This document shows positions 1-64,000 of a stretch of 64,000 nt of DNA, piece by piece. The translations under genes and the position numbers were made by a program. The notes under the pieces were generated by a model. It was not told the DNA's origin, did no database searches, and worked only from the letters and a program-made list of their open reading frames with translations. Position 1 is the stretch's first letter; each line of letters opens with the position of its first letter. Source of the DNA: Roseibium aggregatum (lineage in GTDB: Bacteria > Pseudomonadota > Alphaproteobacteria > Rhizobiales > Stappiaceae); the NCBI RefSeq assembly GCF_017309185.1, contig NZ_JAEKJZ010000001.1:1116001-1180000 (forward strand), read 5' to 3'.

Positions 1-312
1 GAAGGCGCCAGCGTTCAAGGCTACAATCTTCCGAAATTCGGCGTAATCACCTTCGGCGAGGCCTTTCATGAAAACCACCACGCCTTTCCGAAATCCGCCA
101 GGCTGGGATTCCTGTCTGGCCAGACCGACCCGGGCTGGTGGCTGGTGATGGGACTGGAGCGGCTTGGGCTCGCCTGGGACGTGAATACACCTGAGACGCT
201 TGAGGCGCGCACTGGATTGACTGTAAGCGTTCAGGGGATCCAATCATTGGATGGCGCCCCGGGGTGGTTGCGATCGTTGCCTGTTCGTTGGCGCGGTTCA
301 GCCGCAGAATGA
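1..312 (+). CDS. Fatty acid desaturase, C-terminal part (5' truncated by window edge)
   Basis: The first 103 codons, read in frame from base 1 to TGA at 310-312, encode the end of a membrane-bound di-iron fatty acid desaturase (stearoyl-CoA/acyl-lipid delta-9 type). The third histidine box is visible as GEAFHENHHAFP, followed by the family motif DPGWWLVMGLERLGLAWDV. The histidines bind the di-iron centre that introduces a cis double bond into membrane acyl chains. The tail after the motif (about 45 residues) is variable in the family. The start and first two His boxes lie outside the window. An antisense open frame over the same bases (47-427) is a shadow. Confidence 0.88.
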   Translation, partial: EGASVQGYNLPKFGVITFGEAFHENHHAFPKSARLGFLSGQTDPGWWLVMGLERLGLAWDVNTPETLEARTGLTVSVQGIQSLDGAPGWLRSLPVRWRGSAAE

Positions 313-573
313 TACCACGCTCGGGATCTTGTTGGTGAGCCCGTATTGCCGGCATGTCCATGCATTCTTTGTGTCGCCACGTCTCGTGGCGGCTGGATGC
401 CGACGGGAGAGGAACGCTTCTCCGCAAGTTCGTTTCGTCAGGCAGACATCTTGAAATTAACGCATCAGTCTAAGCAATTATTAAGTGTGTCAATTTATAG
501 TGCAATTATTGCGCGGCGTTTGCAGATTTTCAATGGCTTGCGTCTAAATATGAAATGATCGGGCTGGAGCAGG

Positions 574-1605
574 ATGAAGAGAGTTTTTGTTTTTGTTATT
601 TCGATTTTCTTTTTGATACTCGCCGGAGTAATTTACGTGACTTCGCTCGACAGTGTGGAGTCGACCAGGTTCGAAGCCGTCTATTTCGACCGTAGAGACA
701 AGGATGCAACGTCTGTCAGCAGAAAAGTCGCCGAGATCGGGATCAAATATTCTCAGGACGATTGGTTTCCAAGGATAGATCCTGCGAATTTTGCGGCCAA
801 CTGGACTGGAACTCTGAAATTCGAAAAAAGAGAAAAGAAGCAGATTCAAATCAGTCAGGGGCACGCCGACACCAAGGTTGTAATCGACGGTGAGACGGTA
901 TTCGAGGGAAGCGACTTTGCCGATTTCGTGCATGAATTTTCGCCCGGTGAACACTCACTGGAAGTTTTTCATCTAAACAGATGGCACGTAGTCGATTTCA
1001 AGTTTACGATACAGGAAGTATTCGAGAAATTTAGCGAGAGCCAGCTGAAGTATTTTCTTGACAGTTTCGAGGAGCCCATCAGCGAAGCTATTTATTTAGG
1101 CATCTACGCGAGTCATTCAAAAGACCAATCGGTGGAAGTGGACCTTGAGGCATTTGCAAAGGGTAAGGTGATCTGGCTGGATACACACGAAGCCGTTGAC
1201 TGGACTTTGCACAACGATCCTGGAATTGCTGCTGTCGTCATCGCCTCATATGCACCGGGGACGCGTGTATTGGGTCTTGAAAACGATGTGCCGATCGTTC
1301 ACAGCAAGAACCTCCTGGGCGTGAATTCGGGAGTGGTGACCAAGTGCGTTTGCGCAGCCGGAAATTTCCACTGCTACCATCAAGGCGAATTCTCAGAACT
1401 TGAGAAAAAAGTGTTCGATGCCACCGGGGCGCATTTGGTGGGATATGGGACCGGTATTTCTGGTGGTAAAAAAGTCAGGATCAGCCCGTTCGATGAAACG
1501 ACACTTGCAGCTATCAAACAGGATCGCGAGAGAATAAGGGAAGCCGAACGGATCTGTAAAAAAACTGTCGAACCGCAATTCGATGCACTTTTTGAAGAAG
1601 ACTAG
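574..1605 (+). CDS. Hypothetical membrane-anchored or secreted protein
   Basis: A 343-residue protein I do not recognise. It starts with a short basic stretch and one hydrophobic segment (about residues 4-24) that could be an uncleaved signal anchor, so the rest is probably periplasmic. Residues about 68-130 (NWTGTL...KVVIDGETVFEG...FSPGEHSLEV) look like a small beta-sandwich of PA14-like style, which is inference from pattern only. A Cys-rich patch, KCVCAAGNFHCYH, sits near residue 258. The ATG has a GGAGCAGG ribosome site. Its GC is lower than its neighbours and the upstream 250 bp is AT-rich, which hints at horizontal origin. It is not part of an obvious operon. Confidence 0.75.
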   Translation: MKRVFVFVISIFFLILAGVIYVTSLDSVESTRFEAVYFDRRDKDATSVSRKVAEIGIKYSQDDWFPRIDPANFAANWTGTLKFEKREKKQIQISQGHADTKVVIDGETVFEGSDFADFVHEFSPGEHSLEVFHLNRWHVVDFKFTIQEVFEKFSESQLKYFLDSFEEPISEAIYLGIYASHSKDQSVEVDLEAFAKGKVIWLDTHEAVDWTLHNDPGIAAVVIASYAPGTRVLGLENDVPIVHSKNLLGVNSGVVTKCVCAAGNFHCYHQGEFSELEKKVFDATGAHLVGYGTGISGGKKVRISPFDETTLAAIKQDRERIREAERICKKTVEPQFDALFEED

Positions 1606-1806
1606 AGCCAAGCCTCAATCATCGCAGGCCGACATCCCGCAGGCATTCATATCGAGATCCAGGCGGGCCTGGAATTCTGGAGTGCTCTTTCGACGGAGCG
1701 CTTCTCGCCCATATTCCCCCATTGCCCCAAGCGTCCATTTCCCCTAAAAGACCCGGCAGAATTCCAAAAGATCCCGTCAGTTTTTCAAGTGGAGAAGCGG
1801 AGCCCC

Positions 1807-3456
<1,650 letters not shown>

Positions 3457-3542
3457 TAATACCAACCGTAGCTAACAGAAACCCATCTGATGGCACGTTC
3501 CTGTTGGTTGCGGATGGTATAAGCTACACCGAGCATCGAAAG

Positions 3543-3634
3543 AGGCGGTCCCTCGGGCTGCCTCACACGGCTGACAAACCTCACGGTGTCATTCCGGACA
3601 AGTGCAGCGGAGCTGTGCGCCGATCCGGAATCCA
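3543..3634 (+). repeat. REP-like palindromic repeat, left copy
   Basis: About 92 bp downstream of ettA. It contains a hairpin arm (AGGCGGTCC...GGCTGCCT, 3543-3563) and a palindromic core running from GTCATTCCGG (3588) to CCGGAATCCAG (ends 3634). The same element occurs in inverted orientation at 3721-3815. No ORF is seen in it. Confidence 0.7.
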
Positions 3635-3720
3635 GGTGTATTTTGCGCCTAAGGCGCTCAATAGCTAAATGAATACAAAAAGATATGAGGTTTGGTGCTC
3701 GCTGACGCTCGCGCTGATTG

Positions 3721-3815
3721 CTGGATTCCGGCTCACGCGATGCCGCTTCGCGGCACGCTGGCCGGAATGACGGTAAGAGGTTTGCCAGAAACCTCAGGCG
3801 GTCCTTCGGGCCGCC
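3721..3815 (-). repeat. REP-like palindromic repeat, right (inverted) copy
   Basis: The reverse complement aligns with 3543-3634 over its whole length: CTGGATTCCGG starts it, CCGGAATGAC closes the core, then AGAGGTTTGCCAG and the AGGCGGTCC/GGCCGCCT hairpin. The two copies are separated by 86 bp and form a head-to-head pair between ettA and the FUSC gene. Confidence 0.7.
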
Positions 3816-3821
3816 TTTTCT
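3796..3821 (+). terminator. Rho-independent terminator (inside right repeat)
   Basis: AGGCGGTCC, loop TTCG, GGCCGCCT, then TTTTCTT: a GC-rich stem followed by a T run on the + strand. It is the best candidate for ending the ettA transcript and is formed by the end of the repeat element. Confidence 0.65.
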
Positions 3822-3982
3822 TAGGCCGCTCCGCCAAGGTTCTTTCGGTGCGTCTTTACCAATTTCACACCGCGCATGGCGTGTAATCGCCGGCGTCTCA
3901 AATCATCGTGTGGACCGTGGTGTGCAATTCGAAAAAATGATTCAGTCTCCGTACCTTGGCACCACGGGTTAAACCTAAACCA

Positions 3983-6043
3983 ATGCTTCAGGCCGCCGCG
4001 ACCATAAAGACGAAACTCCTGCGCACGGACCCGGGCGGACTTCGGCTCATGCGCGGCGTGCACCTGATGCTGACCGTGCTTGGCGCGGTCTTCCTGGCAA
4101 ACGTCGCGGCGGGTCTCGTCCCGGGCCAGTCCGCCTTCAAGCTGGCCGTTCTGGCAGCGGCCGCCGGCGGGCACTGCCTGATGTTCACGCCGGTCTCAAC
4201 CCGGCGGGCGGAGATCCTCGGTATCCTGAAGCTTGGAGGTCTGGTAACGGGCCTCTTTGCGCTCGGGGCCGTTGCCGCTGCGCTTTCGGGAAAGAACGCG
4301 TCCAGCGTTCTGCAGGGTCTCTGGATCGGCACGATCATGACCGGATTTGCGCTTCAGGGGCTTGGGGCCTTCTGGCAGCGCGCGGGTCGGATCATGGCGG
4401 TCTGCTGGCTGTTCGTGATCCTGAGCACGCTCGGCGGGTCGCCCGGCATCTGGCTGCCGGTCATGGCCATTCTGGGAGCCCTGGTCGCGCTGGTCGTGCG
4501 GACCGGCCCCTGGCGGCCGTCCACACGCGGGACCTACCTGAGGGTGGAAGCCGCCAACCGGCGGGCGATGGCCGGGTATCTGCGGCAGGCCGCCGAAGAC
4601 GTCGCGGACACGGCATCTCCCGCGCCTGTCACCATCAGGGATCTCGCACAGCTGCGCACGGAACTTCAGGTCTGTGCAGACCTGCTCCAGCCCGACCTCG
4701 ATCTCAAGGGCATGTCTCCGGAAGCGGCGACCATGGTGGAGCTCGCCCTTGAAGTGGTGCGGGATGCCCGCGGACAGCTGTCCGAAGACGGCCGCGAAAG
4801 GCTTGCGCGGGATCCCGGCTTCCGGGCTTCGCTGGAGGCCCTTGCGAACCGTTTGCGGACGGGGGAGGGAGGGGCTGTCCCTTCGGTAAGCTGGGTAGAG
4901 ACCGGCAGGAACATAACGACAGAGGACCGGTTCCAGGAGCTGCGCATGGCCCAGGCGTTCGAGCGGCTCTGGATCCTGGCTGCAAGGGACACGCCGGTTC
5001 ATCAAGGCCTCGAGCCGGATGAAAAACGCGCTCCGAACACCTGGTGGCGGCAGCTTTCCTGGCGCTTGTCGCTTCAGGCCGGCGTGGCCGCGGCAATTGG
5101 CTTTGCCCTCGGTTTCGCGTTCGATCTCAACCACGCCTACTGGGTGACACTCACCGTCATCATTGTCCTGTCGAACAGCCTCGGGGCCACTCTGCTTAGA
5201 ACCGCACAGCGGATTGGCGGCACGGCGGGCGGTGTCGTGCTGGCGATGCTCGTCGATCCGGCACTGGCGGATTTTCCGGCCGTCCGGCTTGTTTTAGTCG
5301 TCATCGCCATTCCGGCCGTGATCGTTTTCATCGACCGCAACTACGCCATCGCCTCCGGCATCATCAGCTTCCTGGTGGTGATGGGCCTGCAGACCCTCGA
5401 AGGCCTGCCGATCGGTGAACTCTGGTCGCGCCTCTACGACACGATGATCGGCGCGGGTGTCGGCCTCGCTGCGGCATGGCTTCTCTTCCCGAACCGGACC
5501 GGTGCCGGCTATGTTGCCCTGGCCTCCGATTATCTTTCGGCCTGCCGGGACTGCCTGAAAGGGGAAGGGGGAGAGCCGGAAAAGGATCTCCAGGATCTTG
5601 CCCGCCTCAGAACGGCGGCGAGCACACTGATCGCCACGGCCAGATCCTACAGGATCGAGCAGGCGCCCTGGTCGTCCTTCACCCGCGCGTCTAGCGATTT
5701 GAACGTCCAGGTGATCGTGCTGGCCCAATACGTCGTGCTCTACCGTGAAGCCCGCGCCGACGTTCTTCGGGCGACGGCGGGAGTTTCGAACGCCCCGGAC
5801 ATCGAAGCGCTGATCGGCCGCATGAACAAGCGCCTGGAAGACGAGTTCGATGCGGTCCTGGAGGGGCGCGAAAAACAGACCGTTCCAGGTCTCGAAGACG
5901 ACTGGATGGCGGCGATGCCGGAAGGCGGATCCGGCGATCTCGCTGTGATGACCGCCTGGGTCGCCATGCTCTATCACGCCCGCAAGATTCTCAGGTGCCT
6001 GGACGGATTGCGGGCCGAGAAGCTTCTGTCCGCGCCGGCCTGA
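3983..6043 (+). CDS. FUSC family inner-membrane transporter
   Basis: A 686-residue protein of the FUSC (fusaric-acid resistance/aromatic acid exporter, YccS/AaeB-like) family. It has the expected duplicated plan: an N-terminal block of hydrophobic helices (about residues 20-180), a long soluble middle segment (180-360), and a second membrane block (about 360-510) opened by WWRQLSWRLSLQAGVAAAIG and HAYWVTLTVIIVLSNSLGAT, then a soluble tail. Such proteins export aromatic or other organic acids; the substrate here is unknown. ATG 3983 is chosen over an in-frame TTG at 3956; neither has a strong ribosome site. It stands alone, flanked by the ettA gene and a remnant of the ettA 3' end, so it may have been acquired. 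Confidence 0.85.
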   Translation: MLQAAATIKTKLLRTDPGGLRLMRGVHLMLTVLGAVFLANVAAGLVPGQSAFKLAVLAAAAGGHCLMFTPVSTRRAEILGILKLGGLVTGLFALGAVAAALSGKNASSVLQGLWIGTIMTGFALQGLGAFWQRAGRIMAVCWLFVILSTLGGSPGIWLPVMAILGALVALVVRTGPWRPSTRGTYLRVEAANRRAMAGYLRQAAEDVADTASPAPVTIRDLAQLRTELQVCADLLQPDLDLKGMSPEAATMVELALEVVRDARGQLSEDGRERLARDPGFRASLEALANRLRTGEGGAVPSVSWVETGRNITTEDRFQELRMAQAFERLWILAARDTPVHQGLEPDEKRAPNTWWRQLSWRLSLQAGVAAAIGFALGFAFDLNHAYWVTLTVIIVLSNSLGATLLRTAQRIGGTAGGVVLAMLVDPALADFPAVRLVLVVIAIPAVIVFIDRNYAIASGIISFLVVMGLQTLEGLPIGELWSRLYDTMIGAGVGLAAAWLLFPNRTGAGYVALASDYLSACRDCLKGEGGEPEKDLQDLARLRTAASTLIATARSYRIEQAPWSSFTRASSDLNVQVIVLAQYVVLYREARADVLRATAGVSNAPDIEALIGRMNKRLEDEFDAVLEGREKQTVPGLEDDWMAAMPEGGSGDLAVMTAWVAMLYHARKILRCLDGLRAEKLLSAPA

Positions 6044-6289
6044 CATTTCCTTTTTGAAAACTGATGTGCGCCGCTCAAATTTTTGGCGCGGCCAAGAGAT
6101 GAACGGCGGTTTTCAACGCTTCAATGAGCTTCGTTGGCCTGCGGAACGGTCCCGCCGCAGCATCGCAGTCTGACCGCCGCGGGAGAACCGATTGACAGAT
6201 CGGCTCAAGTTTTTTCCAGGAGATCTCAGGGGCACACCGGCATTCAGCGCATCGGGCAGGGGGAGGGCGCTTTTCGCAGGATTTCCTCA
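6044..6289. other. Intergenic DNA between FUSC gene and ettA remnant
   Basis: No gene recognised. The short frames here (for example 6075-6290 minus, 6134-6376 plus) look like chance frames; the second only gains meaning at its 3' end, where it reads into the ettA-like remnant. A weak GCGCC...GGCGC hairpin lies about 45 bp after the FUSC stop. Confidence 0.5.
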
Positions 6290-6376
6290 AAGGACGATGA
6301 AAAGGACAAGGCTTGCCACCTTGAGGCAGATGCGACCGATCCGAACCGGATCAAGTACAAGCAGCAAACACGGTAA
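6290..6376 (+). pseudogene. Remnant of ettA 3' end
   Basis: The frame encodes KDDEKDKACHLEADATDP followed by NRIKYKQQTR and a stop. The real EttA C-terminus (3370-3456) encodes EDYEKDKVRRLGAHAADP followed by RRIKYKPLTR and a stop. By hand alignment 65 of 87 bases agree, including GAAAAGGACAAGG and CGGATCAAGTACAAGC exactly. Just upstream (6265-6292) TTCGCAGGATTTC in another frame resembles the FEGNF coding stretch, consistent with a frameshift. The rest of an ettA gene is absent. Confidence 0.7.
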
Positions 6377-6538
6377 AATTAAAATACCGAACGACATCGA
6401 GGCGGGTCCGATGATCTGCCGTTTTTGTTTGGCTTTGCGACGTTCACTCAAAGAGAATTTATTGTTTGAAAGCAAAGGTCTGTATTTTAAGATTTGAAAA
6501 CGTCAACCAGGGGTTTTGATTGTGCGTGTATTCTTCTT

Positions 6539-6570
6539 TTGCGATTGCTCTCCTTACGTAAGAATATTAT
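6539..6570 (+). promoter_or_regulatory. Candidate promoter and palindrome for the peroxidase gene
   Basis: In an AT-rich 270-bp upstream region, TTGCGA (6539-6544) and TATTAT (6565-6570) could be -35 and -10 boxes, 20 bp apart (AATATT at 6563 gives 18). The spacer holds a perfect 10-bp palindrome CTTACGTAAG (6553-6562), a possible operator. Inference only. Confidence 0.35.
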
Positions 6571-6654
6571 GATTACGTGCCCGTTGAGTGCGTCTATTTC
6601 AGTGAGTGACGCAGGGTAATTTTATGAAGTGTTTCTTTTATGAAGGAGAGGAAA

Positions 6655-8196
6655 ATGGCTAAGCTGGCTCATGGCCTGTCGAGATACGACAGGCTTGTGA
6701 AGGAGTGTCTGGAGGACAATGCTCTCAACACTCATGCCGAAGGAAAGGTCCTGCCGCAGATTTTTGGCTACCTGCGTGCGGAGGGCGCCAACGAGATTAC
6801 CGGGAACCTGACGAAAAAGCATATCGTCGATTCCTTCGAAGCCCTGGTCGATTCCATGCGCGTGGAAGACGTGGAATCCGGCAAGGCCGATGCGGGCATG
6901 ACCTTTCTCGGTCAGTTCATCGATCACGACATCACCCTCGACGCGCAAAGCACGATCGGCACCAAGATCGACCCGCGCAACATTCGCAACGTGCGCACGC
7001 CAAGCCTCGATCTGGATTGCGTCTACGGCGATGGCCCCGAAGCGTCCCCGCATCTTTATTCCCAGCACGAGGAGACCGAAGGCTTCATGCTGATGGGGCG
7101 GGAGGGAAGTCCTTACGATCTGCCGCGCAATTCTCACGGCCGCGCCTTGATCGGCGACCCGCGCAATGACGAAAACATCATCGTCAGCCAGGTTCAGGGC
7201 GCCTTCATCATGCTCCACAACATCCTGATGAGCCTCTACGCCAAGGGAAAGGACGAGGAAAAGCATATCAGCGGCTGCGCGCAGATGGGCATCCGTTCGG
7301 ATGTCTGGACCAAGGTCATCCCTCCGAACCTGATGGGCTTCGAACAGGTGCGCCGCTTTGTCCGCCTCCATTACCAGTGGATCGTCCTGAACGAGTTCCT
7401 GCCGGCCTTTGTCGATCCGGAAGTGATTGAAAAGGTTCTGGCGGAAGACCCGTTCCGCAAGCATGCGCCGATCATGCCGGCGGAGTTTTCCGTTGCATGT
7501 TACCGCTTCGGTCACGCGACCGTGCAGCCCAGCTACCGGTTGCGCAAGGGCGAGGACCCGATCGCGCTGTTCGACATGCTCGGCTTCTCGCCGCGCGGTC
7601 CCCAGTGGGATCTTGAAATGGCGCAGATGTTCGACGTGGCCGGCACGCGTGCGCAAAAGGCGCTGCCGGTCGGCACCAAAATGGCTGCCAGCCTGTTCGA
7701 ACTGCCGGAAAACATCGTCGGCGGCGGCGAGGACTGGGACGGTTTCCCGATCACGGTGAGCCAGGCGCGCAAGCTCGGCCTGCGCAACATCCTGCGCGAC
7801 CGCACTTCGTTGCGGATTGCCTCCGGCCAGCAGCTGGCGCGTCTCTGGCGCATTCCCGAGCTCGCCGCGCCGAAGGTCCTCAGGGACCGGCATATCACCA
7901 AGACACCCTTGTGGTTCTATTCGCTTCAGGAAGCCGAGGAACGCGGCAAGGGCCGCCTGACGGGGGTAGGCGGCACCGTCGTCGCCGGGGTGCTTACCCG
8001 CCTTTTGAAGCTCGACCCTGAAAGTGTCCTCAATACGCCGGGCTTCGAGCCGTGGGCGGGCTTCGGACCGAAGTGCTCGTTTGGCAACATCATGCAGTTC
8101 GTCGAGGAGCACCGCGATCACGTGAAGGACAGGGACAGTCTCTTCTGCGGACCGTCCCAGGAAGAATGGGAAGCGCGTCAGGCCAAGGGAAGCTGA
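6655..8196 (+). CDS. Animal-type haem peroxidase family protein
   Basis: A 513-residue member of the animal haem-dependent peroxidase superfamily (myeloperoxidase/cyclooxygenase fold; bacterial cytosolic type, no signal peptide). The distal histidine motif FLGQFIDHDITLD places His91, the proximal haem ligand motif YRFGHATVQPSYR places His287. The helix that usually carries the distal arginine (REHN or RFHN type) reads AFIMLHNILM, with Met186 where Arg is expected. ATG 6655 is preferred over ATG 6640 because the perfect ribosome site AAGGAGAGG (6643-6651) lies between them. Single gene, own promoter region, ended by a strong terminator. Substrate unknown; peroxide-dependent oxidation or halogenation is known for relatives. 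Confidence 0.88.
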   Translation: MAKLAHGLSRYDRLVKECLEDNALNTHAEGKVLPQIFGYLRAEGANEITGNLTKKHIVDSFEALVDSMRVEDVESGKADAGMTFLGQFIDHDITLDAQSTIGTKIDPRNIRNVRTPSLDLDCVYGDGPEASPHLYSQHEETEGFMLMGREGSPYDLPRNSHGRALIGDPRNDENIIVSQVQGAFIMLHNILMSLYAKGKDEEKHISGCAQMGIRSDVWTKVIPPNLMGFEQVRRFVRLHYQWIVLNEFLPAFVDPEVIEKVLAEDPFRKHAPIMPAEFSVACYRFGHATVQPSYRLRKGEDPIALFDMLGFSPRGPQWDLEMAQMFDVAGTRAQKALPVGTKMAASLFELPENIVGGGEDWDGFPITVSQARKLGLRNILRDRTSLRIASGQQLARLWRIPELAAPKVLRDRHITKTPLWFYSLQEAEERGKGRLTGVGGTVVAGVLTRLLKLDPESVLNTPGFEPWAGFGPKCSFGNIMQFVEEHRDHVKDRDSLFCGPSQEEWEARQAKGS

Positions 8197-8231
8197 GTTT
8201 CCGGTCTGTCGGCGTGACGTGACCCGAAAGA

Positions 8232-8262
8232 AACCGGGCGGCCTCAGGCCGCCCGGTTTTGT
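8232..8262 (+). terminator. Strong rho-independent terminator after peroxidase gene
   Basis: AACCGGGCGGCC, loop TCA, GGCCGCCCGGTT: a 12-bp perfect stem followed by TTGTCTT. It lies about 35 bp after the stop codon. Confidence 0.85.
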
Positions 8263-8408
8263 CTTGGAGGCGGCCGGTCCCGGGAAGCCCCTTCGGCTGC
8301 AATTGCAGATGTCGAGCGCCATCCTGTTACAATTTGCAATAGATCGCTGTGTAGGTTTTGATGATCCGCACCCGGGAAACGCACTTGGCTCGCAGGAAGG
8401 AGTTCGTC

Positions 8409-9302
8409 ATGAGGTTTTGGAATTTGGCGGTCGCCGGAGTTTTGGCCGGCCTGGCGGGAACGTTCGCCACCGCCGAGGAGACGCAGCCGGTCAAGGCTGA
8501 CCCCACGCCGCCGCCGGAATACGATTTCGTGCAACAGGCCGGGGGCATGACCTTTGACGGAAACCGGCTCACCCTGACGGACGCCAACTCGGGTGTCCTC
8601 TTCTTCAGCGACCGCCCCTACCGGATCGGCGGCCAGATCCCGAATGCGGAGTTCGCCGCATACTGGGACCTGGACGAAGGCTTCAAGGGCGACCCGCCCA
8701 ACGCGGTGGTCAGCGTCCTGAGCGAGACCGGAAAGGCTCCGGCGCTGGTGGAGCTGACGGCCGCGAAGACCGAAGGGGCCAGCATGGTTTATGACGTCAA
8801 GGTGTTGCGCGGTGAACTGCCCGAAAGCGCCTCCGGCGTCGCGCTGTTTGTCGACCACGGTCCCCGGCCTCGGCCCCGCCGGGCGGTCCCGCCGCACAGG
8901 GGAGCGCCACATCATGGAGGACACCCGCCGCATGGCGGCGGTTATTCGCCTCCACATCATGGAGGAGGCTATCCGCCACCACCGCCACCGCACCATCCGG
9001 CCGGTTTCGAGCCTTACGGACCTTATTGCTATCACGCGCCGCAGGATCCGCGCTGCCAGGCGTGGCACCGTCCTCGCCACCCCTACTATCCGCCGTACCC
9101 GCCCCCCTATCATCCGTACGGTCCGTATTATCATCCCGGAGCAGCCTATGCGGCCGGGGTCGCGGCGGGAGCCGCGATTGCGGGTGCCGCCGCCAGCCAG
9201 CCGACCTATTACTATTATCCGATTCCGAGCGGTCCCCTGCCGGCGAATTGCTGGATAAACGCGCAGCACACACAAATGGTGTGCTCGGTTCCGCTGCAGT
9301 AA
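8409..9302 (+). CDS. Secreted His/Pro/Tyr-rich protein of unknown function
   Basis: 297 residues. A signal peptide is clear (MRFWNLAVAGVLAGLAGTFATAEE, residues 1 to about 22). Residues 25-155 form a compact, ordinary-looking domain I do not recognise. The region 160-250 is extremely rich in His, Pro, Gly and Tyr (PPHRGAPHHGGHPPHGGGY, PPPPPPHHPAG, YYPPYPPPYHPYGPYYHP), then a hydrophobic AAYAAGVAAGAAIAGAAAS stretch and a tail with CW...MVCSVP. Such His-rich tracts commonly bind Cu, Ni or Zn; a metal-buffering or surface role is inference. ATG 8409 has GGAAGGAG at good distance; an ATG at 8358 would hide the signal peptide. Confidence 0.8.
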   Translation: MRFWNLAVAGVLAGLAGTFATAEETQPVKADPTPPPEYDFVQQAGGMTFDGNRLTLTDANSGVLFFSDRPYRIGGQIPNAEFAAYWDLDEGFKGDPPNAVVSVLSETGKAPALVELTAAKTEGASMVYDVKVLRGELPESASGVALFVDHGPRPRPRRAVPPHRGAPHHGGHPPHGGGYSPPHHGGGYPPPPPPHHPAGFEPYGPYCYHAPQDPRCQAWHRPRHPYYPPYPPPYHPYGPYYHPGAAYAAGVAAGAAIAGAAASQPTYYYYPIPSGPLPANCWINAQHTQMVCSVPLQ

Positions 9303-9359
9303 CGGGATCAGAGTGAAAAAACCGGAACGGTCCGCGCTCCAGGTACGGGCCGTTGCGGG

Positions 9360-10049
9360 TCAGATGCTTTCAAGGTGTCGCATTATGTCCTCGGAGCTGT
9401 CAGTGATCGCGCTCGAGATATTCTTCAACTCTTCGGTGAGGGCACCGAATTCCTTGCCGTAAGGACCGGCGCGATCGGCCGATATCTTGGCGTTCAGCGC
9501 GATCATGCGCGAAAATTTCGAGGCCTTCTGGATCTCTTGCAATGCTTTCAGGACACGTTCCGAATCTTCGTGACGCTTGTCCCTGCGCCGCTGCATCTCT
9601 TCGGCGAAGTCTTCCTCCAGCGCATTGACGATGGCCTGCAGCGTCTGCAGCAGCTCGACGAGCACGAATTGAGAGAAGGCATCGAACGCGGCACGTTCGG
9701 GGGCCGTGTCGCCGGAAAGTGCTTCCATCAGCGCATGGGCTTCCGTAAGGAACCGGTCGATCCGCCAACGGCCAGATCCAATGGTTCCGGCATCCAGGAC
9801 GGTTGCAATTCGGGCAGAGGAAAGTTGCGGCAGACCGGCTGCGTCGTCTCCGTTCAGGAGGATCCGGTAGCCGTGCTCGAAGTCTTCCAGTGCTTTTTCA
9901 AGCATTTTCCAGATCGGGCCGTTGACCGGCGTGCGCTTTTCCGCCTGGCTGGACAGTGTCAGAAACAGGAAGCCGATGCGCTGCGACAGCATCCGCTGGC
10001 GTCCAGCAATGTTGATCAGCTTCCCGTAAATGTCTTCGCTCAGTTCCAT
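9360..10049 (-). CDS. PilJ N-terminal-like (type IV pili MCP) domain protein
   Basis: 229 residues, no membrane segment. The N-terminus carries IAGRQRMLSQRIGFLFLTLS, the hallmark of the PilJ/NarX-type sensory four-helix domain (type IV pili methyl-accepting transducer N-terminal domain). The C-terminal third (ALQEIQKASKFSRMIALNAKISADRAGPYGKEFGAL followed by EELKNIS) resembles the tip of a methyl-accepting chemotaxis signalling helix, shortened. A soluble stand-alone sensor of this type could feed a chemotaxis or nitrate/nitrite response; inference. ATG 10049 is chosen; an in-frame TTG at 10064 is possible. It converges with the upstream + gene. Confidence 0.7.
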   Translation of the reverse strand: MELSEDIYGKLINIAGRQRMLSQRIGFLFLTLSSQAEKRTPVNGPIWKMLEKALEDFEHGYRILLNGDDAAGLPQLSSARIATVLDAGTIGSGRWRIDRFLTEAHALMEALSGDTAPERAAFDAFSQFVLVELLQTLQAIVNALEEDFAEEMQRRRDKRHEDSERVLKALQEIQKASKFSRMIALNAKISADRAGPYGKEFGALTEELKNISSAITDSSEDIMRHLESI

Positions 10050-10202
10050 CTGCGATATCGTCAATTACGTCGGAGAATCAATTGCTCACGGAAAAATAAT
10101 GAAGAGGTTGACCTGAAAAAGAAGCGTAAAGCTTGAGCAAATTGCATAAACTTTGGCTTCTCCAGCAGGTTTCAAAATAAAGCGAATATATCCCAGTCAC
10201 TT

Positions 10203-10925
10203 ATGGCAAGATCAATTACATTTGTTGGTTTACCGGCCGCGCTTGACTTAGGTTTAAATGACGATGCGCCGGTCCCTGCCGATGCGATCAACGGATTGGA
10301 GATGTCAAGGATGGACCAGCTCGACTTGTTGCCCGAAGACCTGAAGGTCTCGCCGGCTTTCAGGACAAGCGGAACGGTGGACGGTGTTTACAGGACCGTG
10401 GCGGCAGACGATTTCGCGACCGAGGCCATAAAGGCGCTGGAAGTGACCTTCGAAGGTATCCCCGGAGACCGTCATGGCGGCTTTACCCGCAAATCCGGCG
10501 GCCGCGAGCCGTATTATCCGCGCGGCACGGACATGTGCAACGAGCGCCAGATATCCATTCTGTCGGCGGAGGAACTCCGGGAAATCGCCGCCCGCATGGA
10601 AATTCCGTCCCTTGAGCCGGAGTGGATCGGCGCCAATATCGTCGTCTCCGGCATTCCCCGCCTGTCACTGATCCCGCCGCGCACGCGGCTCGTTTTCGAA
10701 GGCGGCGCCGTCATCCGGGTCGACGGCGACAACGCACCCTGCCGGATCGCCGGGGCCGGTATCGCCGCCCATTTTCCGGAGCGGGAGGGACTGGACCTCG
10801 CCTTTCCGCAAAAAGCCCGGCGCCTGCGCGGCCTGGTGGGATTCGTCGAAGTTCCCGGAACGATCGGGGCAGGCGAGGCCATGACGGCCCATGTCCCGGA
10901 ACAGTGGATTTATCCCAGGGCCTGA
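10203..10925 (+). CDS. MOSC domain-containing protein
   Basis: 240 residues. The MOSC (molybdenum cofactor sulfurase C-terminal) fold is suggested by IKALEVTFEGIPGDRHGG, RQISILSAEELREIA, LEPEWIGANIVVSGIP, DNAPCRIAGAGIA and a conserved Cys at DNAPCR that binds sulfur or Mo cofactor in the family. Members deliver sulfur or reduce N-hydroxylated compounds; the substrate is unknown. The first 35 residues are not usual for the family and later ATGs at 10302 and 10311 are alternatives. It is followed 43 bp on by a RidA gene in the same direction, probably co-transcribed. Confidence 0.8.
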   Translation: MARSITFVGLPAALDLGLNDDAPVPADAINGLEMSRMDQLDLLPEDLKVSPAFRTSGTVDGVYRTVAADDFATEAIKALEVTFEGIPGDRHGGFTRKSGGREPYYPRGTDMCNERQISILSAEELREIAARMEIPSLEPEWIGANIVVSGIPRLSLIPPRTRLVFEGGAVIRVDGDNAPCRIAGAGIAAHFPEREGLDLAFPQKARRLRGLVGFVEVPGTIGAGEAMTAHVPEQWIYPRA

Positions 10926-10968
10926 GAAGGCGGGTTCCGACTGAAAACCAGCTGACTCAGGAGCATGC

Positions 10969-11361
10969 ATGCTGCCAATCCATCACATGGTCGACCGGGC
11001 GCCGCAGCCCGTCGCGCCGTTTTCTCACGCGGTCGAAGCGGATGGCTGGATCTTCGTAACCGGTCAGATGCCGACAGACCCGCAGGCGCCGGAAGCGCCC
11101 CTGCCGGTCGGGATCGAGGCCCAGACGGTCCGGGTCATGGAAAATCTCAGGCTGGTGCTGGCGGGCCTGGACCTCGGGCTGGAGAATGTGACCTTCGTCC
11201 GGGTCTATCTGACGGAGTTCGACCGGGACTACCAGGCGATGAACGAAACCTACCGGACGTTTTTTCCGGCGGACAAGCTGCCCGGCAGAACCTGTGTCGG
11301 CGTCTCCGGGCTGGCGGTCGGCGCGCTGGTCGAAATCGATCTCATCGCGCGGCGGCCCTGA
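10969..11361 (+). CDS. RidA family protein (reactive intermediate deaminase)
   Basis: 130 residues, the standard YjgF/YER057c/UK114 length. Visible motifs are PFSHAVEADGWIFVTGQMP, NLRLVLAGLDLGLENVTFVRVYL, and PGRTCVGVSGLAVGALVEID, where the Arg of GRTCV is the one that binds the carboxylate of enamine/imine substrates. RidA proteins hydrolyse 2-aminoacrylate-type intermediates made by PLP enzymes. The ATG at 10969 lies just after a GGAGCATGC stretch. It sits behind the MOSC gene and converges with a DUF2293 gene only 7 bp away. Confidence 0.88.
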   Translation: MLPIHHMVDRAPQPVAPFSHAVEADGWIFVTGQMPTDPQAPEAPLPVGIEAQTVRVMENLRLVLAGLDLGLENVTFVRVYLTEFDRDYQAMNETYRTFFPADKLPGRTCVGVSGLAVGALVEIDLIARRP

Positions 11362-11368
11362 CCGGTTG

Positions 11369-11689
11369 CTATCCGTTCTCCGGGCCGTCTTCCATCTCGA
11401 CGGCCCGGTTGCAGCCCCAGCCGCGCAGCACGTCGTTCATCTCTTCAACAACGAAGTAACGCGCCGCGTCGCGGTCGTATCCTTCGTCCAGAAGCCGGTC
11501 ATAGTCGGTCAGGTCGTGCCGGACGTGGCTCGTGACGGCCTGCCACAAGGCAATCGAAGGGGGCAGGTGCCGCAGATGGCCGGCAAGAGCGACGGACAAG
11601 ACGGCTTCCGCATCGTGCATCGGCACGCGCGGCAGCAGCGCGCGCAAGGCCTTGCGCATTTCCTTCTGCCGTTTCGTGCCACCTGTCAA
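11369..11689 (-). CDS. DUF2293 domain-containing protein
   Basis: 106 residues with a basic N-terminus and the whole DUF2293 pattern: ALRALLPRVPMHDAEAVLSV, GHLRHLPPSIALWQAVTSHV, RHDLTDYDRLLDEGYDRD, ARYFVVEEMNDVLRGWGC. The function is unknown; the family is common in Alphaproteobacteria. The start lies 4 bp beyond the stop of the GGDEF-EAL gene on the same strand, so the two are likely co-transcribed. Confidence 0.85.
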   Translation of the reverse strand: MTGGTKRQKEMRKALRALLPRVPMHDAEAVLSVALAGHLRHLPPSIALWQAVTSHVRHDLTDYDRLLDEGYDRDAARYFVVEEMNDVLRGWGCNRAVEMEDGPENG

Positions 11690-11692
11690 AGT

Positions 11693-13696
11693 CTAGTGCG
11701 CCCCGGTCTGCAGCGCCGGTGACTGTGCCGCGCCGGCGAGCGGCAGCCCGGCGACTTGCCTCCCGGTACGCACGCTTTGCGCGACTTCGTCGAAGGAGAG
11801 AGCCGGCGAGAAGAAGAACCCCTGAATAAGCTCGCAGTTCAAATCTTCCAGAAGCGCGAGCTGGCTCTCGTCTTCCACGCCTTCCACGACACAGCGCATC
11901 TGCATGGACCGGCACAGGTTGAGAATCGAGGTGATGACGCCGATCGCCATCGGATCCTGGAACCCCTTGATGAAATTTCGGTCGACCTTCACACAGTCGA
12001 TCGGCAGCCGGTGAAGGTACCCCAGGCTGGAATAGCCGGTGCCGAAATCGTCCAAAGCAAGATCGACACCGGCGGAGCGCAGGGTATGAAGGCATTTCTC
12101 GGCAGCCTCGTAGCTGCCGATGACCGACGTTTCGGTGATTTCGAAGGTGATGAGCGTCGGGTCGATCTTCTCCCGCTTGATGATGTCGAGCAGTGTTTCC
12201 ACCGTGGCCTGGGAGGTTATGTCGTGCGCCGACAGGTTAAACGACAGCAGCAGCCGCCCCGGAAGCGACTGGATTTGCCGTATCGCCTTCTTGAAGAGGG
12301 CGATGGTCAGCCGATGGATCTGGCCGCTGCGTTCCGCGATGGGAATGAACTTGTCCGGCGAGACGTTGTTCAGCTCCGGACTATGCCAGCGGGCGAGAGC
12401 CTCGAAACCGATGACGGTGCGATCGGGCAGGGAAACGAGCGGCTGGAAATGGATCTGGAACTCGTCGTCCAGATCCGCCTTCTGCAGGGCGTTTTCGATT
12501 GCGCGCTCCGAGCGAATGCGGGCTTCGTGGCTGGCGGAATAAACCGTCGTTTGGCCGCGCCTCTCCGCTTTCGCGTTGTAAAGCGCGTAGTCGGACCGGT
12601 CGAAAAGGCTGTGGGCGGTGGTGCCCGCTTCCGGAAAAAAGGCCATGCCGCAGGACGCGCCCACGGTCATTTCCAGGTCGCCGATCCTGTAGGGCTCGCT
12701 GATCCGGTCGCAGATCGTCTGTCCGATCCCGGCCGCCCGGCTGAGGTCTCCCAGATAGAAAAAACCGAACTCGTCGCCACCCAGCCGGCAGACATCGACA
12801 TCCGCAAGATCGAGTGACTTCAGGCGCTGGCCTATTTCCGTGAGCAGCAGGTCTCCCGATTGATGGCCGTAGGTGTCGTTGATCGGCTTGAAGCGATCGA
12901 GATCCACGATGCCGACCGCAAATTCCAGACCCTTTCCCTCGATATCTTCGACGAGGGCCTCGAGCTTGTTGAAGAAATAGCGCCGGTTGGGCAGGTCGGT
13001 CAGCGCGTCGGTCTGGGCAAGGCGTTCGTTTTCCGCATTGAGCCGCTGGGTTTCCTCCTGTTTTGCGGCCAGGGCGGCCTGCGACCTGACAAGCTTGCAA
13101 AAGCCCCGGTAACCGTTGAGCAGGACCTGAAGGATGACCAGGCAAACGAGAAAGATGTTGAGCGAGATCGCCACGTAAACGTCCTGCCCCTGTTGCCCGT
13201 AATAAATCAGATACGGCACGGTGACGATGAACATGACCGCCAGCGCGGCCTGCGGCAGGTGCATGAGGCAGAAGATGCAGCCAATCACGGTGATGCCGAT
13301 AAACAGGGCCACATGTCCGCGCTCCGCCGGGCCGCCAAACTGGTCGAGACTGAGCGACCAGACGATGAAGATCACCGAAACAAGGCTGCCGAGCACGACG
13401 GTCTGACGCATCTTCCGGATGGCCTGTTCCGGTCCCAGGACGATGTTGCGGGCCGCAATCCAGGCATAAAGACGGCTGCCGGTCACCAGAAGCATCGGAA
13501 CGAGCATGCCGACGGTCAGATAAAAGGGCGCGGAATCGAAGTGTGTGTAGGCGACCGCGACGGAATTGACCATCAACAGGGCATAAAGTGAGGGAATCTG
13601 TGTTTTCAGTTCGTTGTATTGAGCCTGGGCGATGTCGGGATGTCGGGGGTCGATCATCATCCATCTGATAAATGCGCGGATGTTTTCCATCTTCAC
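11693..13696 (-). CDS. GGDEF-EAL bifunctional cyclic-di-GMP enzyme, membrane bound
   Basis: 667 residues. About six hydrophobic segments in residues 30-200 form an unassigned membrane sensor. A GGDEF domain (about 215-375, CRLGGDEFGFF intact) should make cyclic di-GMP; an EAL domain (about 385-640) keeps GFEALARW, NLSA, ITETSV, DDFGTGYSSLGYL and KVDRNFI, so it should be able to degrade it. No RxxD inhibitory site is seen just before GGDEF. The ATG has a good GGAGGTGAAG ribosome site. The upstream region carries a CRP/FNR-like palindrome and an inverted repeat. It is followed by the DUF2293 gene. Confidence 0.93.
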   Translation of the reverse strand: MKMENIRAFIRWMMIDPRHPDIAQAQYNELKTQIPSLYALLMVNSVAVAYTHFDSAPFYLTVGMLVPMLLVTGSRLYAWIAARNIVLGPEQAIRKMRQTVVLGSLVSVIFIVWSLSLDQFGGPAERGHVALFIGITVIGCIFCLMHLPQAALAVMFIVTVPYLIYYGQQGQDVYVAISLNIFLVCLVILQVLLNGYRGFCKLVRSQAALAAKQEETQRLNAENERLAQTDALTDLPNRRYFFNKLEALVEDIEGKGLEFAVGIVDLDRFKPINDTYGHQSGDLLLTEIGQRLKSLDLADVDVCRLGGDEFGFFYLGDLSRAAGIGQTICDRISEPYRIGDLEMTVGASCGMAFFPEAGTTAHSLFDRSDYALYNAKAERRGQTTVYSASHEARIRSERAIENALQKADLDDEFQIHFQPLVSLPDRTVIGFEALARWHSPELNNVSPDKFIPIAERSGQIHRLTIALFKKAIRQIQSLPGRLLLSFNLSAHDITSQATVETLLDIIKREKIDPTLITFEITETSVIGSYEAAEKCLHTLRSAGVDLALDDFGTGYSSLGYLHRLPIDCVKVDRNFIKGFQDPMAIGVITSILNLCRSMQMRCVVEGVEDESQLALLEDLNCELIQGFFFSPALSFDEVAQSVRTGRQVAGLPLAGAAQSPALQTGAH

Positions 13697-13818
13697 CTCC
13701 GAAATTCTTTCCCAAACGGAAGTCTAAAAAAGAATAAAACCAGGACTGTCTTCACTCTAAATATTCTGCTGAAAATACGCGGCTTTACACCCTTCATGAC
13801 GCGGTATTTTCCTTAATC

Positions 13819-13834
13819 TGTGTATTTAATCACA
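13819..13834. promoter_or_regulatory. CRP/FNR-like palindrome
   Basis: TGTGTATTTAATCACA matches 10 of the 12 specified positions of the CRP consensus TGTGAT-N4-ATCACA. It lies 122 bp upstream of the GGDEF-EAL start. A second, closer match occurs at 34420-34435. Confidence 0.45.
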
Positions 13835-13947
13835 GTGTAATTTCAAAAGCGCTAACGTCAATATTGCGAGTGGTTTCAGGCTTGTTGCGGTCTTGCGCCT
13901 GGATTGTGCGTTGGGAATTCGTCAATTCTCAGAGACAGCCGGCGCGG

Positions 13948-14169
13948 TCAGACTATTTCAAGGACTTTCCGGTAGATCATGTTGCTTGTTAGGCGGGAAT
14001 GCAAAGTGACTTCAAGAAGGTTCATGAAATCGTGCTGCGGAAATTTGCCTTCGCCTCTGACGATTATGTTTGTGCTTGAGTTCGGATTGACGAAGTTGAG
14101 GGACCTGCGGACCGAAGAAAGGTGAGGGAGGTAAAGCGCGCCAGATGGCAGTCTATGCCTCATAGTCAT
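13948..14169 (-). CDS. Possible small hypothetical protein
   Basis: A 73-residue frame with protein-like composition (SSVRRSLNFVNPNSSTN, LEVTLHSRLTSNMIYRKVLE) in a 500-bp space otherwise without genes. No family is recognised and no convincing ribosome site is seen, so it may be a chance frame or the end of a decayed gene. Confidence 0.3.
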   Translation of the reverse strand: MTMRHRLPSGALYLPHLSSVRRSLNFVNPNSSTNIIVRGEGKFPQHDFMNLLEVTLHSRLTSNMIYRKVLEIV

Positions 14170-14213
14170 TCAGAACCAGGGCCAAATTGATTTCTCACTT
14201 TTTAACAAGGCGG

Positions 14214-15743
14214 ATGAAATTGACCGGAAGACCTTTCACAATTCCAGCGGGAATCCTGTTTTGCATTTTGCTCGTCTTCGCACGAGTCATGGCGGTGAGC
14301 CCGGTTCAAGCCGCGGACATTCAATCGGATCGCTCTGAGTATTGCGCTCATCGCATCGATGGCCAGATTGGCCGCGGTGACGGCGAACGCATAATCGAAT
14401 ATCTGCAAACGGCGCTTGACCGCGTCGATCGAGATCAGTTGGACGATCCGTTGGCCATCTCGCCGTTTTCGGTCTGCCTGAATTCTCCGGGCGGCTCGCT
14501 GACGGAAGCAACGCGGATTGCCGCATTCCTGCTTGAGAACTGGATCGGAACGGTTGTCGACGACGGTGACAGTTGCCTGTCAGCCTGTTCGATCATCTTC
14601 CTGATGGGGAACACGGATGGCGATCTGGGTAAAGGCTTGAATCGCAAGCTGCATGTCAACGCAACGCTCGGCCTGCATCGTCCCTCGGTCGATGCTCCAG
14701 ACGGAGCCGGCTATTCCGGTGAACAGCTCTCAAAGGCCTTCGACCTCGCAAACGAGGCGATTTACCGTTTCATGGCCTTGGCCAATACGCCGCTGGGTTT
14801 AACGGACGGCGTATTCGTGCAATCCGACCTAATGCAGAACATGCTCGAGCATAAAGGGCAGGAATTTTTCTTTGTCGACACGGTCGGAAAGGCGCTGCGC
14901 TGGCAGATCGACCTCTTGGGCTATGAAAAACCGGTTCTGGTCGATTCAACGGCTGCCGCGCGAGCATGTCACAACATGTTCTCTGTCAGCAGGTCCGCCG
15001 GGGACGAGACGGCCTACCTTTACGAAAATTACTCCCATGACGACTTGGCAGACGGCGTCACAACTTTCCACGCTCATTCCGCGCACGATGGCTACAGCGG
15101 CTTCCACTACGAGGTATACGCAGCTTATTGGGATATAGTGAGAGCCGGTTGCCGTATCGGTGTTGTCAATTGGGGTGAAGGACCGCAAATGTCCGGCTGC
15201 GGCGGTTCCTGGTCCGGAGCTGAGAATTATCCCGGTAACGATTTCTGCCTGCTCTCAGGGCCTTTTGCCCCGGAAACCTTCGACATGACAGGCAGCAACG
15301 ACGCCGAGGTCTTGGGGCTTCTCATGGGCAAGCTGCCTTCATTCGCCGTCTTTCCTCTGGAAACCGCCCTCCGGGAACTCCCGCATCTTTCGCAAGAGAG
15401 CCGCGCAAGGGTCATGACGTCGCCTGACCTTCCCCGGATGCTATCGGCTCTCGGCTTACGCGACTGCGCGGAGGCCGGCCTGTGCAGGCCTGGCGAACGG
15501 GCGGTTTCTGCACCGGCGCCGAAACGCGACATACGCAATTGGCAGCGCATAGTTCGCGTCGAGGCAAACGACGTGCTCTGGATCCGCTCATGTGGAGCGT
15601 CCAAATGCAAGAAGGTTGGGTCGCTTTCTCCGGGACAGTCCGATTTTTACATCACCGAATGTGACAGGGGATGGTGCAAGGTCTTTCGGTCTGACGACAT
15701 GTTCGCCGGATGGGCGAGTAAACGCTATATGGAAGCCCGCTGA
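14214..15743 (+). CDS. ClpP/crotonase-fold periplasmic protease with C-terminal SH3 domain
   Basis: 509 residues. A signal peptide covers about the first 34. Residues 40-230 look like a ClpP/SppA-type serine protease: CLNSPGGSLTEATRIA is the oxyanion/first strand motif and GDSCLSACSIIFLMG would hold the nucleophile (Ser123 or nearby). A HRPS stretch after it may supply the His. Residues about 250-370 are Cys/Trp-rich and unassigned. The last 60 residues (DVLWIRSCGASKCKKVGSL...DRGWCKVF...GWASKRYME) form a bacterial SH3 domain that likely binds cell wall. ATG 14214 fits the signal peptide; TTG at 14187 is possible. Confidence 0.75.
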   Translation: MKLTGRPFTIPAGILFCILLVFARVMAVSPVQAADIQSDRSEYCAHRIDGQIGRGDGERIIEYLQTALDRVDRDQLDDPLAISPFSVCLNSPGGSLTEATRIAAFLLENWIGTVVDDGDSCLSACSIIFLMGNTDGDLGKGLNRKLHVNATLGLHRPSVDAPDGAGYSGEQLSKAFDLANEAIYRFMALANTPLGLTDGVFVQSDLMQNMLEHKGQEFFFVDTVGKALRWQIDLLGYEKPVLVDSTAAARACHNMFSVSRSAGDETAYLYENYSHDDLADGVTTFHAHSAHDGYSGFHYEVYAAYWDIVRAGCRIGVVNWGEGPQMSGCGGSWSGAENYPGNDFCLLSGPFAPETFDMTGSNDAEVLGLLMGKLPSFAVFPLETALRELPHLSQESRARVMTSPDLPRMLSALGLRDCAEAGLCRPGERAVSAPAPKRDIRNWQRIVRVEANDVLWIRSCGASKCKKVGSLSPGQSDFYITECDRGWCKVFRSDDMFAGWASKRYMEAR

Positions 15744-15823
15744 CGTCTCCTTCAAGACGCTGCGAGCGCTTGCGTCTCCGCAGAATAAGAAAAGGAGATG
15801 ATTTTTTTATCTCGAAAATGCGC

Positions 15824-15839
15824 TATATAGGTCCGCATG
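15824..15839 (+). promoter_or_regulatory. Candidate -10 box giving a leaderless mRNA
   Basis: TATATA at 15824-15829 ends only 7 bp before the ATG at 15837, so a transcript from it would begin at or next to the start codon. No ribosome site lies between. The upstream -35 (15801-15806) is weak. Inference. Confidence 0.35.
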
Positions 15840-16463
15840 GCAGATCGAACCCGAACCCGGCTGTTAAACGCTCTCAAGTCCTCCGGTCCCCAGACGGCGA
15901 CGGATCTTGCCGAGGGCCTGAAGGTGACACCAGTGGCCGTCCGTCAGCATCTGGACGGATTGCTGCAGGAAGACCTGGTGGAGTTCGAGGACCTAAAGGG
16001 CTCGGTCGGACGGCCCAAGCGGGTCTGGACGCTGACGGCGACCGGTCACGGACGGTTTCCAGACAACCACTCCAACCTCATCGTCGGATTGCTGGGCGGA
16101 TTGAACGATCTTTATGGCGAAGAGGGCGTGAACAGGCTGATTGCGCACAGGGAGGCCCAGTCCCGCAAACTCTATCTGGACGCGATGAGCGGCACCACCG
16201 GCCTTTTGGAAAAGGTGGAAGTCCTTGCGGAAATGCGCAATCTGGAAGGATACATGGCCGAGGTCGTCGAGGACGGGGCTTCCCTTCTTCTGATAGAAAA
16301 CCATTGCTCGATATGTGCCGCGGCCACTGCGTGTCAGGGTTTCTGCCGGTCCGAACTCGACCTTTTCAAGGAGGTCCTGGGACCGAAGGTGACGGTCGAA
16401 CGGACGGAACATCAGTTAAGCGGCGACCGCCGCTGCGTCTACAGGATCGAACCGCTGACATGA
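15837..16463 (+). CDS. SufR-like Fe-S cluster-binding transcriptional regulator
   Basis: 208 residues. The N-terminal winged helix (TRLLNALKSSGPQTATDLAE, VTPVAVRQHLDGLLQEDLVE, GRPKRVWTLT) is of the ArsR/DeoR type seen in SufR. The C-terminal part has a cysteine cluster, ENHCSICAAATACQGFC, with Cys157, 160, 166 and 170, and Cys200 in GDRRCVYRI, which matches the SufR family region that binds a [4Fe-4S] cluster. SufR represses Fe-S assembly genes in cyanobacteria and actinobacteria, but no suf gene is near; its neighbour is an ABC exporter starting 56 bp downstream, which may be the target or simply co-transcribed. Confidence 0.75.
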   Translation: MADRTRTRLLNALKSSGPQTATDLAEGLKVTPVAVRQHLDGLLQEDLVEFEDLKGSVGRPKRVWTLTATGHGRFPDNHSNLIVGLLGGLNDLYGEEGVNRLIAHREAQSRKLYLDAMSGTTGLLEKVEVLAEMRNLEGYMAEVVEDGASLLLIENHCSICAAATACQGFCRSELDLFKEVLGPKVTVERTEHQLSGDRRCVYRIEPLT

Positions 16464-16498
16464 GGCTGGTGACATGAGGCCGGTAGCATGAGGAAAGG
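16456..16498 (+). repeat. Three tandem 14-15 bp repeats
   Basis: TGACATGAGGCTGG, TGACATGAGGCCGG and TAGCATGAGGAAAGG follow each other directly. The first contains the stop codon of the SufR-like gene. They fill the gap before the ABC exporter ribosome site. Confidence 0.6.
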
Positions 16499-16519
16499 CG
16501 AAGTCCAGGAGGGAAGCCG

Positions 16520-18403
16520 GTGATTGTCTCCAGGCGGGTTCTGTCGCGCTTGATCGACCGCTACTTCCACCCGTTCGAATCGCATTTCAAGCCGCTTGAG
16601 CTTCCCGTCACGCCCTTGCCGGACAGGGGGCCGCTTCGTCTTGTCTGGCATTTCGCCGGGATGTTTCGCTGGCAGCTTGTCATCGTCTCGGTTCTGGCGA
16701 TGGCGTCGTCCGGCCTTGGGCTGGCGGCGATCTGGGCGATCGCGTACGTTGTCGACGGAGTGACGGACCAGAGCGTTGCAACGTTTCTCGGCGGCAACGG
16801 CTGGGTGCTCGCCAGTTTCTTTTTCCTCTTCGTCGTCCTGGATCCCCTGGTCTTTCTTCTGCGCCAGACGTTTGCCTTTCAAACGGTGCGTATTCTCCTG
16901 CCCGCGGCCATGCGCTGGCAGGCGCATAAGGCGGTGGAAGGGCAGGACCTTGCTTTCTTCGAGGATACCTTCGCAGGTCAGGTGGCCTCCCGGATCGCAC
17001 AGGTCGCCATGTCGGTTCACCGCCAGATGATGCTGGCGATCGAAACCATCCCCTATCTGGTCATCCAGTTCGGCGGTTCCTTCGTCCTGTTGATGGCCAT
17101 GGCCTGGCCGCTCGCCATCCCGGTGTTTTTCTGGATCTGCGCGAATATCCTCGTCGCCTGGCTCGCCATCCCCACCTACATGCGCAGGGCGGCCAAGGTG
17201 GCGGCAGCCAACTCCCGGGCGAACGGCGCCATGACCGATGTCTATTCCAACATCGCCATGGTGAAACTGTTCGCCGCCGAGGATTCCGAGGCGGGTGCCA
17301 TCCGAAAGGTCATCGGCGAAACGATCGACACGCGGCACTCCGAAAACCGGTCCTACATTCTGACCGACAGCAGCGTCTATTTCCTCAACGTGCTTCTGAT
17401 CCTGGCGGTTGTCGCCATCGGCTTCTGGGGCATGGCCCAGGGATGGGTCACCATTGGCGATTTCGTCGCCGGCCTTACGGTGACGCGTTCGCTCTCCGCT
17501 GCGTCCTCCAGTTTCATCGGCGTTGGCCAGGCGATCACCAGCACGCTCGGCACCATCAAGGACGCAATGCCGATCATGACCAGCCGGCCGGAGATCACCG
17601 ACCGGGAAGACGCCACCGGACTTCAGGTGACGAGCGGCCGTATACGCTTTCAGGACGTGAGGTTTTCCTACGGCGGCGACAGAAAGGCGGTTCTTGAGGA
17701 GTTCAACCTCACGATCCGTCCGGGAGAACGGGTCGGTCTGGTCGGACTTTCGGGTGCAGGAAAATCGACTGTCATCTCCTTGCTGATGCGGCTACGGGAC
17801 GTGTCCGGTGGTTCCATTTCCATCGACGGACAGGACATTCGCGAGGTGACCCAGGCCTCGCTGCGCACCGGAATCGGCGTGGTCACCCAGGACATCTCCC
17901 TCCTCAATCGCTCCATCCGCGACAATATCCGCTATGGCAAGCCGGATGCGACCGACGACGAAATCCGGGACGCCGCGAAGGCGGCGGAAGCGCTGGGCTT
18001 TATCGGCGAACTCGTGGACAGCAAGGGGCGGACGGGTCTCGACGCCCATGTGGGCGACCGGGGCGTGAAACTGTCCGGCGGTCAGCGCCAGCGCATCACG
18101 ATCGCGCGGGTTCTTCTGAAAAACGCACCGATCCTGATACTGGACGAGGCGACGTCGGCGCTCGACAGCGAAGCGGAGCTTGCCATTCAGGAGAATCTTG
18201 CCCGCATGATGGAGGACCGCACGACGCTTGCCGTGGCTCACCGCCTGTCGACGATCGCCGCCATGGACCGGCTTGTCGTGATGGACCGGGGCAGGATCGT
18301 CGAGGAGGGCAGCCACCGCGACCTTTTGTCCCGCGGAGGCCTTTACGCGAAACTCTGGGAGCGTCAGTCCGGTGGTTTTCTGGCGCTGAGTGCTGCGGAA
18401 TAG
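16520..18403 (+). CDS. ABC exporter, fused permease and ATPase
   Basis: 627 residues of the MsbA/multidrug half-transporter type. The first 350 residues are the transmembrane domain (about six helices, e.g. LVIVSVLAMASSGLGLAAIWAI, FFFLFVVLDPLVFLL). The ATPase follows with Walker A GLSGAGKST (about residue 413), Q-loop GVVTQDISLL, signature LSGGQRQRI (about 520) and Walker B LILDEATSALD, plus the H-loop AHRLSTIA. It probably works as a homodimer exporting lipid or drug-like substrates. Start is GTG 16520 with ribosome site AGGAGGG. It lies directly behind the SufR-like regulator, which suggests control by Fe-S or iron status; inference. Confidence 0.92.
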   Translation: MIVSRRVLSRLIDRYFHPFESHFKPLELPVTPLPDRGPLRLVWHFAGMFRWQLVIVSVLAMASSGLGLAAIWAIAYVVDGVTDQSVATFLGGNGWVLASFFFLFVVLDPLVFLLRQTFAFQTVRILLPAAMRWQAHKAVEGQDLAFFEDTFAGQVASRIAQVAMSVHRQMMLAIETIPYLVIQFGGSFVLLMAMAWPLAIPVFFWICANILVAWLAIPTYMRRAAKVAAANSRANGAMTDVYSNIAMVKLFAAEDSEAGAIRKVIGETIDTRHSENRSYILTDSSVYFLNVLLILAVVAIGFWGMAQGWVTIGDFVAGLTVTRSLSAASSSFIGVGQAITSTLGTIKDAMPIMTSRPEITDREDATGLQVTSGRIRFQDVRFSYGGDRKAVLEEFNLTIRPGERVGLVGLSGAGKSTVISLLMRLRDVSGGSISIDGQDIREVTQASLRTGIGVVTQDISLLNRSIRDNIRYGKPDATDDEIRDAAKAAEALGFIGELVDSKGRTGLDAHVGDRGVKLSGGQRQRITIARVLLKNAPILILDEATSALDSEAELAIQENLARMMEDRTTLAVAHRLSTIAAMDRLVVMDRGRIVEEGSHRDLLSRGGLYAKLWERQSGGFLALSAAE

Positions 18404-18569
18404 CTCCTTTCTGCCAGCCGCTGTCGATTGCAGCGCATCGTCCGGTGGCCCGAGCGACCATTCGACACGCGTCATAAATCTAAAATCGTTCCGATCTTAA
18501 ATGTCGGATCCTTGTCGTCGGCAATTTTCGGCCGGCGCGTTTGAGCAATAATCTTCCCGGAGACGCAAG

Positions 18570-20090
18570 ATGGAGCTTCTGAACGATGACGGCAAAACCG
18601 GCGGCGCCACGGACGGTTGGCCGACGCCGGAGGCGGCAACGGAACTGGAGAGGATGCTCCAGGACCTGCTGGCGCTGAAGTCGGACATCGAGCGCGACGC
18701 GGATCTTCTGCTCAAGGGCTACGGCCTGGATCGGCCCTTGCCGGAGATCGTCAATCTGGCGCATTACGTCAGCCTGAGGCGGCACGACATCAGGGCCCTG
18801 CAAAGGCGGCTGATGCGGCATGGGTTGTCGTCCATGGGCCGGCTGGAAAGCCGGGTTCTGCCGACCCTCGACGCGGTTCTTGCCGCCCTGGCGGCCATGA
18901 TGGGCCGGAAGCCGGGAGCTGACTTCACTTCCAACGAAAGCTTTTTCTCCGGTGAGCGCCGGCTTGAGGAGGCAACCGCGGTTCTTTTGGGACCGAAGCC
19001 GGAGAATCGCCGCGGCCGCATCATGGTGACGTTCCCGAGCGAGGCGGCCGAGGAGCCCAAGTTCGTCAGGAAACTCGTGCGCAAGGGCATGAATGTGGCC
19101 CGCATCAATTGCGCGCACGACGATCCGGACGTCTGGATGGCGATGGCCGCCAACGTCAGGGCGGCGGCGAAAAAGGAAGGCCGGGATGTGCGGGTTCTGA
19201 TGGATATTGCCGGACCGAAAATCCGCACGGAGACCGTCTTGAGCGCCGACAAGTCGCCCAGGCTTCAGGAAGGTGACCGGTTCAGGCTGGTTCTGGACTC
19301 AAGGCTCGACGTCCATCCTGAAATTGCCGTGACCGCTAGCGTGTCTTTGCCGCAGATGGTCGAACGCCTCAGGGTCGGCGACCGCGTGCTCTATGACGAC
19401 AGCAAGCTGGAAGGGGTGGTCGAGAGCGTTTCGGAAGGCGAGGCGGTCATCCTTGTGAAGCAGCCGAAGAGCGGCGGTGCGAAGATCAAGCCGCATAAAG
19501 GCATCAACCTGCCCGATACCGCCCTGGGGGTTTCGCCGCTGACGGCCAAGGACCAGCAGGATCTGAAGACCGTGATCGCCTGCGCCGATATGGTGGGCTA
19601 TTCCTTCGTCAGCCAGCCGGAGGATATCGATTTGCTGGAGGAGGCGCTTCAGTGCATCGGCGCCGGAGACCATCCGCTCGGTATCGTCGCCAAGATCGAA
19701 CGGCCGGAAGCGGTCAGGAACCTGCCCGCCCTGATCGCGCGCGCCAGCGGGCGGCGGTCGCTGGCCGTGATGATCGCGCGCGGCGACCTCGCCTCGGAAA
19801 TTGGCTTTGAGCGGCTTGCGGAAATGCAGGAGGAGATTCTGTGGATCTGCGAGGCGGCGAGCACACCGGTGATCTGGGCGACCCAGGTTCTGGAAAGCCT
19901 GGTGAAGTTCGGCAGTCCCTCCCGGGGAGACATGACAGACGCGGCCATGGCCGCGCGGGCCGAATGCGTCATGCTGAACAAGGGGCCGGCCGTGGTCGAG
20001 GCGGTGGAATTGCTGGACCGGCTGGTAAGCCGCATGGAAGGTCACATGGCCAAGAAAACGCCGACCTTGCGGGCGCTGCATTCCTGGTGA
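18570..20090 (+). CDS. Pyruvate kinase-like protein, non-canonical
   Basis: 506 residues. A 145-residue helical N-terminal extension precedes a pyruvate kinase TIM barrel with inserted B domain: MVTFPSEAAEEPKFVRKLV, MNVARINCAHDD, VLMDIAGPKIRTE, GIVAKIERPEAVRNL (catalytic Lys), VMIARGDLASEIGFERL and WATQVLESL, SRGDMTDAAMAARAECVML. The C-terminal allosteric domain of standard pyruvate kinase is missing: the chain ends about 60 residues after the last barrel motif. The expected reaction is phosphoenolpyruvate plus ADP to pyruvate plus ATP, but the Thr/Ser residues and active-site changes (NCAHDD for NxSHG) make another phosphotransfer possible. The next gene starts 46 bp downstream. Confidence 0.82.
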   Translation: MELLNDDGKTGGATDGWPTPEAATELERMLQDLLALKSDIERDADLLLKGYGLDRPLPEIVNLAHYVSLRRHDIRALQRRLMRHGLSSMGRLESRVLPTLDAVLAALAAMMGRKPGADFTSNESFFSGERRLEEATAVLLGPKPENRRGRIMVTFPSEAAEEPKFVRKLVRKGMNVARINCAHDDPDVWMAMAANVRAAAKKEGRDVRVLMDIAGPKIRTETVLSADKSPRLQEGDRFRLVLDSRLDVHPEIAVTASVSLPQMVERLRVGDRVLYDDSKLEGVVESVSEGEAVILVKQPKSGGAKIKPHKGINLPDTALGVSPLTAKDQQDLKTVIACADMVGYSFVSQPEDIDLLEEALQCIGAGDHPLGIVAKIERPEAVRNLPALIARASGRRSLAVMIARGDLASEIGFERLAEMQEEILWICEAASTPVIWATQVLESLVKFGSPSRGDMTDAAMAARAECVMLNKGPAVVEAVELLDRLVSRMEGHMAKKTPTLRALHSW

Positions 20091-20135
20091 AGCGGGCCGG
20101 TTGATTTTCCGAAATCCGGGTGACAATACTCACCG

Positions 20136-20990
20136 ATGGACAAGAGAGATCGCGCAGAGCTGTTTCGCGAACGCCTGTCGGAAGCCTTGCGCGACCGGGA
20201 CATGAACCGGAGCGATCTCGCGCGGGCGGCGGGGCTGGACCGCTCGACCGTCTCCCAGCTTCTGTCCGAGGATGCGCCTCGATTGCCGAACGGACAGGCT
20301 CTGGCGGCGATCGCCACCTCCTTGAGCGTTTCCTCCGACTGGCTTCTGGGGCTTTCGACCCACCGGGGCGCGGCGGCTGAAATCCTCGACCAGGCGGTTC
20401 AGGTGGCGGAGACCGAGCGCCATCCGGTGGACGAGCACCTGCTTGCCTGGTACCGCGACGCGGTCGGCGTCAAAATCCGGCACGTTCCGGCCAATCTGCC
20501 GGATGTCCTGAAGACCGACATGGTGCTGGAATACGAATATGCCGGCGAAACCCTCAGAACCGCGGATCAGGCCATTACCGGAACCCGGGATCAACGGGAG
20601 CTTCTCGGCAGGGCGGAGTCCGACATGGAAATTGCGCTTTCCAAGGAGGCCCTGGAAGGCTTCGCGCGCGGCGAGGGCATGTGGTCGGGATTGACGCCTC
20701 AGGCGCGCCGGGAACAGCTTGAGGTGATGAGCCGGACCCTCAATGACCTCTATCCGGGCCTTCGGCTGCATCTTTTCGGGGCGAACGACCGGTTTTCCGC
20801 GCCCTTCACGGTCTTCGGCCAGAAATGGGCGGCTCTTTATCTCGGTCAGCGGTATCTGGCCTTTTCCAACACACGCCACGTTCAGCTTTTTTCTAGCCAT
20901 TTCGACGACCTGGTCCGCCATGCCGTCATCCGTTCGCATGAGGCGGGCGACTTTGCTTTCGGGCTCGCACAGAGCATTCCGGACGTCTGA
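20136..20990 (+). CDS. XRE-family transcriptional regulator with C-terminal sensor-like domain
   Basis: 284 residues. The N-terminal helix-turn-helix (residues 8-75: RLSEALRDRDMNRSDLARAA, GLDRSTVSQLLSED, ALAAIATSLSVSSDWLLGLS) is of the lambda repressor class. The C-terminal 190 residues, with SHFDDLVRHAVIRSHE near the end, are of unknown fold. It follows the pyruvate kinase-like gene by 46 bp and may be in one transcript with it. Confidence 0.85.
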   Translation: MDKRDRAELFRERLSEALRDRDMNRSDLARAAGLDRSTVSQLLSEDAPRLPNGQALAAIATSLSVSSDWLLGLSTHRGAAAEILDQAVQVAETERHPVDEHLLAWYRDAVGVKIRHVPANLPDVLKTDMVLEYEYAGETLRTADQAITGTRDQRELLGRAESDMEIALSKEALEGFARGEGMWSGLTPQARREQLEVMSRTLNDLYPGLRLHLFGANDRFSAPFTVFGQKWAALYLGQRYLAFSNTRHVQLFSSHFDDLVRHAVIRSHEAGDFAFGLAQSIPDV

Positions 20991-21068
20991 GCATCCCACG
21001 CTTTTCGGTCTAAGCAGGCTACACCCAGGATCCCTTTAGGCGTGTGGTTCTTCGCCTTCCTGCACCTA

Positions 21069-21334
21069 GAGCCTTTCACGGCTAGATTGAAGCATTCTGT
21101 TTGTCGTCCGGCGAGTCGAGCTGCGCGGAGGGACGTGAAGCCCATAGCGGGCTATGGGCAAGCGGCGCGACAAAGCAGGCGGCCGCCGGACGCGAACCCG
21201 AAGGGCCGGGCCGATTTGGCCCAATGCCGTCGGGCTTTGCCTCGACCGTGCAGCCAGCACAGCCTTCGTCAAAGCCCTTGGCCTTGAACCAAATCTGCTC
21301 CGGCAGAATGCTTCAATCTAACCGTGAAAGGCTC
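21069..21334. mobile_element. MITE, 266 bp, 31-bp terminal inverted repeats, TA target duplication
   Basis: Left end GAGCCTTTCACGGCTAGATT and onwards; the right end is its inverted copy with one mismatch over 31 bp. TA stands directly outside both ends (21067-21068 and 21335-21336), as expected for IS630/Tc1-mariner type insertion. Inside there is no transposase frame, but palindromes such as CCCATAGCGGGCTATGGG (21138-21156 region) and GGGCC-GATTT-GGCCC. A non-autonomous element mobilised in trans is the likely nature; inference from structure. Confidence 0.8.
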
Positions 21335-21350
21335 TAGAGGTCGAAATTTC

Positions 21351-21385
21351 TTGACAAATGAAAACAAACGTATACATATGTAAAC
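21351..21385 (+). promoter_or_regulatory. Promoter and palindromic operator of the RHH-pspA-yqiJK operon
   Basis: A perfect TTGACA (21351-21356) is followed by an AT-rich stretch containing GTATACATATGTAAAC (21370-21385), a palindrome with core TACATATGTA and matching outer GT/AC. The likely -10 lies within it. The first downstream gene encodes a ribbon-helix-helix-like protein, so autoregulation at this site is plausible. Confidence 0.5.
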
Positions 21386-21417
21386 ATAGATGATGGATGA
21401 CAGCAGGCGGTTTGCCG

Positions 21418-21942
21418 ATGCCGAAAAGTATTCCGATCAGCGTTCGGTTGAGCGATGATGATGTCGCGTTCCTGGCAAGTTATGAGGTGCAAGGCGCGCG
21501 GACCCCGAGCGACAAATTGCGGGAAATCCTCCGTAGCGCGAGAGAGCGAGAGGAAGGCACCCAGGATGTCGCCGCGTGCGAGGAGCTGCTGCGTGCGATG
21601 GCGCGCCCCGCGGAGAAGGGGCTTCGGCAATTGCAGAGAGAGACCGGTATCCGTTCGGACTTTGTGATGAAGCTCTATGAGCGCTTGCCTGAAATGCTTT
21701 CGGAGCTTGTCGCTTCCGCACCGGGAACTGGCAAGGAAGCGAAGGACCTGGTTCGGTTTGAGGCGGATTTGTCGGCGGAGCTGTTTTCGCTGGTGGAAGA
21801 GGTTTTCGATCTTGGTCTGACGAAACCAAGCAGAACCTACGATCCGGAGCTCATGGACAAGCGGCTTGCACCCATACTCGAGATCGCACGCTTGCTGGAG
21901 CAAAAGCTGCAGTCCCGGTCATCGGGAAGACATCGGGAGTAA
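21418..21942 (+). CDS. Ribbon-helix-helix-like regulator of the PspA/flotillin operon
   Basis: 174 residues. The first 45 (MPKSIPISVRLSDDDVAFLA, then RTPSDKLREILRSARER) have the beta strand plus two helices of ribbon-helix-helix DNA-binding proteins. The rest is helical (about 60-165) with no family recognised and may bind membrane or PspA. ATG 21418 has AGGCGG seven bases upstream and is preferred to ATG 21397. It is the first gene of a four-gene operon with pspA, yqiJ and yqiK; the palindrome at 21370-21385 is its probable operator. Confidence 0.65.
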   Translation: MPKSIPISVRLSDDDVAFLASYEVQGARTPSDKLREILRSAREREEGTQDVAACEELLRAMARPAEKGLRQLQRETGIRSDFVMKLYERLPEMLSELVASAPGTGKEAKDLVRFEADLSAELFSLVEEVFDLGLTKPSRTYDPELMDKRLAPILEIARLLEQKLQSRSSGRHRE

Positions 21943-22020
21943 CGTATTCCCCTATCTGGTGCGTGGTACTCCAGGGTCGTCGAACAGACGGCAACGTCAC
22001 TTAATCGGAAAGGAACGAAA

Positions 22021-22704
22021 ATGGCAGAGGGTCTTGTAACACGTGTCAAACGTCTGGTTTCCGGTGGTGTAAACCAGCTGGTCGACACCATCGAGAACAC
22101 GTCCCCCGATACGGTGATGTCGGAAGCTGTTCGGGAAATCGACCGGGCAGTCGATCAGGTCCGCGATGAACTTGCATCGGTCCTGGCCAACAAGCACCTT
22201 GCAAACAGACGCCTTGGCGAGACCACGTCGCGCCATGAAGAGCTGCAGGGACAGATTGCCCTGGCCGTCAAGGAAGGCCGGGACGATCTCGCGGAAGCCG
22301 CAATCGCGCGCCAGCTCGATCTGGAGGTTCAGATCCCCGTGCTGGAGAGCGCCGTCGCCGATGCCAGCAGGGAAGAGAAGGAGCTGGAAGGCTATATTGG
22401 TGCGCTCCAGGCGCGAAAGCGCGAAATGGAGGCGGAACTCGAGACTTACCGGAAAGCCCGGCAGCAGTCTGCGACGGACAGTGCAGCAGCAGGCGTCGCC
22501 GCCCCGAAGGACACGGTCGAAGGAAAAGCCCGCAAGGCAGAAGAAGCCTTTGAACGTGTCATGAAGACCGCGACAGGCCTTCCGGGCGGGCTTGCAACGG
22601 ACAAGGCTTCAGCGTCGAAGATGGCTGAGCTTGAGGATCTGGCCAGAAAAAACAGGATTTCCGAACGGCTGGCCACCCTTAAGGCTGCCGCGAAAGACGG
22701 TTGA
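22021..22704 (+). CDS. PspA/IM30 family protein
   Basis: 227 residues, nearly all helical coiled coil, with the family start MAEGLVTRVKRLVSGGVNQLVDTIE and the AVREIDRAVDQVRDELA segment. PspA proteins form ESCRT-III-like rings and rods on the inner membrane face and repair leakage. The C-terminal 60 residues contain an Ala-rich linker and a helix. It is the second gene of the operon, just before yqiJ (stop TGA 22702-22704, next ATG 22707). Confidence 0.88.
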   Translation: MAEGLVTRVKRLVSGGVNQLVDTIENTSPDTVMSEAVREIDRAVDQVRDELASVLANKHLANRRLGETTSRHEELQGQIALAVKEGRDDLAEAAIARQLDLEVQIPVLESAVADASREEKELEGYIGALQARKREMEAELETYRKARQQSATDSAAAGVAAPKDTVEGKARKAEEAFERVMKTATGLPGGLATDKASASKMAELEDLARKNRISERLATLKAAAKDG

Positions 22705-22706
22705 AC

Positions 22707-23465
22707 ATGTTTGACTTCATTCTGGCGCAACAGAACACTCCTTTCGCAGTCGCTCTCGGGCTCATGATCGCGATAGCGCTTGCCGAGGGCGTGGGGACGC
22801 TCATGGGACTGGGGCTGTCGAGCATGATCGACAGCCTGCTTCCCGATTTCGATCTGCCTGACATGGACGTGCCGGATCTCGATGGCCCGGAATTCGACGG
22901 GGACGTTTCGGCAGGGGCGCTTCAGGGCGATCTGGAGGTCGCATCGACAACCACCGGTGCATCCGCGGCCGGGCAGGGCGTCTTCAGCCAGATGCTTGCC
23001 TGGCTGTGCTTCGGACGTGTGCCGGCGCTGATTATCCTGGTAATCTTTTTCACCGGGTTTGGATTGGCGGGCTATGTCCTGCAGAGCCTTGTTCAATCCG
23101 TCAGCGGATGGCTGCTGCCGGGCGTCGTCGCGTCGGCCGCCGCCTTCGCTGGAGCCTTGCCCCTCACGAGAGTGACCGCACTCGGCCTGTCGAAAGTCAT
23201 GCCCAAAGAGGAAAGCGACGCCGTGTCGCGCGCGACATTTGTCGGCAAGCCGGCCCTGATCGTACAGGGACACGCCAGGAAGGGGCTTCCAGCGCAGGCC
23301 CGGCTGAAAGATGCCAGGGGACAAAGTCATTACGTGTTCGTGGAGCCTGATATCGAAGATGAAGTTCTGGAGCAGGGCACCGAGGTCATTATCGTCCGTC
23401 AGGCCGGCGCGCATTTCAACGCGATCAGAAATACCAATGAAACTTTGTCCGGCAGCCACGATTGA
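22707..23465 (+). CDS. YqiJ-like membrane protein (OB-fold, NfeD-related)
   Basis: 252 residues. Three or four hydrophobic segments (about 12-30, 100-120, 128-150) flank an acidic loop DFDLPDMDVPDLDGPEFDGD; the C-terminal 60 residues (FVGKPALIVQGHARKGLPAQA, VLEQGTEVIIVRQ) form the OB-fold typical of NfeD/YqiJ. YqiJ/NfeD partners are coded next to flotillins and help form membrane microdomains. Start: ATG 22707 rather than TTG 22701, which would overlap the pspA stop. Confidence 0.85.
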   Translation: MFDFILAQQNTPFAVALGLMIAIALAEGVGTLMGLGLSSMIDSLLPDFDLPDMDVPDLDGPEFDGDVSAGALQGDLEVASTTTGASAAGQGVFSQMLAWLCFGRVPALIILVIFFTGFGLAGYVLQSLVQSVSGWLLPGVVASAAAFAGALPLTRVTALGLSKVMPKEESDAVSRATFVGKPALIVQGHARKGLPAQARLKDARGQSHYVFVEPDIEDEVLEQGTEVIIVRQAGAHFNAIRNTNETLSGSHD

Positions 23466-23517
23466 TGGCCGCCGGAAAACTGAAATTTCTTGTAAGTGAC
23501 TGTGGGAGATCAATGTT

Positions 23518-25389
23518 ATGGAACAGATGATAGGTATCCTAATCCTTGTCGGTGTGGGCTTTGTCGCCCTGCTTGCCATTGGCCTGATCCTCTCTCGCCT
23601 TTATCGCCGGTCGTCCAAGGAAGTGTCGTTCGTCCGGACCGGTTTCGGCGGGCAGCGCGTCGTCATGAACGGCGGTACACTCGTGCTTCCGGTTCTGCAC
23701 GACATCATTCCCGTCAATATGAACACGCTGCGCCTCGAAGTTCGCCGGTCGAACGAACAGGCGTTGATCACCAAGGATCGCATGCGCGTCGACGTGCTGG
23801 CGGAGTTCTACGTGCGTGTTCAGCCCACGATCGAATCCATTGCCAATGCCGCCCAGACCCTCGGCCAGCGCACGATGAAACCGGAAGCGCTGCGCGAACT
23901 CGTCGAAGGCAAGTTCGTTGATGCCCTGCGCGCGGTTGCCGCGGAAATGGCGATGGAAGAGCTTCACGAGCAGCGGGTGAACTTCGTCCAGAAGGTGCAG
24001 GCTGCCGTCTCCGAGGACATTCTCAAGAACGGTTTGGAACTGGAATCGGTCTCTCTGACCGGTCTCGACCAGACAAACAGGGAGTATTTCAACCCGGAAA
24101 ACGCCTTTGACGCCGAAGGCCTGACCAAGCTCACCCAGGCGATCGAAGAGCGCCGGAAAAAGCGCAACGACATCGAGCAGGAAACCGAGGTCCAGGTCCA
24201 GCGCAAGAATCTGGAGGCGCAACAGGAGCGTCTGCAGATCGACCGGGATAACCAGTTCGCGCAACTGGAGCAGCAGCGTGAAGTCGAGGTGCGCCGGGCC
24301 GAACAGGCCTCGTTGATCGCCAAGCAGCAGGCGGAGCGCGAGCGTGAGGCGGAAGAAGCGAAGATCATCGCCCATCAGAAGGTCCGCCATGCCGGGATTG
24401 AATCCGACCAGGCCGTGACGGAGCGTCAGATCTCCATGGATCAGCAGGTCCGCGAGCGCGAGATCGCAAAGGAACGCAGTGTTGAGGCCGCCAACGTCGA
24501 AAAGCTCAAGCTGATCGAACTTGCGGAGCAGGATCGCGATATTGCGGTTGCAGCCAAGTCACGCGAGAAATCGGAAGCCGAAGCACTGGCCGACGAGGCG
24601 CGGGCGATCGCCGCACGCGCCGCCGAACAGGTGTCGACCGCGCGAGAAACCGAGATCGCGGAACGCGACAAGCAGATCGAGCTGATCGAGGCGCGCAAGG
24701 CCGCCGAAATGGACGCCGTTGCGATCACCGTCAGCGCCGAGGCACAAAAGCAGGCCGCGGCCGACCAGGCGGAGGCGGTCAGGATTGCCGCCGAGGCGGA
24801 GGCCGCCAAGTCGCGCATCGAGGCGCAAGGTGACGCGGAAGCCGAGAAACTCCGTGCGGAAGCGCAAAAGGCGGTCTACGAGGTCGAAGCAGCCGGTCAA
24901 CGTGCCATCAATGAGGCGGCCAACCTGTTGTCCGCGGACCAGATCGCGATGCAGGTTCGCGTCAAGCTTCTCGAGCAGTTGCCGCAGATCATTGCCGAAA
25001 GCGTCAAGCCTCTTGAACAGATCGACGGCATCAAGATCATTCAGGTCGACGGCATGACCGGCGGCGCGACAGCAGCGGTCAATGGAACCGGCGGTAATGG
25101 TGGGGGCGGAAACCTCGCCGACCAGATGGTGTCGTCCGCGTTGAAGTATCGATCGCAGGCACCGCTCCTCGACGCCATGATGAAGGAAGTCGGTCTGGAT
25201 GGCTCCAACCTGTCAGGGCTGACCGCAAATCTGAACGTTGCGCCGAACGGCAGCCCGGATGATCAAGGCGATGTCATCGATAAAAAAGGGGAACCGGAAA
25301 GTTCAACGCAAAGTGGCTCAGCCGGACATGTGGTCAAGGCGATGAACAACGAAGCTCCGAAACCCGCGACTGAAGATCCGGTAACATAG
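23518..25389 (+). CDS. Flotillin family protein YqiK
   Basis: 623 residues. One N-terminal membrane segment (about 5-27), an SPFH/prohibitin domain (about 30-205, e.g. FVRTGFGGQRVVMNGGTLVLPV), then a very long charged coiled coil (about 205-470) rich in EA repeats, and a flexible Gly/Asn-rich tail. Flotillins scaffold ordered membrane microdomains; with PspA and YqiJ this fits a membrane-integrity operon. Ribosome site GGGAGA precedes the ATG. A terminator follows at 25422. Confidence 0.93.
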   Translation: MEQMIGILILVGVGFVALLAIGLILSRLYRRSSKEVSFVRTGFGGQRVVMNGGTLVLPVLHDIIPVNMNTLRLEVRRSNEQALITKDRMRVDVLAEFYVRVQPTIESIANAAQTLGQRTMKPEALRELVEGKFVDALRAVAAEMAMEELHEQRVNFVQKVQAAVSEDILKNGLELESVSLTGLDQTNREYFNPENAFDAEGLTKLTQAIEERRKKRNDIEQETEVQVQRKNLEAQQERLQIDRDNQFAQLEQQREVEVRRAEQASLIAKQQAEREREAEEAKIIAHQKVRHAGIESDQAVTERQISMDQQVREREIAKERSVEAANVEKLKLIELAEQDRDIAVAAKSREKSEAEALADEARAIAARAAEQVSTARETEIAERDKQIELIEARKAAEMDAVAITVSAEAQKQAAADQAEAVRIAAEAEAAKSRIEAQGDAEAEKLRAEAQKAVYEVEAAGQRAINEAANLLSADQIAMQVRVKLLEQLPQIIAESVKPLEQIDGIKIIQVDGMTGGATAAVNGTGGNGGGGNLADQMVSSALKYRSQAPLLDAMMKEVGLDGSNLSGLTANLNVAPNGSPDDQGDVIDKKGEPESSTQSGSAGHVVKAMNNEAPKPATEDPVT

Positions 25390-25421
25390 ACCGCTAAGCG
25401 TTTGAGTTAAATGAAAAATCT

Positions 25422-25450
25422 AAGCCCGGCCAGCCGCCGGGCTTCCTTGT
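25422..25450 (+). terminator. Terminator after yqiK
   Basis: AAGCCCGGC, loop CAGCC, GCCGGGCTT, then CCTTGTT. A perfect 9-bp stem 33 bp after the stop, between convergent genes; the T tract is poor. Confidence 0.6.
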
Positions 25451-27096
25451 TAGTGATGCGGGCGATGATGCCTCAGCGCCCGGGCGGTTTCGACGGATCT
25501 TGCGGGCTCGAAACTCTCCGCGACGGCCATGTTCCAGTAGGTCGAATAACCTGGAATGTCGTGGATCTCATCGAGCAGTGCGCCTTTCTTCAGCCAGGTG
25601 AGGGCGGCACTTGCCGGTTGGGTCTCGCGCAGACCTTCGCGGATGAAGAAATGCTCCGGCTTGAATTCGCTCGGGTGGCTGAGGCCGGCCGCGGCGGTGA
25701 AGGCTTCCAGGGCCCTTAAGGTGTTTCGGTGAAAGTTGGCGACCCGCTGGGCCTTGTCGGGAACGATCAGCGCCTTTTGCCGTTGCGGATCCTGGGTTGC
25801 GACGCCGGTCGGGCAGCGGTTGGTGTGGCAGCTCTGGGACTGGATACAGCCGACGGCGAACATGAAGCCGCGCGCGGCGTTCATCCAGTCCGCGCCGATC
25901 GCCATCGTGCTGGCAATGTCGAAGGCGCTGATCAGCTTGCCGCTCGCGCCAAGCTTGATGTCCTCGCGGATCGAGGTGCCGACCAGGCAGTTGTGCACGA
26001 AGGAAAGGCCCTGGCGCAGCGGCGTGCCGAGACGGTTGGCGAATTCCACCGGAGCCGCACCCGTACCGCCTTCCGCGCCGTCGACGACGATGAAGTCCGG
26101 CTTGATCCCGGTCTCGAGCATCGCCTTGACGATGGCCATGAATTCCCAGCGGTGGCCGACGCAGAGCTTGAAACCGACCGGCTTTCCGTCGGAGAGGTCC
26201 CGAAGGGACTGAATGAATTCCAGCAATTCAACGGGTGTTGAAAACGCCTTGTGCGAAGCGGGCGAGACACACTCCTTGCCAACCGGTATGCCGCGCGCCT
26301 CGGCGATTTCCTCCGTCACTTTCGCTCCGGGCAGAACGCCGCCATGGCCGGGTTTCGCACCCTGACTGAGCTTGATCTCGATCATCTTGACCTGAGGGTC
26401 GCTGGCCTGGGACTTGAATTTTTCCGGGTCGAACCTGCCGTCGTCGGTCCGGCAGCCGAAATAGCCACTGCCGAGTTCCCAGACCAGATCGCCGCCGCCC
26501 TGCCGGTGATAGCGCGAGATGCTGCCTTCGCCGGTGTCGTGATAGAAATGCCCCATCTTCGCACCCGTGTTCAGCGCCAGGATGGCGTTGGCGGAGAGCG
26601 AGCCGAAACTCATGGCAGAAATGTTGTAGAGCGAAGCGGAATAGGGGTGTTTGCACTCGGGACCGCCGATCGTGACGCGCAGTTCCTCGTCGCTTTCCGG
26701 CTTCGGGCGCATCGAATGGTTCACCCAGCCGTAAGTGGGACCGTAAACATCCAGCTCCGTTCCGAAGGCCAGCACGTCTTCGATGTTCTTGGCACGGTCG
26801 TAGGCCATCGAGCGGCGCTCACGGGAAAACGGCCGTCCATCCTGGTTGCTCTCGAAGAAATACTGACGCATTTCCGGCCGGATCGCTTCAAAAATGAACC
26901 GGAAATGGCCGATAACCGGATAGTTGCGCAGGATGGAATGGCTTGTCTGGTTGAGGTCGAAGACACCGGTCACGCTCAATGCCGCAAAAATCAGAAACGG
27001 CCAGATGAAATGCCAGTTGAAGGAAAAGATCAGGACAAAACTGATCAGGGCCAGGGCAATGCAAAGGAAAAAAACGGTATAGCGGTTGAGAAACAC
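25450..27096 (-). CDS. FMN-binding glutamate synthase family protein
   Basis: 548 residues. Two hydrophobic segments at the N-terminus (about 5-50) anchor it in the membrane. The rest is the large-subunit glutamate synthase FMN barrel: YNISAMSFGSLSANAILALN, GGDLVWELGSGYFG, KLSQGAKPGHGGVLPG, VDGAEGGTGAAPVEF and a cysteine cluster CIQSQSCHTNRCPTGVAT that should hold a [3Fe-4S] cluster. It lacks the glutaminase domain, so it is a stand-alone synthase-like oxidoreductase with unknown partner. Start GTG 27096 has ribosome site AGGAGAG at good distance; an upstream ATG at 27147 lacks one. Confidence 0.88.
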   Translation of the reverse strand: MFLNRYTVFFLCIALALISFVLIFSFNWHFIWPFLIFAALSVTGVFDLNQTSHSILRNYPVIGHFRFIFEAIRPEMRQYFFESNQDGRPFSRERRSMAYDRAKNIEDVLAFGTELDVYGPTYGWVNHSMRPKPESDEELRVTIGGPECKHPYSASLYNISAMSFGSLSANAILALNTGAKMGHFYHDTGEGSISRYHRQGGGDLVWELGSGYFGCRTDDGRFDPEKFKSQASDPQVKMIEIKLSQGAKPGHGGVLPGAKVTEEIAEARGIPVGKECVSPASHKAFSTPVELLEFIQSLRDLSDGKPVGFKLCVGHRWEFMAIVKAMLETGIKPDFIVVDGAEGGTGAAPVEFANRLGTPLRQGLSFVHNCLVGTSIREDIKLGASGKLISAFDIASTMAIGADWMNAARGFMFAVGCIQSQSCHTNRCPTGVATQDPQRQKALIVPDKAQRVANFHRNTLRALEAFTAAAGLSHPSEFKPEHFFIREGLRETQPASAALTWLKKGALLDEIHDIPGYSTYWNMAVAESFEPARSVETARALRHHRPHH

Positions 27097-27283
27097 GGCC
27101 AGAGCTCTCCTCTCGTGGGCGTCGCCGGTAGTTGTGTCAGGCCGCACGATAAAAAGAAAGGGTGACCGTAGTGTTGACTGTGGGCGGTTTCAGCTTTGCA
27201 AGGGAAACAGTAGAGAACCTGAGATGGGACTCACCTCAAGCCAACGCGGGCTCGAAGTGGGTCCCAGTCCTGAAGCTCTGAGA

Positions 27284-27655
27284 TCATCCCAGATGATGAA
27301 CGTTGAGTTTGTTGCCGTCCGGATCCCGGAAATAGGCGGCGTAAAAGCCGTTGTCGGCTCTTTGTCCCGGTTTTCCCTCATCTCGCGCACCAAGAGAGAG
27401 GGCCTTGTCATAGACCTTGTCGACCTCGTCACGGCTTTCGGCGGCAAGAGCGATCATGACCCCGTTGCCGACGGATGCCGGCAGGCCGTCAAAGGGGACA
27501 TGAACTGAAAAGGCCGGAGCGCCCGGCCGTGTTCCCCAGACGACGAAATCGTCGAATTCCATGATCCGCTTTGCCTGAAGGACCGAAAAGAGGCTGTCGT
27601 AAAAATCCGAAGACTTTTTGAGGTCGTTGGTGCCGACAGAGGTATATCCAATCAT
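27284..27655 (-). CDS. VOC family (glyoxalase/bleomycin resistance fold) protein
   Basis: 123 residues with the paired beta-alpha-beta-beta-beta modules of the vicinal oxygen chelate family: MIGYTSVGTNDLKKSSDFYD at the start and YAAYFRDPDGNKLNVHHLG at the end. A metal-dependent lyase, dioxygenase or binding role is possible; the substrate is unknown. Ribosome site GGAGCAG. It is divergent from a LysR regulator 114 bp away, which probably controls it. Confidence 0.85.
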   Translation of the reverse strand: MIGYTSVGTNDLKKSSDFYDSLFSVLQAKRIMEFDDFVVWGTRPGAPAFSVHVPFDGLPASVGNGVMIALAAESRDEVDKVYDKALSLGARDEGKPGQRADNGFYAAYFRDPDGNKLNVHHLG

Positions 27656-27707
27656 GTTGCTGCTCCATTGTTTAAAAGGACCGTTTCCGGTAGGAGAGAT
27701 TTAGGTT

Positions 27708-27759
27708 TTTGCAAATTTGATTGGAATGCGCATTTTTGCTTCTCTAATTTGCAAATTTG
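27708..27759. promoter_or_regulatory. Repeated 12-bp operator candidates between VOC and LysR genes
   Basis: TTTGCAAATTTG occurs twice in the same orientation, at 27708-27719 and 27748-27759, exactly 40 bp apart. Each contains the palindrome AATTTGCAAATT or part of it. The second ends directly at the LysR gene's ribosome site. Confidence 0.5.
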
Positions 27760-27769
27760 GAGAGTATGC

Positions 27770-28651
27770 GTGGACTGGAACTATCTTCGAACCTTTCATG
27801 CCGTCGCCGAGACAGGCAGCCTGACGGCAGCGGCAGACCGGCTCGGGATTTCGCACGCAACGGCATTCCGGCACATCAAGGCGTTCGAGACCGATCTGGG
27901 ATCCCGGCTCTTCGAAAAGGTCAGGGGCCGTTACAGGTTGACCGAGGCGGGATCGGACATTGTCGATCTCGTCCGGACGGTGGCGGTTTCGGTCGAGGAC
28001 ATCGATCGGAAAATTACAGGCTCGGACATCGCGCTGAAAGGAAGGGTCAGGCTCACCGCGCCTGCGAGTTTTTCCTGCCATTTCCTGCCGCAACTTCTGT
28101 CCGGTCTCCGAAACGCATTTCCCAGGATCACCGTGGAACTTCTGTCTTCGAATGAAGAAGTCAACATGTCGAGCCGGGCCTCCGAGATCGCGCTCAGGGT
28201 GACGCCGGAGCCGCCCGAGCATCTGATCGGACGAAAGATCGCCGACATTCCCTGGGGCATTTACGGAAGCGAGGATTACTTCCGTCTCCACGGTGTTCCG
28301 GAAAGCCTGGAAGAACTCGATCGGCATCTTCTTATCGGGGCGACGGGAGGGCTCGCGCGGCGGCAGGGCTTTGCGTATCTCGACAAGATGTTCAGAGAGC
28401 GAATTGTTTCCAGATGCGACGATCTCATGGCCATGGCCGCCTTTGCCCGTCATGGGCAGGGACTGGCGCTCCTGCCCGGGGATGTCGCGGCGGAGGGGCT
28501 GGAGCTGGCTTTTCGTCCGGCCCTTCTGCCTCCAAATCAGCTTTGGCTGCTGACACATCCGGATTTGCGGCATGTCGAAAGGGTTCGACAGGTAATGCGC
28601 CATCTGGGAGACGTGTTGAAAAAAGATGAGCGGTTGGTGTCGCCCGTTTGA
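27770..28651 (+). CDS. LysR family transcriptional regulator
   Basis: 293 residues. The N-terminal helix-turn-helix (MDWNYLRTFHAVAETGSLTA, ADRLGISHATAFRHIKAFE) and the LysR substrate-binding fold (KGRVRLTAPASFSCHFLPQL, GQGLALLPGDVA) are clear. The start is GTG 27770 with GGAGAG five bases upstream; the frame is open further up but DWNYLRTF is the normal beginning. It is divergent from the VOC gene and should bind the shared promoter region. The effector is unknown. Confidence 0.9.
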   Translation: MDWNYLRTFHAVAETGSLTAAADRLGISHATAFRHIKAFETDLGSRLFEKVRGRYRLTEAGSDIVDLVRTVAVSVEDIDRKITGSDIALKGRVRLTAPASFSCHFLPQLLSGLRNAFPRITVELLSSNEEVNMSSRASEIALRVTPEPPEHLIGRKIADIPWGIYGSEDYFRLHGVPESLEELDRHLLIGATGGLARRQGFAYLDKMFRERIVSRCDDLMAMAAFARHGQGLALLPGDVAAEGLELAFRPALLPPNQLWLLTHPDLRHVERVRQVMRHLGDVLKKDERLVSPV

Positions 28652-28669
28652 AAAAGGGAAAGCCTGGCG

Positions 28670-29974
28670 TCAGGAAACGGAAGATTTGCCGATTGGTCCG
28701 GCAAGGGCCAGGAGGCGTTCCGCCGTTCCCGAGACGCCGGGTTCCCCGGCCATGATTTCCGCCGCGCACCGGGCCCCGTCTTGAAACGTCTTGTCTTCAA
28801 GGTCTTTCAGTGCTTCGGCCAGACTGTCCGCCGTCAGGCGCTTTCGCGGAATTGGAGCTGGGCCGGCTCCAACCCTGTTGATCCGCTCTCCCCAGAACGG
28901 CTGATCGGCGAAAAAGGGGCAGACAAGGGTCGGTTTGCCCCAGCGCAGCCCCTCGTGTGTGGTGCCCGCGCCGCCGTGATGAACGACAGCGCGGCACTTT
29001 GGGAAAAGCCAGCTGTGAGGCGCTTTGTCGAGAAGGAAGACATTGCCGGAGAGTGCTCCATACAAGTCGTCGCTCTCTAGGCCGCCCCAGCCTGTGGCGA
29101 GAACCGCGCGCTGTCCGGTCTCCTTAAGCGCCACAAGGATTGTTTGTTTCAGGTCTTTGGGGGCCTCACTCGGCATGGAGCCGAAGCCGATATAGATCGG
29201 AGCCGGTCCGGCTTCGAGAAAGGCCGACAGGTCCGCGGGTGGACGGTAGTCCGGCTCGGGACGGGTGAACCAGTAACCGCAGATCCAGTCGTCTGCCGGC
29301 CAGTCCTCGGGCTCAGGCACGAGAGCACGGGAAAAGGCCTGAAGACCGAGCGTCCGGCCGCCCTCCGGCGTGTGACCGTCTATCAGGTCGCCCGCCATGG
29401 CGAACTCCGCCGGAGCGTGGGACTTGACGGCGCTCATCAGCGGAGCGAGCCCCACCTTGATCAGCTTGCGGGCCGCACCGTAGCTCTTACGGTTCAGATA
29501 GGAACCGAAATCCGGCAGAGCGAACAGCGGAACCGGAAAGTCTCCGGTTGGGGTTGTTACTGGTTGCAAGACCGTTGGCAGGGCAGGGACATTGAGACGT
29601 CTGCCAACGAGCGTCATCACCGCAGCCTTCAGATTGAACAGAATGAGATCGGGTTTTTCCTCCAGGCCGGTCTCCCAAAGCACCCGCGCGGTTTCCTTCT
29701 GCAGCCGGAGACTGTGACGCGCCGCCGCGATCTTGCCGCGAAAGGAAAACAGTGCCTGCCTGACTTCAGGCATTTGCAGCAGCGTCTGGTAGTTGACTGG
29801 AACCGGCCTGGCCCTGGCGCCGGCCCTTTCGATCATGTCCTCGAACCCTTCGCCGGTGCTTAGCACGACTTCTGCGCCGAGATCGGTCAGCTCCCGGGCA
29901 AGGGCGGCATAGGGCTGGACGTCGCCACGCGTGCCGAGCGAGGCGATCATTATTTTTGGCTTGGGTGCGGACAT
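28670..29974 (-). CDS. UDP-glycosyltransferase, sterol 3-beta-glucosyltransferase-like
   Basis: 434 residues with a GT-B fold of family 1/28. The N-terminal start KIMIASLGTRGDVQPYAALA is the signature of sterol glucosyltransferase/UGT80-type enzymes, and the C-terminal nucleotide-sugar site HHGGAGTTHEGLRWGKPTLV followed by PFFADQPFWGERINRVGAGP is intact. It probably transfers glucose from UDP-glucose to a lipid or hopanoid/sterol-like acceptor; the acceptor is inference. ATG 29974 (MSAPKPKIMI) fits the family; the frame is open 40 codons further up. Confidence 0.85.
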   Translation of the reverse strand: MSAPKPKIMIASLGTRGDVQPYAALARELTDLGAEVVLSTGEGFEDMIERAGARARPVPVNYQTLLQMPEVRQALFSFRGKIAAARHSLRLQKETARVLWETGLEEKPDLILFNLKAAVMTLVGRRLNVPALPTVLQPVTTPTGDFPVPLFALPDFGSYLNRKSYGAARKLIKVGLAPLMSAVKSHAPAEFAMAGDLIDGHTPEGGRTLGLQAFSRALVPEPEDWPADDWICGYWFTRPEPDYRPPADLSAFLEAGPAPIYIGFGSMPSEAPKDLKQTILVALKETGQRAVLATGWGGLESDDLYGALSGNVFLLDKAPHSWLFPKCRAVVHHGGAGTTHEGLRWGKPTLVCPFFADQPFWGERINRVGAGPAPIPRKRLTADSLAEALKDLEDKTFQDGARCAAEIMAGEPGVSGTAERLLALAGPIGKSSVS

Positions 29975-30102
29975 GACAATAGCCGATTCGAAAGGAGGGT
30001 TGGCGCACCGCCTCAAATGGCTGTCCGCGCGCCTGATTGCAACCGTCCGGAAGATCGCTCTACAGTCGCGGCTAACGCAGGGCTCATGTTTCAAGGAACC
30101 TC

Positions 30103-30528
30103 ATGCAAACGACTTTCACGCTTCGAACCGAAGGCCAGGGCCTCTACGAATTCACCCGCTCCATCGCCGGCTGGCTATCCGGGGAGAGCTGTGGCAACGG
30201 ACTTCTGACGCTCTTCGTCCGCCACACCTCCTGTTCCCTGCTTGTTCAGGAAAACGCCGATCCGGATGTACAGGTGGATCTGAAAGCCTTTTTTGAACGC
30301 CTGGTGCCACCGGCCGATCATGCGTCCATGCGCTATCTGACCCACACGCTGGAGGGGCCCGACGACATGCCCGCGCACATCAAGTCCGCGCTTTTGCCTG
30401 TCTCCCTCTCCATACCGGTCTCCGGCGGACGTATGGCGCTTGGCACCTGGCAGGGGATCTATCTCGTCGAACATCGCGTCAGACCGCACCAAAGACAGGT
30501 GGCGGCGCATTTCCTGAGCGACCGGTGA
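30103..30528 (+). CDS. YjbQ family protein (UPF0047, secondary thiamine-phosphate synthase)
   Basis: 141 residues, the normal length. The family motifs LLTLFVRHTSCSLLVQENAD, ADHASMRYLTHTLEGPDDMP and PVSLSIPVSGGRMALGTWQG are all present, with conserved His and Glu residues at the active site. Some members can replace thiamine phosphate synthase at low efficiency; the real role is not settled. Divergent from the glycosyltransferase gene, convergent with the SDR gene. Confidence 0.9.
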   Translation: MQTTFTLRTEGQGLYEFTRSIAGWLSGESCGNGLLTLFVRHTSCSLLVQENADPDVQVDLKAFFERLVPPADHASMRYLTHTLEGPDDMPAHIKSALLPVSLSIPVSGGRMALGTWQGIYLVEHRVRPHQRQVAAHFLSDR

Positions 30529-30608
30529 ACCTCATGACCGTTCAACGAAAAAAAGCCCCCGACAGAGAAGTCGGCAGTTTAAGTATCTGAGCATCAGAGA
30601 GATTTTCG

Positions 30609-30636
30609 AAAAGTGTGACGCTGCATCACACTTTTT
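30609..30636. terminator. Bidirectional terminator between convergent genes
   Basis: AAAAGTGTGA, loop CGCTGCA, TCACACTTTT: a perfect 10-bp stem with A run on one side and T run on the other, midway between yjbQ (+) and the SDR gene (-). Confidence 0.75.
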
Positions 30637-30667
30637 GAAACCGGTTCGGCCGTTGCCGGAGAGGGCT

Positions 30668-31420
30668 CTAGCTTCTCAAGGCGGGCAGGCCGACCCCGGT
30701 GCTTTCGAAACCGCCGTCGGAGGCGATGATCTGGCCGGTGACATAGCTGGCCTGATCCGAGCACAGGAATGCGATCACTTCCGCGATCTCGATTTCCGAG
30801 CCGTAGCGGTTGAGCGGAATGGCATCGTGGTAGGCGTCGATGATTTCCTGCGTGTGAACCGCCATGGCGAGCTTGGTGCGGACCGGACCCGGACAGACGC
30901 AGTTGGCGCGTATGCCGTATTCGCCGAGTTCCGCGGCCTGCTGCCGGGTCAGCTGGATGACGGCCGCCTTCGAGGTGCCGTAGGCCACCCGGAGCGTCGA
31001 GGCACGTAGCCCCGAGATGGAAGCGATGTTCACGATGGACCCGCGAGTGTCCTTCAACGCCGGAATCGCGGCTTGGGTGACAAGGAAGACACCGTCAAGA
31101 TTGGTGTCCATCACCCGGCGCCACATGGCGAAATCCGTCTGCTCGATCGGGCCGAACTCCGCGACGCCCGCATTGTTGACCACCGCGTCGAGCCTGCCGA
31201 AGCGTCCGAGAATGGCGGGTATTGTCTCCGCCACCTGCTCCTCCGACGACACGTCACAGAAGAAAGGCATGGCGTCGTCCAGACCGCGGGCGGCCTTGTC
31301 CAGTTCGGGGGCGTCGCGGTCCAGCATCGCGACCTGCCACCCACGGGCAAGCATCAGATTGACGGTCGCAAGTCCGATTCCCCGGGCCGCCCCGGTGACC
31401 AGAGCAACTTTGTTGGCCAT
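30668..31420 (-). CDS. SDR family oxidoreductase
   Basis: 250 residues, classical short-chain dehydrogenase. Cofactor motif TGAARGIG (residues 9-16), Asp/Arg after the second strand (LDRDAPE) suggesting NAD or NADP, NNAG at about 85, catalytic Ser in NIASISG, and AYGTSKAAV for Tyr and Lys. The C-terminus ends DGGFESTGVGLPALRS. The substrate is unknown. Ribosome site GGGAGGAATC is strong. It has its own transcript, ended at the bidirectional hairpin near 30622. Confidence 0.92.
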   Translation of the reverse strand: MANKVALVTGAARGIGLATVNLMLARGWQVAMLDRDAPELDKAARGLDDAMPFFCDVSSEEQVAETIPAILGRFGRLDAVVNNAGVAEFGPIEQTDFAMWRRVMDTNLDGVFLVTQAAIPALKDTRGSIVNIASISGLRASTLRVAYGTSKAAVIQLTRQQAAELGEYGIRANCVCPGPVRTKLAMAVHTQEIIDAYHDAIPLNRYGSEIEIAEVIAFLCSDQASYVTGQIIASDGGFESTGVGLPALRS

Positions 31421-31513
31421 GATTCCTCCCTGGAACTTCGATTATTCAAACCATCTGGCAGGATTCCCGGCAAAAAGGCAAAGCAAAACGCCTTGTTGCA
31501 TCAGTCCCTTGCG

Positions 31514-31954
31514 TCAGCGCATGGAAATGCACACCTGGATGGCGCCGGCGTTGTCCCAAAGGGCGATGTTCTTGTCGTTGATTCTGAAGGCGTAGACCCC
31601 GGCGGGATTGGGGGTGTTCACCGCGAGAGCCGCGAATTCCGCGAAGGGAACGATACGGCCGGCCTGGTCGCGGACCAGCAGCTCTCCGAAAGCGTAGGAC
31701 TGATCGAATTTGTATCCATAGAGGGGACCGAGCTTTGCGGCGTCCTGACCGGAATAACCGCGCGGTCCCACAGGCTTGAACGTTCCGGCGATCACGCTCC
31801 AGCCGCCGCGATAGCTGACCTTCCGGATCTTGCCGTTGGGCAGGGACAATCTCTGCCAGCCCTGCTTGGACTGCACGTCGATACAGTGATCCGCGGCTTG
31901 CGCGAGGCTCGGGCCAAAACCGAAAAGGCAGACAACAAGGAACAGAAACCGCAT
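31514..31954 (-). CDS. Small secreted hypothetical protein
   Basis: 146 residues with a clear signal peptide MRFLFLVVCLFGFGPSLAQA (residues 1-20). The mature part has two Cys (HCIDVQ near the start and VCISMR at the end) that could form a disulfide, and a mixed beta pattern (RKVSYRGGWSVIAG, YGYKFDQSYAFGELLVRD). No family is recognised. ATG 31954 is chosen for the signal peptide; the frame continues 16 codons upstream. Confidence 0.75.
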   Translation of the reverse strand: MRFLFLVVCLFGFGPSLAQAADHCIDVQSKQGWQRLSLPNGKIRKVSYRGGWSVIAGTFKPVGPRGYSGQDAAKLGPLYGYKFDQSYAFGELLVRDQAGRIVPFAEFAALAVNTPNPAGVYAFRINDKNIALWDNAGAIQVCISMR

Positions 31955-32035
31955 GGTCACCGTAAGACGTTCGACTGAAAGACCATCGAAGTTGAACGCC
32001 ATACTCTGATCGCGTCAAGCGGTATAACGGTTCCG

Positions 32036-32173
32036 AGACAGGCGCCTCACGCAAGGCTCGCGCACGGTTGACTTGTAATTATTGACGAGTGGACCCACAT
32101 CTTCTGGTGAACGATGAGGGTCGTTCCTCCCCAGACTTGCGCCGGTTTTCCTGAAAACGCGGCGCATTTTTTT
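32036..32173 (+). ncRNA. Candidate intergenic small RNA
   Basis: TATAAC at 32023-32028 could be a -10 box, giving a start near 32036; TTGACT (32067) and TTGACG (32081) are other promoter-like boxes that would give shorter RNAs. The transcript would contain a small hairpin AACGA-TGAGGG-TCGTT, the unpaired anti-Shine-Dalgarno-like CCTCCCC (32126-32132), and end in a strong terminator. No + strand gene lies within 1.5 kb upstream, so the terminator needs another transcript. The 5' end is uncertain. Confidence 0.5.
32138..32173 (+). terminator. Orphan rho-independent terminator
   Basis: TGCGCCG plus GTTTTC, short loop CT, GAAAAC, bulged G, CGGCGCA, then seven T. Thirteen base pairs with one bulge, followed by a perfect T run on the + strand. 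Confidence 0.8.
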
Positions 32174-32289
32174 ATGATTTCATCCGCGGTGCAAAATTTT
32201 TGTGGCTTGCCATATGTCGCTTGTGTTGAAAATAGAAGTCTGCGCCGAATGCTCTTCATTGAATCGAGCAGTCGTTCGGCGCGGGGGCG

Positions 32290-32320
32290 GCCCGCGCCGT
32301 CGGACGGGGACGGCGCGGGC
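32290..32320 (-). terminator. GC-rich hairpin downstream of the YdcH-like gene
   Basis: GCCCGCGCCGTC and GACGGCGCGGGC form a perfect 12-bp stem with a 7-nt loop, 28 bp after the stop on the minus strand. No T run follows, so it may stabilise the mRNA end or act with Rho. Confidence 0.5.
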
Positions 32321-32347
32321 TCTCACACCGGCCTGAAAAGGAGGGGC

Positions 32348-32602
32348 TCAGGGCGCGGTGTTTGCCGCAGCCGCCAGAAGGGCGGCAATCTGGTCTTTCA
32401 GGTGCAGGCGTTTCTTTTTCAGGTCTTCCAGCACTTCGTCGGAAGCAGGTGCCACGTCCGTTTCAATACGATGCACTTCACGGTTCACGGTGTGATATTC
32501 GTCCGCCAACCGGGCAAAATGGGCGTCATTCGTTTTCAGCTGATGCAACGTTTCTGTCGCTTCCGGGAATTCTTCATGCAGTTCGTGCGGCACGTGGCTC
32601 AT
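32348..32602 (-). CDS. YdcH family protein (DUF465)
   Basis: 84 residues, helical, of the DUF465/YdcH family: FARLADEYHTVNREVHRIET followed by DVAP, then EVLEDLKKKRLHLKDQIAAL. The function is unknown; members are small cytosolic proteins. ATG 32602 with a perfect AGGAGG is clearly the start; the frame is open a further 48 codons upstream without reason. Confidence 0.88.
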   Translation of the reverse strand: MSHVPHELHEEFPEATETLHQLKTNDAHFARLADEYHTVNREVHRIETDVAPASDEVLEDLKKKRLHLKDQIAALLAAAANTAP

Positions 32603-32857
32603 GCTTTTCCTCCTCTTGAGGTTCTCAAATTGCCGTCTAGCGGCGCGATGTACTTTGAGAAAGATCAATTGCGGCGTGATTTGCGCGCGTGTTTTTCCCA
32701 AAGCGTTGTGGGGACGGCTTTTTTCATCAACCGCTGGAGAATGCAACCGGGTTTTGTCCGTCGGCCCGGGAACGCGGCGAAACCCGGGGTCTGTCCGCAG
32801 GCAGGCGGGAAGGCCGTCCGGTTGAGCCGTGGAAATAGAGCGCCGACGGCGGTGAGG

Positions 32858-34120
32858 TCAGACGGAGGCGGCAACCCCTTGGAGCCGTTCGGTAAACCAG
32901 ACGGTTGCCAGAATGGAAATACCGGCGAGGGCGCCCATGCGCATGGGGTTCAAGGCGGGTTCAGCCAGACGTTTCAGCACGAGGACAAGGGAGAGTGTCG
33001 CGGTCAGAATGACAAGCTGACCGACTTCGATACCGATGTTGAACGCCAGAAGCGCAGGAAGGAGATCCGGTGCGTCGCGGCCCAGAATATCTCCCAGGAC
33101 AAAGGAAAAGCCCAGACCGTGCAGAAGCCCGATGGCACCGAACACGACAATCGAGCCTGACCGCCTGACCATGGCCGCGACCGCCGCATAGAGCACGGAG
33201 GCGGCAATCGCCGCCTCGACGGCCGGAATGAACCAGGGCCAGGACGGGGTCGCACCCAGAAAGGTCAGGATCAGCGTCACCGAGTGACCGACCGTGAAGG
33301 CGGTAACGAGCCAGACGAGCTTGCGGATCGATCCGACGCCGAGCGCCATGGCGACGACCAGAAGAACGTGGTCGAGGCCTTCGAGAATGTGCAGGACGCC
33401 CTGCTGCCCGAAATGGATGAATGTCGACAGGCGCGAGCCGTCCATGAAGACTTTCGTTTCGAGCTGCCCGGGCACCGTCGCCGAGACCGGCGGCTCGGTT
33501 CTCGCATCGAGCAGGTGATTGTCGATGGAAATCCCCGGACCGGGTAAAAGGGGCGCGTAGCCTGAACGGAGACCGAGGATGCCCGAGGAGTCGTTGCTGG
33601 TCAGCCGGACTTCGTAGTCGATCACCGCTTCGCCGAATGCGGGGTCCTGTGGGGCGCCTGCCTTCGAAATGGCGCTCCGTGCCGCCTCAACGGAGGTGAG
33701 TGCGTGGTCCGGGCGCCGTGCATGGACGGCAAAACCCGCAATCCCGGCTTCAAGATCCAACCCGGCTTGGGAAAACTTCAGCGCGTTGACCAGGCGGTCT
33801 TCAAATCCGCCCTGGTCCGCGGCAATCGCCGTCATGTCGACAACGTAACGGCTGCCGCCGGAAGTTCTTTCAAAGCGCAGGTAGGGCGACACCAGCGGGA
33901 CCTGCTCGACCTGTGACCTTCCGATGAGATCCGAGAAAACCAGGGGCGCCGGAACGCGGACAAAAGCGGTCAGGGTTCCGTTTTCTTTCGTGACAAGAAC
34001 GGTTCTGACCTTGGTGCCCTCGGAAAAATGCGCGAAGGCGGACGCAAGGCAAAGAAAACAGATGAAGACCCCGGCGCAACCAACGCGGCCGATTCGGAAA
34101 AACGTCACGATCAGGGGCAT
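32858..34120 (-). CDS. HupE/UreJ family membrane protein
   Basis: 420 residues. Signal peptide (about 1-30), a periplasmic N-terminal part (30-230), then about seven membrane helices (from residue 235) with HFGQQGVLHILEGLDHVLLV, FTVGHSVTLILTF, and LLHGLGFSFVLGD, the His/Asp/Glu motifs of HupE/UreJ-2 proteins that move Ni or Co. The long N-terminal domain is common in stand-alone members, which have no hydrogenase or urease nearby, as here. Metal uptake or efflux is likely, but the metal is not known. Confidence 0.85.
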   Translation of the reverse strand: MPLIVTFFRIGRVGCAGVFICFLCLASAFAHFSEGTKVRTVLVTKENGTLTAFVRVPAPLVFSDLIGRSQVEQVPLVSPYLRFERTSGGSRYVVDMTAIAADQGGFEDRLVNALKFSQAGLDLEAGIAGFAVHARRPDHALTSVEAARSAISKAGAPQDPAFGEAVIDYEVRLTSNDSSGILGLRSGYAPLLPGPGISIDNHLLDARTEPPVSATVPGQLETKVFMDGSRLSTFIHFGQQGVLHILEGLDHVLLVVAMALGVGSIRKLVWLVTAFTVGHSVTLILTFLGATPSWPWFIPAVEAAIAASVLYAAVAAMVRRSGSIVVFGAIGLLHGLGFSFVLGDILGRDAPDLLPALLAFNIGIEVGQLVILTATLSLVLVLKRLAEPALNPMRMGALAGISILATVWFTERLQGVAASV

Positions 34121-34454
34121 GCGCTCGTTCCGGAAACAGGTCCACCGGGGACAGGAAAGATGATCGGGAAACCAGACTACACGGCCTCGGGCTTTCCGTC
34201 AGAACTTTTGCCGCAAAGCCGAAGCCGGTGACCCTCGAAATATTTGTAGTAGGTGTCGCGAGTGCCCGGTCAAAAGACCGGCCTGCCTGGAGCTGCGCTT
34301 CCGTAAGAACGGTGGCTGCCTGTCAGGAGCATTCATGTGCGGCCGGTCTGATTTCAAAGAAAGAGCGGGACCCTGCCGGCGCATCTCCTGACGCAAGGCT
34401 GTCAGGAGACCCTTGATAAGGTGATCTCCATCACAGCAGCAATGGAGACTTCCG
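34121..34454. other. Intergenic region with stem-loop and CRP-like site
   Basis: No gene seen. It contains a perfect TCTCCTGAC/GTCAGGAGA stem-loop (34384-34409), an extra copy of GTCAGGAG at 34322, and a CRP-like palindrome at 34420-34435. Confidence 0.55.
34420..34435. promoter_or_regulatory. CRP-like binding site
   Basis: GGTGATCTCCATCACA matches the CRP consensus TGTGAT-N4-ATCACA at 11 of 12 specified positions. It lies 20 bp before the VOC start codon, so it overlaps the transcription start or leader, which would suggest repression. A hairpin sits just upstream. Confidence 0.5.
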
Positions 34455-34847
34455 ATGACATTCATGCCCGATCACTTCACTGTGTGGGTGGAGATCCCGG
34501 TAACCGATCTTGAGAAGGCGATCAGCTTCTACAATGGCGTTTTCAAAACGGAACTCAAACTTGTCACCGATATGGGACCGAACCCGCTGGCAATCTTCCC
34601 GGCAAAGGACGAGGGCGGTGTCGCCGGACACCTCTACCCCGGCACGCCGGCGGAGAGGGGCGCAGGTCCGACAGTGCATCTTGCCTGCCCGGACAGCCTC
34701 GAAGAGACCATGGAGCGTTTCGCGAAGGCCGGCGGCGAAGTTGTTTCCGACCCTGAGGCGATCCCTGCAGGCCGGTTCGCCTACGGCATCGATCCGGACG
34801 GCAACTCCGTCGGCATGTTCACTTTCTCACCGGACGCGCGCCGGTAG
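34455..34847 (+). CDS. VOC family protein
   Basis: 130 residues, vicinal oxygen chelate fold: FTVWVEIPVTDLEKAISFYN at the start, a glycine-rich middle (EGGVAGHLYPGTPAERGAGP), and GRFAYGIDPDGNSVGMFTF at the end with the usual metal Glu replaced. Members bind metals or small ligands. The ATG has GGAGA upstream. It is followed 24 bp on by a WYL regulator gene, a pairing common in Alphaproteobacteria. Confidence 0.88.
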   Translation: MTFMPDHFTVWVEIPVTDLEKAISFYNGVFKTELKLVTDMGPNPLAIFPAKDEGGVAGHLYPGTPAERGAGPTVHLACPDSLEETMERFAKAGGEVVSDPEAIPAGRFAYGIDPDGNSVGMFTFSPDARR

Positions 34848-34871
34848 ACCGCTCCTCTGGGAGCACCGGAC

Positions 34872-35573
34872 ATGAGACGCGCCGACCGCCTTTTCCAGAT
34901 CGTTCAGCATCTGCGTGGCGGCCGGCTCGTCCGGGCGCGGCAGCTTTCGGAGTGGCTGGAAGTCTCGGAACGGACCATCTATCGCGACGTCGCCGATCTG
35001 CAGGCTTCCGGCGTTCCCATCGAGGGCGCGGCCGGGGTCGGTTACATCATGCGCGACGGTTACGAGATGCCGCCTCTCATGTTCACTCGCGAAGAAATCG
35101 TCGCCCTTCTGGCGGGCGCGCGCCTGATCCGCGCCTGGGGCGGAGCGGCAATGGCCCGCGCCGCGGAAGAAGCCATGATCAAGATCGACGCGGTTTTGCC
35201 GGAGAAGCTGAAGGTGCGGCAAAACGAGGTCGAGATCCATGCCTTCGCACCGGAAATGACGCCACAGGTCCGCAGCTATATCGATTTTCTCGAGACGGCC
35301 GCCGACACACGCAAGCGGCTGTCGATTGCCTATTCGGACAACAAGGGTGAAGACACCAACCGTGTGATCCGGCCCCTGGGACTGTGGTTCTGGGGCAAGG
35401 TCTGGACGCTGGTGGCCTGGTGCGAACTCCGCCAGGATTTCCGCATGTTCCGCCTGGACCGGATCGCGGAAATCCGCGAGACCGGCGAACGGTTCCGGCA
35501 GGAACCCGGCAAGACGCTCAAGGATTTTTATCGCTCGATGGAAGAGGAGGGACACAGCCGTCCCGGAGCGTGA
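34872..35573 (+). CDS. YafY family transcriptional regulator (HTH plus WYL)
   Basis: 233 residues. Helix-turn-helix of HTH_11 type (MRRADRLFQIVQHLRGGRLV, LEVSERTIYRDVADLQ), then a WYL domain (about 135-225; RPLGLWFWGKVWTLVAWCEL, FRMFRLDRI) which binds ligands such as nucleotides or nucleic acid. The WYL triad is changed to W-T-L. It is probably co-transcribed with the VOC gene and may control it. Confidence 0.9.
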   Translation: MRRADRLFQIVQHLRGGRLVRARQLSEWLEVSERTIYRDVADLQASGVPIEGAAGVGYIMRDGYEMPPLMFTREEIVALLAGARLIRAWGGAAMARAAEEAMIKIDAVLPEKLKVRQNEVEIHAFAPEMTPQVRSYIDFLETAADTRKRLSIAYSDNKGEDTNRVIRPLGLWFWGKVWTLVAWCELRQDFRMFRLDRIAEIRETGERFRQEPGKTLKDFYRSMEEEGHSRPGA

Positions 35574-35599
35574 GCCCCTGCGCCCCTGTGCACGTCCGG

Positions 35600-36346
35600 T
35601 CACGGCAGGGCGGCGTAGCCATTGCCGAAGATCTCCCTCAGGAGCTTGCGCTTCATGGCGTCGGCATAGTCTTCGTAGGTTGCCGCCACCTCGACAAAGG
35701 CTCCGGGGCCCTTGAGCACATTCTGGCGGTAGTATTCCACGGGAGCTGTGTCCGGACCGGCAATGACGAGGCCATTGACCGTCACACCTTCGAAATCGAA
35801 GGCTCTATAGGCGCTGTCCGGGCCAAAGCCTTCGTTGTTGACGCCGTCGCCGGCGACATCGATGACCTTGCGCGCGCAAGCAGCCGGTGCTTGTTTCATC
35901 TCGACGGCGGCATATCCCAGCGCGTAGCCGAGGGCCGTCGGAAACTCGGTGAACCCTCTGGGCGCGCGGCGGAGCCGGGCCGCGGCTTCCCTGGCGCTGG
36001 CCTGACCCGTCAGATTGCGCCAACCGAGCTGCCGGAGCTGCTGGTAGCGGCCGCTCCATTCGAAACTCGTGACCCAGATCCCGCCGACAGCCTCGATCGC
36101 GGCGATCACTTCCGGGTCCTGAAGCGCATCCGCCAGCCCGTTGAGCTGCAGGGTGTGTTCCCGGGCGTTGACGCTCGCAGAGCCGTCCATGGCAAGGACC
36201 AGCGACAGGGAACAGGAAAAGGCGGGCGTTGAGGCCAGGCTGCCGGGGAGGCCGGCAGCGGCCAGAAAAAGCACGATCCTCCGCCATAATGCGAAGCTGC
36301 GCCTCGGCCTCCTTCGCGTGTCTGTCACTCGGCTGTGGTCAAGCAT
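35600..36346 (-). CDS. DUF1194 domain-containing secreted protein (VWA-like)
   Basis: 248 residues. After a basic N-terminus and a hydrophobic segment (about 20-42), the mature protein is a DUF1194/von Willebrand A-like domain: SLSLVLAMDGSASVNAREH with a MIDAS-like DGSAS, GWRNLTGQASAREAAARLRR, and KVIDVAGDGVNNEGFGPD. It probably binds a divalent metal and a partner protein in the periplasm; inference. ATG 36346 fits the signal peptide, the frame is open 48 codons further. Divergent from the disaccharide operon. Confidence 0.82.
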   Translation of the reverse strand: MLDHSRVTDTRRRPRRSFALWRRIVLFLAAAGLPGSLASTPAFSCSLSLVLAMDGSASVNAREHTLQLNGLADALQDPEVIAAIEAVGGIWVTSFEWSGRYQQLRQLGWRNLTGQASAREAAARLRRAPRGFTEFPTALGYALGYAAVEMKQAPAACARKVIDVAGDGVNNEGFGPDSAYRAFDFEGVTVNGLVIAGPDTAPVEYYRQNVLKGPGAFVEVAATYEDYADAMKRKLLREIFGNGYAALP

Positions 36347-36480
36347 GGTCTCAGCATAGCAGTGGTGTGGACCAGGGAACAGGCGCCTGACATAAACAAG
36401 GCTCGGTGTCGAATGCTGCGGTGCAATTTTGTTCGCGGCGGGACTTGAACGGTGCCGGATTACTGGGGCAAGGTTAGCAA

Positions 36481-38019
36481 ATGTATGCATCCCATGGATT
36501 CCTGAGGTCCGACATCGGCGATGTCGATGTCGTTTATCACGACGGCCTGTTTCATCTTTTTCATCTGGTCCTTCCCAATCACGACTTTATCGCCCACGCC
36601 GTAAGCTCCGACGGGATGACCTGGAGACGGGTGAAAAACGCGCTTTTCGTCGGCGAACCGGGCGAATGGGACGACGACATGCTGTGGACCATGCATGTGA
36701 CCCCCGATCCGGACCGTCCCGGAGAATGGCGCATGTTCTATACCGGATTGGCGCGCCTGGAATACGGCCGGGTCCAGCGTGTCGGGCTGGCCCGCTCGAA
36801 AGACCTTTATCATTGGGAGCGCTGCAACGATGGACGCTATCCCCTTGAAATTCCGTCGCCTCACTACGAAAGCTCCATCGACGAGGGACGTCATTGGGTC
36901 AGTTTCCGGGACCCGTTTTTCTATCACGATCCGGAAACCGGCGACCGCCTGCTCCTGAGCTCCGCGCGCGTGAAGGGCGGTCCGATCATTCGCCGGGGAT
37001 GTGTCGGATTTGCAAGGGAGACCGCACCGGACAAGTTCCGTTTCGAAAAGCCGCTCTACCAGCCGGGCCTTTACGACGACGTCGAAGTGCCGAACTTGTT
37101 CAAGCTGGACGGCCGCTATTACCTGATGGGTTCGATCCGCGAGGACATCAAGATCCATTACTGGTACGCGAATTCCGTCGAGGGCCCCTACGAGAACTTC
37201 TTCGACAACGTGATTCTGCCTTCCGGCAACTACGCGGGAAGGATCTGCCGGGTTGGGGACAGGATCTTCCTGTTCAATTTCTTCTCCAAGACCGAAAATG
37301 TCTACGGCCGGGAAGTGGTCAAGAAACTCCTGCCGCCGCCCAAGGAACTGGTAACCGACCGGGCCGGTCGGCTGAAATTGAAATCTTATGACGAGTTTGA
37401 CGGTCTGGTGACGCATCGCGAAATCGTCACGGCCTCCTACCAGTGCAAGTTTCTCTACAACAATCCGCATGCCACCGCCGTGGACCGGCCTGATGGCCTG
37501 CATCTGGCATGCAAGAGCGGCTACGAGGCCTTCATTCTGCCGGGGCAGCACCAGGACTTCCGCCTGCGCGCGCAGCTGATGCTGGAAGGCTCGGGCAAGA
37601 CCGGCATGGTTCTGCGCATGAACGAGGAAGGCGACGGGTATTATCTGTCGCTCGACCTTGTGAACGGCATCGCCCAAATGCGCGCCTGGGGGGCCAATCC
37701 GACGCCGGAGTTCGAATACGCTTTCCGCTACGAACCGCTTCAGGAGGCCCATTTCCGGGGCAACGATCACGGCCCGTGGCAGATCGAGGCCGTGGCCCAC
37801 GGCATGTACATCGAGTTTTCCATTGATGGCTATGTCGTGCTCAGTCTGGTCGACGACAGCTTTGCGGAGGGCGGTATCGGCTTCTATGCCGAAAGCGCGG
37901 CGGTCTGCCTCAAGGACCTGAGGATCGAAACCCTGACGCGGCCGGTGAGCGAAGACACCGCCGAGCGGGTTTACACGACCACCTATATGGCGCCCGAAGA
38001 GGAGGCCGACGGATTGTGA
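36481..38019 (+). CDS. GH32/GH43-like five-bladed beta-propeller glycosidase with C-terminal beta-sandwich
   Basis: 512 residues, cytosolic (no signal peptide). The first 330 residues fit a clan GH-J/F propeller: SDIGDVDVVYHDGLFHLFHL at the usual nucleophile blade (Asp14 or Asp16), RDPFF with Asp near residue 144 (transition-state stabiliser), and EVPNLF with Glu202 (acid/base). Residues about 340-490 form a lectin-like beta-sandwich as in GH32. The next two genes make a fructose-containing disaccharide, so it probably hydrolyses or phosphorolyses that sugar. The first GTG of the next gene overlaps its stop. Confidence 0.75.
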   Translation: MYASHGFLRSDIGDVDVVYHDGLFHLFHLVLPNHDFIAHAVSSDGMTWRRVKNALFVGEPGEWDDDMLWTMHVTPDPDRPGEWRMFYTGLARLEYGRVQRVGLARSKDLYHWERCNDGRYPLEIPSPHYESSIDEGRHWVSFRDPFFYHDPETGDRLLLSSARVKGGPIIRRGCVGFARETAPDKFRFEKPLYQPGLYDDVEVPNLFKLDGRYYLMGSIREDIKIHYWYANSVEGPYENFFDNVILPSGNYAGRICRVGDRIFLFNFFSKTENVYGREVVKKLLPPPKELVTDRAGRLKLKSYDEFDGLVTHREIVTASYQCKFLYNNPHATAVDRPDGLHLACKSGYEAFILPGQHQDFRLRAQLMLEGSGKTGMVLRMNEEGDGYYLSLDLVNGIAQMRAWGANPTPEFEYAFRYEPLQEAHFRGNDHGPWQIEAVAHGMYIEFSIDGYVVLSLVDDSFAEGGIGFYAESAAVCLKDLRIETLTRPVSEDTAERVYTTTYMAPEEEADGL

Positions 38020-38765
38020 GCGGTGAGACGGACATTTCGCGGGCGTGGCTGCTGGTCAGCGACATCGACGATACGCTGACCGGAAACCGCGAGGATCTGA
38101 ACCGTCTTTGGCAACACTTCAAGCCGCATCGCAGCCGCCTCAAGCTGGCGTTGAACTCAAGCCGTCCCGCCGAAAGCGTCGACAGGACCCTGGCTGAGTA
38201 TTTCCCCGGGGACTTCCAGGCGGATGCCATCATCACCGGATTGGGAACCGAGATCCGGCTTGGTCGTTATTGGCTGGAGAGCTGGCAGCGGCAATTCGCG
38301 GCCTGGCCGGACGAGGACATACGCAAGCTGGTGCAGGAAATGGGTTACGAACCGCACGACGAGATTTTCCAGACGAAGGGCAAGGCCAGTTTTGCGGTGC
38401 CGGGTCGGAACCGCGCGGACGAGGTTCTGGAGCGTCTGCGCGACGAAGGTTTCGACTTCAGGTTCATTTTTTCCGGCACGAGCGATCTCGATATTCTCGC
38501 GCCTGCGGCCGGCAAGGATGCGGCCATGAGACACTTGGCCCAGTATCTGGAGATCGAACAGCCGCATACTGTGGCGGCCGGCGACTCAGGCAACGACCTG
38601 GCGCTGTTCGAAGCCGCGGGAAGGGCGATCGCGGTCGGGAACGCGCGACGGGAACTGATCGAGGCCATGCCGAAGGACAAGACCTATCGGGCCAAGGCCG
38701 ACCACGCCGCGGGGGTTCTGGAGGGATTGATCGCGTTGGGACTGCTGCCTGATACATCGGGATAA
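38016..38765 (+). CDS. HAD phosphatase of sucrose-/mannosylfructose-phosphate phosphatase type
   Basis: 249 residues. HAD motif I LLVSDIDDTLTGN with nucleophile Asp, motif II LALNSSRPAE, motif III Lys in the TKGKASF region, and motif IV GDSGNDLALFEAAGRAIAVG. The length and motifs match the sucrose-6F-phosphate phosphohydrolase (S6PP) group, including mannosylfructose-phosphate phosphatase of Agrobacterium. It would dephosphorylate the product of the synthase coded next to it. Start GTG 38016 overlaps the previous stop, so translation is coupled. Confidence 0.82.
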   Translation: MSGETDISRAWLLVSDIDDTLTGNREDLNRLWQHFKPHRSRLKLALNSSRPAESVDRTLAEYFPGDFQADAIITGLGTEIRLGRYWLESWQRQFAAWPDEDIRKLVQEMGYEPHDEIFQTKGKASFAVPGRNRADEVLERLRDEGFDFRFIFSGTSDLDILAPAAGKDAAMRHLAQYLEIEQPHTVAAGDSGNDLALFEAAGRAIAVGNARRELIEAMPKDKTYRAKADHAAGVLEGLIALGLLPDTSG

Positions 38766-38835
38766 TCAGACCGGGACAAAATGAGATGCGCCGGGCTAGA
38801 CGGCGCATGAATGTCGGACAAGAGGGTTGGTACGG

Positions 38836-40128
38836 ATGAAAAGGCAAAATATCGGTTCGCTCCTGATGATCTCGCTGCACGGGTATGTGGCGGGATCTCC
38901 GGAACTCGGAAAGCCGGATACCGGCGGTCAGGTGGTATTCGTTCTGGAGCTTGCCAAACGTTTTGCCCGGCTCGGCTACAGGGTCGATGTCATGACAAGA
39001 CAATTCGAGGACCAGCCGGCCGAAGACATCATCAACGACAACCTGCGCGTGGTGCGCATTCCCTTCGGCGGCAAGGATTTCATCCGCAAGGAGGACATGC
39101 ACGACTGGTACGGCGACTTCGTCACCAACGCGCTCGCCATGATCCGGTCCCGCAATCTCCATTACGACGTGATCAACAGCCACTATTGGGATGCTGGCGT
39201 TTCGGGCCAGAAAATCGCAGAGGAGTTGCAGGTCCCGCATATCCACACGCCGCACTCGCTCGGCTGGTGGAAACAGCACGATATGGAAGGGGCGGACGCC
39301 GCGGAAATGGAAGGCTACCGCTTCGAGGAGCGGATCCAGAAGGAATTCGTCCTTTACCGGAACTGCGATCACGTGATCGCGACGACCGAGCAGCAGACCG
39401 ATCTGATCGTCGAACACTACCAGCTTCCCAAGGAACACATCACCATGATCCCGCCGGGGATCGACGAGGGCCGGTTTACCCCGGCGACACCGGACAACGT
39501 CGCCGCGGCGCGCCGGAAGCACGACATTCGCGAAACCGATATCTACGTCGTCGGCCGGGCGGCGGAGAACAAGGGATACGACCTGATCATCGAAGCCCTG
39601 CCCAGTCTCTTGAAACTGCAGCCCGACGCGCGTCTCGTTCTGGCGGCGGGCGCCAATTCCGACAGCGACATCGCGCTCTTGAACCAATGGAAGCAGGTCG
39701 CCGCCGATCTTGGCGTCGCCGATGCCATTTCCTGGCGCGGGTACGTCGCCGACGAGGATCTCGCGGATTTTTACCGCGCCCCGGGCATCTTCGCCCTGCC
39801 GTCGCGCTACGAACCCTTCGGCATGACGGCGGTCGAGGCCATGGCCTGCGGCACGCCGACAGTCGTCACCATTCACGGCGGTCTGTTCGAGCAGATCGAG
39901 TTCGGCCGGCACGCTCTCGTGGCCGATCCCAAGCGGCCGGAGGAGTTTGCCGCCATGCTGAACATGCCGCTGCAATATCCGTGGATGCGGGACACGCTGA
40001 CCGTGGAGGGCGCCAGGTTCGCCCGCCGGGTGTTCGGCTGGACCGGGATCGCGCGCCGCACCCTGCAGGTGTTCGAGCAGTTCAAGGGTCGTTATGACGA
40101 TCTGCAGGGGGACGAACCGGCATTTTGA
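38836..40128 (+). CDS. GT4 glycosyltransferase, mannosylfructose-phosphate/sucrose-phosphate synthase-like
   Basis: 430 residues. It has the SPS/sucrose synthase N-terminal motif SLHGYVAGSPELGKPDTGGQ, then INSHYWDAGVSGQK, HTPHSLGWWKQHDME, IPPGIDEGRF, SWRGYVADEDLADFYRAPGI and the nucleotide-sugar end SRYEPFGMTAVEAMACGTPT (E-x7-E). These segments are close in pattern to MfpsA of Agrobacterium, which uses GDP-mannose and fructose 6-phosphate; sucrose-phosphate synthase (UDP-glucose) is the alternative. The product is probably a compatible solute. ATG 38836 has AGAGGG upstream; TTG 38827 is possible. A stem-loop follows its stop. Confidence 0.82.
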   Translation: MKRQNIGSLLMISLHGYVAGSPELGKPDTGGQVVFVLELAKRFARLGYRVDVMTRQFEDQPAEDIINDNLRVVRIPFGGKDFIRKEDMHDWYGDFVTNALAMIRSRNLHYDVINSHYWDAGVSGQKIAEELQVPHIHTPHSLGWWKQHDMEGADAAEMEGYRFEERIQKEFVLYRNCDHVIATTEQQTDLIVEHYQLPKEHITMIPPGIDEGRFTPATPDNVAAARRKHDIRETDIYVVGRAAENKGYDLIIEALPSLLKLQPDARLVLAAGANSDSDIALLNQWKQVAADLGVADAISWRGYVADEDLADFYRAPGIFALPSRYEPFGMTAVEAMACGTPTVVTIHGGLFEQIEFGRHALVADPKRPEEFAAMLNMPLQYPWMRDTLTVEGARFARRVFGWTGIARRTLQVFEQFKGRYDDLQGDEPAF

Positions 40129-40132
40129 GATC

Positions 40133-40154
40133 ATGGCCGCCGGTCAGCGGCCAT
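40133..40154 (+). terminator. Stem-loop after the disaccharide operon
   Basis: ATGGCCGC, loop CGGTCA, GCGGCCAT: a perfect 8-bp stem 5 bp after the stop. No T run, so termination is uncertain. Confidence 0.45.
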
Positions 40155-40315
40155 CGAAGGCCTCGGCTCCGGGGTGCATCGCGTGTCGGCCCGTCCGGCG
40201 GAACGTTTCCAATCGGGTTTTCGAGAACACTTGCTAAACAAGCGGTTCAGCTTGCGTTCAGGTCAAATTGATTACAGGTTGCCCAAAACGTCGTGTGGCA
40301 AACCGGAACGAAACC

Positions 40316-40570
40316 GTGAAACAGATAATCGTCCTGCTGATCTTGTCTTTCGCCGCGATCCTGCCGGCCGAGGCGGCCTGCCTGTCGCAGTCCCAGGCCC
40401 GTCAGGTCGTGGCCAGTGGAAAGGCAGTGCCGCTTGGTGCCGTCGCCGGACGGGCAGGAGGCGAAATCGTCAAGGCCAAACTCTGCAAGCAGGGTGGCGG
40501 TTATGTCTATGTGCTCTCCGTCCTGAAAGGCGGCAAGGTGAAAACCGTCAAGCTCAATGCCAGCCGCTGA
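40316..40570 (+). CDS. Small secreted PepSY-like protein
   Basis: 84 residues. A signal peptide MKQIIVLLILSFAAILPAEA is followed by about 60 residues (CLSQSQARQVVASGKAVPLG, GGEIVKAKLC, YVYVLSVLKGGKVKTVKLNA) resembling a short PepSY domain with two Cys. Such genes often precede PhoP/PhoQ-type systems in Alphaproteobacteria and may tune the sensor kinase coded downstream. Start GTG 40316 is inferred from the signal peptide. Confidence 0.72.
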   Translation: MKQIIVLLILSFAAILPAEAACLSQSQARQVVASGKAVPLGAVAGRAGGEIVKAKLCKQGGGYVYVLSVLKGGKVKTVKLNASR

Positions 40571-40631
40571 CAGGCGGCCTGGTATCAGCCTTCCCCGTTT
40601 CCGTTCCAGACCCTTTTGAAAAGCCGAAAAC

Positions 40632-41300
40632 ATGCGCATTCTTGTTGTTGAAGACGATACCGATCTGAACCGCCAGCTCGTCACGGCTCTGGAAGAGGCG
40701 GGTTATGTGGTCGACAGCGCGGCGGACGGTGAGGACGGCCATTTCCTGGGCGACACCGAACCCTACGACGCGGTCGTGCTGGATCTGGGTCTACCGTCCC
40801 TTGACGGCTTGTCGGTGCTTGAGAACTGGCGCCGCGACGGGCGGACCATGCCGGTCCTGATCCTGACGGCGCGGGACCGCTGGTCGGACAAGGTGGCCGG
40901 TATCGATGCCGGCGCGGACGACTATGTCGCCAAGCCGTTCCACATGGAAGAGGTTCTGGCCCGCGTGCGTGCACTGGTGCGCCGGGCCGCCGGGCACGCC
41001 TCCAACGAACTGACCTGCGGTCCCGTTCGTCTCGACCTTAGGGCGGGCCGGGTGACGGTCGACGGTACGCCCGTCAAGCTGACCTCTCACGAATACAGGC
41101 TGCTCTCCTACCTGCTTCATCATCAGGGCAAGGTGATTTCGCGCACGGAACTGACGGAACATCTCTACGATCAGGATTTCGATAGGGATTCCAACACGGT
41201 TGAGGTGTTTGTCGGCCGTCTGCGCAAGAAGATCGGCTCCGATCTGATCGAAACCGTTCGGGGCCTCGGCTACAGGCTCGGAGCTGCCGGTGACGACTGA
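40632..41300 (+). CDS. OmpR/PhoB-family response regulator (PhoP/FeuP-like)
   Basis: 222 residues. Receiver domain with acidic pocket ED at 7-9, phosphorylated Asp51 (AVVLDLGLP), Thr in LILTARD and Lys in AKPFH; then a winged helix (about 125-215, KLTSHEYRLLSYLLHHQGKV, NTVEVFVGRLRKKIG, ETVRGLGYRLG). It overlaps the kinase gene by 11 bp. The arrangement PepSY-regulator-kinase resembles the FeuPQ/PhoPQ system of rhizobia, which senses envelope or osmotic conditions; the exact identity is inference. Confidence 0.9.
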   Translation: MRILVVEDDTDLNRQLVTALEEAGYVVDSAADGEDGHFLGDTEPYDAVVLDLGLPSLDGLSVLENWRRDGRTMPVLILTARDRWSDKVAGIDAGADDYVAKPFHMEEVLARVRALVRRAAGHASNELTCGPVRLDLRAGRVTVDGTPVKLTSHEYRLLSYLLHHQGKVISRTELTEHLYDQDFDRDSNTVEVFVGRLRKKIGSDLIETVRGLGYRLGAAGDD

Positions 41301-42717
41301 ACCCATGGAGCCCGTCGAGGAAAAACCGCCGAGGAAAGCGCAACGCTCGCTTGCCTCCAGGCTGGTCTTCGTCGCGGCTGTCTGGTCGACAGTTGCGCTT
41401 GCGCTGGCCGGAGTGTTTCTGGTCGGTCTTTACCAGAGGGCGAGCGAGCGGGGCTTCGATGCGCTTCTGGAGGTTCACGTCAAGGCGTTGATTTCGGAAA
41501 TGCTGGATACGGAAGCGGATCCGGACGACCCGGCCGCCGCTTTCCCGATCAAGCCGCCGAGCTACCAGGAGGACCCCCGGTTCTCCCTGCCGTTGTCCGG
41601 ATGGTACTGGACGGTCAGACGCGCCGACAGCCCGGACGTGCTGTTTGCTTCCCAGTCGCTCGTGGGAGATCCGCTCAACGTCCCCGATATCGCGGATAGG
41701 GACAAGAGGGCGGACTTCATCACCGGACCGGCCGGAGACGAAGTGCGCGTGCTTCAGCAACGCATTTTCATAGAGGACACGCCCTACATCATCGCGATCG
41801 CCTGCGCCACGGCCGGCTTCTGGACCGAGATCCGCGAATTTGCCCGCATGGTCGCGGTCACGCTTTGCATCGCCGGTGCCGGCTTGATTCTGGCGATCTT
41901 TCTACAGGTCCGTGTCGGCTTGAGACCGCTTGCCCGTTTGCGGGCGTCTCTGACCGCCGTCCGGCAGGGCCAGGCGGACCGGATCGACGAGGACCTGCCC
42001 GCGGAGATCGTGCCGCTGGCGGCCGAGCTTAATGCCCTGATCCTGTCCAACCGGGAAATCGTCGAACGGGCGCGCACCCACGTCGGCAACCTGGCGCACG
42101 GACTGAAAACGCCGCTTTCGGTCATTTCCAACGAAGCGAGAGCTTCCAGCGGTCCGCTGGCGGACAAGGTCGCCGACCAGGCCGCGATCATGTCGACCCA
42201 GATCCAGCATCATCTGGAACGCGCACGCATGGCGGCGCAGCGCCGGGTGATCGGCGTTTCCTGCGACACGGAGCCCGTGCTGGACCGGCTGATCCGCGCA
42301 ATGGAAAAGATCTACCGTGACAAGGGCATTGTCTGCGGCTTCAACCACGTCGCTCCGGTGCGCTTCCGCGGTGAAAGCCAGGATCTGGAGGAAATGACCG
42401 GGAACCTGATCGACAACGCCTACAAATGGGCGGCGTCCAGGGTGGCCGTCACGGTCGCGCCTTTCGACGACCCGGCGTCGAACCGGGAAATGCTGACAAT
42501 CACGGTCGAAGACGATGGCCCTGGCCTCACGCCCGAACAAAGGGCAGAGGCGGTCAAGCGCGGACGACGGCTTGACGAAACCGTGCCCGGAACCGGTCTC
42601 GGCCTGTCGATCGTGGCGGATCTGGCGGCACTTTATGGAGGCAGGCTCGAACTCGGTCCATCGGATCTGGGAGGCTTGCGGGCCCGGCTCACGCTGCCCG
42701 CGCTCGGCCGGTCATGA
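41290..42717 (+). CDS. Sensor histidine kinase (PhoQ/FeuQ-like)
   Basis: 475 residues. Two membrane segments (about 24-48 and 188-210) enclose a periplasmic sensor of about 135 residues. A HAMP-like linker follows; the phosphorylated His270 is in LAHGLKTPLSVI. The ATPase has NLIDNAYKWA (N box), VEDDGPGLTP (G1) and GTGLGLSIV (G2). GTG 41290 overlaps the regulator gene. It should phosphorylate the Asp51 of its partner. Confidence 0.9.
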   Translation: MTTEPMEPVEEKPPRKAQRSLASRLVFVAAVWSTVALALAGVFLVGLYQRASERGFDALLEVHVKALISEMLDTEADPDDPAAAFPIKPPSYQEDPRFSLPLSGWYWTVRRADSPDVLFASQSLVGDPLNVPDIADRDKRADFITGPAGDEVRVLQQRIFIEDTPYIIAIACATAGFWTEIREFARMVAVTLCIAGAGLILAIFLQVRVGLRPLARLRASLTAVRQGQADRIDEDLPAEIVPLAAELNALILSNREIVERARTHVGNLAHGLKTPLSVISNEARASSGPLADKVADQAAIMSTQIQHHLERARMAAQRRVIGVSCDTEPVLDRLIRAMEKIYRDKGIVCGFNHVAPVRFRGESQDLEEMTGNLIDNAYKWAASRVAVTVAPFDDPASNREMLTITVEDDGPGLTPEQRAEAVKRGRRLDETVPGTGLGLSIVADLAALYGGRLELGPSDLGGLRARLTLPALGRS

Positions 42718-42897
42718 TCGAATGAGTCCGGTTATAACGCGGTTGTTTACGTGTTGTGATGACATGCGGTGTATATCATCGGATAAACGAGTGGCACGGT
42801 CCGGCCCCCTGAAACCCTAGTTCGGCCACAAATGGAAAATATCACTGTCGTGACGCAGCCAAGGCTGATTCACTTCGTCTCCCAGGAGCTCTCCGGT

Positions 42898-43335
42898 ATG
42901 CTTTTGCGCTACACCTCCAGCATTGCTCTGCTTGTCCTTCTGACTGGATGCTCGTTGTCATCCGGTACGAGGGACACCAGTGGCTGGGGGTCGTTCTTTG
43001 GCGATCCGAGTGCCAACGGCACGGGTGCGGAGGCCAAGGCGGCCTATTCCGTGCTCGTCAACAATGAGCTGGGAAACGCGCTTGAGCCGTCCGACCGGCG
43101 CGCGGCGGAAAATGCCCAGACGAGGGCGCTCAGGGCAAGAGGTGTTGGCAGTTCGGTTGCCTGGCAGAACGAAAAGACCGGACGCAGCGGTCAGGTCCGG
43201 CCCGGGCCGGTCTATTTTGTCAATGAAACGAGTTGCCGGGAATTCACCCATGAGATGGTTCTGCGGGGCAGAACCCTCAGGGCGCGGGGAACCGCGTGCG
43301 AAACCGAGCGCGGCGACTGGCAGGTGATCGGTTAA
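42898..43335 (+). CDS. Surface antigen-like outer-membrane lipoprotein (RT0821/Lpp0805 type)
   Basis: 145 residues. Signal with lipobox LLVLLTGCS, Cys about residue 17 as the lipidation site. The C-terminal part (SVAWQNEKTGRSGQVRPGPV, CREFTHEMVLRGRTLRARGT, ACE...GDWQVIG) matches the 17-kDa surface antigen family. No glycine-zipper stretch is seen. ATG 42898 has AGGAG upstream; the frame is open another 22 codons. Confidence 0.82.
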   Translation: MLLRYTSSIALLVLLTGCSLSSGTRDTSGWGSFFGDPSANGTGAEAKAAYSVLVNNELGNALEPSDRRAAENAQTRALRARGVGSSVAWQNEKTGRSGQVRPGPVYFVNETSCREFTHEMVLRGRTLRARGTACETERGDWQVIG

Positions 43336-43472
43336 GACTTCGGTCTCTCTCTTGAAATCCTGGTTTTAAGGAGCCGAAGACTGAGGCCGCATGGATGCTT
43401 CCGGGCTTACGTAGCGGAGGCTATTTCCGAGACCGTTCAAATAACCCCCATGATCTTCAACACTTGCTTAAG

Positions 43473-43526
43473 CCTTCCAAGGGTATGGTTGGAAGGATAA
43501 AGTTCGCAATGTCGACGCGTTGAATG
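43473..43526 (+). promoter_or_regulatory. Leader hairpin and four-codon upstream ORF
   Basis: CCTTCCAA (43473-43480) and TTGGAAGG (43489-43496) form a perfect 8-bp stem that hides GGAAGG, the only ribosome-site-like run. Then ATG 43509 starts a tiny ORF coding MSTR whose TGA (43521-43523) directly abuts the ATG 43524 of the next gene. Confidence 0.4.
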
Positions 43527-45011
43527 ACCGGTACGGATCAGCTTGAAACCAAAATAAAGACCTATTTGAGCAGTCTCAGCCCACAAGCGGTTGAGGCTCT
43601 GGTCCGGAATCTGGAAAAAGCCGCGGTCCAGAAAAACGCCGATCCGCACCTCAGACTTGTTCTCGCCACCGCTGTCGCCCTCTTGCGCCGGCCGGGTCCC
43701 GTTGCTCCCGACATGCCGGGCGGCGAACAGAGACGCGGCCAGATCCAGCGGATGTTTTTCTCGCCGCTGGAGAGCTTTCTGATCAATGAAACCCTGCCGA
43801 ACCGGCAGGAAGGCCGCATTCACCGCTCCGCGCTCGACAAGATCTGGAAATGGCTGGGACGGGATGTCATGCCCGCCGATATGCGCATGGTTCTGGAGCA
43901 GGCCGGCAATGCGGCGGTCAGCGGGGAGCGGGTCGACGCTCTTGTTCAGGCGCTGCGCACACGATCGGTGGACGCGGTCGGCGAGGCGCTGCATCGCAGC
44001 CACTTGTCGGACAAGGAGCGCCGCCGTATCGCCATTGAACTGGGCGGGGAGCGCGGGATTGCCGAACTCCTGGACATTCAGAAGATTTTCGCCGCCGAAC
44101 GCTGGCTGTTGCCGTTTTTGCAGAATCTCCCCGAACGGGTCAATGAGCATCGCCTGAAGCATGATCTCGACGTCTTGCGCCTCGTGGACAAATGCGCGGA
44201 CAGGTTTCCGGATCATGTCCCGGTCGTCGCGGCGGCATTGATCGAACGCACCGAAGTTCCGGCGGCCCTGTGCACCTTTGCCGGCCGGCTTGCGGGAGAC
44301 CAGGATCCGAAAGTGATCGCCGGGTCTCAATTCGCCCCGTTTGTCGATGTTGTCATGAGCGAGGCGGAGCGGCTTCACGTTCTCGCGATGGACCACCGCA
44401 AGAACAACCCGGATCCCGTGGCGTTTTCTCAGGCACTGTCGGAATTTCACACACTGATCCGTGGAGTTGAAAGGGATATGGATCTTTCCCTTTCCGGCAA
44501 GTGGCACAAGAGGCTGTCGGAGACCAAGCGCGGCATTTCCAATGAGGTCACGCGCGAGTTGAACAACGCCCATGGCGCGATCCGCCGGGCGCTTCAGGTT
44601 CCGAAACTGGACGAAAAAGGCCAGCCGCTGATCGACCAGGAAGCCATTGACGAGGCCGTGCGCACATTGAGCGTCCTGACGCTGGTGCGCAACGCCTCGG
44701 AAACCTTCGCCGTGAACGAAATCGGCAAGCGAACCCGTCAGGCGGTCGAGCAGACCCTGGAAATCGTCACCAGGTCGCTGATCACGGATATCGGTAAACC
44801 GCGGGACGGCGATCTCGAAGCCAGACTGGCCGCCGCCGATGTGGCGATCATGCTCTCCGAAATCTATTTTGGCGCGGATTATGCCGCGCAGCTCCGGCGG
44901 AGCCGCCAATCTGCCGTCATGAAGGCCAAGCGGGCGATTCGGCAGGGCGCGGCCAGTCCCGAGCGCCGGCTTGTCGCCAATGCGGTCGGTCGGAGCTCGG
45001 CTTCCGCCTAG
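43524..45011 (+). CDS. Conserved-looking hypothetical protein, helical
   Basis: 495 residues, soluble, almost entirely alpha-helical by composition, with no family I recognise. The C-terminal end is basic (RRSRQSAVMKAKRAIRQGAA). Segments such as KDLEKAAVQK-like amphipathic helices, ALCTFAGRLAGDQDPKVIAG and ERLHVLAMDHRKNNPDP suggest a repeat-helical scaffold. It lies between a lipoprotein gene and ccmI, on the same strand, 117 bp before ccmI. Its leader has a hairpin over the ribosome site and a four-codon ORF. Confidence 0.75.
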   Translation: MTGTDQLETKIKTYLSSLSPQAVEALVRNLEKAAVQKNADPHLRLVLATAVALLRRPGPVAPDMPGGEQRRGQIQRMFFSPLESFLINETLPNRQEGRIHRSALDKIWKWLGRDVMPADMRMVLEQAGNAAVSGERVDALVQALRTRSVDAVGEALHRSHLSDKERRRIAIELGGERGIAELLDIQKIFAAERWLLPFLQNLPERVNEHRLKHDLDVLRLVDKCADRFPDHVPVVAAALIERTEVPAALCTFAGRLAGDQDPKVIAGSQFAPFVDVVMSEAERLHVLAMDHRKNNPDPVAFSQALSEFHTLIRGVERDMDLSLSGKWHKRLSETKRGISNEVTRELNNAHGAIRRALQVPKLDEKGQPLIDQEAIDEAVRTLSVLTLVRNASETFAVNEIGKRTRQAVEQTLEIVTRSLITDIGKPRDGDLEARLAAADVAIMLSEIYFGADYAAQLRRSRQSAVMKAKRAIRQGAASPERRLVANAVGRSSASA

Positions 45012-45091
45012 GTGACGGACCCTGGGGAACTTCCCGACCCGATAATCTCCACAAAGGGTTGACCGCGACCGCTGGCCACAGCCATGCGGAC

Positions 45092-45127
45092 TTGCATTTG
45101 CCTTCATTGGACGCTCTATAGTCGGGA
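45092..45127 (+). promoter_or_regulatory. Candidate promoter of the ccm operon
   Basis: TTGCAT (45092-45097) and TATAGT (45117-45122), 19 bp apart. The -10 ends 5 bp before the ccmI ATG, so a transcript would be leaderless or nearly so. Inference. Confidence 0.35.
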
Positions 45128-46252
45128 ATGTTGTTCTGGATCCTGATAGCTGTTCTGACGGGCGTCGCGGCCCTGTCGATTCTCGTGCCCTTGTCCAGGA
45201 GCGACCGTGCGCGGACCGCGGGAACGGTAAGCGCCGACGAGGCGGTTTATCGTGAACAATTGAGCGCGATCGAAAGCGAGTTTGAGCGCGGTTTGATCGA
45301 TGCGGAAGCCGCCGAGGCCGCACGCACGGAAACCGGCCGGCGTCTTCTGGCGGCGCATGACAGGCGCGCAGGGCAGGCGGACGGGGCCTCCCGGGGCGGC
45401 AGGATCAGGACAGCCCAGGTTCTGGCATTGTTGGGACTGCCGGTAGCGGCCGTCGGTCTCTATCTCGTGCTTGGAGCTCCGGGACAACCGGACTTGCCGC
45501 TGGCCCAACGTCTGAATGCCCCGGCTGAACAGCAATCGCTGGAGGTTCTTGTCGCGCGGGTCGAACGTCATCTGGAACAAAATCCGCAGGACGGACAGGG
45601 ATGGTCCGTCATTGCACCGGTCTATCTGTCTCTCGGCAGGGCGCAGGCATCCGCGAAAGCCTACGCCAACGCGCTGCGTCTCCTCGGTCCCAGACAGGAC
45701 TGGCTGACGGACATGGGGGAAGCCCTGACGATTGCCAATCAGGGCCTGGTCACCGCCGATGCCCGCAGTGCTTTCGAAAAAGCCGCCGCGCTCGACGCAA
45801 GTGCCGTCAAACCACGCTTCTTCCTGGCGATTGCCCTGGGGCAGGAGGGAAAGACCGCCGAGGCGATCGCCGCCTGGGAGACACTTCTGGAAAACGCGGA
45901 CGAAACGGCGGCCTGGGTCGGAGCCGCCCGTCAGCAGCTGGCGGGCTTGAGAGGGAACCAACCGGCAGGAGCGCCCCAGCGGGGCCCGACGCAGGAAGAA
46001 GTCGCCGCGTCGCAGGACATGGCCGCCGAAGACAGGCAGGCCATGATCAAGGACATGGTTGCCGGACTAGCCGGAAGGCTGGGCGCCGAAGGCGGCAGTG
46101 CCGCGGAATGGACCCAGCTGATCCGCGCTTATATGGTTTTGGGGGAAAGGGAGAAGGCCGAGACTGCGCTTGCCGAGGCTGAGGTGGCTTACGAGGGTAA
46201 GCCAGAGGATTTGTCCTTGATCAAGGACGCGGCAAGCCAGCTTGGTCTATGA
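45128..46252 (+). CDS. ccmI: Cytochrome c-type biogenesis protein CcmI (CycH)
   Basis: 374 residues. Two membrane helices (about 2-22 and 95-115) and a cytoplasmic loop between them with YREQLSAIESEFERGLIDAE, then TPR repeats (about 140-240, AYANALRLLGPRQDWLTDMG, ALDASAVKPRFFLAIALGQE) and a C-terminal helical part (270-374, AEWTQLIRAYMVLGEREKAE). CcmI holds apocytochrome c for haem ligation by CcmF/CcmH. First gene of ccmI-ccmE-ccmF-ccmH. Confidence 0.92.
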   Translation: MLFWILIAVLTGVAALSILVPLSRSDRARTAGTVSADEAVYREQLSAIESEFERGLIDAEAAEAARTETGRRLLAAHDRRAGQADGASRGGRIRTAQVLALLGLPVAAVGLYLVLGAPGQPDLPLAQRLNAPAEQQSLEVLVARVERHLEQNPQDGQGWSVIAPVYLSLGRAQASAKAYANALRLLGPRQDWLTDMGEALTIANQGLVTADARSAFEKAAALDASAVKPRFFLAIALGQEGKTAEAIAAWETLLENADETAAWVGAARQQLAGLRGNQPAGAPQRGPTQEEVAASQDMAAEDRQAMIKDMVAGLAGRLGAEGGSAAEWTQLIRAYMVLGEREKAETALAEAEVAYEGKPEDLSLIKDAASQLGL

Positions 46253-46314
46253 GGATCATGACTGCGTGACACTGCCCGAAGGCTGAGGTGCGCGCTTAGA
46301 CTGGACGCAAAAAA

Positions 46315-46764
46315 ATGACTCGCAAACAAAGAAGGTTGACCCTGATTGGTTCGGCGGGGGCGGTGCTGGCTGTGGCGCTTGCCCTGATCCTGTTTGCCTT
46401 GAACGATCAGATTGTCTTTTTCCAAAGCCCGACGGATATTACGGAAAAGGCGGTTCCGACGGGCCAGCGGATCCGTCTTGGCGGATTGGTTGAGGAAGGC
46501 TCCGTTGTGCGTTCCGACAACGCCGAAGTGAGCTTCCGGGTAACCGACATGGCGAATGTGGTATCCGTCACGTACAAGGGAATATTGCCGGATCTGTTCC
46601 GGGAGGGGCAGGGTGTCGTGACCGAGGGGATCATCAGGCCGGACGGCGTTTTTGTGGCCGACAGTGTTCTGGCGAAGCACGATGAGAACTATATTCCCAA
46701 GGAAGTTGCCGAGGCGCTGAAGGATCAGGGTCACTGGCAGGGAGAGGAAAGCGCCGCTAACTGA
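46315..46764 (+). CDS. ccmE: Haem chaperone CcmE (CycJ)
   Basis: 149 residues. One N-terminal membrane anchor (about 8-28), an OB-fold periplasmic domain ([37 protein letters not shown]), and the covalent haem site [10 protein letters not shown] with His122. CcmE takes haem from CcmABCD and passes it to CcmF. Lies between ccmI and ccmF. Confidence 0.95.
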
Positions 46765-46800
46765 AACCGGTAGCGGACGGAAACGGGACGAAAATTAAAA

Positions 46801-48789
46801 ATGATCGTCGAACTCGGGCATTTTACGCTGGTGCTGGCATTCGTGCTGACGCTTGTGCAGTCGACTGTTCCGCTTTGGGGCGCCCTGTCCAGGGACGACC
46901 GGCTGATGGCGGTCGCACCGCCTGTGTCGGTCATGACGTTTCTCCTGGTGCTGGTCGCGTTTCTGGTGCTTACCGTCGCCTACATAAGCTCGGATTTTTC
47001 GGTCCTGAACGTCATTGAGAATTCGCACTCCGCGAAACCGTTGATCTACAAGATTTCCGGCGTGTGGGGGAACCATGAAGGCTCGATGCTCCTCTGGGTG
47101 CTCATCCTTGTGTTCTTCGCAGCACTTGTCGGGCTCTTCGGCGGTAATCTGCCCACCGATTTGCGGGCCGTTACGCTGGCGGTGCAGGGGTGGGTGTCTG
47201 CCGGGTTCATTCTGTTCCTGCTGGCGACGTCCAATCCATTCACCCGGGTGACCAACCCGCCGCTGGAGGGCGCGGATCTCAATCCGATCCTTCAGGACAT
47301 CGGCCTGGCGATCCACCCGCCGCTGCTCTATATCGGCTACGTCGGTTTCTCGATCACTTTCTCCTTCGCCATCGCCGCACTGATCCTGGGCCGGCTTGAT
47401 GCCGCCTGGGCCCGCTGGGTCCGGCCCTGGACCCTGCTTGCCTGGTGCTTTCTGACACTCGGGATCGCGATGGGCTCCTACTGGGCCTATTACGAACTCG
47501 GGTGGGGCGGCTGGTGGTTCTGGGATCCGGTCGAAAACGCCAGTTTCATGCCGTGGCTGGCCGGTACCGCGCTGCTGCATTCGGCGATCGTCATGGAAAA
47601 GCGCGAGGCCTTGAAGGTCTGGACCGTACTGCTGGCCATCTTCACCTTTTCCCTGTCCCTGCTCGGCACCTTCCTGGTCCGCTCGGGCGTGCTGACCTCC
47701 GTTCACGCCTTCGCGACCGATCCGGCGCGCGGCGTCTTCATCCTTGGCCTCCTGTGTTTCTTCATCGGCGGCTCGCTGTCGCTTTTCGCCTGGCGGGCGT
47801 CCATGCTGAAACAGGGTGGACTGTTCGCGCCGATCAGCCGGGAAGGCGGGCTGGTGCTCAACAACCTCTTTCTGACGGCTGCCTGCGCCGCCGTCTTTGT
47901 CGGCACGCTCTATCCTCTGGTGCTGGACGCGGTCGCGGGCGAAAAAATCTCCGTCGGCGCGCCGTTCTTCAACCTCACATTCGGTCCGCTCATGGTGCCG
48001 CTTCTGATCGCCGTTCCTTTCGGGCCTGTGCTGTCCTGGAAGCGCGGCGACCTGCTTGCCGCCACCCAGCGGCTCTACGCGGCGCTTGCGCTCGCTTTGG
48101 CGATGGTGCTCTTCACCTTCTGGCTGTGGGGCATGGAGAAAATTCTGGCGCCACTGGGGGTCGGGCTGGCGGTCTGGGTCATGGCTGGCGCCGTCGCGGA
48201 AATCGTCACCCGGGTAAAGTTCCTTTCTGTCGGGCCCAAGCGCGGTTTCGACCGCCTCGTCGGTCTGCCCCGGTCCGCCTGGGGCACGGCGGTTGCCCAT
48301 TTCGGTCTCGGCGTCACGGTGCTCGGCATCGTCACGGCATCCGCCTTCCAGGAAGAGCGGATCGAAACGATGCGCCCGGGCGACACCGTAAACCTGTCCG
48401 GCTATGAAGTGACGTTCGACGGCGCGGCCCCGCGCCGGGGACCGAACTACACGGAGGAAGTCGGTCATTTCACGATCCGGACCGGCGGCGTCGTGATAAG
48501 CGAACTCGATCCCTCCAAGCGGGTCTATACGGCCCGCCAGATGCCGACCACCGAAGCGGGGATCTACACCACCGGCTTCTCGCAGCTTTACCTGTCCATG
48601 GGCGAGAGCCGGGGGGACGGAGCCGTCGACGTCCGCATCTATTTCAAGCCGTTGATCACGCTGATCTGGATCGGCTGCGTTGTCATGGCCTTCGGCGGTG
48701 CTCTGTCCATGGCCGACCGGCGCCTGCGGATCGGGGCGCCGAAGCCCGCAGCCAGACGGAAAGCGGCCGTTGCCGCAGCCGCGGAGTAA
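46801..48789 (+). CDS. ccmF: Cytochrome c haem lyase CcmF (CycK)
   Basis: 662 residues, about 15 membrane helices. The tryptophan-rich WWD motif [20 protein letters not shown] is intact, as are the early [12 protein letters not shown] and the periplasmic C-terminal part ([20 protein letters not shown]). It attaches haem to the CXXCH of apocytochromes c with CcmH and CcmI. ccmF ends four bases before the next ATG, so ccmH translation is probably coupled. Confidence 0.96.
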
Positions 48790-48793
48790 CGAA

Positions 48794-49267
48794 ATGATCA
48801 GGCGGTTTCTAAGTTTCCTCCTGCTGGGGCTTTGCCTTCAACTGGCTCCGGCATTGGCGGTCGCACCCGACGAGGTGCTGGACGATCCGGCTCTCGAAGC
48901 CAGGGCCAGGGCCTTGTCGGCGGAACTGCGCTGCATGGTTTGCCAGAACCAGTCCATCGACGACAGCGATGCGCCGCTCGCCAAGGACCTCAGAGTTCTG
49001 GTCCGCGAGCGCCTTGTCGCCGGAGACAGCGACGCGCAGGTCGTTGACTATCTTGTGTCGCGCTATGGCGAGTTCGTGCTTTTGAAACCAAGGTTTGCGT
49101 GGCACACGGTGGTGCTTTGGGCGGCGGGGCCGGCAGCCCTGCTTGCCGGGCTGATTGGCATTGTCTGGGCGCTCCGCAAGCGCCGAACGGCGGTCGTGTC
49201 TGCCCCGGAGCAGCCGTTGAGCGAAGACGAAAAAAAGCGATTGAGCGCGATTGTCAGATCAGAATAA
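48794..49267 (+). CDS. ccmH: Cytochrome c-type biogenesis protein CcmH (CycL)
   Basis: 157 residues. Signal peptide about 1-22, the redox motif [19 protein letters not shown] (CxxC), and a membrane anchor near 105-127 with a short cytoplasmic tail. CcmH reduces the apocytochrome cysteines. ATG 48794 follows the ccmF stop. No ccmG/dsbE is present here. Confidence 0.93.
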
Positions 49268-49349
49268 AGCCTTCTTTTCAGGTTAGGCATTGAGGAAAAC
49301 CGAAAGGCATTGCAAATTCGATTTCGTATTTCAAATTAGCTGGATCGTC

Positions 49350-50894
49350 ATGTCTGGATCTTTGTTCCCTGGGAGGGCTTTGCAAAAAGCCGCCCGTGAA
49401 TTTTGCACCAATTCTGTACTTGTTCTTTGTTTTCTTTTGAGTTTTGGACAAGCGTCCCTCGCAAGTGTCGATGAATTTCCGGAAAAGCGACTTGCCCTGG
49501 TCGTAGGGGTGTCGGACTACCTGAATGTTCCGGATCTCGAGAACACGGTGCATGACGGCGCTTTGATCGCCGAAACGCTCAAGACGCTGAATTTCGATGT
49601 TATCGAAAAATACAATCTTGGCCTGCGCGAGTTCAAGGCGCTGTTGGCCCAGTTCGAGTTCGAGGCGGAAACCGCCGATGTCGCGCTCGTCTATTTCGCC
49701 GGACATGGTGTGGAAGTCGGCGGACAGAACTTCCTTATACCGACGGACTCCACGGCAACTTCCCGGGGCGATGTCGCGCAAACCTCGATTTCCCTGAACG
49801 AAATCCTCAGTGCGGTCGACAAGGCGCGGCAATTGAGGATCGTCATCCTGGATTCCTGCCGCAACGACCCGTTTGCCCAGGCGAATGATGTCGAGATCGT
49901 TACGCTCAAGCAGTCCGTGCCGTTAAGCGGGCTTGCACCACCGTCCCCCGAACGTGGCACGCTGGTCGCCTATGCGGCCAAGGCCGGCGCGGTCGCGTTG
50001 GACGGCGCGGGAAAAAACAGTCCGTTCGCAGTCGCGCTCTCCGATACGCTGAAAAAAAAGGATCTGGAAATCGGACTGGCCTTCCGCCAGATCCGCGATT
50101 CTGTCCTGATTGCAACCAACAACTATCAGGAACCCCATACCTACGGGTCTTTGTCGGGCGAGCCTTATTTCCTGGCCGGCCAGCGCCAGACTGTTAATAC
50201 GCTGGAAGCGAAAGAACGCAAGAACGCCTGGAGCCTGCTTGAAGTCGACCAGGAAAAGCAGCTTCAGACCCTCGCTCAAAGAGGCGATGTGCGGGCTCTC
50301 AAGGGGCTCGCCTACATGCGGCTCAATCCGGACGAGGAGCGCTACGACCCGGAACAGGCGGTGGAACTGCTTCAGGACGCGGTTGACGAAGGCGATCCGG
50401 AAGCCATGTTCGAGCTCGGACGCCTGTACGAGAAGGGGATCGGTGTCGAGCAGGACGTGAAAAAAGCGCTCGAGCTGTTTCACCGGTCCGCCGACGAGAA
50501 ATTTGCCGACGCGATCAACGACCTCGGTTTCCTGCATTTTCAGGGGGGACTGGGGGTGCCAAGGGATCAGAAGAAGGCAATCGATTATTTCAGCAAAGCC
50601 GCGGAATTGCGGCATCCGGAGGCCATGTTCAACTATGCGGCGCTGATCGACGACGGAGTCGTGGAGGGCCGGGATCAGAAAGACGCCGCCGAATTTCTTT
50701 ATCGTGCCCTGCGGACCGGAAACGAGCAGGTTCTGGACCTGCTTTCCGAGAACCCGAGAATGTTCAAGCAGGGAACGCGCCGGTCGTTACAGGCCAAATT
50801 GTCAGAGAAAGAGTTTTACGAGGGGGAAATCGACGGCCAGTTCGGGCCTCAGACAAAGCGCGGATTGCGGCGCGCCTACGGCATATCCGAATAA
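49350..50894 (+). CDS. Secreted metacaspase-like protease with Sel1 repeats and PG-binding-like tail
   Basis: 514 residues. Signal peptide (about 15-40, VLVLCFLLSFGQASLAS). Caspase fold (C14) about 45-270 with the dyad: His119 in VYFAGHGVEVGGQ and Cys170 in VILDSCRNDPF. Three Sel1-like repeats (about 330-450, e.g. AMFELGRLYEKGIGVEQDVK). The last 38 residues, EKEFYEGEIDGQFGPQTKRG, look like a peptidoglycan-binding domain of type 1. It likely cleaves after Arg/Lys in the periplasm. ATG 49350 is chosen; TTG 49290 is possible. Followed by two paralogous secreted basic proteins. Confidence 0.85.
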   Translation: MSGSLFPGRALQKAAREFCTNSVLVLCFLLSFGQASLASVDEFPEKRLALVVGVSDYLNVPDLENTVHDGALIAETLKTLNFDVIEKYNLGLREFKALLAQFEFEAETADVALVYFAGHGVEVGGQNFLIPTDSTATSRGDVAQTSISLNEILSAVDKARQLRIVILDSCRNDPFAQANDVEIVTLKQSVPLSGLAPPSPERGTLVAYAAKAGAVALDGAGKNSPFAVALSDTLKKKDLEIGLAFRQIRDSVLIATNNYQEPHTYGSLSGEPYFLAGQRQTVNTLEAKERKNAWSLLEVDQEKQLQTLAQRGDVRALKGLAYMRLNPDEERYDPEQAVELLQDAVDEGDPEAMFELGRLYEKGIGVEQDVKKALELFHRSADEKFADAINDLGFLHFQGGLGVPRDQKKAIDYFSKAAELRHPEAMFNYAALIDDGVVEGRDQKDAAEFLYRALRTGNEQVLDLLSENPRMFKQGTRRSLQAKLSEKEFYEGEIDGQFGPQTKRGLRRAYGISE

Positions 50895-50982
50895 GGTCGC
50901 CTGTCAGGACCTGAAGCGAATCGCGTCCAACGGAAGCGGATTAGCCGTGCAGTCGATGTCAGAGAATATTGGGGGAATATCA

Positions 50983-51615
50983 ATGCGTTTTTTATCATTG
51001 CCGAAGAGTGTGGCTGTTTTGGCTACCGTCTTGTCTGTCCTTGCCTTTTCCGGGTCCGGCCATGCGGCCTGGGACGGAACCGTCGGCTCGTTTCTCGAAC
51101 CGGAAGCTGCAATCGACCTGTTCGGAAGCAGCCAGGTGCCGGTCGAAGGGTCTCGGCCTGAAGTGAAGGTTGCGCCGTTCGAACTGGCCTTTGCCGACGA
51201 CGTCACCGGCGCAATCGTTCGGCAGTTGCAGCGGGGAACTGCCCAATGCGGGCGACTGGACCCCATTTACCGCATCGACTGCATGCGCCAGGTCTACCAG
51301 CAGGCGGCCGGCGCAACCGGAAACCGGCCCGACTATGCTGCTGCGAACTCTCAGCTTCGAAAGGCGTCGCGGGCCTTGAACGGAATTCTGCGCCAGCATG
51401 GCGACAGGAACGCTCCCAAGGCCAAACAGGGCAACAGAAACTACCGGGCGGTGGCGCGGACGGCACTGCGGCAGGCAAACAGACAGGCCAGTCAGGCGAT
51501 CGAGGAAGCGGCGACGAAGTTGCTCAGGTCCGCCGGAAACTCGAAAAAGCGGAAAGTTCACTACACGCGCATCGCGAACGCCGTGAACTCGACCAAAAAG
51601 ATACTGAGATCATAG
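50983..51615 (+). CDS. Secreted basic protein, paralogue A (unknown family)
   Basis: 210 residues. Signal peptide MRFLSLPKSVAVLATVLSVL and on to AFSGSGHA. The mature protein has two Cys (TAQCGRL, YRIDCMRQV) and a conserved basic C-terminus, ATKLLRSAGNSKKRKVHYTR and IANAVNSTKKILRS. It shares the pattern QL-R, CG-L, RIDC-RQV, GNR-D, LRK, LNGI, DR, KAK and the same tail with the next gene. No known family. It starts 88 bp after the metacaspase stop (GGGGG ribosome site) and could be an Arg/Lys-rich substrate or partner of that protease; inference. Confidence 0.78.
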   Translation: MRFLSLPKSVAVLATVLSVLAFSGSGHAAWDGTVGSFLEPEAAIDLFGSSQVPVEGSRPEVKVAPFELAFADDVTGAIVRQLQRGTAQCGRLDPIYRIDCMRQVYQQAAGATGNRPDYAAANSQLRKASRALNGILRQHGDRNAPKAKQGNRNYRAVARTALRQANRQASQAIEEAATKLLRSAGNSKKRKVHYTRIANAVNSTKKILRS

Positions 51616-51801
51616 CGGGCCGGGCTATCTCAAGTCCATTCCGTGGCGGTTTTGCTCCGGCCGTGCAGAGCCGCCCTTTCGCCGGATTGCCGGATTGTGG
51701 TCATTTTATCGTTATATTTAACGACTGCTTCCGCCCTTGCTGTGGGGCAGTGCCTTTTTGGATAGTGGTCGCGTAGTTTCATTCACTGATTTTCGCAAAG
51801 G

Positions 51802-52467
51802 ATGAGAAAGAAAACGATGAAGTTTTTTCATCTCGAAAGGAGGTTCAAAGTCAACGTCAGGGCTTTGGCTGCAATTACCGTTTTGATTTTGTTTCAGGCA
51901 ATCGGGACCGTTGCGGATGCTCAGACCACAGGTGGCACGACCGGTCAAAGTTCCTCGTCAGCGAACGGTGGGTCGTTGGGCTCGGGCAGCAGCGGCGAGA
52001 CCGGCTATGCCGGCGGGGACAGCGACACCATCAATCTCGCGTCCAGCGAGGAAATCACCAACAGCGTTCTAAAGCAGCTTGAGCGCAGGGCCGCGAGATG
52101 TGGCCAGCTGAAAAGGGTGCACCGGATTGACTGCCTGCGTCAGGTGTTCGCGCAAACGGCGGCGATGCTGGGAAACCGGCGGGATCTGGCCGATGCCAGC
52201 GGCGAATTGCGGAAGCTCTCGAATACACTGAACGGGATCGTGCGCCGGAACAGGGACCGGAAGACCAGGAAAGCCAAACTGGGACATACCTATAACCGGG
52301 CGGTGAAGATAGACGCTCTCGAAGAGGCCGAGAAGCAGGCCATTGCCGCCATAGAAGAGACGGCGACCAAGCTGCTAAGATCCGCGGGCAATTCCAGGAA
52401 CCGGAAAGTCCCTTACACCCGCATCGCCCGGGCGGTGAATTCGACCAAGAAAATACTGCGCTCCTAA
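51802..52467 (+). CDS. Secreted basic protein, paralogue B (unknown family)
   Basis: 221 residues. Signal segment about 20-40 (VRALAAITVLILFQAIGTVA), then a low-complexity Gly/Ser linker (TTGGTTGQSSSSANGGSLGS), and the same domain as paralogue A: RCGQLKRVHRIDCLRQVFAQ, GNRRDLADASGELRK, LNGIVRRNRDRKTRKAKLG, ending ATKLLRSAGNSRNRKVPYTR, IARAVNSTKKILRS. It differs mainly in the linker and start. ATG 51817 is an alternative start. A palindrome TCCATATATGGA follows its stop. Confidence 0.78.
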   Translation: MRKKTMKFFHLERRFKVNVRALAAITVLILFQAIGTVADAQTTGGTTGQSSSSANGGSLGSGSSGETGYAGGDSDTINLASSEEITNSVLKQLERRAARCGQLKRVHRIDCLRQVFAQTAAMLGNRRDLADASGELRKLSNTLNGIVRRNRDRKTRKAKLGHTYNRAVKIDALEEAEKQAIAAIEETATKLLRSAGNSRNRKVPYTRIARAVNSTKKILRS

Positions 52468-52600
52468 GGTCCATATATGGAGATCCGGCTCTTCTGTGCC
52501 GGGGGCATGGCAAAGGCTCGCGGAGATTACACGGTGCCGTGACTTGCACGACCCGTTTGCGTGCTTACTTCTGCCGGGGAACGCCTGCAGGAGAAACGAA

Positions 52601-53842
52601 ATGACACACAGCCCACTGAAACTCGAGTTCGACGGGGCCCACGGGGCCAGACTGGCTGCGCGACTCGATCTGCCCGCAAGCGAGATCCGGGCCTTCGCGC
52701 TGTTTGCCCATTGCTTTACCTGTTCGAAGGATATTCTGGGCGCCCGGCATATCGCCGCCGCCTTGAGTGCCGAAGGCATTGCCGTCCTGCGTTTCGATTT
52801 TACCGGACTGGGGGGAAGCGGCGGTGACTTTTCCTCGACCGGTTTTTCCTCGAACGTGGAAGACCTCCGGCGCGCCGCCGATTTTCTTCGAGAGAACTAT
52901 GCAGCGCCGCAGCTTCTGATCGGTCATTCCCTCGGTGGTGCCGCGATCCTGTCCGTGGCCGGAGATATTCCCGAAGCGCGGGCCGTCGTAACGATCGGGG
53001 CGCCTTCCGACGCGGACCATGTGATCCACAACTTCAAGGGTTCACTCGCGGAGATCCGCGAACAAGGGGCAGGGGAAGTCGATCTTGCCGGACGCAAGTT
53101 CACCATCCGCAAGGAGTTTCTCGATGATCTTCAGACCCATTCGGTCAGGGAGAAAACCGCCACGCTTGGCAAGGCGCTTCTCGTCATGCATGCGCCGCTC
53201 GACGACACGGTGGGTATCGAGAACGCAACCGATATCTTCGTTGCGGCGAAGCATCCGAAAAGCTTCGTGTCGCTTGACGACGCCGACCATCTCCTGAGCA
53301 AAAGCGAAGACGCGGCCTATGCGGCCAGGGTCATCGCAAGCTGGGCAGGCCGGTATCTCGATCCGCTGAAAGCCGAACCCGCCGACGAAGTCAAAGACGG
53401 TGTCGAGGTGGTGGAAACCGGACAGGGCAAATATCAGGTCATGGTAAGCTCCGGCGCACACAAATTGCTTGCGGACGAACCGGAGGAGGTGGGCGGTCTG
53501 GACAGCGGACCCTCGCCTTATGGATATCTGTCGGCGGCGCTCGGGGCCTGTACCGTCATGACCCTGCGCATGTATGCCGAGCGGAAGGGTCTCGCGGTTG
53601 CCAGGATCGGCACGCGCGTCTTGCACGGCAAGGTGCATGCGTCCGATTGTGACGAGTGCTCGCAGGATCTGAAAGACCGTAAGGGGAAAATCGACCGGTT
53701 CGAGCGGCTGATTTCCCTTGAGGGCGATCTGGACGGAGAAACGCGCGCCCGCATGTTGGAAATCGCCGACAAATGCCCCGTGCACAAGACCCTGGAGGCA
53801 GGTGCTGCTGTCGTCACGCGGGAGGACACCGGCCAGCCCTGA
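52601..53842 (+). CDS. Fused alpha/beta hydrolase - OsmC family protein
   Basis: 413 residues. The N-terminal half (1-265) is an alpha/beta hydrolase with nucleophile Ser110 in LLIGHSLGGAAIL, and Asp/His in HAPLDDTVG and DADHLL. The C-terminal half (275-413) is an OsmC/Ohr-type domain with Cys317 (GACTVMTL) and Cys392 (DKCPVHKTL), able to reduce organic hydroperoxides. Such fusions are known in proteobacteria; the joint role may be removal of lipid peroxides after ester cleavage; inference. ATG 52601 with CAGGAGAA; the frame is open upstream. Confidence 0.9.
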   Translation: MTHSPLKLEFDGAHGARLAARLDLPASEIRAFALFAHCFTCSKDILGARHIAAALSAEGIAVLRFDFTGLGGSGGDFSSTGFSSNVEDLRRAADFLRENYAAPQLLIGHSLGGAAILSVAGDIPEARAVVTIGAPSDADHVIHNFKGSLAEIREQGAGEVDLAGRKFTIRKEFLDDLQTHSVREKTATLGKALLVMHAPLDDTVGIENATDIFVAAKHPKSFVSLDDADHLLSKSEDAAYAARVIASWAGRYLDPLKAEPADEVKDGVEVVETGQGKYQVMVSSGAHKLLADEPEEVGGLDSGPSPYGYLSAALGACTVMTLRMYAERKGLAVARIGTRVLHGKVHASDCDECSQDLKDRKGKIDRFERLISLEGDLDGETRARMLEIADKCPVHKTLEAGAAVVTREDTGQP

Positions 53843-53895
53843 CGGTGGGAGGGACGGGGATAGGCTCTTCCGTTTAGGGCGCGAGGCCGGGGCCG

Positions 53896-54975
53896 TCAGG
53901 CAGCCTGTTCCTCAAGCGTGCTCAACCGGATCTTCATGAAGGACAGCAACCGGCGCGCATCCCGGTCGGAAAGCTGCTGATAGTCCGCGATCCATTTGTC
54001 GACCGTGGTCTGCGGCTGCTTGTTGTTGGTGGCCCGGGCACGGCACAGGGACGAGTAGTCGTTTGCTTCCACGCCGAGCGCCTTGCACAGAACCGCGATG
54101 CCGGTCGCATCGTAGCGGACCATGACGTTGGTTACGTATTTCTGTCCCAGGCCGGCGACTTCCGAAATCAGGAAGCAGATGTCGAAGAGGTTGTTGGACA
54201 ACGCCAACTGGGTGATCGCCTTGCTGAGACAGCGTTTGCCCTCGCGGATTTCCTTGAGCGTCACCTTGGTGTTGATCCTGGAGGCTTTGCGTTCGAGCTT
54301 GGTGCTGGCGACAACCTTGCTTGCCTCGTGGAAAAGGTCGCGGACAAGCGCCTCGTTTTCTTCACGCAGTTTGCGGACCATGACCTGTTGCTGCTGAGGC
54401 ATCTGGCCGATCAGCTTGTCGTAGTCGCTCTCGGTGATGTCCGTGCGTTCCATCATCGCGTTGCGGATCTTTTCGTCGCTCTCGGCAAGCTTGATCAAAA
54501 GCCGCGAACCCCATTCCGAAAACTCCGCGCCGTTGTTTTGCGCGACCGACTGTTTAACCGGTTTTTCGCCGCGTTCCAGCAGAACATCGGTGACATTGGC
54601 TTCCAGATGGGAGCGCTTCGAAATGGCAAGCAGATGGTCCTGGCCCATGGTCTTGGCGATCTGCAAAATGTCCTCGGTCTTCAGAACCTTGGACGTCGTC
54701 AGCATCGGCATGGCGATGTCGATCGCCTCACGCGCAAGAGAATTGGCCACTTTGCTCGACGTGCTGTCTATCGGTGCCAGTCTTTCGGAAACAACCTGCT
54801 TCTGTTCGTCTTCCATCTGCGGAAGCATGTTTTCCAGAACGGTGTTGAACAGTGAGATCTCTTCGGTCTGGTAGCTGTCCGATCCGTTGACGAAAAGTGT
54901 GGTGACCAGCTCGACCAGCTGATGGCGCTTTTCGGGAGAACTCTCTTTGGCGAGACTGATGATGTCGTCAATCAT
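53896..54975 (-). CDS. DUF2336 domain-containing protein
   Basis: 359 residues, soluble, helical. The DUF2336 features are visible: AREAIDIAMPMLTTSKVLKT, AISKRSHLEANVTDVLLERG, LSNNLFDICFLISEVAGLGQ, and the C-terminal FMKIRLSTLEEQAA. The function is unknown in the family. Convergent with the hydrolase-OsmC gene. The 400 bp upstream is without a gene. Confidence 0.85.
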   Translation of the reverse strand: MIDDIISLAKESSPEKRHQLVELVTTLFVNGSDSYQTEEISLFNTVLENMLPQMEDEQKQVVSERLAPIDSTSSKVANSLAREAIDIAMPMLTTSKVLKTEDILQIAKTMGQDHLLAISKRSHLEANVTDVLLERGEKPVKQSVAQNNGAEFSEWGSRLLIKLAESDEKIRNAMMERTDITESDYDKLIGQMPQQQQVMVRKLREENEALVRDLFHEASKVVASTKLERKASRINTKVTLKEIREGKRCLSKAITQLALSNNLFDICFLISEVAGLGQKYVTNVMVRYDATGIAVLCKALGVEANDYSSLCRARATNNKQPQTTVDKWIADYQQLSDRDARRLLSFMKIRLSTLEEQAA

Positions 54976-55375
54976 ATCTGGAATATCCGTTCTGCTGGCA
55001 TTTGGAATACCCCGGAGACGGTTTACAAGTGTCTAAGAGAAACGGAAAAAAGAAAAAACTTGCCCGATATGCGCAGTAGTGAGCAGGCGGCACTGGGGAA
55101 GATCAGGCGAGATTGCGTAAGGTCCCGTGGAGGTTGAAAGTATCTGGCAAGGCCGAAAAGCCTCTGAAAACTGTTGTTAAACTTGCGGAGGCCGCACCTT
55201 GGTAAGGTTTAGTCGAAAATATTTAATTGTCATAAATGCCTATATCAATTGCGACGCATAGGAAGTCTTCCGGTCGCAATTGCGGTTGGTGTTGGTCCTG
55301 GGACGTCTTCAAGACATGGCGTCCTGTGCCGTGGCTTCGGCTTGATGTTCGAGGCCTCTGCCGATAGAGGAAAAT
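54976..55375. other. Intergenic region with nested palindrome
   Basis: 400 bp without a convincing gene. An AT-rich stretch (55210-55246) leads into a nested palindrome at 55246-55282, 94 bp before the GST start. Confidence 0.5.
55246..55282. repeat. Nested inverted repeat
   Basis: CAATTGCGAC (55246-55255) and GTCGCAATTG (55273-55282) are perfect 10-bp arms; the loop contains a second palindrome GGAAGTCTTCC (55261-55271). It could be an operator or an RNA stem in the leader of the GST gene. Confidence 0.65.
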
Positions 55376-56029
55376 ATGGCCGATTTTCCAGTCCTTTATT
55401 CCTTCCGCCGATGTCCTTATGCGATCCGGGCCCGGCTTGCGGTTGCGGCAAGCCGCGAGACGGTGGAGCTGCGGGAAATCGTGTTGCGGGACAAGGCCTC
55501 CGAGTTCCTGGCGGTCTCACCCTCCGCGACCGTCCCCTGCCTGAAGGTTGGGGAGCGGGTCATCGACGAAAGTCTGGATATCATGTTCTGGGCTCTGGAA
55601 CGTTCGGATCCCGAAGGCTGGTTAACACCGCCGCACAGCGACGTGAATACCATGCTGGACCTGATCGGAAGTTGTGACGGCCCTTTCAAGAAACACCTCG
55701 ACCGGTACAAGTACGATACCCGCTACGCGGACGCGAACCGGGAGGAGGAGCGCGCCTCGGCATCGGACTTTGTCTGGAAACTCGAGGACAGGCTCAAGTC
55801 TGGCCCTTGCCTGTATGGCGAGACGGCTTCTCTTGCCGATTTCGCGATCCTGCCCTTTGTCCGTCAGTTCGCCAACACGGACCGGAGCTGGTTCGAGGCG
55901 CAGGGCTGGGAAGCGGTGAAAACCTGGCTGTCGGCTTTCGAAGGCTCCGGTCGTTTTCAGGCTGTCATGCACAAATGGCGCAAGTGGCAAGCGGGAGACA
56001 ATCCCGTGTTCTTCCCGGACCGGGGTTGA
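55376..56029 (+). CDS. Glutathione S-transferase family protein
   Basis: 217 residues. Thioredoxin-like N-terminal domain with LYSFRRCPYAIRARLAV (Cys13, CPYA as in omega-type or disulfide-exchange GSTs) and SPSATVPCLKVGERVIDESL (cis-Pro and glutathione Glu/Ser); helical C-terminal domain (about 90-200) with SLADFAILPFVRQFANTD. Substrate unknown. Its stop lies inside a TTGAAGC-AAG-GCTTCAA palindrome (56026-56042) that may act in termination. Confidence 0.9.
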   Translation: MADFPVLYSFRRCPYAIRARLAVAASRETVELREIVLRDKASEFLAVSPSATVPCLKVGERVIDESLDIMFWALERSDPEGWLTPPHSDVNTMLDLIGSCDGPFKKHLDRYKYDTRYADANREEERASASDFVWKLEDRLKSGPCLYGETASLADFAILPFVRQFANTDRSWFEAQGWEAVKTWLSAFEGSGRFQAVMHKWRKWQAGDNPVFFPDRG

Positions 56030-56232
56030 AGCAAGGCTTCAATCCGGAGTGCCCAACGCCGGCTGCCCCGTGCTCGGGCTGACGCCATTTTCTCCACCTT
56101 ACGAAATCGTAATGCGCCAGACAGGCATCTGTAAGGCGGGGTTTCCTATTTTCATCCTCGAACCTGAGGCGCGATTCCCCGATCGCGTTTCGTATCCGGC
56201 CTTGAAACAGATAGTCCACAGAGGAAGAAAAC

Positions 56233-57762
56233 ATGCAAAACAGTCGGTCAGTCTCACCCTTGCGATCGCGCCGTGCGAGATTGCTGGCGGGCGTCGTCGC
56301 GCTTGGCGCGGCCGGTCTCATGACCGCGCAGACCCTCGTTCCAAGTCAATATGCGTTGGCGGACGCGGTTCGTGTCGATAGCGCCACGCCGGTAGACTTT
56401 TCCGATGTCGTGCGCACTGTCAGCCCCGCTGTCGTCAGCGTCCGGGTCAAACAGGAAGTCGAGCCGCGGATGATGAACTTCCAGGGCGGCGACGGCCTCC
56501 AGGACTTCTTCAAGGGTCTTCCGGACGGTCATCCGTTTGAGCGTTTCTTCCGCGAGTTCGGCGAACGGCGCGGACAGGAGGGACAGCCACAACGCCGTGC
56601 GCCACGCCAGTACGGCATGTCGCAGGGCTCGGGCTTCTTCATCTCGGAAGACGGTTATCTTGTCACCAACCACCATGTCATCGACAAGGGGACCGAATTC
56701 ACGGTCATCGACGACAAGGGCGAGGAATATGACGCCAAGCTGATCGGCGCCGACAAACGCACGGATCTGGCCCTGCTGAAAGTCGATGCCGACCGGGACT
56801 TCACATACGTGAAATTCGCGGATGAAGCGCCTGAGGTCGGTGAATGGACCGTTGCGATCGGCAACCCCTTCGGACTGGGCGGCTCGGTGACCGCGGGTAT
56901 CGTTTCGGCACGCGGCCGCGATATCGGTGCGGGCCCCTACGACGACTTCATTCAGATCGACGCCCCGGTGAACCGTGGCAACTCCGGTGGCCCGGCCTTC
57001 AACATGCATGGCGAAGTGATCGGTGTGAACGCGGCGATCTTCTCGCCGTCCGGGGGCAACGTCGGCATCGCCTTCGCGATTCCGGCCTCGACCGCGCAGA
57101 ACGTCATCATGGAACTCAAGGATGACGGTACTGTCATCCGCGGCTGGCTCGGAGTTCAGATCCAAAATGTCACCGACGATATCGCGGAGAGCCTTGGCCT
57201 CGACGAGGCCCGCGGCGCCATCGTCGCGGAAGCGCAGGCAGACAGCCCGGCGAAGAAGGCTGGCCTGCGCTCGGGCGACACCATCCTGTCCGTCGACGGC
57301 AAGGAAGTGAAAGGTCCGCGCGAACTGTCCAAGATCATCGCGGCCTACGAACCGGACACCAAGGTGGACATCACCGTCTGGCGCGACGGCGACACCAAGG
57401 ACATCGCCGTGACCCTCGGCCGTCTCAAGGACCAGGAACAGGCCGCGGCTGCCAATCCGCAGGTTGAGGACACCAAGACAAGTCTCGACGACCTCGGTCT
57501 GGTCTTGATGAGCAAGTCTGAAGCAGGTCTGGACGGTGAAGGCGTGTTTATCGCCGAGATTGAGGCTGACAGTCCGGCCGCGGAAAAGGGCCTGAGTGAG
57601 GGTGACGTTATTCTGGAGGTCGCCGGAACCACGGTGAACAACCCGTCCGACGTCGTCAAAGCCCTTGAAAAAGCGGAAAAGAACGGCCGCAAGGCAGTGC
57701 TCTTCCGGGTCGAGACCAACAACAGCACACGTTTCGTGGCCCTGCCCATGAAACTCGCCTGA
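56233..57762 (+). CDS. degP: DegP/HtrA family periplasmic serine protease (Do)
   Basis: 509 residues. Signal anchor about 16-43, trypsin fold with His148 (TNHHVIDKG), Asp178 (RTDLALLKV) and Ser251 (RGNSGGPAF), then two PDZ domains (about 290-385 and 410-505; GWLGVQIQNVTD, LRSGDTILSVDGKEVKGP, GVFIAEIEADSPAAEKGL). It degrades misfolded envelope proteins and can act as chaperone. Gene order degP-regulator-kinase-glnE is typical of Rhizobiales. A terminator with a second hairpin follows. Confidence 0.95.
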   Translation: MQNSRSVSPLRSRRARLLAGVVALGAAGLMTAQTLVPSQYALADAVRVDSATPVDFSDVVRTVSPAVVSVRVKQEVEPRMMNFQGGDGLQDFFKGLPDGHPFERFFREFGERRGQEGQPQRRAPRQYGMSQGSGFFISEDGYLVTNHHVIDKGTEFTVIDDKGEEYDAKLIGADKRTDLALLKVDADRDFTYVKFADEAPEVGEWTVAIGNPFGLGGSVTAGIVSARGRDIGAGPYDDFIQIDAPVNRGNSGGPAFNMHGEVIGVNAAIFSPSGGNVGIAFAIPASTAQNVIMELKDDGTVIRGWLGVQIQNVTDDIAESLGLDEARGAIVAEAQADSPAKKAGLRSGDTILSVDGKEVKGPRELSKIIAAYEPDTKVDITVWRDGDTKDIAVTLGRLKDQEQAAAANPQVEDTKTSLDDLGLVLMSKSEAGLDGEGVFIAEIEADSPAAEKGLSEGDVILEVAGTTVNNPSDVVKALEKAEKNGRKAVLFRVETNNSTRFVALPMKLA

Positions 57763-57796
57763 TCGGGAACCGGCCGCAAGGCCGGAACCTGACGGC

Positions 57797-57847
57797 AAGG
57801 CCGGCCTGGACCTCTGCCCCCAACCCCGACAGGCCGGTCTTGTCTTT
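57797..57847 (+). terminator. Terminator after degP
   Basis: AAGGCCGGCCTG (57797-57808) and CAGGCCGGTCTT (57830-57841) pair with one mismatch and a 21-nt loop, followed by GTCTTT. Confidence 0.55.
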
Positions 57848-57874
57848 GGGTTTGAGGGAAAGATCCTCAAACCC
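57848..57874 (+). repeat. Second hairpin before the response regulator gene
   Basis: GGGTTTGAGG, loop GAAAGAT, CCTCAAACCC: a perfect 10-bp stem right after the degP terminator and 97 bp before the response regulator start. Confidence 0.6.
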
Positions 57875-57970
57875 GAACAGACTGGCGGCGGCGCCTCACA
57901 TCCATCGCCGCCGCCAGCCAATTTCCCTCTGATGGGTCACAATCAGCGATCTTTGGTATAAAAGGGGTTC

Positions 57971-58657
57971 ATGTTGCGGATACTTGTAATCGAAGACGAT
58001 CCCGAGGCGGCCAGCTACCTGGTCAAGGGGCTTACCGAACTCGGACACACGGCCGATCACGCGGCCGATGGCCAGAACGGGCTGCAAATGGCGTTCGACA
58101 GCGACTACGACATTCTCGTCGTCGACCGGATGCTGCCCAAGATGGATGGCCTTTCCGTCATAAAGGAATTGCGGCGCGAACAGAATCACACTCCGGTGCT
58201 CATCCTTTCCGCTCTCGGACAGGTTGACGACCGGGTGAAGGGCTTGAAGGCGGGAGGCGACGATTATTTGCCCAAGCCCTACGCCTTCACCGAATTGCAG
58301 GCGCGTGTCGAGGCGCTCGCACGGCGTCCCAAATCGGCCAGCCAGGTGGAAACGACCTACACCGTGGGCGATCTGACCCTCGACCGGATGGCGCACTCCT
58401 GCCGCCGGGGCGATGTCGAAATACCGCTTCAGCCCCGTGAATTCCGTCTCCTGGAGTATCTGATGCAGCATGCCGGGCAGGTGGTCACCCGTACCATGCT
58501 CCTGGAAAACGTCTGGGAGTATCATTTCGACCCGCAGACCAACGTGATCGATGTCCACATCTCCCGTTTGCGCAGCAAGATCGACAAGGGGTTCGACACA
58601 CCGCTCCTGCACACGATCCGGGGGGCTGGATACACCATCCGTGACGCGACTCACTAG
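57971..58657 (+). CDS. OmpR-family response regulator
   Basis: 228 residues. Receiver with acidic residues EDD at 8-10, phosphorylated Asp52 (LVVDRMLP), Ser in LILSALG and Lys in PKPYA; winged-helix output (about 130-225, LQPREFRLLEYLMQHAGQVV, NVIDVHISRLRSKID, IRGAGYTIRD). Overlaps the kinase gene by 17 bp. Downstream of degP, so envelope stress is a likely signal; inference. Confidence 0.92.
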   Translation: MLRILVIEDDPEAASYLVKGLTELGHTADHAADGQNGLQMAFDSDYDILVVDRMLPKMDGLSVIKELRREQNHTPVLILSALGQVDDRVKGLKAGGDDYLPKPYAFTELQARVEALARRPKSASQVETTYTVGDLTLDRMAHSCRRGDVEIPLQPREFRLLEYLMQHAGQVVTRTMLLENVWEYHFDPQTNVIDVHISRLRSKIDKGFDTPLLHTIRGAGYTIRDATH

Positions 58658-60101
58658 GTTCACAAGAACGACGGCGTTCAAGCTGTCGCTCCTTTACATC
58701 GCGGTCTTCACCGTGATGTCCGGCTTCCTGCTGCTCTATATCTCCAGAAGTACCGACAACCTGATGTCGGAACAGGTGGTGCAATCCGTCGACACGGAGA
58801 TGAAGGGGCTCGCGGATATCTACGTCCGTGGCGGCATTCGCGAACTGGTCGAAACGATCGACCGGCGCTCGCGCCACCCGGACGCGAGCCTTTATCTGCT
58901 CACAGATTTCGCCGGCAACGCCCTGGTCGGCAACATTGCCCGGCTTCCGACGGTCGTGCTTGAGGAGGCTGACGGAGACCTTCGCAGGGTGCGCTACACA
59001 AGGTTCGGCCAGGACACGGAGGATGCCGAACGCCAGGCAATGGTCCGGACGTTCGAGTTGCGGGGCGGGTTCCGTCTTCTGGTCGGCCGGGACCTCGGCG
59101 ATCAGCTTCGTTTTTCAAACCTTTTGGGCAACGCGCTTCGCCTGTGGCTGGCCGCCGTCATCGCAATGGCCGCCATCACCTGGATTTTCGTCAGCCGCAG
59201 GGTGCTGAAGCGTATCGACGAGATTTCCGCGACCAGCCGCAGGATCATGCACGGCGATCTGTCGGAGCGGCTGTCGATCGCCGGAAACGACGACGAGTTC
59301 GACCGGCTTGCGGTCAACCTGAATGCGATGCTCGACCGCATCGTTATCCTGATGCAGTCGATGAAAGACGTTACCGACAACATCGCGCACGATCTCAAGA
59401 CACCGCTCACACGGCTCCAGACACGCATCGAAACCGCTCTGCGCGTGGAAAAGGGCGAGGCGGGCTACAAGGCCGCGCTTCAGGCCACGCTCGACGAGAC
59501 GGACCAGCTTCTGCGCATCTTCAACGCGCTGTTGCGCATTGCTCGCGTGGAATCCATGGCCCCGGCCACGGAGATGGAGCCCGCCAGTCTCAATGAACTG
59601 ATTGCCGAAATATCGGACCTTTACGGGCCGCTCGTGGAAGACGAAGGCGGTCACCTGGAAGTCGATCTGCCGGAAAAGCTTGAGGCGGAGTGCAACAAGG
59701 ATCTGATCATCCAGGTGCTGGTCAACCTGATCGAGAACGCGCTCAAGTACGGCCGGCCGGAAACGGGCGATATCCACATACGTCTGTCCGGATGGCGCGA
59801 GGGGGAGCGCGTCATGCTGGCCGTTACCGACAACGGGCAGGGTATTCTGGAAAAGGATCAGGACCGCGTCACCGACCGCTTCGTGCGGCTGGAGGAAAGC
59901 CGCTCCGAACCCGGTACGGGTTTGGGATTGAGCCTCGTCAAGGCGGTCGCCCGCTTGCATGGCGGAGAATTGCGCTTCATGAATGAAGCGCCGGGCCTCT
60001 CTGCCCGGATTGATTTGACGCCGGTCGGCAAGGACAGCAGCAGGAGCGACGATGGAGACGGGGGGACAACCGGAGGCGAGGAACGGTCGGACGGGAGCTG
60101 A
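58641..60101 (+). CDS. Sensor histidine kinase
   Basis: 486 residues. Two membrane helices (about 12-32 and 165-187) with a periplasmic sensor between, a HAMP domain (about 190-240), and the phosphorylated His250 in NIAHDLKTPLTRLQTR. The ATPase has NLIENALKYG (N box), VTDNGQGILEKD and GTGLGLSLV. The GTG at 58641 lies inside the regulator gene. Its 3' end overlaps the glnE start by 50 bp. Confidence 0.92.
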   Translation: MTRLTRFTRTTAFKLSLLYIAVFTVMSGFLLLYISRSTDNLMSEQVVQSVDTEMKGLADIYVRGGIRELVETIDRRSRHPDASLYLLTDFAGNALVGNIARLPTVVLEEADGDLRRVRYTRFGQDTEDAERQAMVRTFELRGGFRLLVGRDLGDQLRFSNLLGNALRLWLAAVIAMAAITWIFVSRRVLKRIDEISATSRRIMHGDLSERLSIAGNDDEFDRLAVNLNAMLDRIVILMQSMKDVTDNIAHDLKTPLTRLQTRIETALRVEKGEAGYKAALQATLDETDQLLRIFNALLRIARVESMAPATEMEPASLNELIAEISDLYGPLVEDEGGHLEVDLPEKLEAECNKDLIIQVLVNLIENALKYGRPETGDIHIRLSGWREGERVMLAVTDNGQGILEKDQDRVTDRFVRLEESRSEPGTGLGLSLVKAVARLHGGELRFMNEAPGLSARIDLTPVGKDSSRSDDGDGGTTGGEERSDGS

Positions 60102-63045
60102 TGCCGGTGCCGGTCCGCTTCTGGAGCGGATTGCGGTCGTGCCGGCCGCCCCGGAGCCTGAGCGGGCCCAGCTTTTCCTGAAAGATCTGCTCGATCATCC
60201 GGAAACGGGGGAAACGCTTGGCGCACTCATGCGCTCCCATGGCGGCCTCGAAGCGTTCCTGTGCGGCATTATCGGCAACTCGGCCTATTTGCGGGACCTG
60301 ATGCTCGCCGACCCGCCGCGCTTGCTGAACCTGTTGAACGAGGCCCCGGAAACCCGCATCGACCGCCTTCTGGAGGAAGCGCGCGAAGCCAGGTCGGAAG
60401 ACGAAGCGGGCATCATGCGGGCGCTGCGGCTTTTCAAACAGGATCTGGCCCTGACTTTGGGTCTGGCCGACATCGCCGGCGCTATCGATCTGGATCGGGT
60501 CACCGGCGCGCTCGCGGGGTTCGCGGATGCCGCGCTGACCGCCTCCATCCGCTTCTGCCTGACCGATCTGGCCCGGTTGAACAAGTTCGCTCCGCTCGAT
60601 CCCGAAAAACCGGAAGTGGACAGCGGCCTGATCGTCCTGGCCATGGGCAAGCACGGCGCGAACGAACTGAACTATTCCTCTGACATCGATTTGATCGTGC
60701 TCTACGACCCCGCCAGGGCGCCGATGACGGGCAATGCCGAAGCGCCGGTGGAATTCGTCCGTCTGACCCGGCGGATCGTCAAGATCATGCAGGACAGAAA
60801 CGCGGACGGCTACGTCTTCCGCACCGATCTGCGCCTGCGCCCGGATCCCGGCGCGACGCCGCTCGCCATGTCGGTGCCCGCCGCCCTGGTCTACTATGAA
60901 TCCCTCGGCCAGAACTGGGAACGGGCCGCTCTGATCAAGGCGCGCCCCTGCGCGGGCGATATCCCGGCGGGCGAGGCCTTCCTGCACGAGATCGCGCCGT
61001 TCATCTGGCGCAAGTACCTCGACTTCGCCGCCATCGCCGATGTCCAGTCGATCAAGCGGCAGATCCACATGCACAAGGGGCACGGCACCGTCGCGGTTGC
61101 CGGCCACAATGTCAAACTCGGCCGTGGCGGCATTCGCGAAGTTGAATTTTTCGTTCAGACACAACAGCTTATCGCTGGCGGCCGCAATCCGGCTCTCAGG
61201 GGGCGCCGCACGCTCGATATGCTGGCACAGCTGTGTGAATTCGACTGGATCCGGCCTCAGGCGCGGGATGAGTTGCGCACGGCCTATATTTTCCTGCGCA
61301 ATGTCGAGCACCGCATTCAGATGCTCAACGACGAGCAGACACAGCTCCTGCCCAAGGACGACGGCGGTCTGACGCGGATCGCCGCATTGATGGGCTTCGA
61401 GGGACTTGAGGCTTTCAAGACGGCGCTCCTGAACCACCTCAACAAGGTTCAGCACCATTATGCTGAGCTGTTCGAGGACGAGCCCGGCCTGTCCTCCGAG
61501 ATCGGCAATCTGGTCTTTACCGGCGACGACCACGACCCGGAGACGCTGGAGACGCTCAGCCGGCTCGGCTACAAGCAGCCGGCGGAAGCCGCGAGCATCG
61601 TCAAGTCCTGGCACTTTGGCCGCTATCCCTGCACCCGCTCGACAAAGGCGCGCGAACGGTTGACGGAGATGCATCCGTCGCTGATAGGCGCGCTGGCGGC
61701 CACGGAAAACGCGGATGCGGCCCTTCGCGCCTTCGACAATTTTCTCTCGAGGCTGCCGGCCGGGGTACAGTTGTTCTCGCTATTGCGCTCAAACCCGCAT
61801 CTGCTGGCCCTGCTTGCCACGACCATGGGGGCCGCACCGCGGATGGCCGATACCGTTTCAAGGCGCGTCCATGTGCTCGACGCGGTTCTCGATCCGGCTT
61901 TTTTCGGCGCGATGCCGAGCGTCGAGGAATTCCGCGCGGGCCTCGACCGGACCCTCTCGCAGGCTCGCTACTACGAGGAAGCGCTCGACCGGGCCCGGAT
62001 CTTCACCCAGGAACAGCAGTTTCTGATCGGACTCCGGCTGATTTCCGATACGCTCTCGGCAGACCGGGTGGGTTTCGCCCTGGCCCGGCTCGCCGAAGTG
62101 GTCGTCGATCGGGTCCTGAAGCAGGTCATTGCCCATGTCGGCGAGACCCACGGCGCGGTTCCCGGCGGCAATGTCGCCGTTCTGGCCATGGGCAAGCTGG
62201 GTGGGCGCGAAATGACCGCTGCCTCCGACCTGGATCTGATCCTGCTCTACGAGGCACCGGACGACGTCAAGCAATCCGACGGCAAGCGTCCTCTCGCGAT
62301 CACCCAGTATTACACACGGCTGACCCAGCGGCTTGTCACCGCCTTGTCGGCGCCGACCGCGGAAGGGTCGCTTTATGAAGTCGACTTCCGCCTGAGGCCT
62401 TCAGGCAATGCCGGACCGCTGGCGACCAATCTGGACGGTTTCATCGCCTATCAGAAAAAGGAAGCCTGGACCTGGGAACACATGGCGCTGACGCGGGCAC
62501 GCGTCATCGCCGCGACGACAACGGATTTCAAGGACAGGATCTACAAAAGCATTTGCGGCACGCTGGTCCAGCCGCGCGACAAGGATAAGTTGGCCGCCGA
62601 TGTCCGCTCCATGCGCGCCCGTATCGAGAAGGAGAAGGGCACCAAGGACATCTGGGACATGAAACAGGTGGCCGGAGGACTTGTGGACATCGAGTTCCTC
62701 GCCCAGTTCCTGCAACTGGCGCACGCGCAGGAAAATCCCGGTATCCTGGCCCAGGGAACGGAACAGGCACTCGAAAACCTGCGCGACGCCGGTTTTCTGT
62801 CGCCCGGCGACGCGGAGCAGCTTCTGGAAGCGCTGCGTCTTTACCATCGCCTTACACAGGTTCTGCGCCTGTCCCTTTCCGGAAAATTCATCCCTCTCGA
62901 AGCTCCGGGCGGCGTACTTGATCTGCTTGTGCAGGCGTCTGGCTGCCCGACCTTCACCCGGCTCGAGACGGAGCTTGCCGAGCGCCAGCAAGGCGTCCGG
63001 GCAACGTTTGAAAGACTGGTGGGCGAGATGAGTGGCGCGGAATAG
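60052..63045 (+). CDS. glnE: Bifunctional glutamine synthetase adenylyltransferase/adenylyl-removing enzyme GlnE
   Basis: 997 residues. Two nucleotidyltransferase domains in tandem: the adenylyl-removing half with GKHGANELNYSSDIDLIVLY (about residue 198) and the adenylylating half with GKLGGREMTAASDLDLILLY (about 713), each followed by a PII-uridylyltransferase-like helical domain (e.g. KLGRGGIREVEFFVQTQQLI and KQVAGGLVDIEFLAQFLQLA). It attaches or removes AMP on glutamine synthetase under control of PII. The ATG is 50 bp inside the kinase gene and the first 30 residues are unconserved. Confidence 0.96.
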   Translation: METGGQPEARNGRTGADAGAGPLLERIAVVPAAPEPERAQLFLKDLLDHPETGETLGALMRSHGGLEAFLCGIIGNSAYLRDLMLADPPRLLNLLNEAPETRIDRLLEEAREARSEDEAGIMRALRLFKQDLALTLGLADIAGAIDLDRVTGALAGFADAALTASIRFCLTDLARLNKFAPLDPEKPEVDSGLIVLAMGKHGANELNYSSDIDLIVLYDPARAPMTGNAEAPVEFVRLTRRIVKIMQDRNADGYVFRTDLRLRPDPGATPLAMSVPAALVYYESLGQNWERAALIKARPCAGDIPAGEAFLHEIAPFIWRKYLDFAAIADVQSIKRQIHMHKGHGTVAVAGHNVKLGRGGIREVEFFVQTQQLIAGGRNPALRGRRTLDMLAQLCEFDWIRPQARDELRTAYIFLRNVEHRIQMLNDEQTQLLPKDDGGLTRIAALMGFEGLEAFKTALLNHLNKVQHHYAELFEDEPGLSSEIGNLVFTGDDHDPETLETLSRLGYKQPAEAASIVKSWHFGRYPCTRSTKARERLTEMHPSLIGALAATENADAALRAFDNFLSRLPAGVQLFSLLRSNPHLLALLATTMGAAPRMADTVSRRVHVLDAVLDPAFFGAMPSVEEFRAGLDRTLSQARYYEEALDRARIFTQEQQFLIGLRLISDTLSADRVGFALARLAEVVVDRVLKQVIAHVGETHGAVPGGNVAVLAMGKLGGREMTAASDLDLILLYEAPDDVKQSDGKRPLAITQYYTRLTQRLVTALSAPTAEGSLYEVDFRLRPSGNAGPLATNLDGFIAYQKKEAWTWEHMALTRARVIAATTTDFKDRIYKSICGTLVQPRDKDKLAADVRSMRARIEKEKGTKDIWDMKQVAGGLVDIEFLAQFLQLAHAQENPGILAQGTEQALENLRDAGFLSPGDAEQLLEALRLYHRLTQVLRLSLSGKFIPLEAPGGVLDLLVQASGCPTFTRLETELAERQQGVRATFERLVGEMSGAE

Positions 63046-63216
63046 TTCCTTTCCGTAGAGGCGCCTCCAGGGGAGCTTGCCGTAACCTATCAAGCCAGCC
63101 CGATTTTCTTCCACGCAACTGTGACCCGTGGCGTCTTCACCCGTGACGCTGGGCACAGGTATGCCCCGGTTCCTGCCCCTATGTTCAATCCCGACAGAAC
63201 ACCAAGGGGTGAACCA

Positions 63217-64000
63217 ATGGCGCTTCATAAAGATCTCAAGACTATCGCCGACTGGACTTGGCTCAACAGGGTTGCGTTGATGGAAGCAGCCCGCAGAACC
63301 GGACGCCCCAAGGGGCAGACCCACATGGCGAAGAAAAACAGGGCGGTCGACGCGATCTACGGCTATATCTGCGGCGCGGTGCGTGGGCGAAGGGTCGAGG
63401 ACAAGGAGATGACCGCATTCGCCGCAACGCTCCGCAACAAGCTTGTGGGACACGGGTGGTTGTCCAAAGGTCTGACCGGTTCGCCAACATACCTGCTTCA
63501 GTACAGTGAGGGATGGCCCGATCTTGGAAATCTGAACAGGTTTCCGGAACCTTCCGCATGGGTCGGCGCGTTCGTCCACGTCGTGAAGCAAAACCGGCCC
63601 GAGTGTAAAGAGCGGGTTTACCTGCACCTCAAGGAGAGGTACCGGGCTGGCGCCTTTGCTACGATCGTCAAGAAAGTCTGGGATTTTCCGGGCGTAACCA
63701 GCGCGAAGGTTGCAGCTCCGGGAGCTGTCAAGACCGACACTGTGCTGATCTACTGCGACAACGCCCGGACCCGGGACGCGGTTATCAAGGTTGTCAAGAA
63801 GTATCAGAATAAATACCCGCACTACTTCGGCTCGGAGCTTCCGAAACTCGTGGCGCCGGCAGGAACGGGGATTGGTTTCGGTGCGGAACCGCCGCAATTC
63901 AAACCAATACGGCCGAACAGCAACAGGTTCGAAGCCGCGGAGGGGCGACAGAGTTTCGGAAAATTCCGCGCAAATCTAATCTTCATTGCGCTGGAACGAA
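63217..64000 (+). CDS. Hypothetical protein with HopA1 effector-like C-terminal region (3' truncated by window edge)
   Basis: The frame from ATG 63217 stays open to the last base (261 codons), with AAGGGGTGA as ribosome site. The N-terminal 100 residues are basic and unassigned (MALHKDLKTIADWTWLNRVA, LEAARRTG-like). From about residue 133 the sequence has the order seen in HopA1-type proteins: VYLHLKERYRAGAFATIVKK, SAKVAAPGAVKTDTVLIYCD, QNKYPHYFGSELPKLVAPAG, TGIGFGAEPP and QSFGKFRANLIFIALE. In Pseudomonas HopA1 is a type III effector; homologues in other bacteria lie near peptide-modifying genes. No secretion gene is in the window. Homology is by pattern only. Confidence 0.65.
   Translation, partial: MALHKDLKTIADWTWLNRVALMEAARRTGRPKGQTHMAKKNRAVDAIYGYICGAVRGRRVEDKEMTAFAATLRNKLVGHGWLSKGLTGSPTYLLQYSEGWPDLGNLNRFPEPSAWVGAFVHVVKQNRPECKERVYLHLKERYRAGAFATIVKKVWDFPGVTSAKVAAPGAVKTDTVLIYCDNARTRDAVIKVVKKYQNKYPHYFGSELPKLVAPAGTGIGFGAEPPQFKPIRPNSNRFEAAEGRQSFGKFRANLIFIALER

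Follow-up and report, generated by a model that had tools for sequence, protein, structure and literature searches.

A predicted exported C14 orthocaspase of Roseibium aggregatum and its co-distributed partner family of helical-domain proteins, its possible clients

The window, a 64,000-nucleotide stretch of Roseibium aggregatum DNA, contains a gene for a C14 peptidase followed by two tandem genes for the paralogous proteins A and B (Table 1). The peptidase matches PF00656 (Peptidase C14) with 102.3 bits against a curated cut-off of 21.4, and its Sel1 repeats (PF08238) score 88.9 bits against a cut-off of 30.7. The catalytic dyad His119/Cys170 is unchanged in all 21 aligned relatives, and Cys170 is the sole cysteine outside the signal-peptide region, which holds Cys19 and Cys27. 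The preliminary description of the locus had named a C14 protease with an intact dyad, Sel1 repeats and a wall-binding-like tail; the first two are borne out, and the third survives as a weak similarity to PG_binding_1 (PF01471), whose 21.8 bits at the C-terminus fall below the cut-off of 23. The score against the EACC1-associated caspases (NF047832) is 49.4 and does not reach the NCBIfam cut-off of 140. MALT1 provides the only solved caspase-type domains with a sequence match to the enzyme, and a PADLOC scan of two C14 proteins returned as its sole match a model named caspase, with 36 bits over its first third. The structure model of the protease (mean pLDDT 68.5) is poor outside the Sel1 part and was therefore not relied on. 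Orthocaspases are described in PMC6426788 as cleaving after basic residues, and by analogy the enzyme would cut after Arg or Lys.

Table 1. Positions of the genes, domains and motifs at the locus, numbered from the first letter of the window.
Feature	Position	Strand	Remark
C14 orthocaspase, exported (predicted), 514 aa, with Sel1 repeats and peptidoglycan-binding-like C-terminus	49350..50894	+	
C14 peptidase domain, residues 46-267	49485..50150	+	PF00656 102.3 bits
His119 codon, catalytic	49704..49706	+	
Cys170 codon, catalytic	49857..49859	+	
Sel1 repeat region, ~residues 333-455	50346..50714	+	Pfam best stretch 350-383
PG_binding_1-like C-terminus, residues 477-508	50778..50873	+	slightly under Pfam cut-off
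Paralogue A, 210 aa: signal peptide, acidic low-complexity stretch, helical domain (residues 70-210) with Cys89/Cys100	50983..51615	+	
Paralogue A motif 1, LLRS, residues 180-183	51520..51531	+	
Paralogue A motif 2, ILRS, residues 207-210, the C-terminus	51601..51612	+	
Paralogue B, 221 aa, built on the plan of A	51802..52467	+	
Paralogue B motif 1, LLRS	52372..52383	+	
Paralogue B motif 2, ILRS, the C-terminus	52453..52464	+	

Paralogues A and B, which together with their relatives we call the par family, are 56% identical over 146 amino acids (E 3e-53), have two cysteines in common and agree at 30 of their final 34 positions, as expected from the earlier account of tandem paralogues sharing two Cys and an almost identical 34-residue C-terminus. 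This tail is not a recent copy, because its 35 codons, stop included, carry 18 synonymous differences besides 4 that change the amino acid; for the whole 146-residue domain the numbers are 48 and 64. The earlier description of the family as unknown is also in line with the searches, in which no Pfam or NCBIfam model reaches its cut-off on either protein. The model NGK_0946 scores 15.1 bits on A against a cut-off of 45 and matches 4 of 23 par relatives with a lowest E of 1.3e-3, while DUF4407 matches 1 of 18 at 7.5e-4, the lowest E in that set. The PADLOC defence families gave no match for A, B or two other members of the par family (L106 and L221), and promoter and terminator scans gave results at chance level.

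Par proteins begin with a signal peptide, continue with an acidic low-complexity stretch that varies among them, and carry a helical domain whose two conserved cysteines are kept in all 54 readable sequences. The domain is predicted with confidence as a well-ordered, soluble-looking helical bundle ending in LRS (pLDDT mostly over 90), and both LLRS-type motifs are placed in or beside helices of this model. The motif 1 Arg is present in 54 of 55 par proteins, the exception being L219 with LLTS, and the motif 2 Arg in all 55; in total these proteins give 110 motif matches, whereas shuffling their last 150 residues gives 7.5 on average. Motif 2 forms the C-terminus or lies one residue away from it in 48 of the 55. 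The N-terminal parts of the examined proteins vary and are mostly short low-complexity stretches, but in one case the par domain forms the C-terminus of a protein with YDG/MBG repeats. General richness in Arg and Lys, on which the preliminary description had laid weight, did not prove telling: the net charge of the domain goes down to +2 among 23 proteins, and paralogue B has no Lys or Arg at all between signal peptide and domain. To judge from the sequences, the telling features of par are the two conserved LLRS-type motifs.

Within Roseibium, the genomes that carry the C14 subfamily and those that carry par are the same 14 of 45, a count that leaves out one false par match (G005). Weak matches in this genome and in G012, G031 and G053 lacked the Cys pair and correctly placed LLRS motifs; they are low-complexity or unrelated frames and were therefore dropped before counting. 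In a second family (f74, presumably Rhodobacteraceae), sampled with one genome per genus and counted plainly by genome, the protease is found in 15 of 120 genomes, and exactly these also have full-length par, three divergent par relatives in C14-less genomes being left out of the count. In every one of these 15 genomes a single C14 match (E <= 1e-60) stands against one to three par copies. The association thus extends beyond a single strain, as the functional tie proposed earlier implied, and the co-occurrence strongly supports that tie. Wider sampling found little: a search of the order with paralogue A returned its own genome, G002 and G110 only, among 397, and the class samples gave C14 in 1 of 385 genomes (its own) and par in 2 of 385 (its own and a weak relative in G487). 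Misses are possible in these samples because few candidates were scored per genome, mostly 7 in the order search and the class search for par and mostly 3 in that for C14; in the f74 searches up to 24 and 12 were scored.

Par adjoins the protease gene in 14 of 14 Roseibium genomes, so that linkage is a confounder within the genus. It does not explain the co-occurrence in f74, where 7 of the 15 pair-bearing genomes have no par near C14 and 19 of the 29 par copies are unlinked to the 15 C14 genes. These data also bear on whether two unrelated genes were merely co-inherited through the history of a clade. The usual adjacency in the genus and the clustering of presence on the Roseibium tree (none of 500 shuffles gave so low a value) would fit such a coincidence, but the tree has at least 4 gains or losses in which both genes change together, and the complete overlap in a second family (15 of 15, 7 of them unlinked) makes it highly improbable. 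Well-supported independent contrasts on this tree number no more than 4 (p 0.125). Divergence of C14 and par is correlated (0.85 after GlnE correction, 13 genomes), and 0 of 2000 permutations gave a value as high.

The surroundings of the pair differ from genome to genome. In Roseibium it is found at the ccm operon and at other loci, and it occurs in differing contexts in G110, a Nitratireductor MAG and roseobacter plasmids. On 11 of 20 roseobacter plasmid records C14 stands without adjacent par, in a search confined to those records; querying plasmids with two more par proteins added nothing new. In MAG G465 no close C14 was found (best match 38%), but its par gene (L095) is cut by a contig end. 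Genes like those of the plasmid type VI secretion locus lie within ~10 kb of C14 in f74: 10 of 15 genomes have PP2C there, 9 of 15 have TagF and part of TssM, and most of these genomes also have a kinase, OmpA and M15; a similar block is present on roseobacter plasmids, as far as the sequence covered extends. The pair might accordingly be a type VI accessory acting in a threonine-phosphorylation or wall-passage step. This is very unlikely, however: apart from C14, no query gene of that locus turned up in L096/L097 of G110 or in the flanks of ~19 kb to each side of the pair in Roseibium G007 and G015, the surroundings of C14 in 5 of the 15 f74 genomes yielded a single weak kinase match (G854), and some par copies adjoin unrelated genes.

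The three divergent relatives from C14-less genomes keep both cysteines, have no match to motif 2, and read TVRS, IMRG (Arg kept) and LLTS at the position of motif 1; one of them ends in ALRP. Their neighbours are of the same kinds as those of par copies in the C14-bearing genomes G850 and G949. Motif loss in genomes lacking the protease would favour a client role for par, but this point depends on three divergent sequences whose alignment is uncertain, and checking it slightly lowered our estimate of that role.

A partnership of C14 and par is well supported, and the near-exact co-distribution together with the two conserved Arg motifs suggests that par proteins are dedicated clients of the exported protease. 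That they are clients of an Arg-specific orthocaspase, several to each enzyme, is the best of the roles considered, and we put it at just under an even chance. Cleavage, its exact site, the export routes and the purpose we infer as follows. The orthocaspase would leave the cytoplasm through the Sec pathway, and its Sel1/peptidoglycan-binding part would keep it close to the wall. The clients A and B would likewise be exported, each as a variable, mostly disordered N-terminal passenger followed by the conserved helical domain, probably disulfide-pinned, with its two LLR-S motifs 27 residues apart. C14 would recognise this domain and cut after the Arg of an LLR-S motif, with motif 1 the likeliest site. 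The cut would free or mature the passenger and release the C-terminal helix; surface sorting, maturation or peptide release are possible purposes. Since motif 2 lies at or near the C-terminus in most members, cleavage at this position would take off hardly anything, and a role in recognition is likelier for it than one as a cut site. We also considered a cut in the N-terminal stretch that would release the domain; this is unlikely for B, because that stretch offers no Lys or Arg.

The helical setting of the motifs in a well-ordered model would make them poor cut sites unless unfolded. It would suit a par protein that binds C14 stably without being its substrate, as a subunit or Sel1-bound anchor might, with the LLRS motifs as a binding or helix-packing interface. 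Sel1 repeats are modules for protein binding, and protease and par diverge in step; par copy number, however, varies from 1 to 3 for one C14, and the N-terminal parts are short and acidic in some proteins and made of repeat domains in others, so that we consider a stable partner rather unlikely. A dedicated inhibitor or pseudo-substrate regulator, a role also proposed at the outset, would be a disulfide-pinned bundle whose Arg motifs fill the Arg pocket without productive cleavage. Several scattered copies per protease, variable passengers and the YDG/MBG fusion are atypical of inhibitors, and this role appears unlikely; the toxin role that had been suggested is unsupported. In A and B the 27-residue C-terminal helix carries a net charge of +8 (counted from the letters). 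Freed by Arg cuts at LLR-S, it could act outside the cell as a signal or as an antimicrobial peptide, with the variable N-terminal part displayed at the surface; the system would then parallel, in bacteria, the peptide signals that metacaspases release, a reading that we regard as unlikely. The idea of a generally cationic peptide is weak, since the net charge of S183-R209 varies between -1 and +8 among the 55 sequences.

The sortase-like protease of the type IX secretion system belongs to clan CD, and both the protease family and the secretion machinery of that processing differ from those of C14-par. Removal of the C-terminal domain of exported cargo at the surface of Porphyromonas gingivalis, as presented in PMC4560394, may be likened to the proposed fate of par. 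A parallel in distribution is rhombosortase/GlyGly-CTERM (Haft and Varghese 2011, PMC3237569), which has several targets per protease, adjacent in some genomes and distant in others, as in the par system. In such pairs one protease subfamily is co-distributed with a target domain, and C14-par behaves likewise (14/45, 15/120). Rhombosortase, however, is an intramembrane serine protease, whereas C14 is a cysteine protease with a signal peptide; its targets carry a motif, a transmembrane segment and a basic tail, whereas par members have no such tail and, unlike proteins with short sorting tails, are homologous along their whole 140-residue helical domain. Adjacency there is almost wholly confined to single-target genomes, while here G850, G871, G889 and G912 have 2-3 par copies each, one of them adjacent to C14. 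The plant pair AtMC4/PROPEP1 (PMC7206013) resembles the client model in its caspase-fold protease, dedicated small precursor, Arg cut and freed C-terminal peptide; it is eukaryotic, and the likeness is one of described mechanism. The orthocaspase MaOC1 (PMC7935541) has as its target an antitoxin encoded by a neighbouring gene, which it probably attacks at basic stretches of the C-terminus; this substrate belongs to a ParE/ParD-like toxin-antitoxin pair and is set beside par by description only.

The role of bacterial caspase homologues is a long-standing question. To our knowledge, natural substrates are known for few of them. The pair provides a dedicated protease-partner system with named candidate sites, open to direct test, and the marine bacteria that carry it include several cultured strains. 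If the client model is true, a caspase-fold enzyme would join the short list of proteases with a co-distributed C-terminal target domain, and one bacterial caspase lineage would belong to export and surface biology, not to cell death.

The caspase-type protease C14, predicted to be exported, retains His119 and Cys170, the latter being its only cysteine outside the signal-peptide region. Its PF00656 and Sel1 matches are well over cut-off, and a peptidoglycan-binding-like tail lies just under it. The 6.1 Mb genome that carries the window returned 13 C14 matches, of which eight others were fetched and compared: the nearest full-length relative shows 32% identity (513 aa), and the remainder match mainly the C14 domain, at 30–37%. 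The window's C14 thus forms a distinct subfamily. Further C14 genes of this genome are clustered outside the window, three at G000:C3:372797-377248 and two at G000:C1:1949469-1953499.

Features of the C14 locus and its surroundings (window positions)
Feature	Position	Strand	Remarks
C14 protease	49350-50894		directly 3' of genes we take to be ccmI-ccmE-ccmF-ccmH (names assigned from the sequences, without family search)
Paralogue A	50983-51615		3' of the C14 gene
Paralogue B	51802-52467		3' of the C14 gene
Gene near the pair	53896-54975	-	relatives carry one or two additional paralogues of it at this position (L028, L030, L031, L032)

Paralogues A and B, members of a family of predicted exported proteins here called par, both start with a hydrophobic, signal-peptide-like segment, as judged by hydrophobicity. 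No Pfam or NCBIfam family reaches cut-off with either, and their relatives give weak matches. Low-complexity acidic sequence (net charge -1 to -11 across 23 proteins examined) then leads into a basic C-terminal domain containing two cysteines. In the AlphaFold2 model of A, residues 1–69 are disordered, whereas residues 70–210 fold into helices plus one short hairpin (pLDDT mostly >90), a domain for which a search returned no structural relative that stands out. One par domain, in genome G920, forms the C-terminal portion of a YDG and MBG_2 repeat protein, both repeat types scoring over the Pfam cut-off; because the frame opens close to where the contig begins, the full protein may extend further. 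On a Leisingera thetidis plasmid (L104:5374-6435), an open par frame carries a long Gly-Gly-Asp-type repeat ahead of the conserved domain, where the annotation places two hypothetical genes on opposite strands. A C14 protein from the window's genome (L174:5774-7750), 32% identical to the window's and matching it in the Sel1 and C-terminal parts, has no par-like gene seen beside it.

A search with A matched 15 of 45 genomes of the window's genus, Roseibium, or 14 after removal of G005, whose hit (E 2e-5) is a low-complexity false match. C14 at E <= 1e-60 is found in 14 of the 45, identical to the 14 with par. The genus holds 18 par copies, 15 of them adjoining C14, and the three orphans lie in genomes (G034, G018, G013) that each carry the pair elsewhere. 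Two main arrangements exist: copies at the ccm locus have 8–32 flanking ORFs in common with one another, and pairs at other loci share 0–3 with the ccm locus. Mapped onto a quick tree built from GlnE for all 45 genomes, the pair requires six changes, at least four on well-supported branches, and C14 and par change together in 4/4 independent contrasts, which is non-significant (p 0.125) because there are only four. Once GlnE divergence is accounted for, C14 and par distances still correlate (partial r 0.85; 0/2000 permutations as high) across 13 of the 14 genomes, G017 being left out as its C14 is split by a contig end; pairs passed on as single units should behave in this way.

In a different family of the same order, par adjoins a 55% identical C14 in G110 (a draft with 6% contamination), which also holds one orphan par. 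In a Nitratireductor MAG, par stands between a 68% identical C14, truncated at the contig end, and another C14. In two MAGs the C14 directly after par is of a different kind, ~35% identical (L091:1333-2814, L095:334-1887); in L091 close C14, par and second C14 are consecutive. Among roseobacter plasmids, tblastn found par in nine records; C14, aligned along 80% or more of its length, was found in 20, including all nine. In the five par records examined, par follows the caspase gene directly or closely behind, and on the plasmids, to which the search was confined, it is absent next to C14 in all 11 fetched records lacking a par match.

The strongest evidence on co-occurrence comes from a second family (f74, presumably Rhodobacteraceae), sampled as 120 genomes, each of a different genus, and scored by raw genome counts. 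The par profile matched 18: in 15 the best E is <= 4.7e-26 and the match reaches the C-terminus, and in G487, G872 and G943 (E 9e-15 to 6e-13) it stops before. The C14 subfamily (E <= 1e-60) occurs in exactly the 15 full-length-par genomes and was not found at this threshold in the other three; the weakest match is 2e-159, so nothing is borderline on the passing side. There is one C14 match per genome, and there are 29 par copies in total, 10 inside the fetched stretch beside C14 and 19 outside. In seven of the 15 genomes (G949, G935, G951, G932, G906, G907, G920) every par is remote from C14; they are mostly drafts, with C14 at least 3 kb from contig ends in all seven. Inspected by eye, the mixed genes flanking the unlinked f74 copies show no common theme. 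The dependence of par on this C14 subfamily is well supported.

In f74, C14 lies within ~10 kb of genes resembling a plasmid T6SS locus, with PP2C nearby in 10/15 genomes and TagF plus part of TssM in 9/15. None of these turned up in the stretches flanking the pairs of Roseibium G007 and G015, the two examined, or in those of G110; within the material tested, then, the T6SS link is specific to certain lineages. Locus L106:1-12420 and similar roseobacter plasmid loci contain a conserved block in which a chemotaxis-type cluster (CheA/CheW/CheR/response regulator) stands with the genes for the caspase, an M15 peptidase, OmpA, a Ser/Thr kinase, PP2C, TagF and TssM.

The alignment holds 58 unique par sequences, or 55 when those of the three C14-less f74 genomes are set aside; the 55 include L095, from a MAG without a close C14 found, whose par is truncated at the end of its contig. 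The arginine of motif 1, an LLRS-type motif, is kept in 54/55, that of motif 2, at the C-terminus, in 55/55, and both cysteines in 54/54 readable sequences. The stretch from S183 to R209 measures 27 residues in 41/55. The pattern [LIV][LI]R[SAT] matches 110 times in the 55; when their last 150 residues are shuffled, the mean is 7.5. Between A and B, tail codons differ by 18 synonymous and 4 changing substitutions, a sign of selection on the tail. The relatives from the three C14-less genomes retain both cysteines and Asp141; none matches motif 2 (one ends in ALRP), and the motif 1 position reads TVRS, LLTS and IMRG, in an uncertain alignment of three sequences; the change may have run in either direction. 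Their neighbours, named from sequence features, are presumably a USP-like gene, in two a monooxygenase-like gene and, further off in one, a ParA-like gene. The same kinds stand beside par copies of C14-bearing G850 and G949, where both motifs are kept, with variants. A conserved block of par-like, universal-stress-like and monooxygenase-like genes (L218:5332-6819, L173:7410-8709, L229:4596-6246, L232:5768-7508) occurs in C14-bearing and C14-less genomes alike.

Orthocaspases are described as cleaving after basic residues (PMC6426788), and AtMC4-PROPEP1 (PMC7206013) and MaOC1 with its neighbouring antitoxin (PMC7935541) provide precedents for dedicated substrates. Labrenzia is listed as one of the ten metacaspase-richest genera (PMC4933709). 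No description of the C14-par pair was found in titles, abstract starts and passages of a literature covering few subscription journals. The predicted model speaks against an easy cut, its motif sites being ordered and helical; for motif 2, which sits at the extreme C-terminus, a role in recognition is more likely. Par may instead be an inhibitor of C14, or a subunit with it. Four features fit these roles less well than that of a client, whose cleavage, judged from sequence, is putative: several par to one protease, copies away from it, passengers that vary and Arg motifs that are conserved. In the same four features, the C14-par relationship resembles the pairing of rhombosortase with GlyGly-CTERM proteins as described in PMC3237569.
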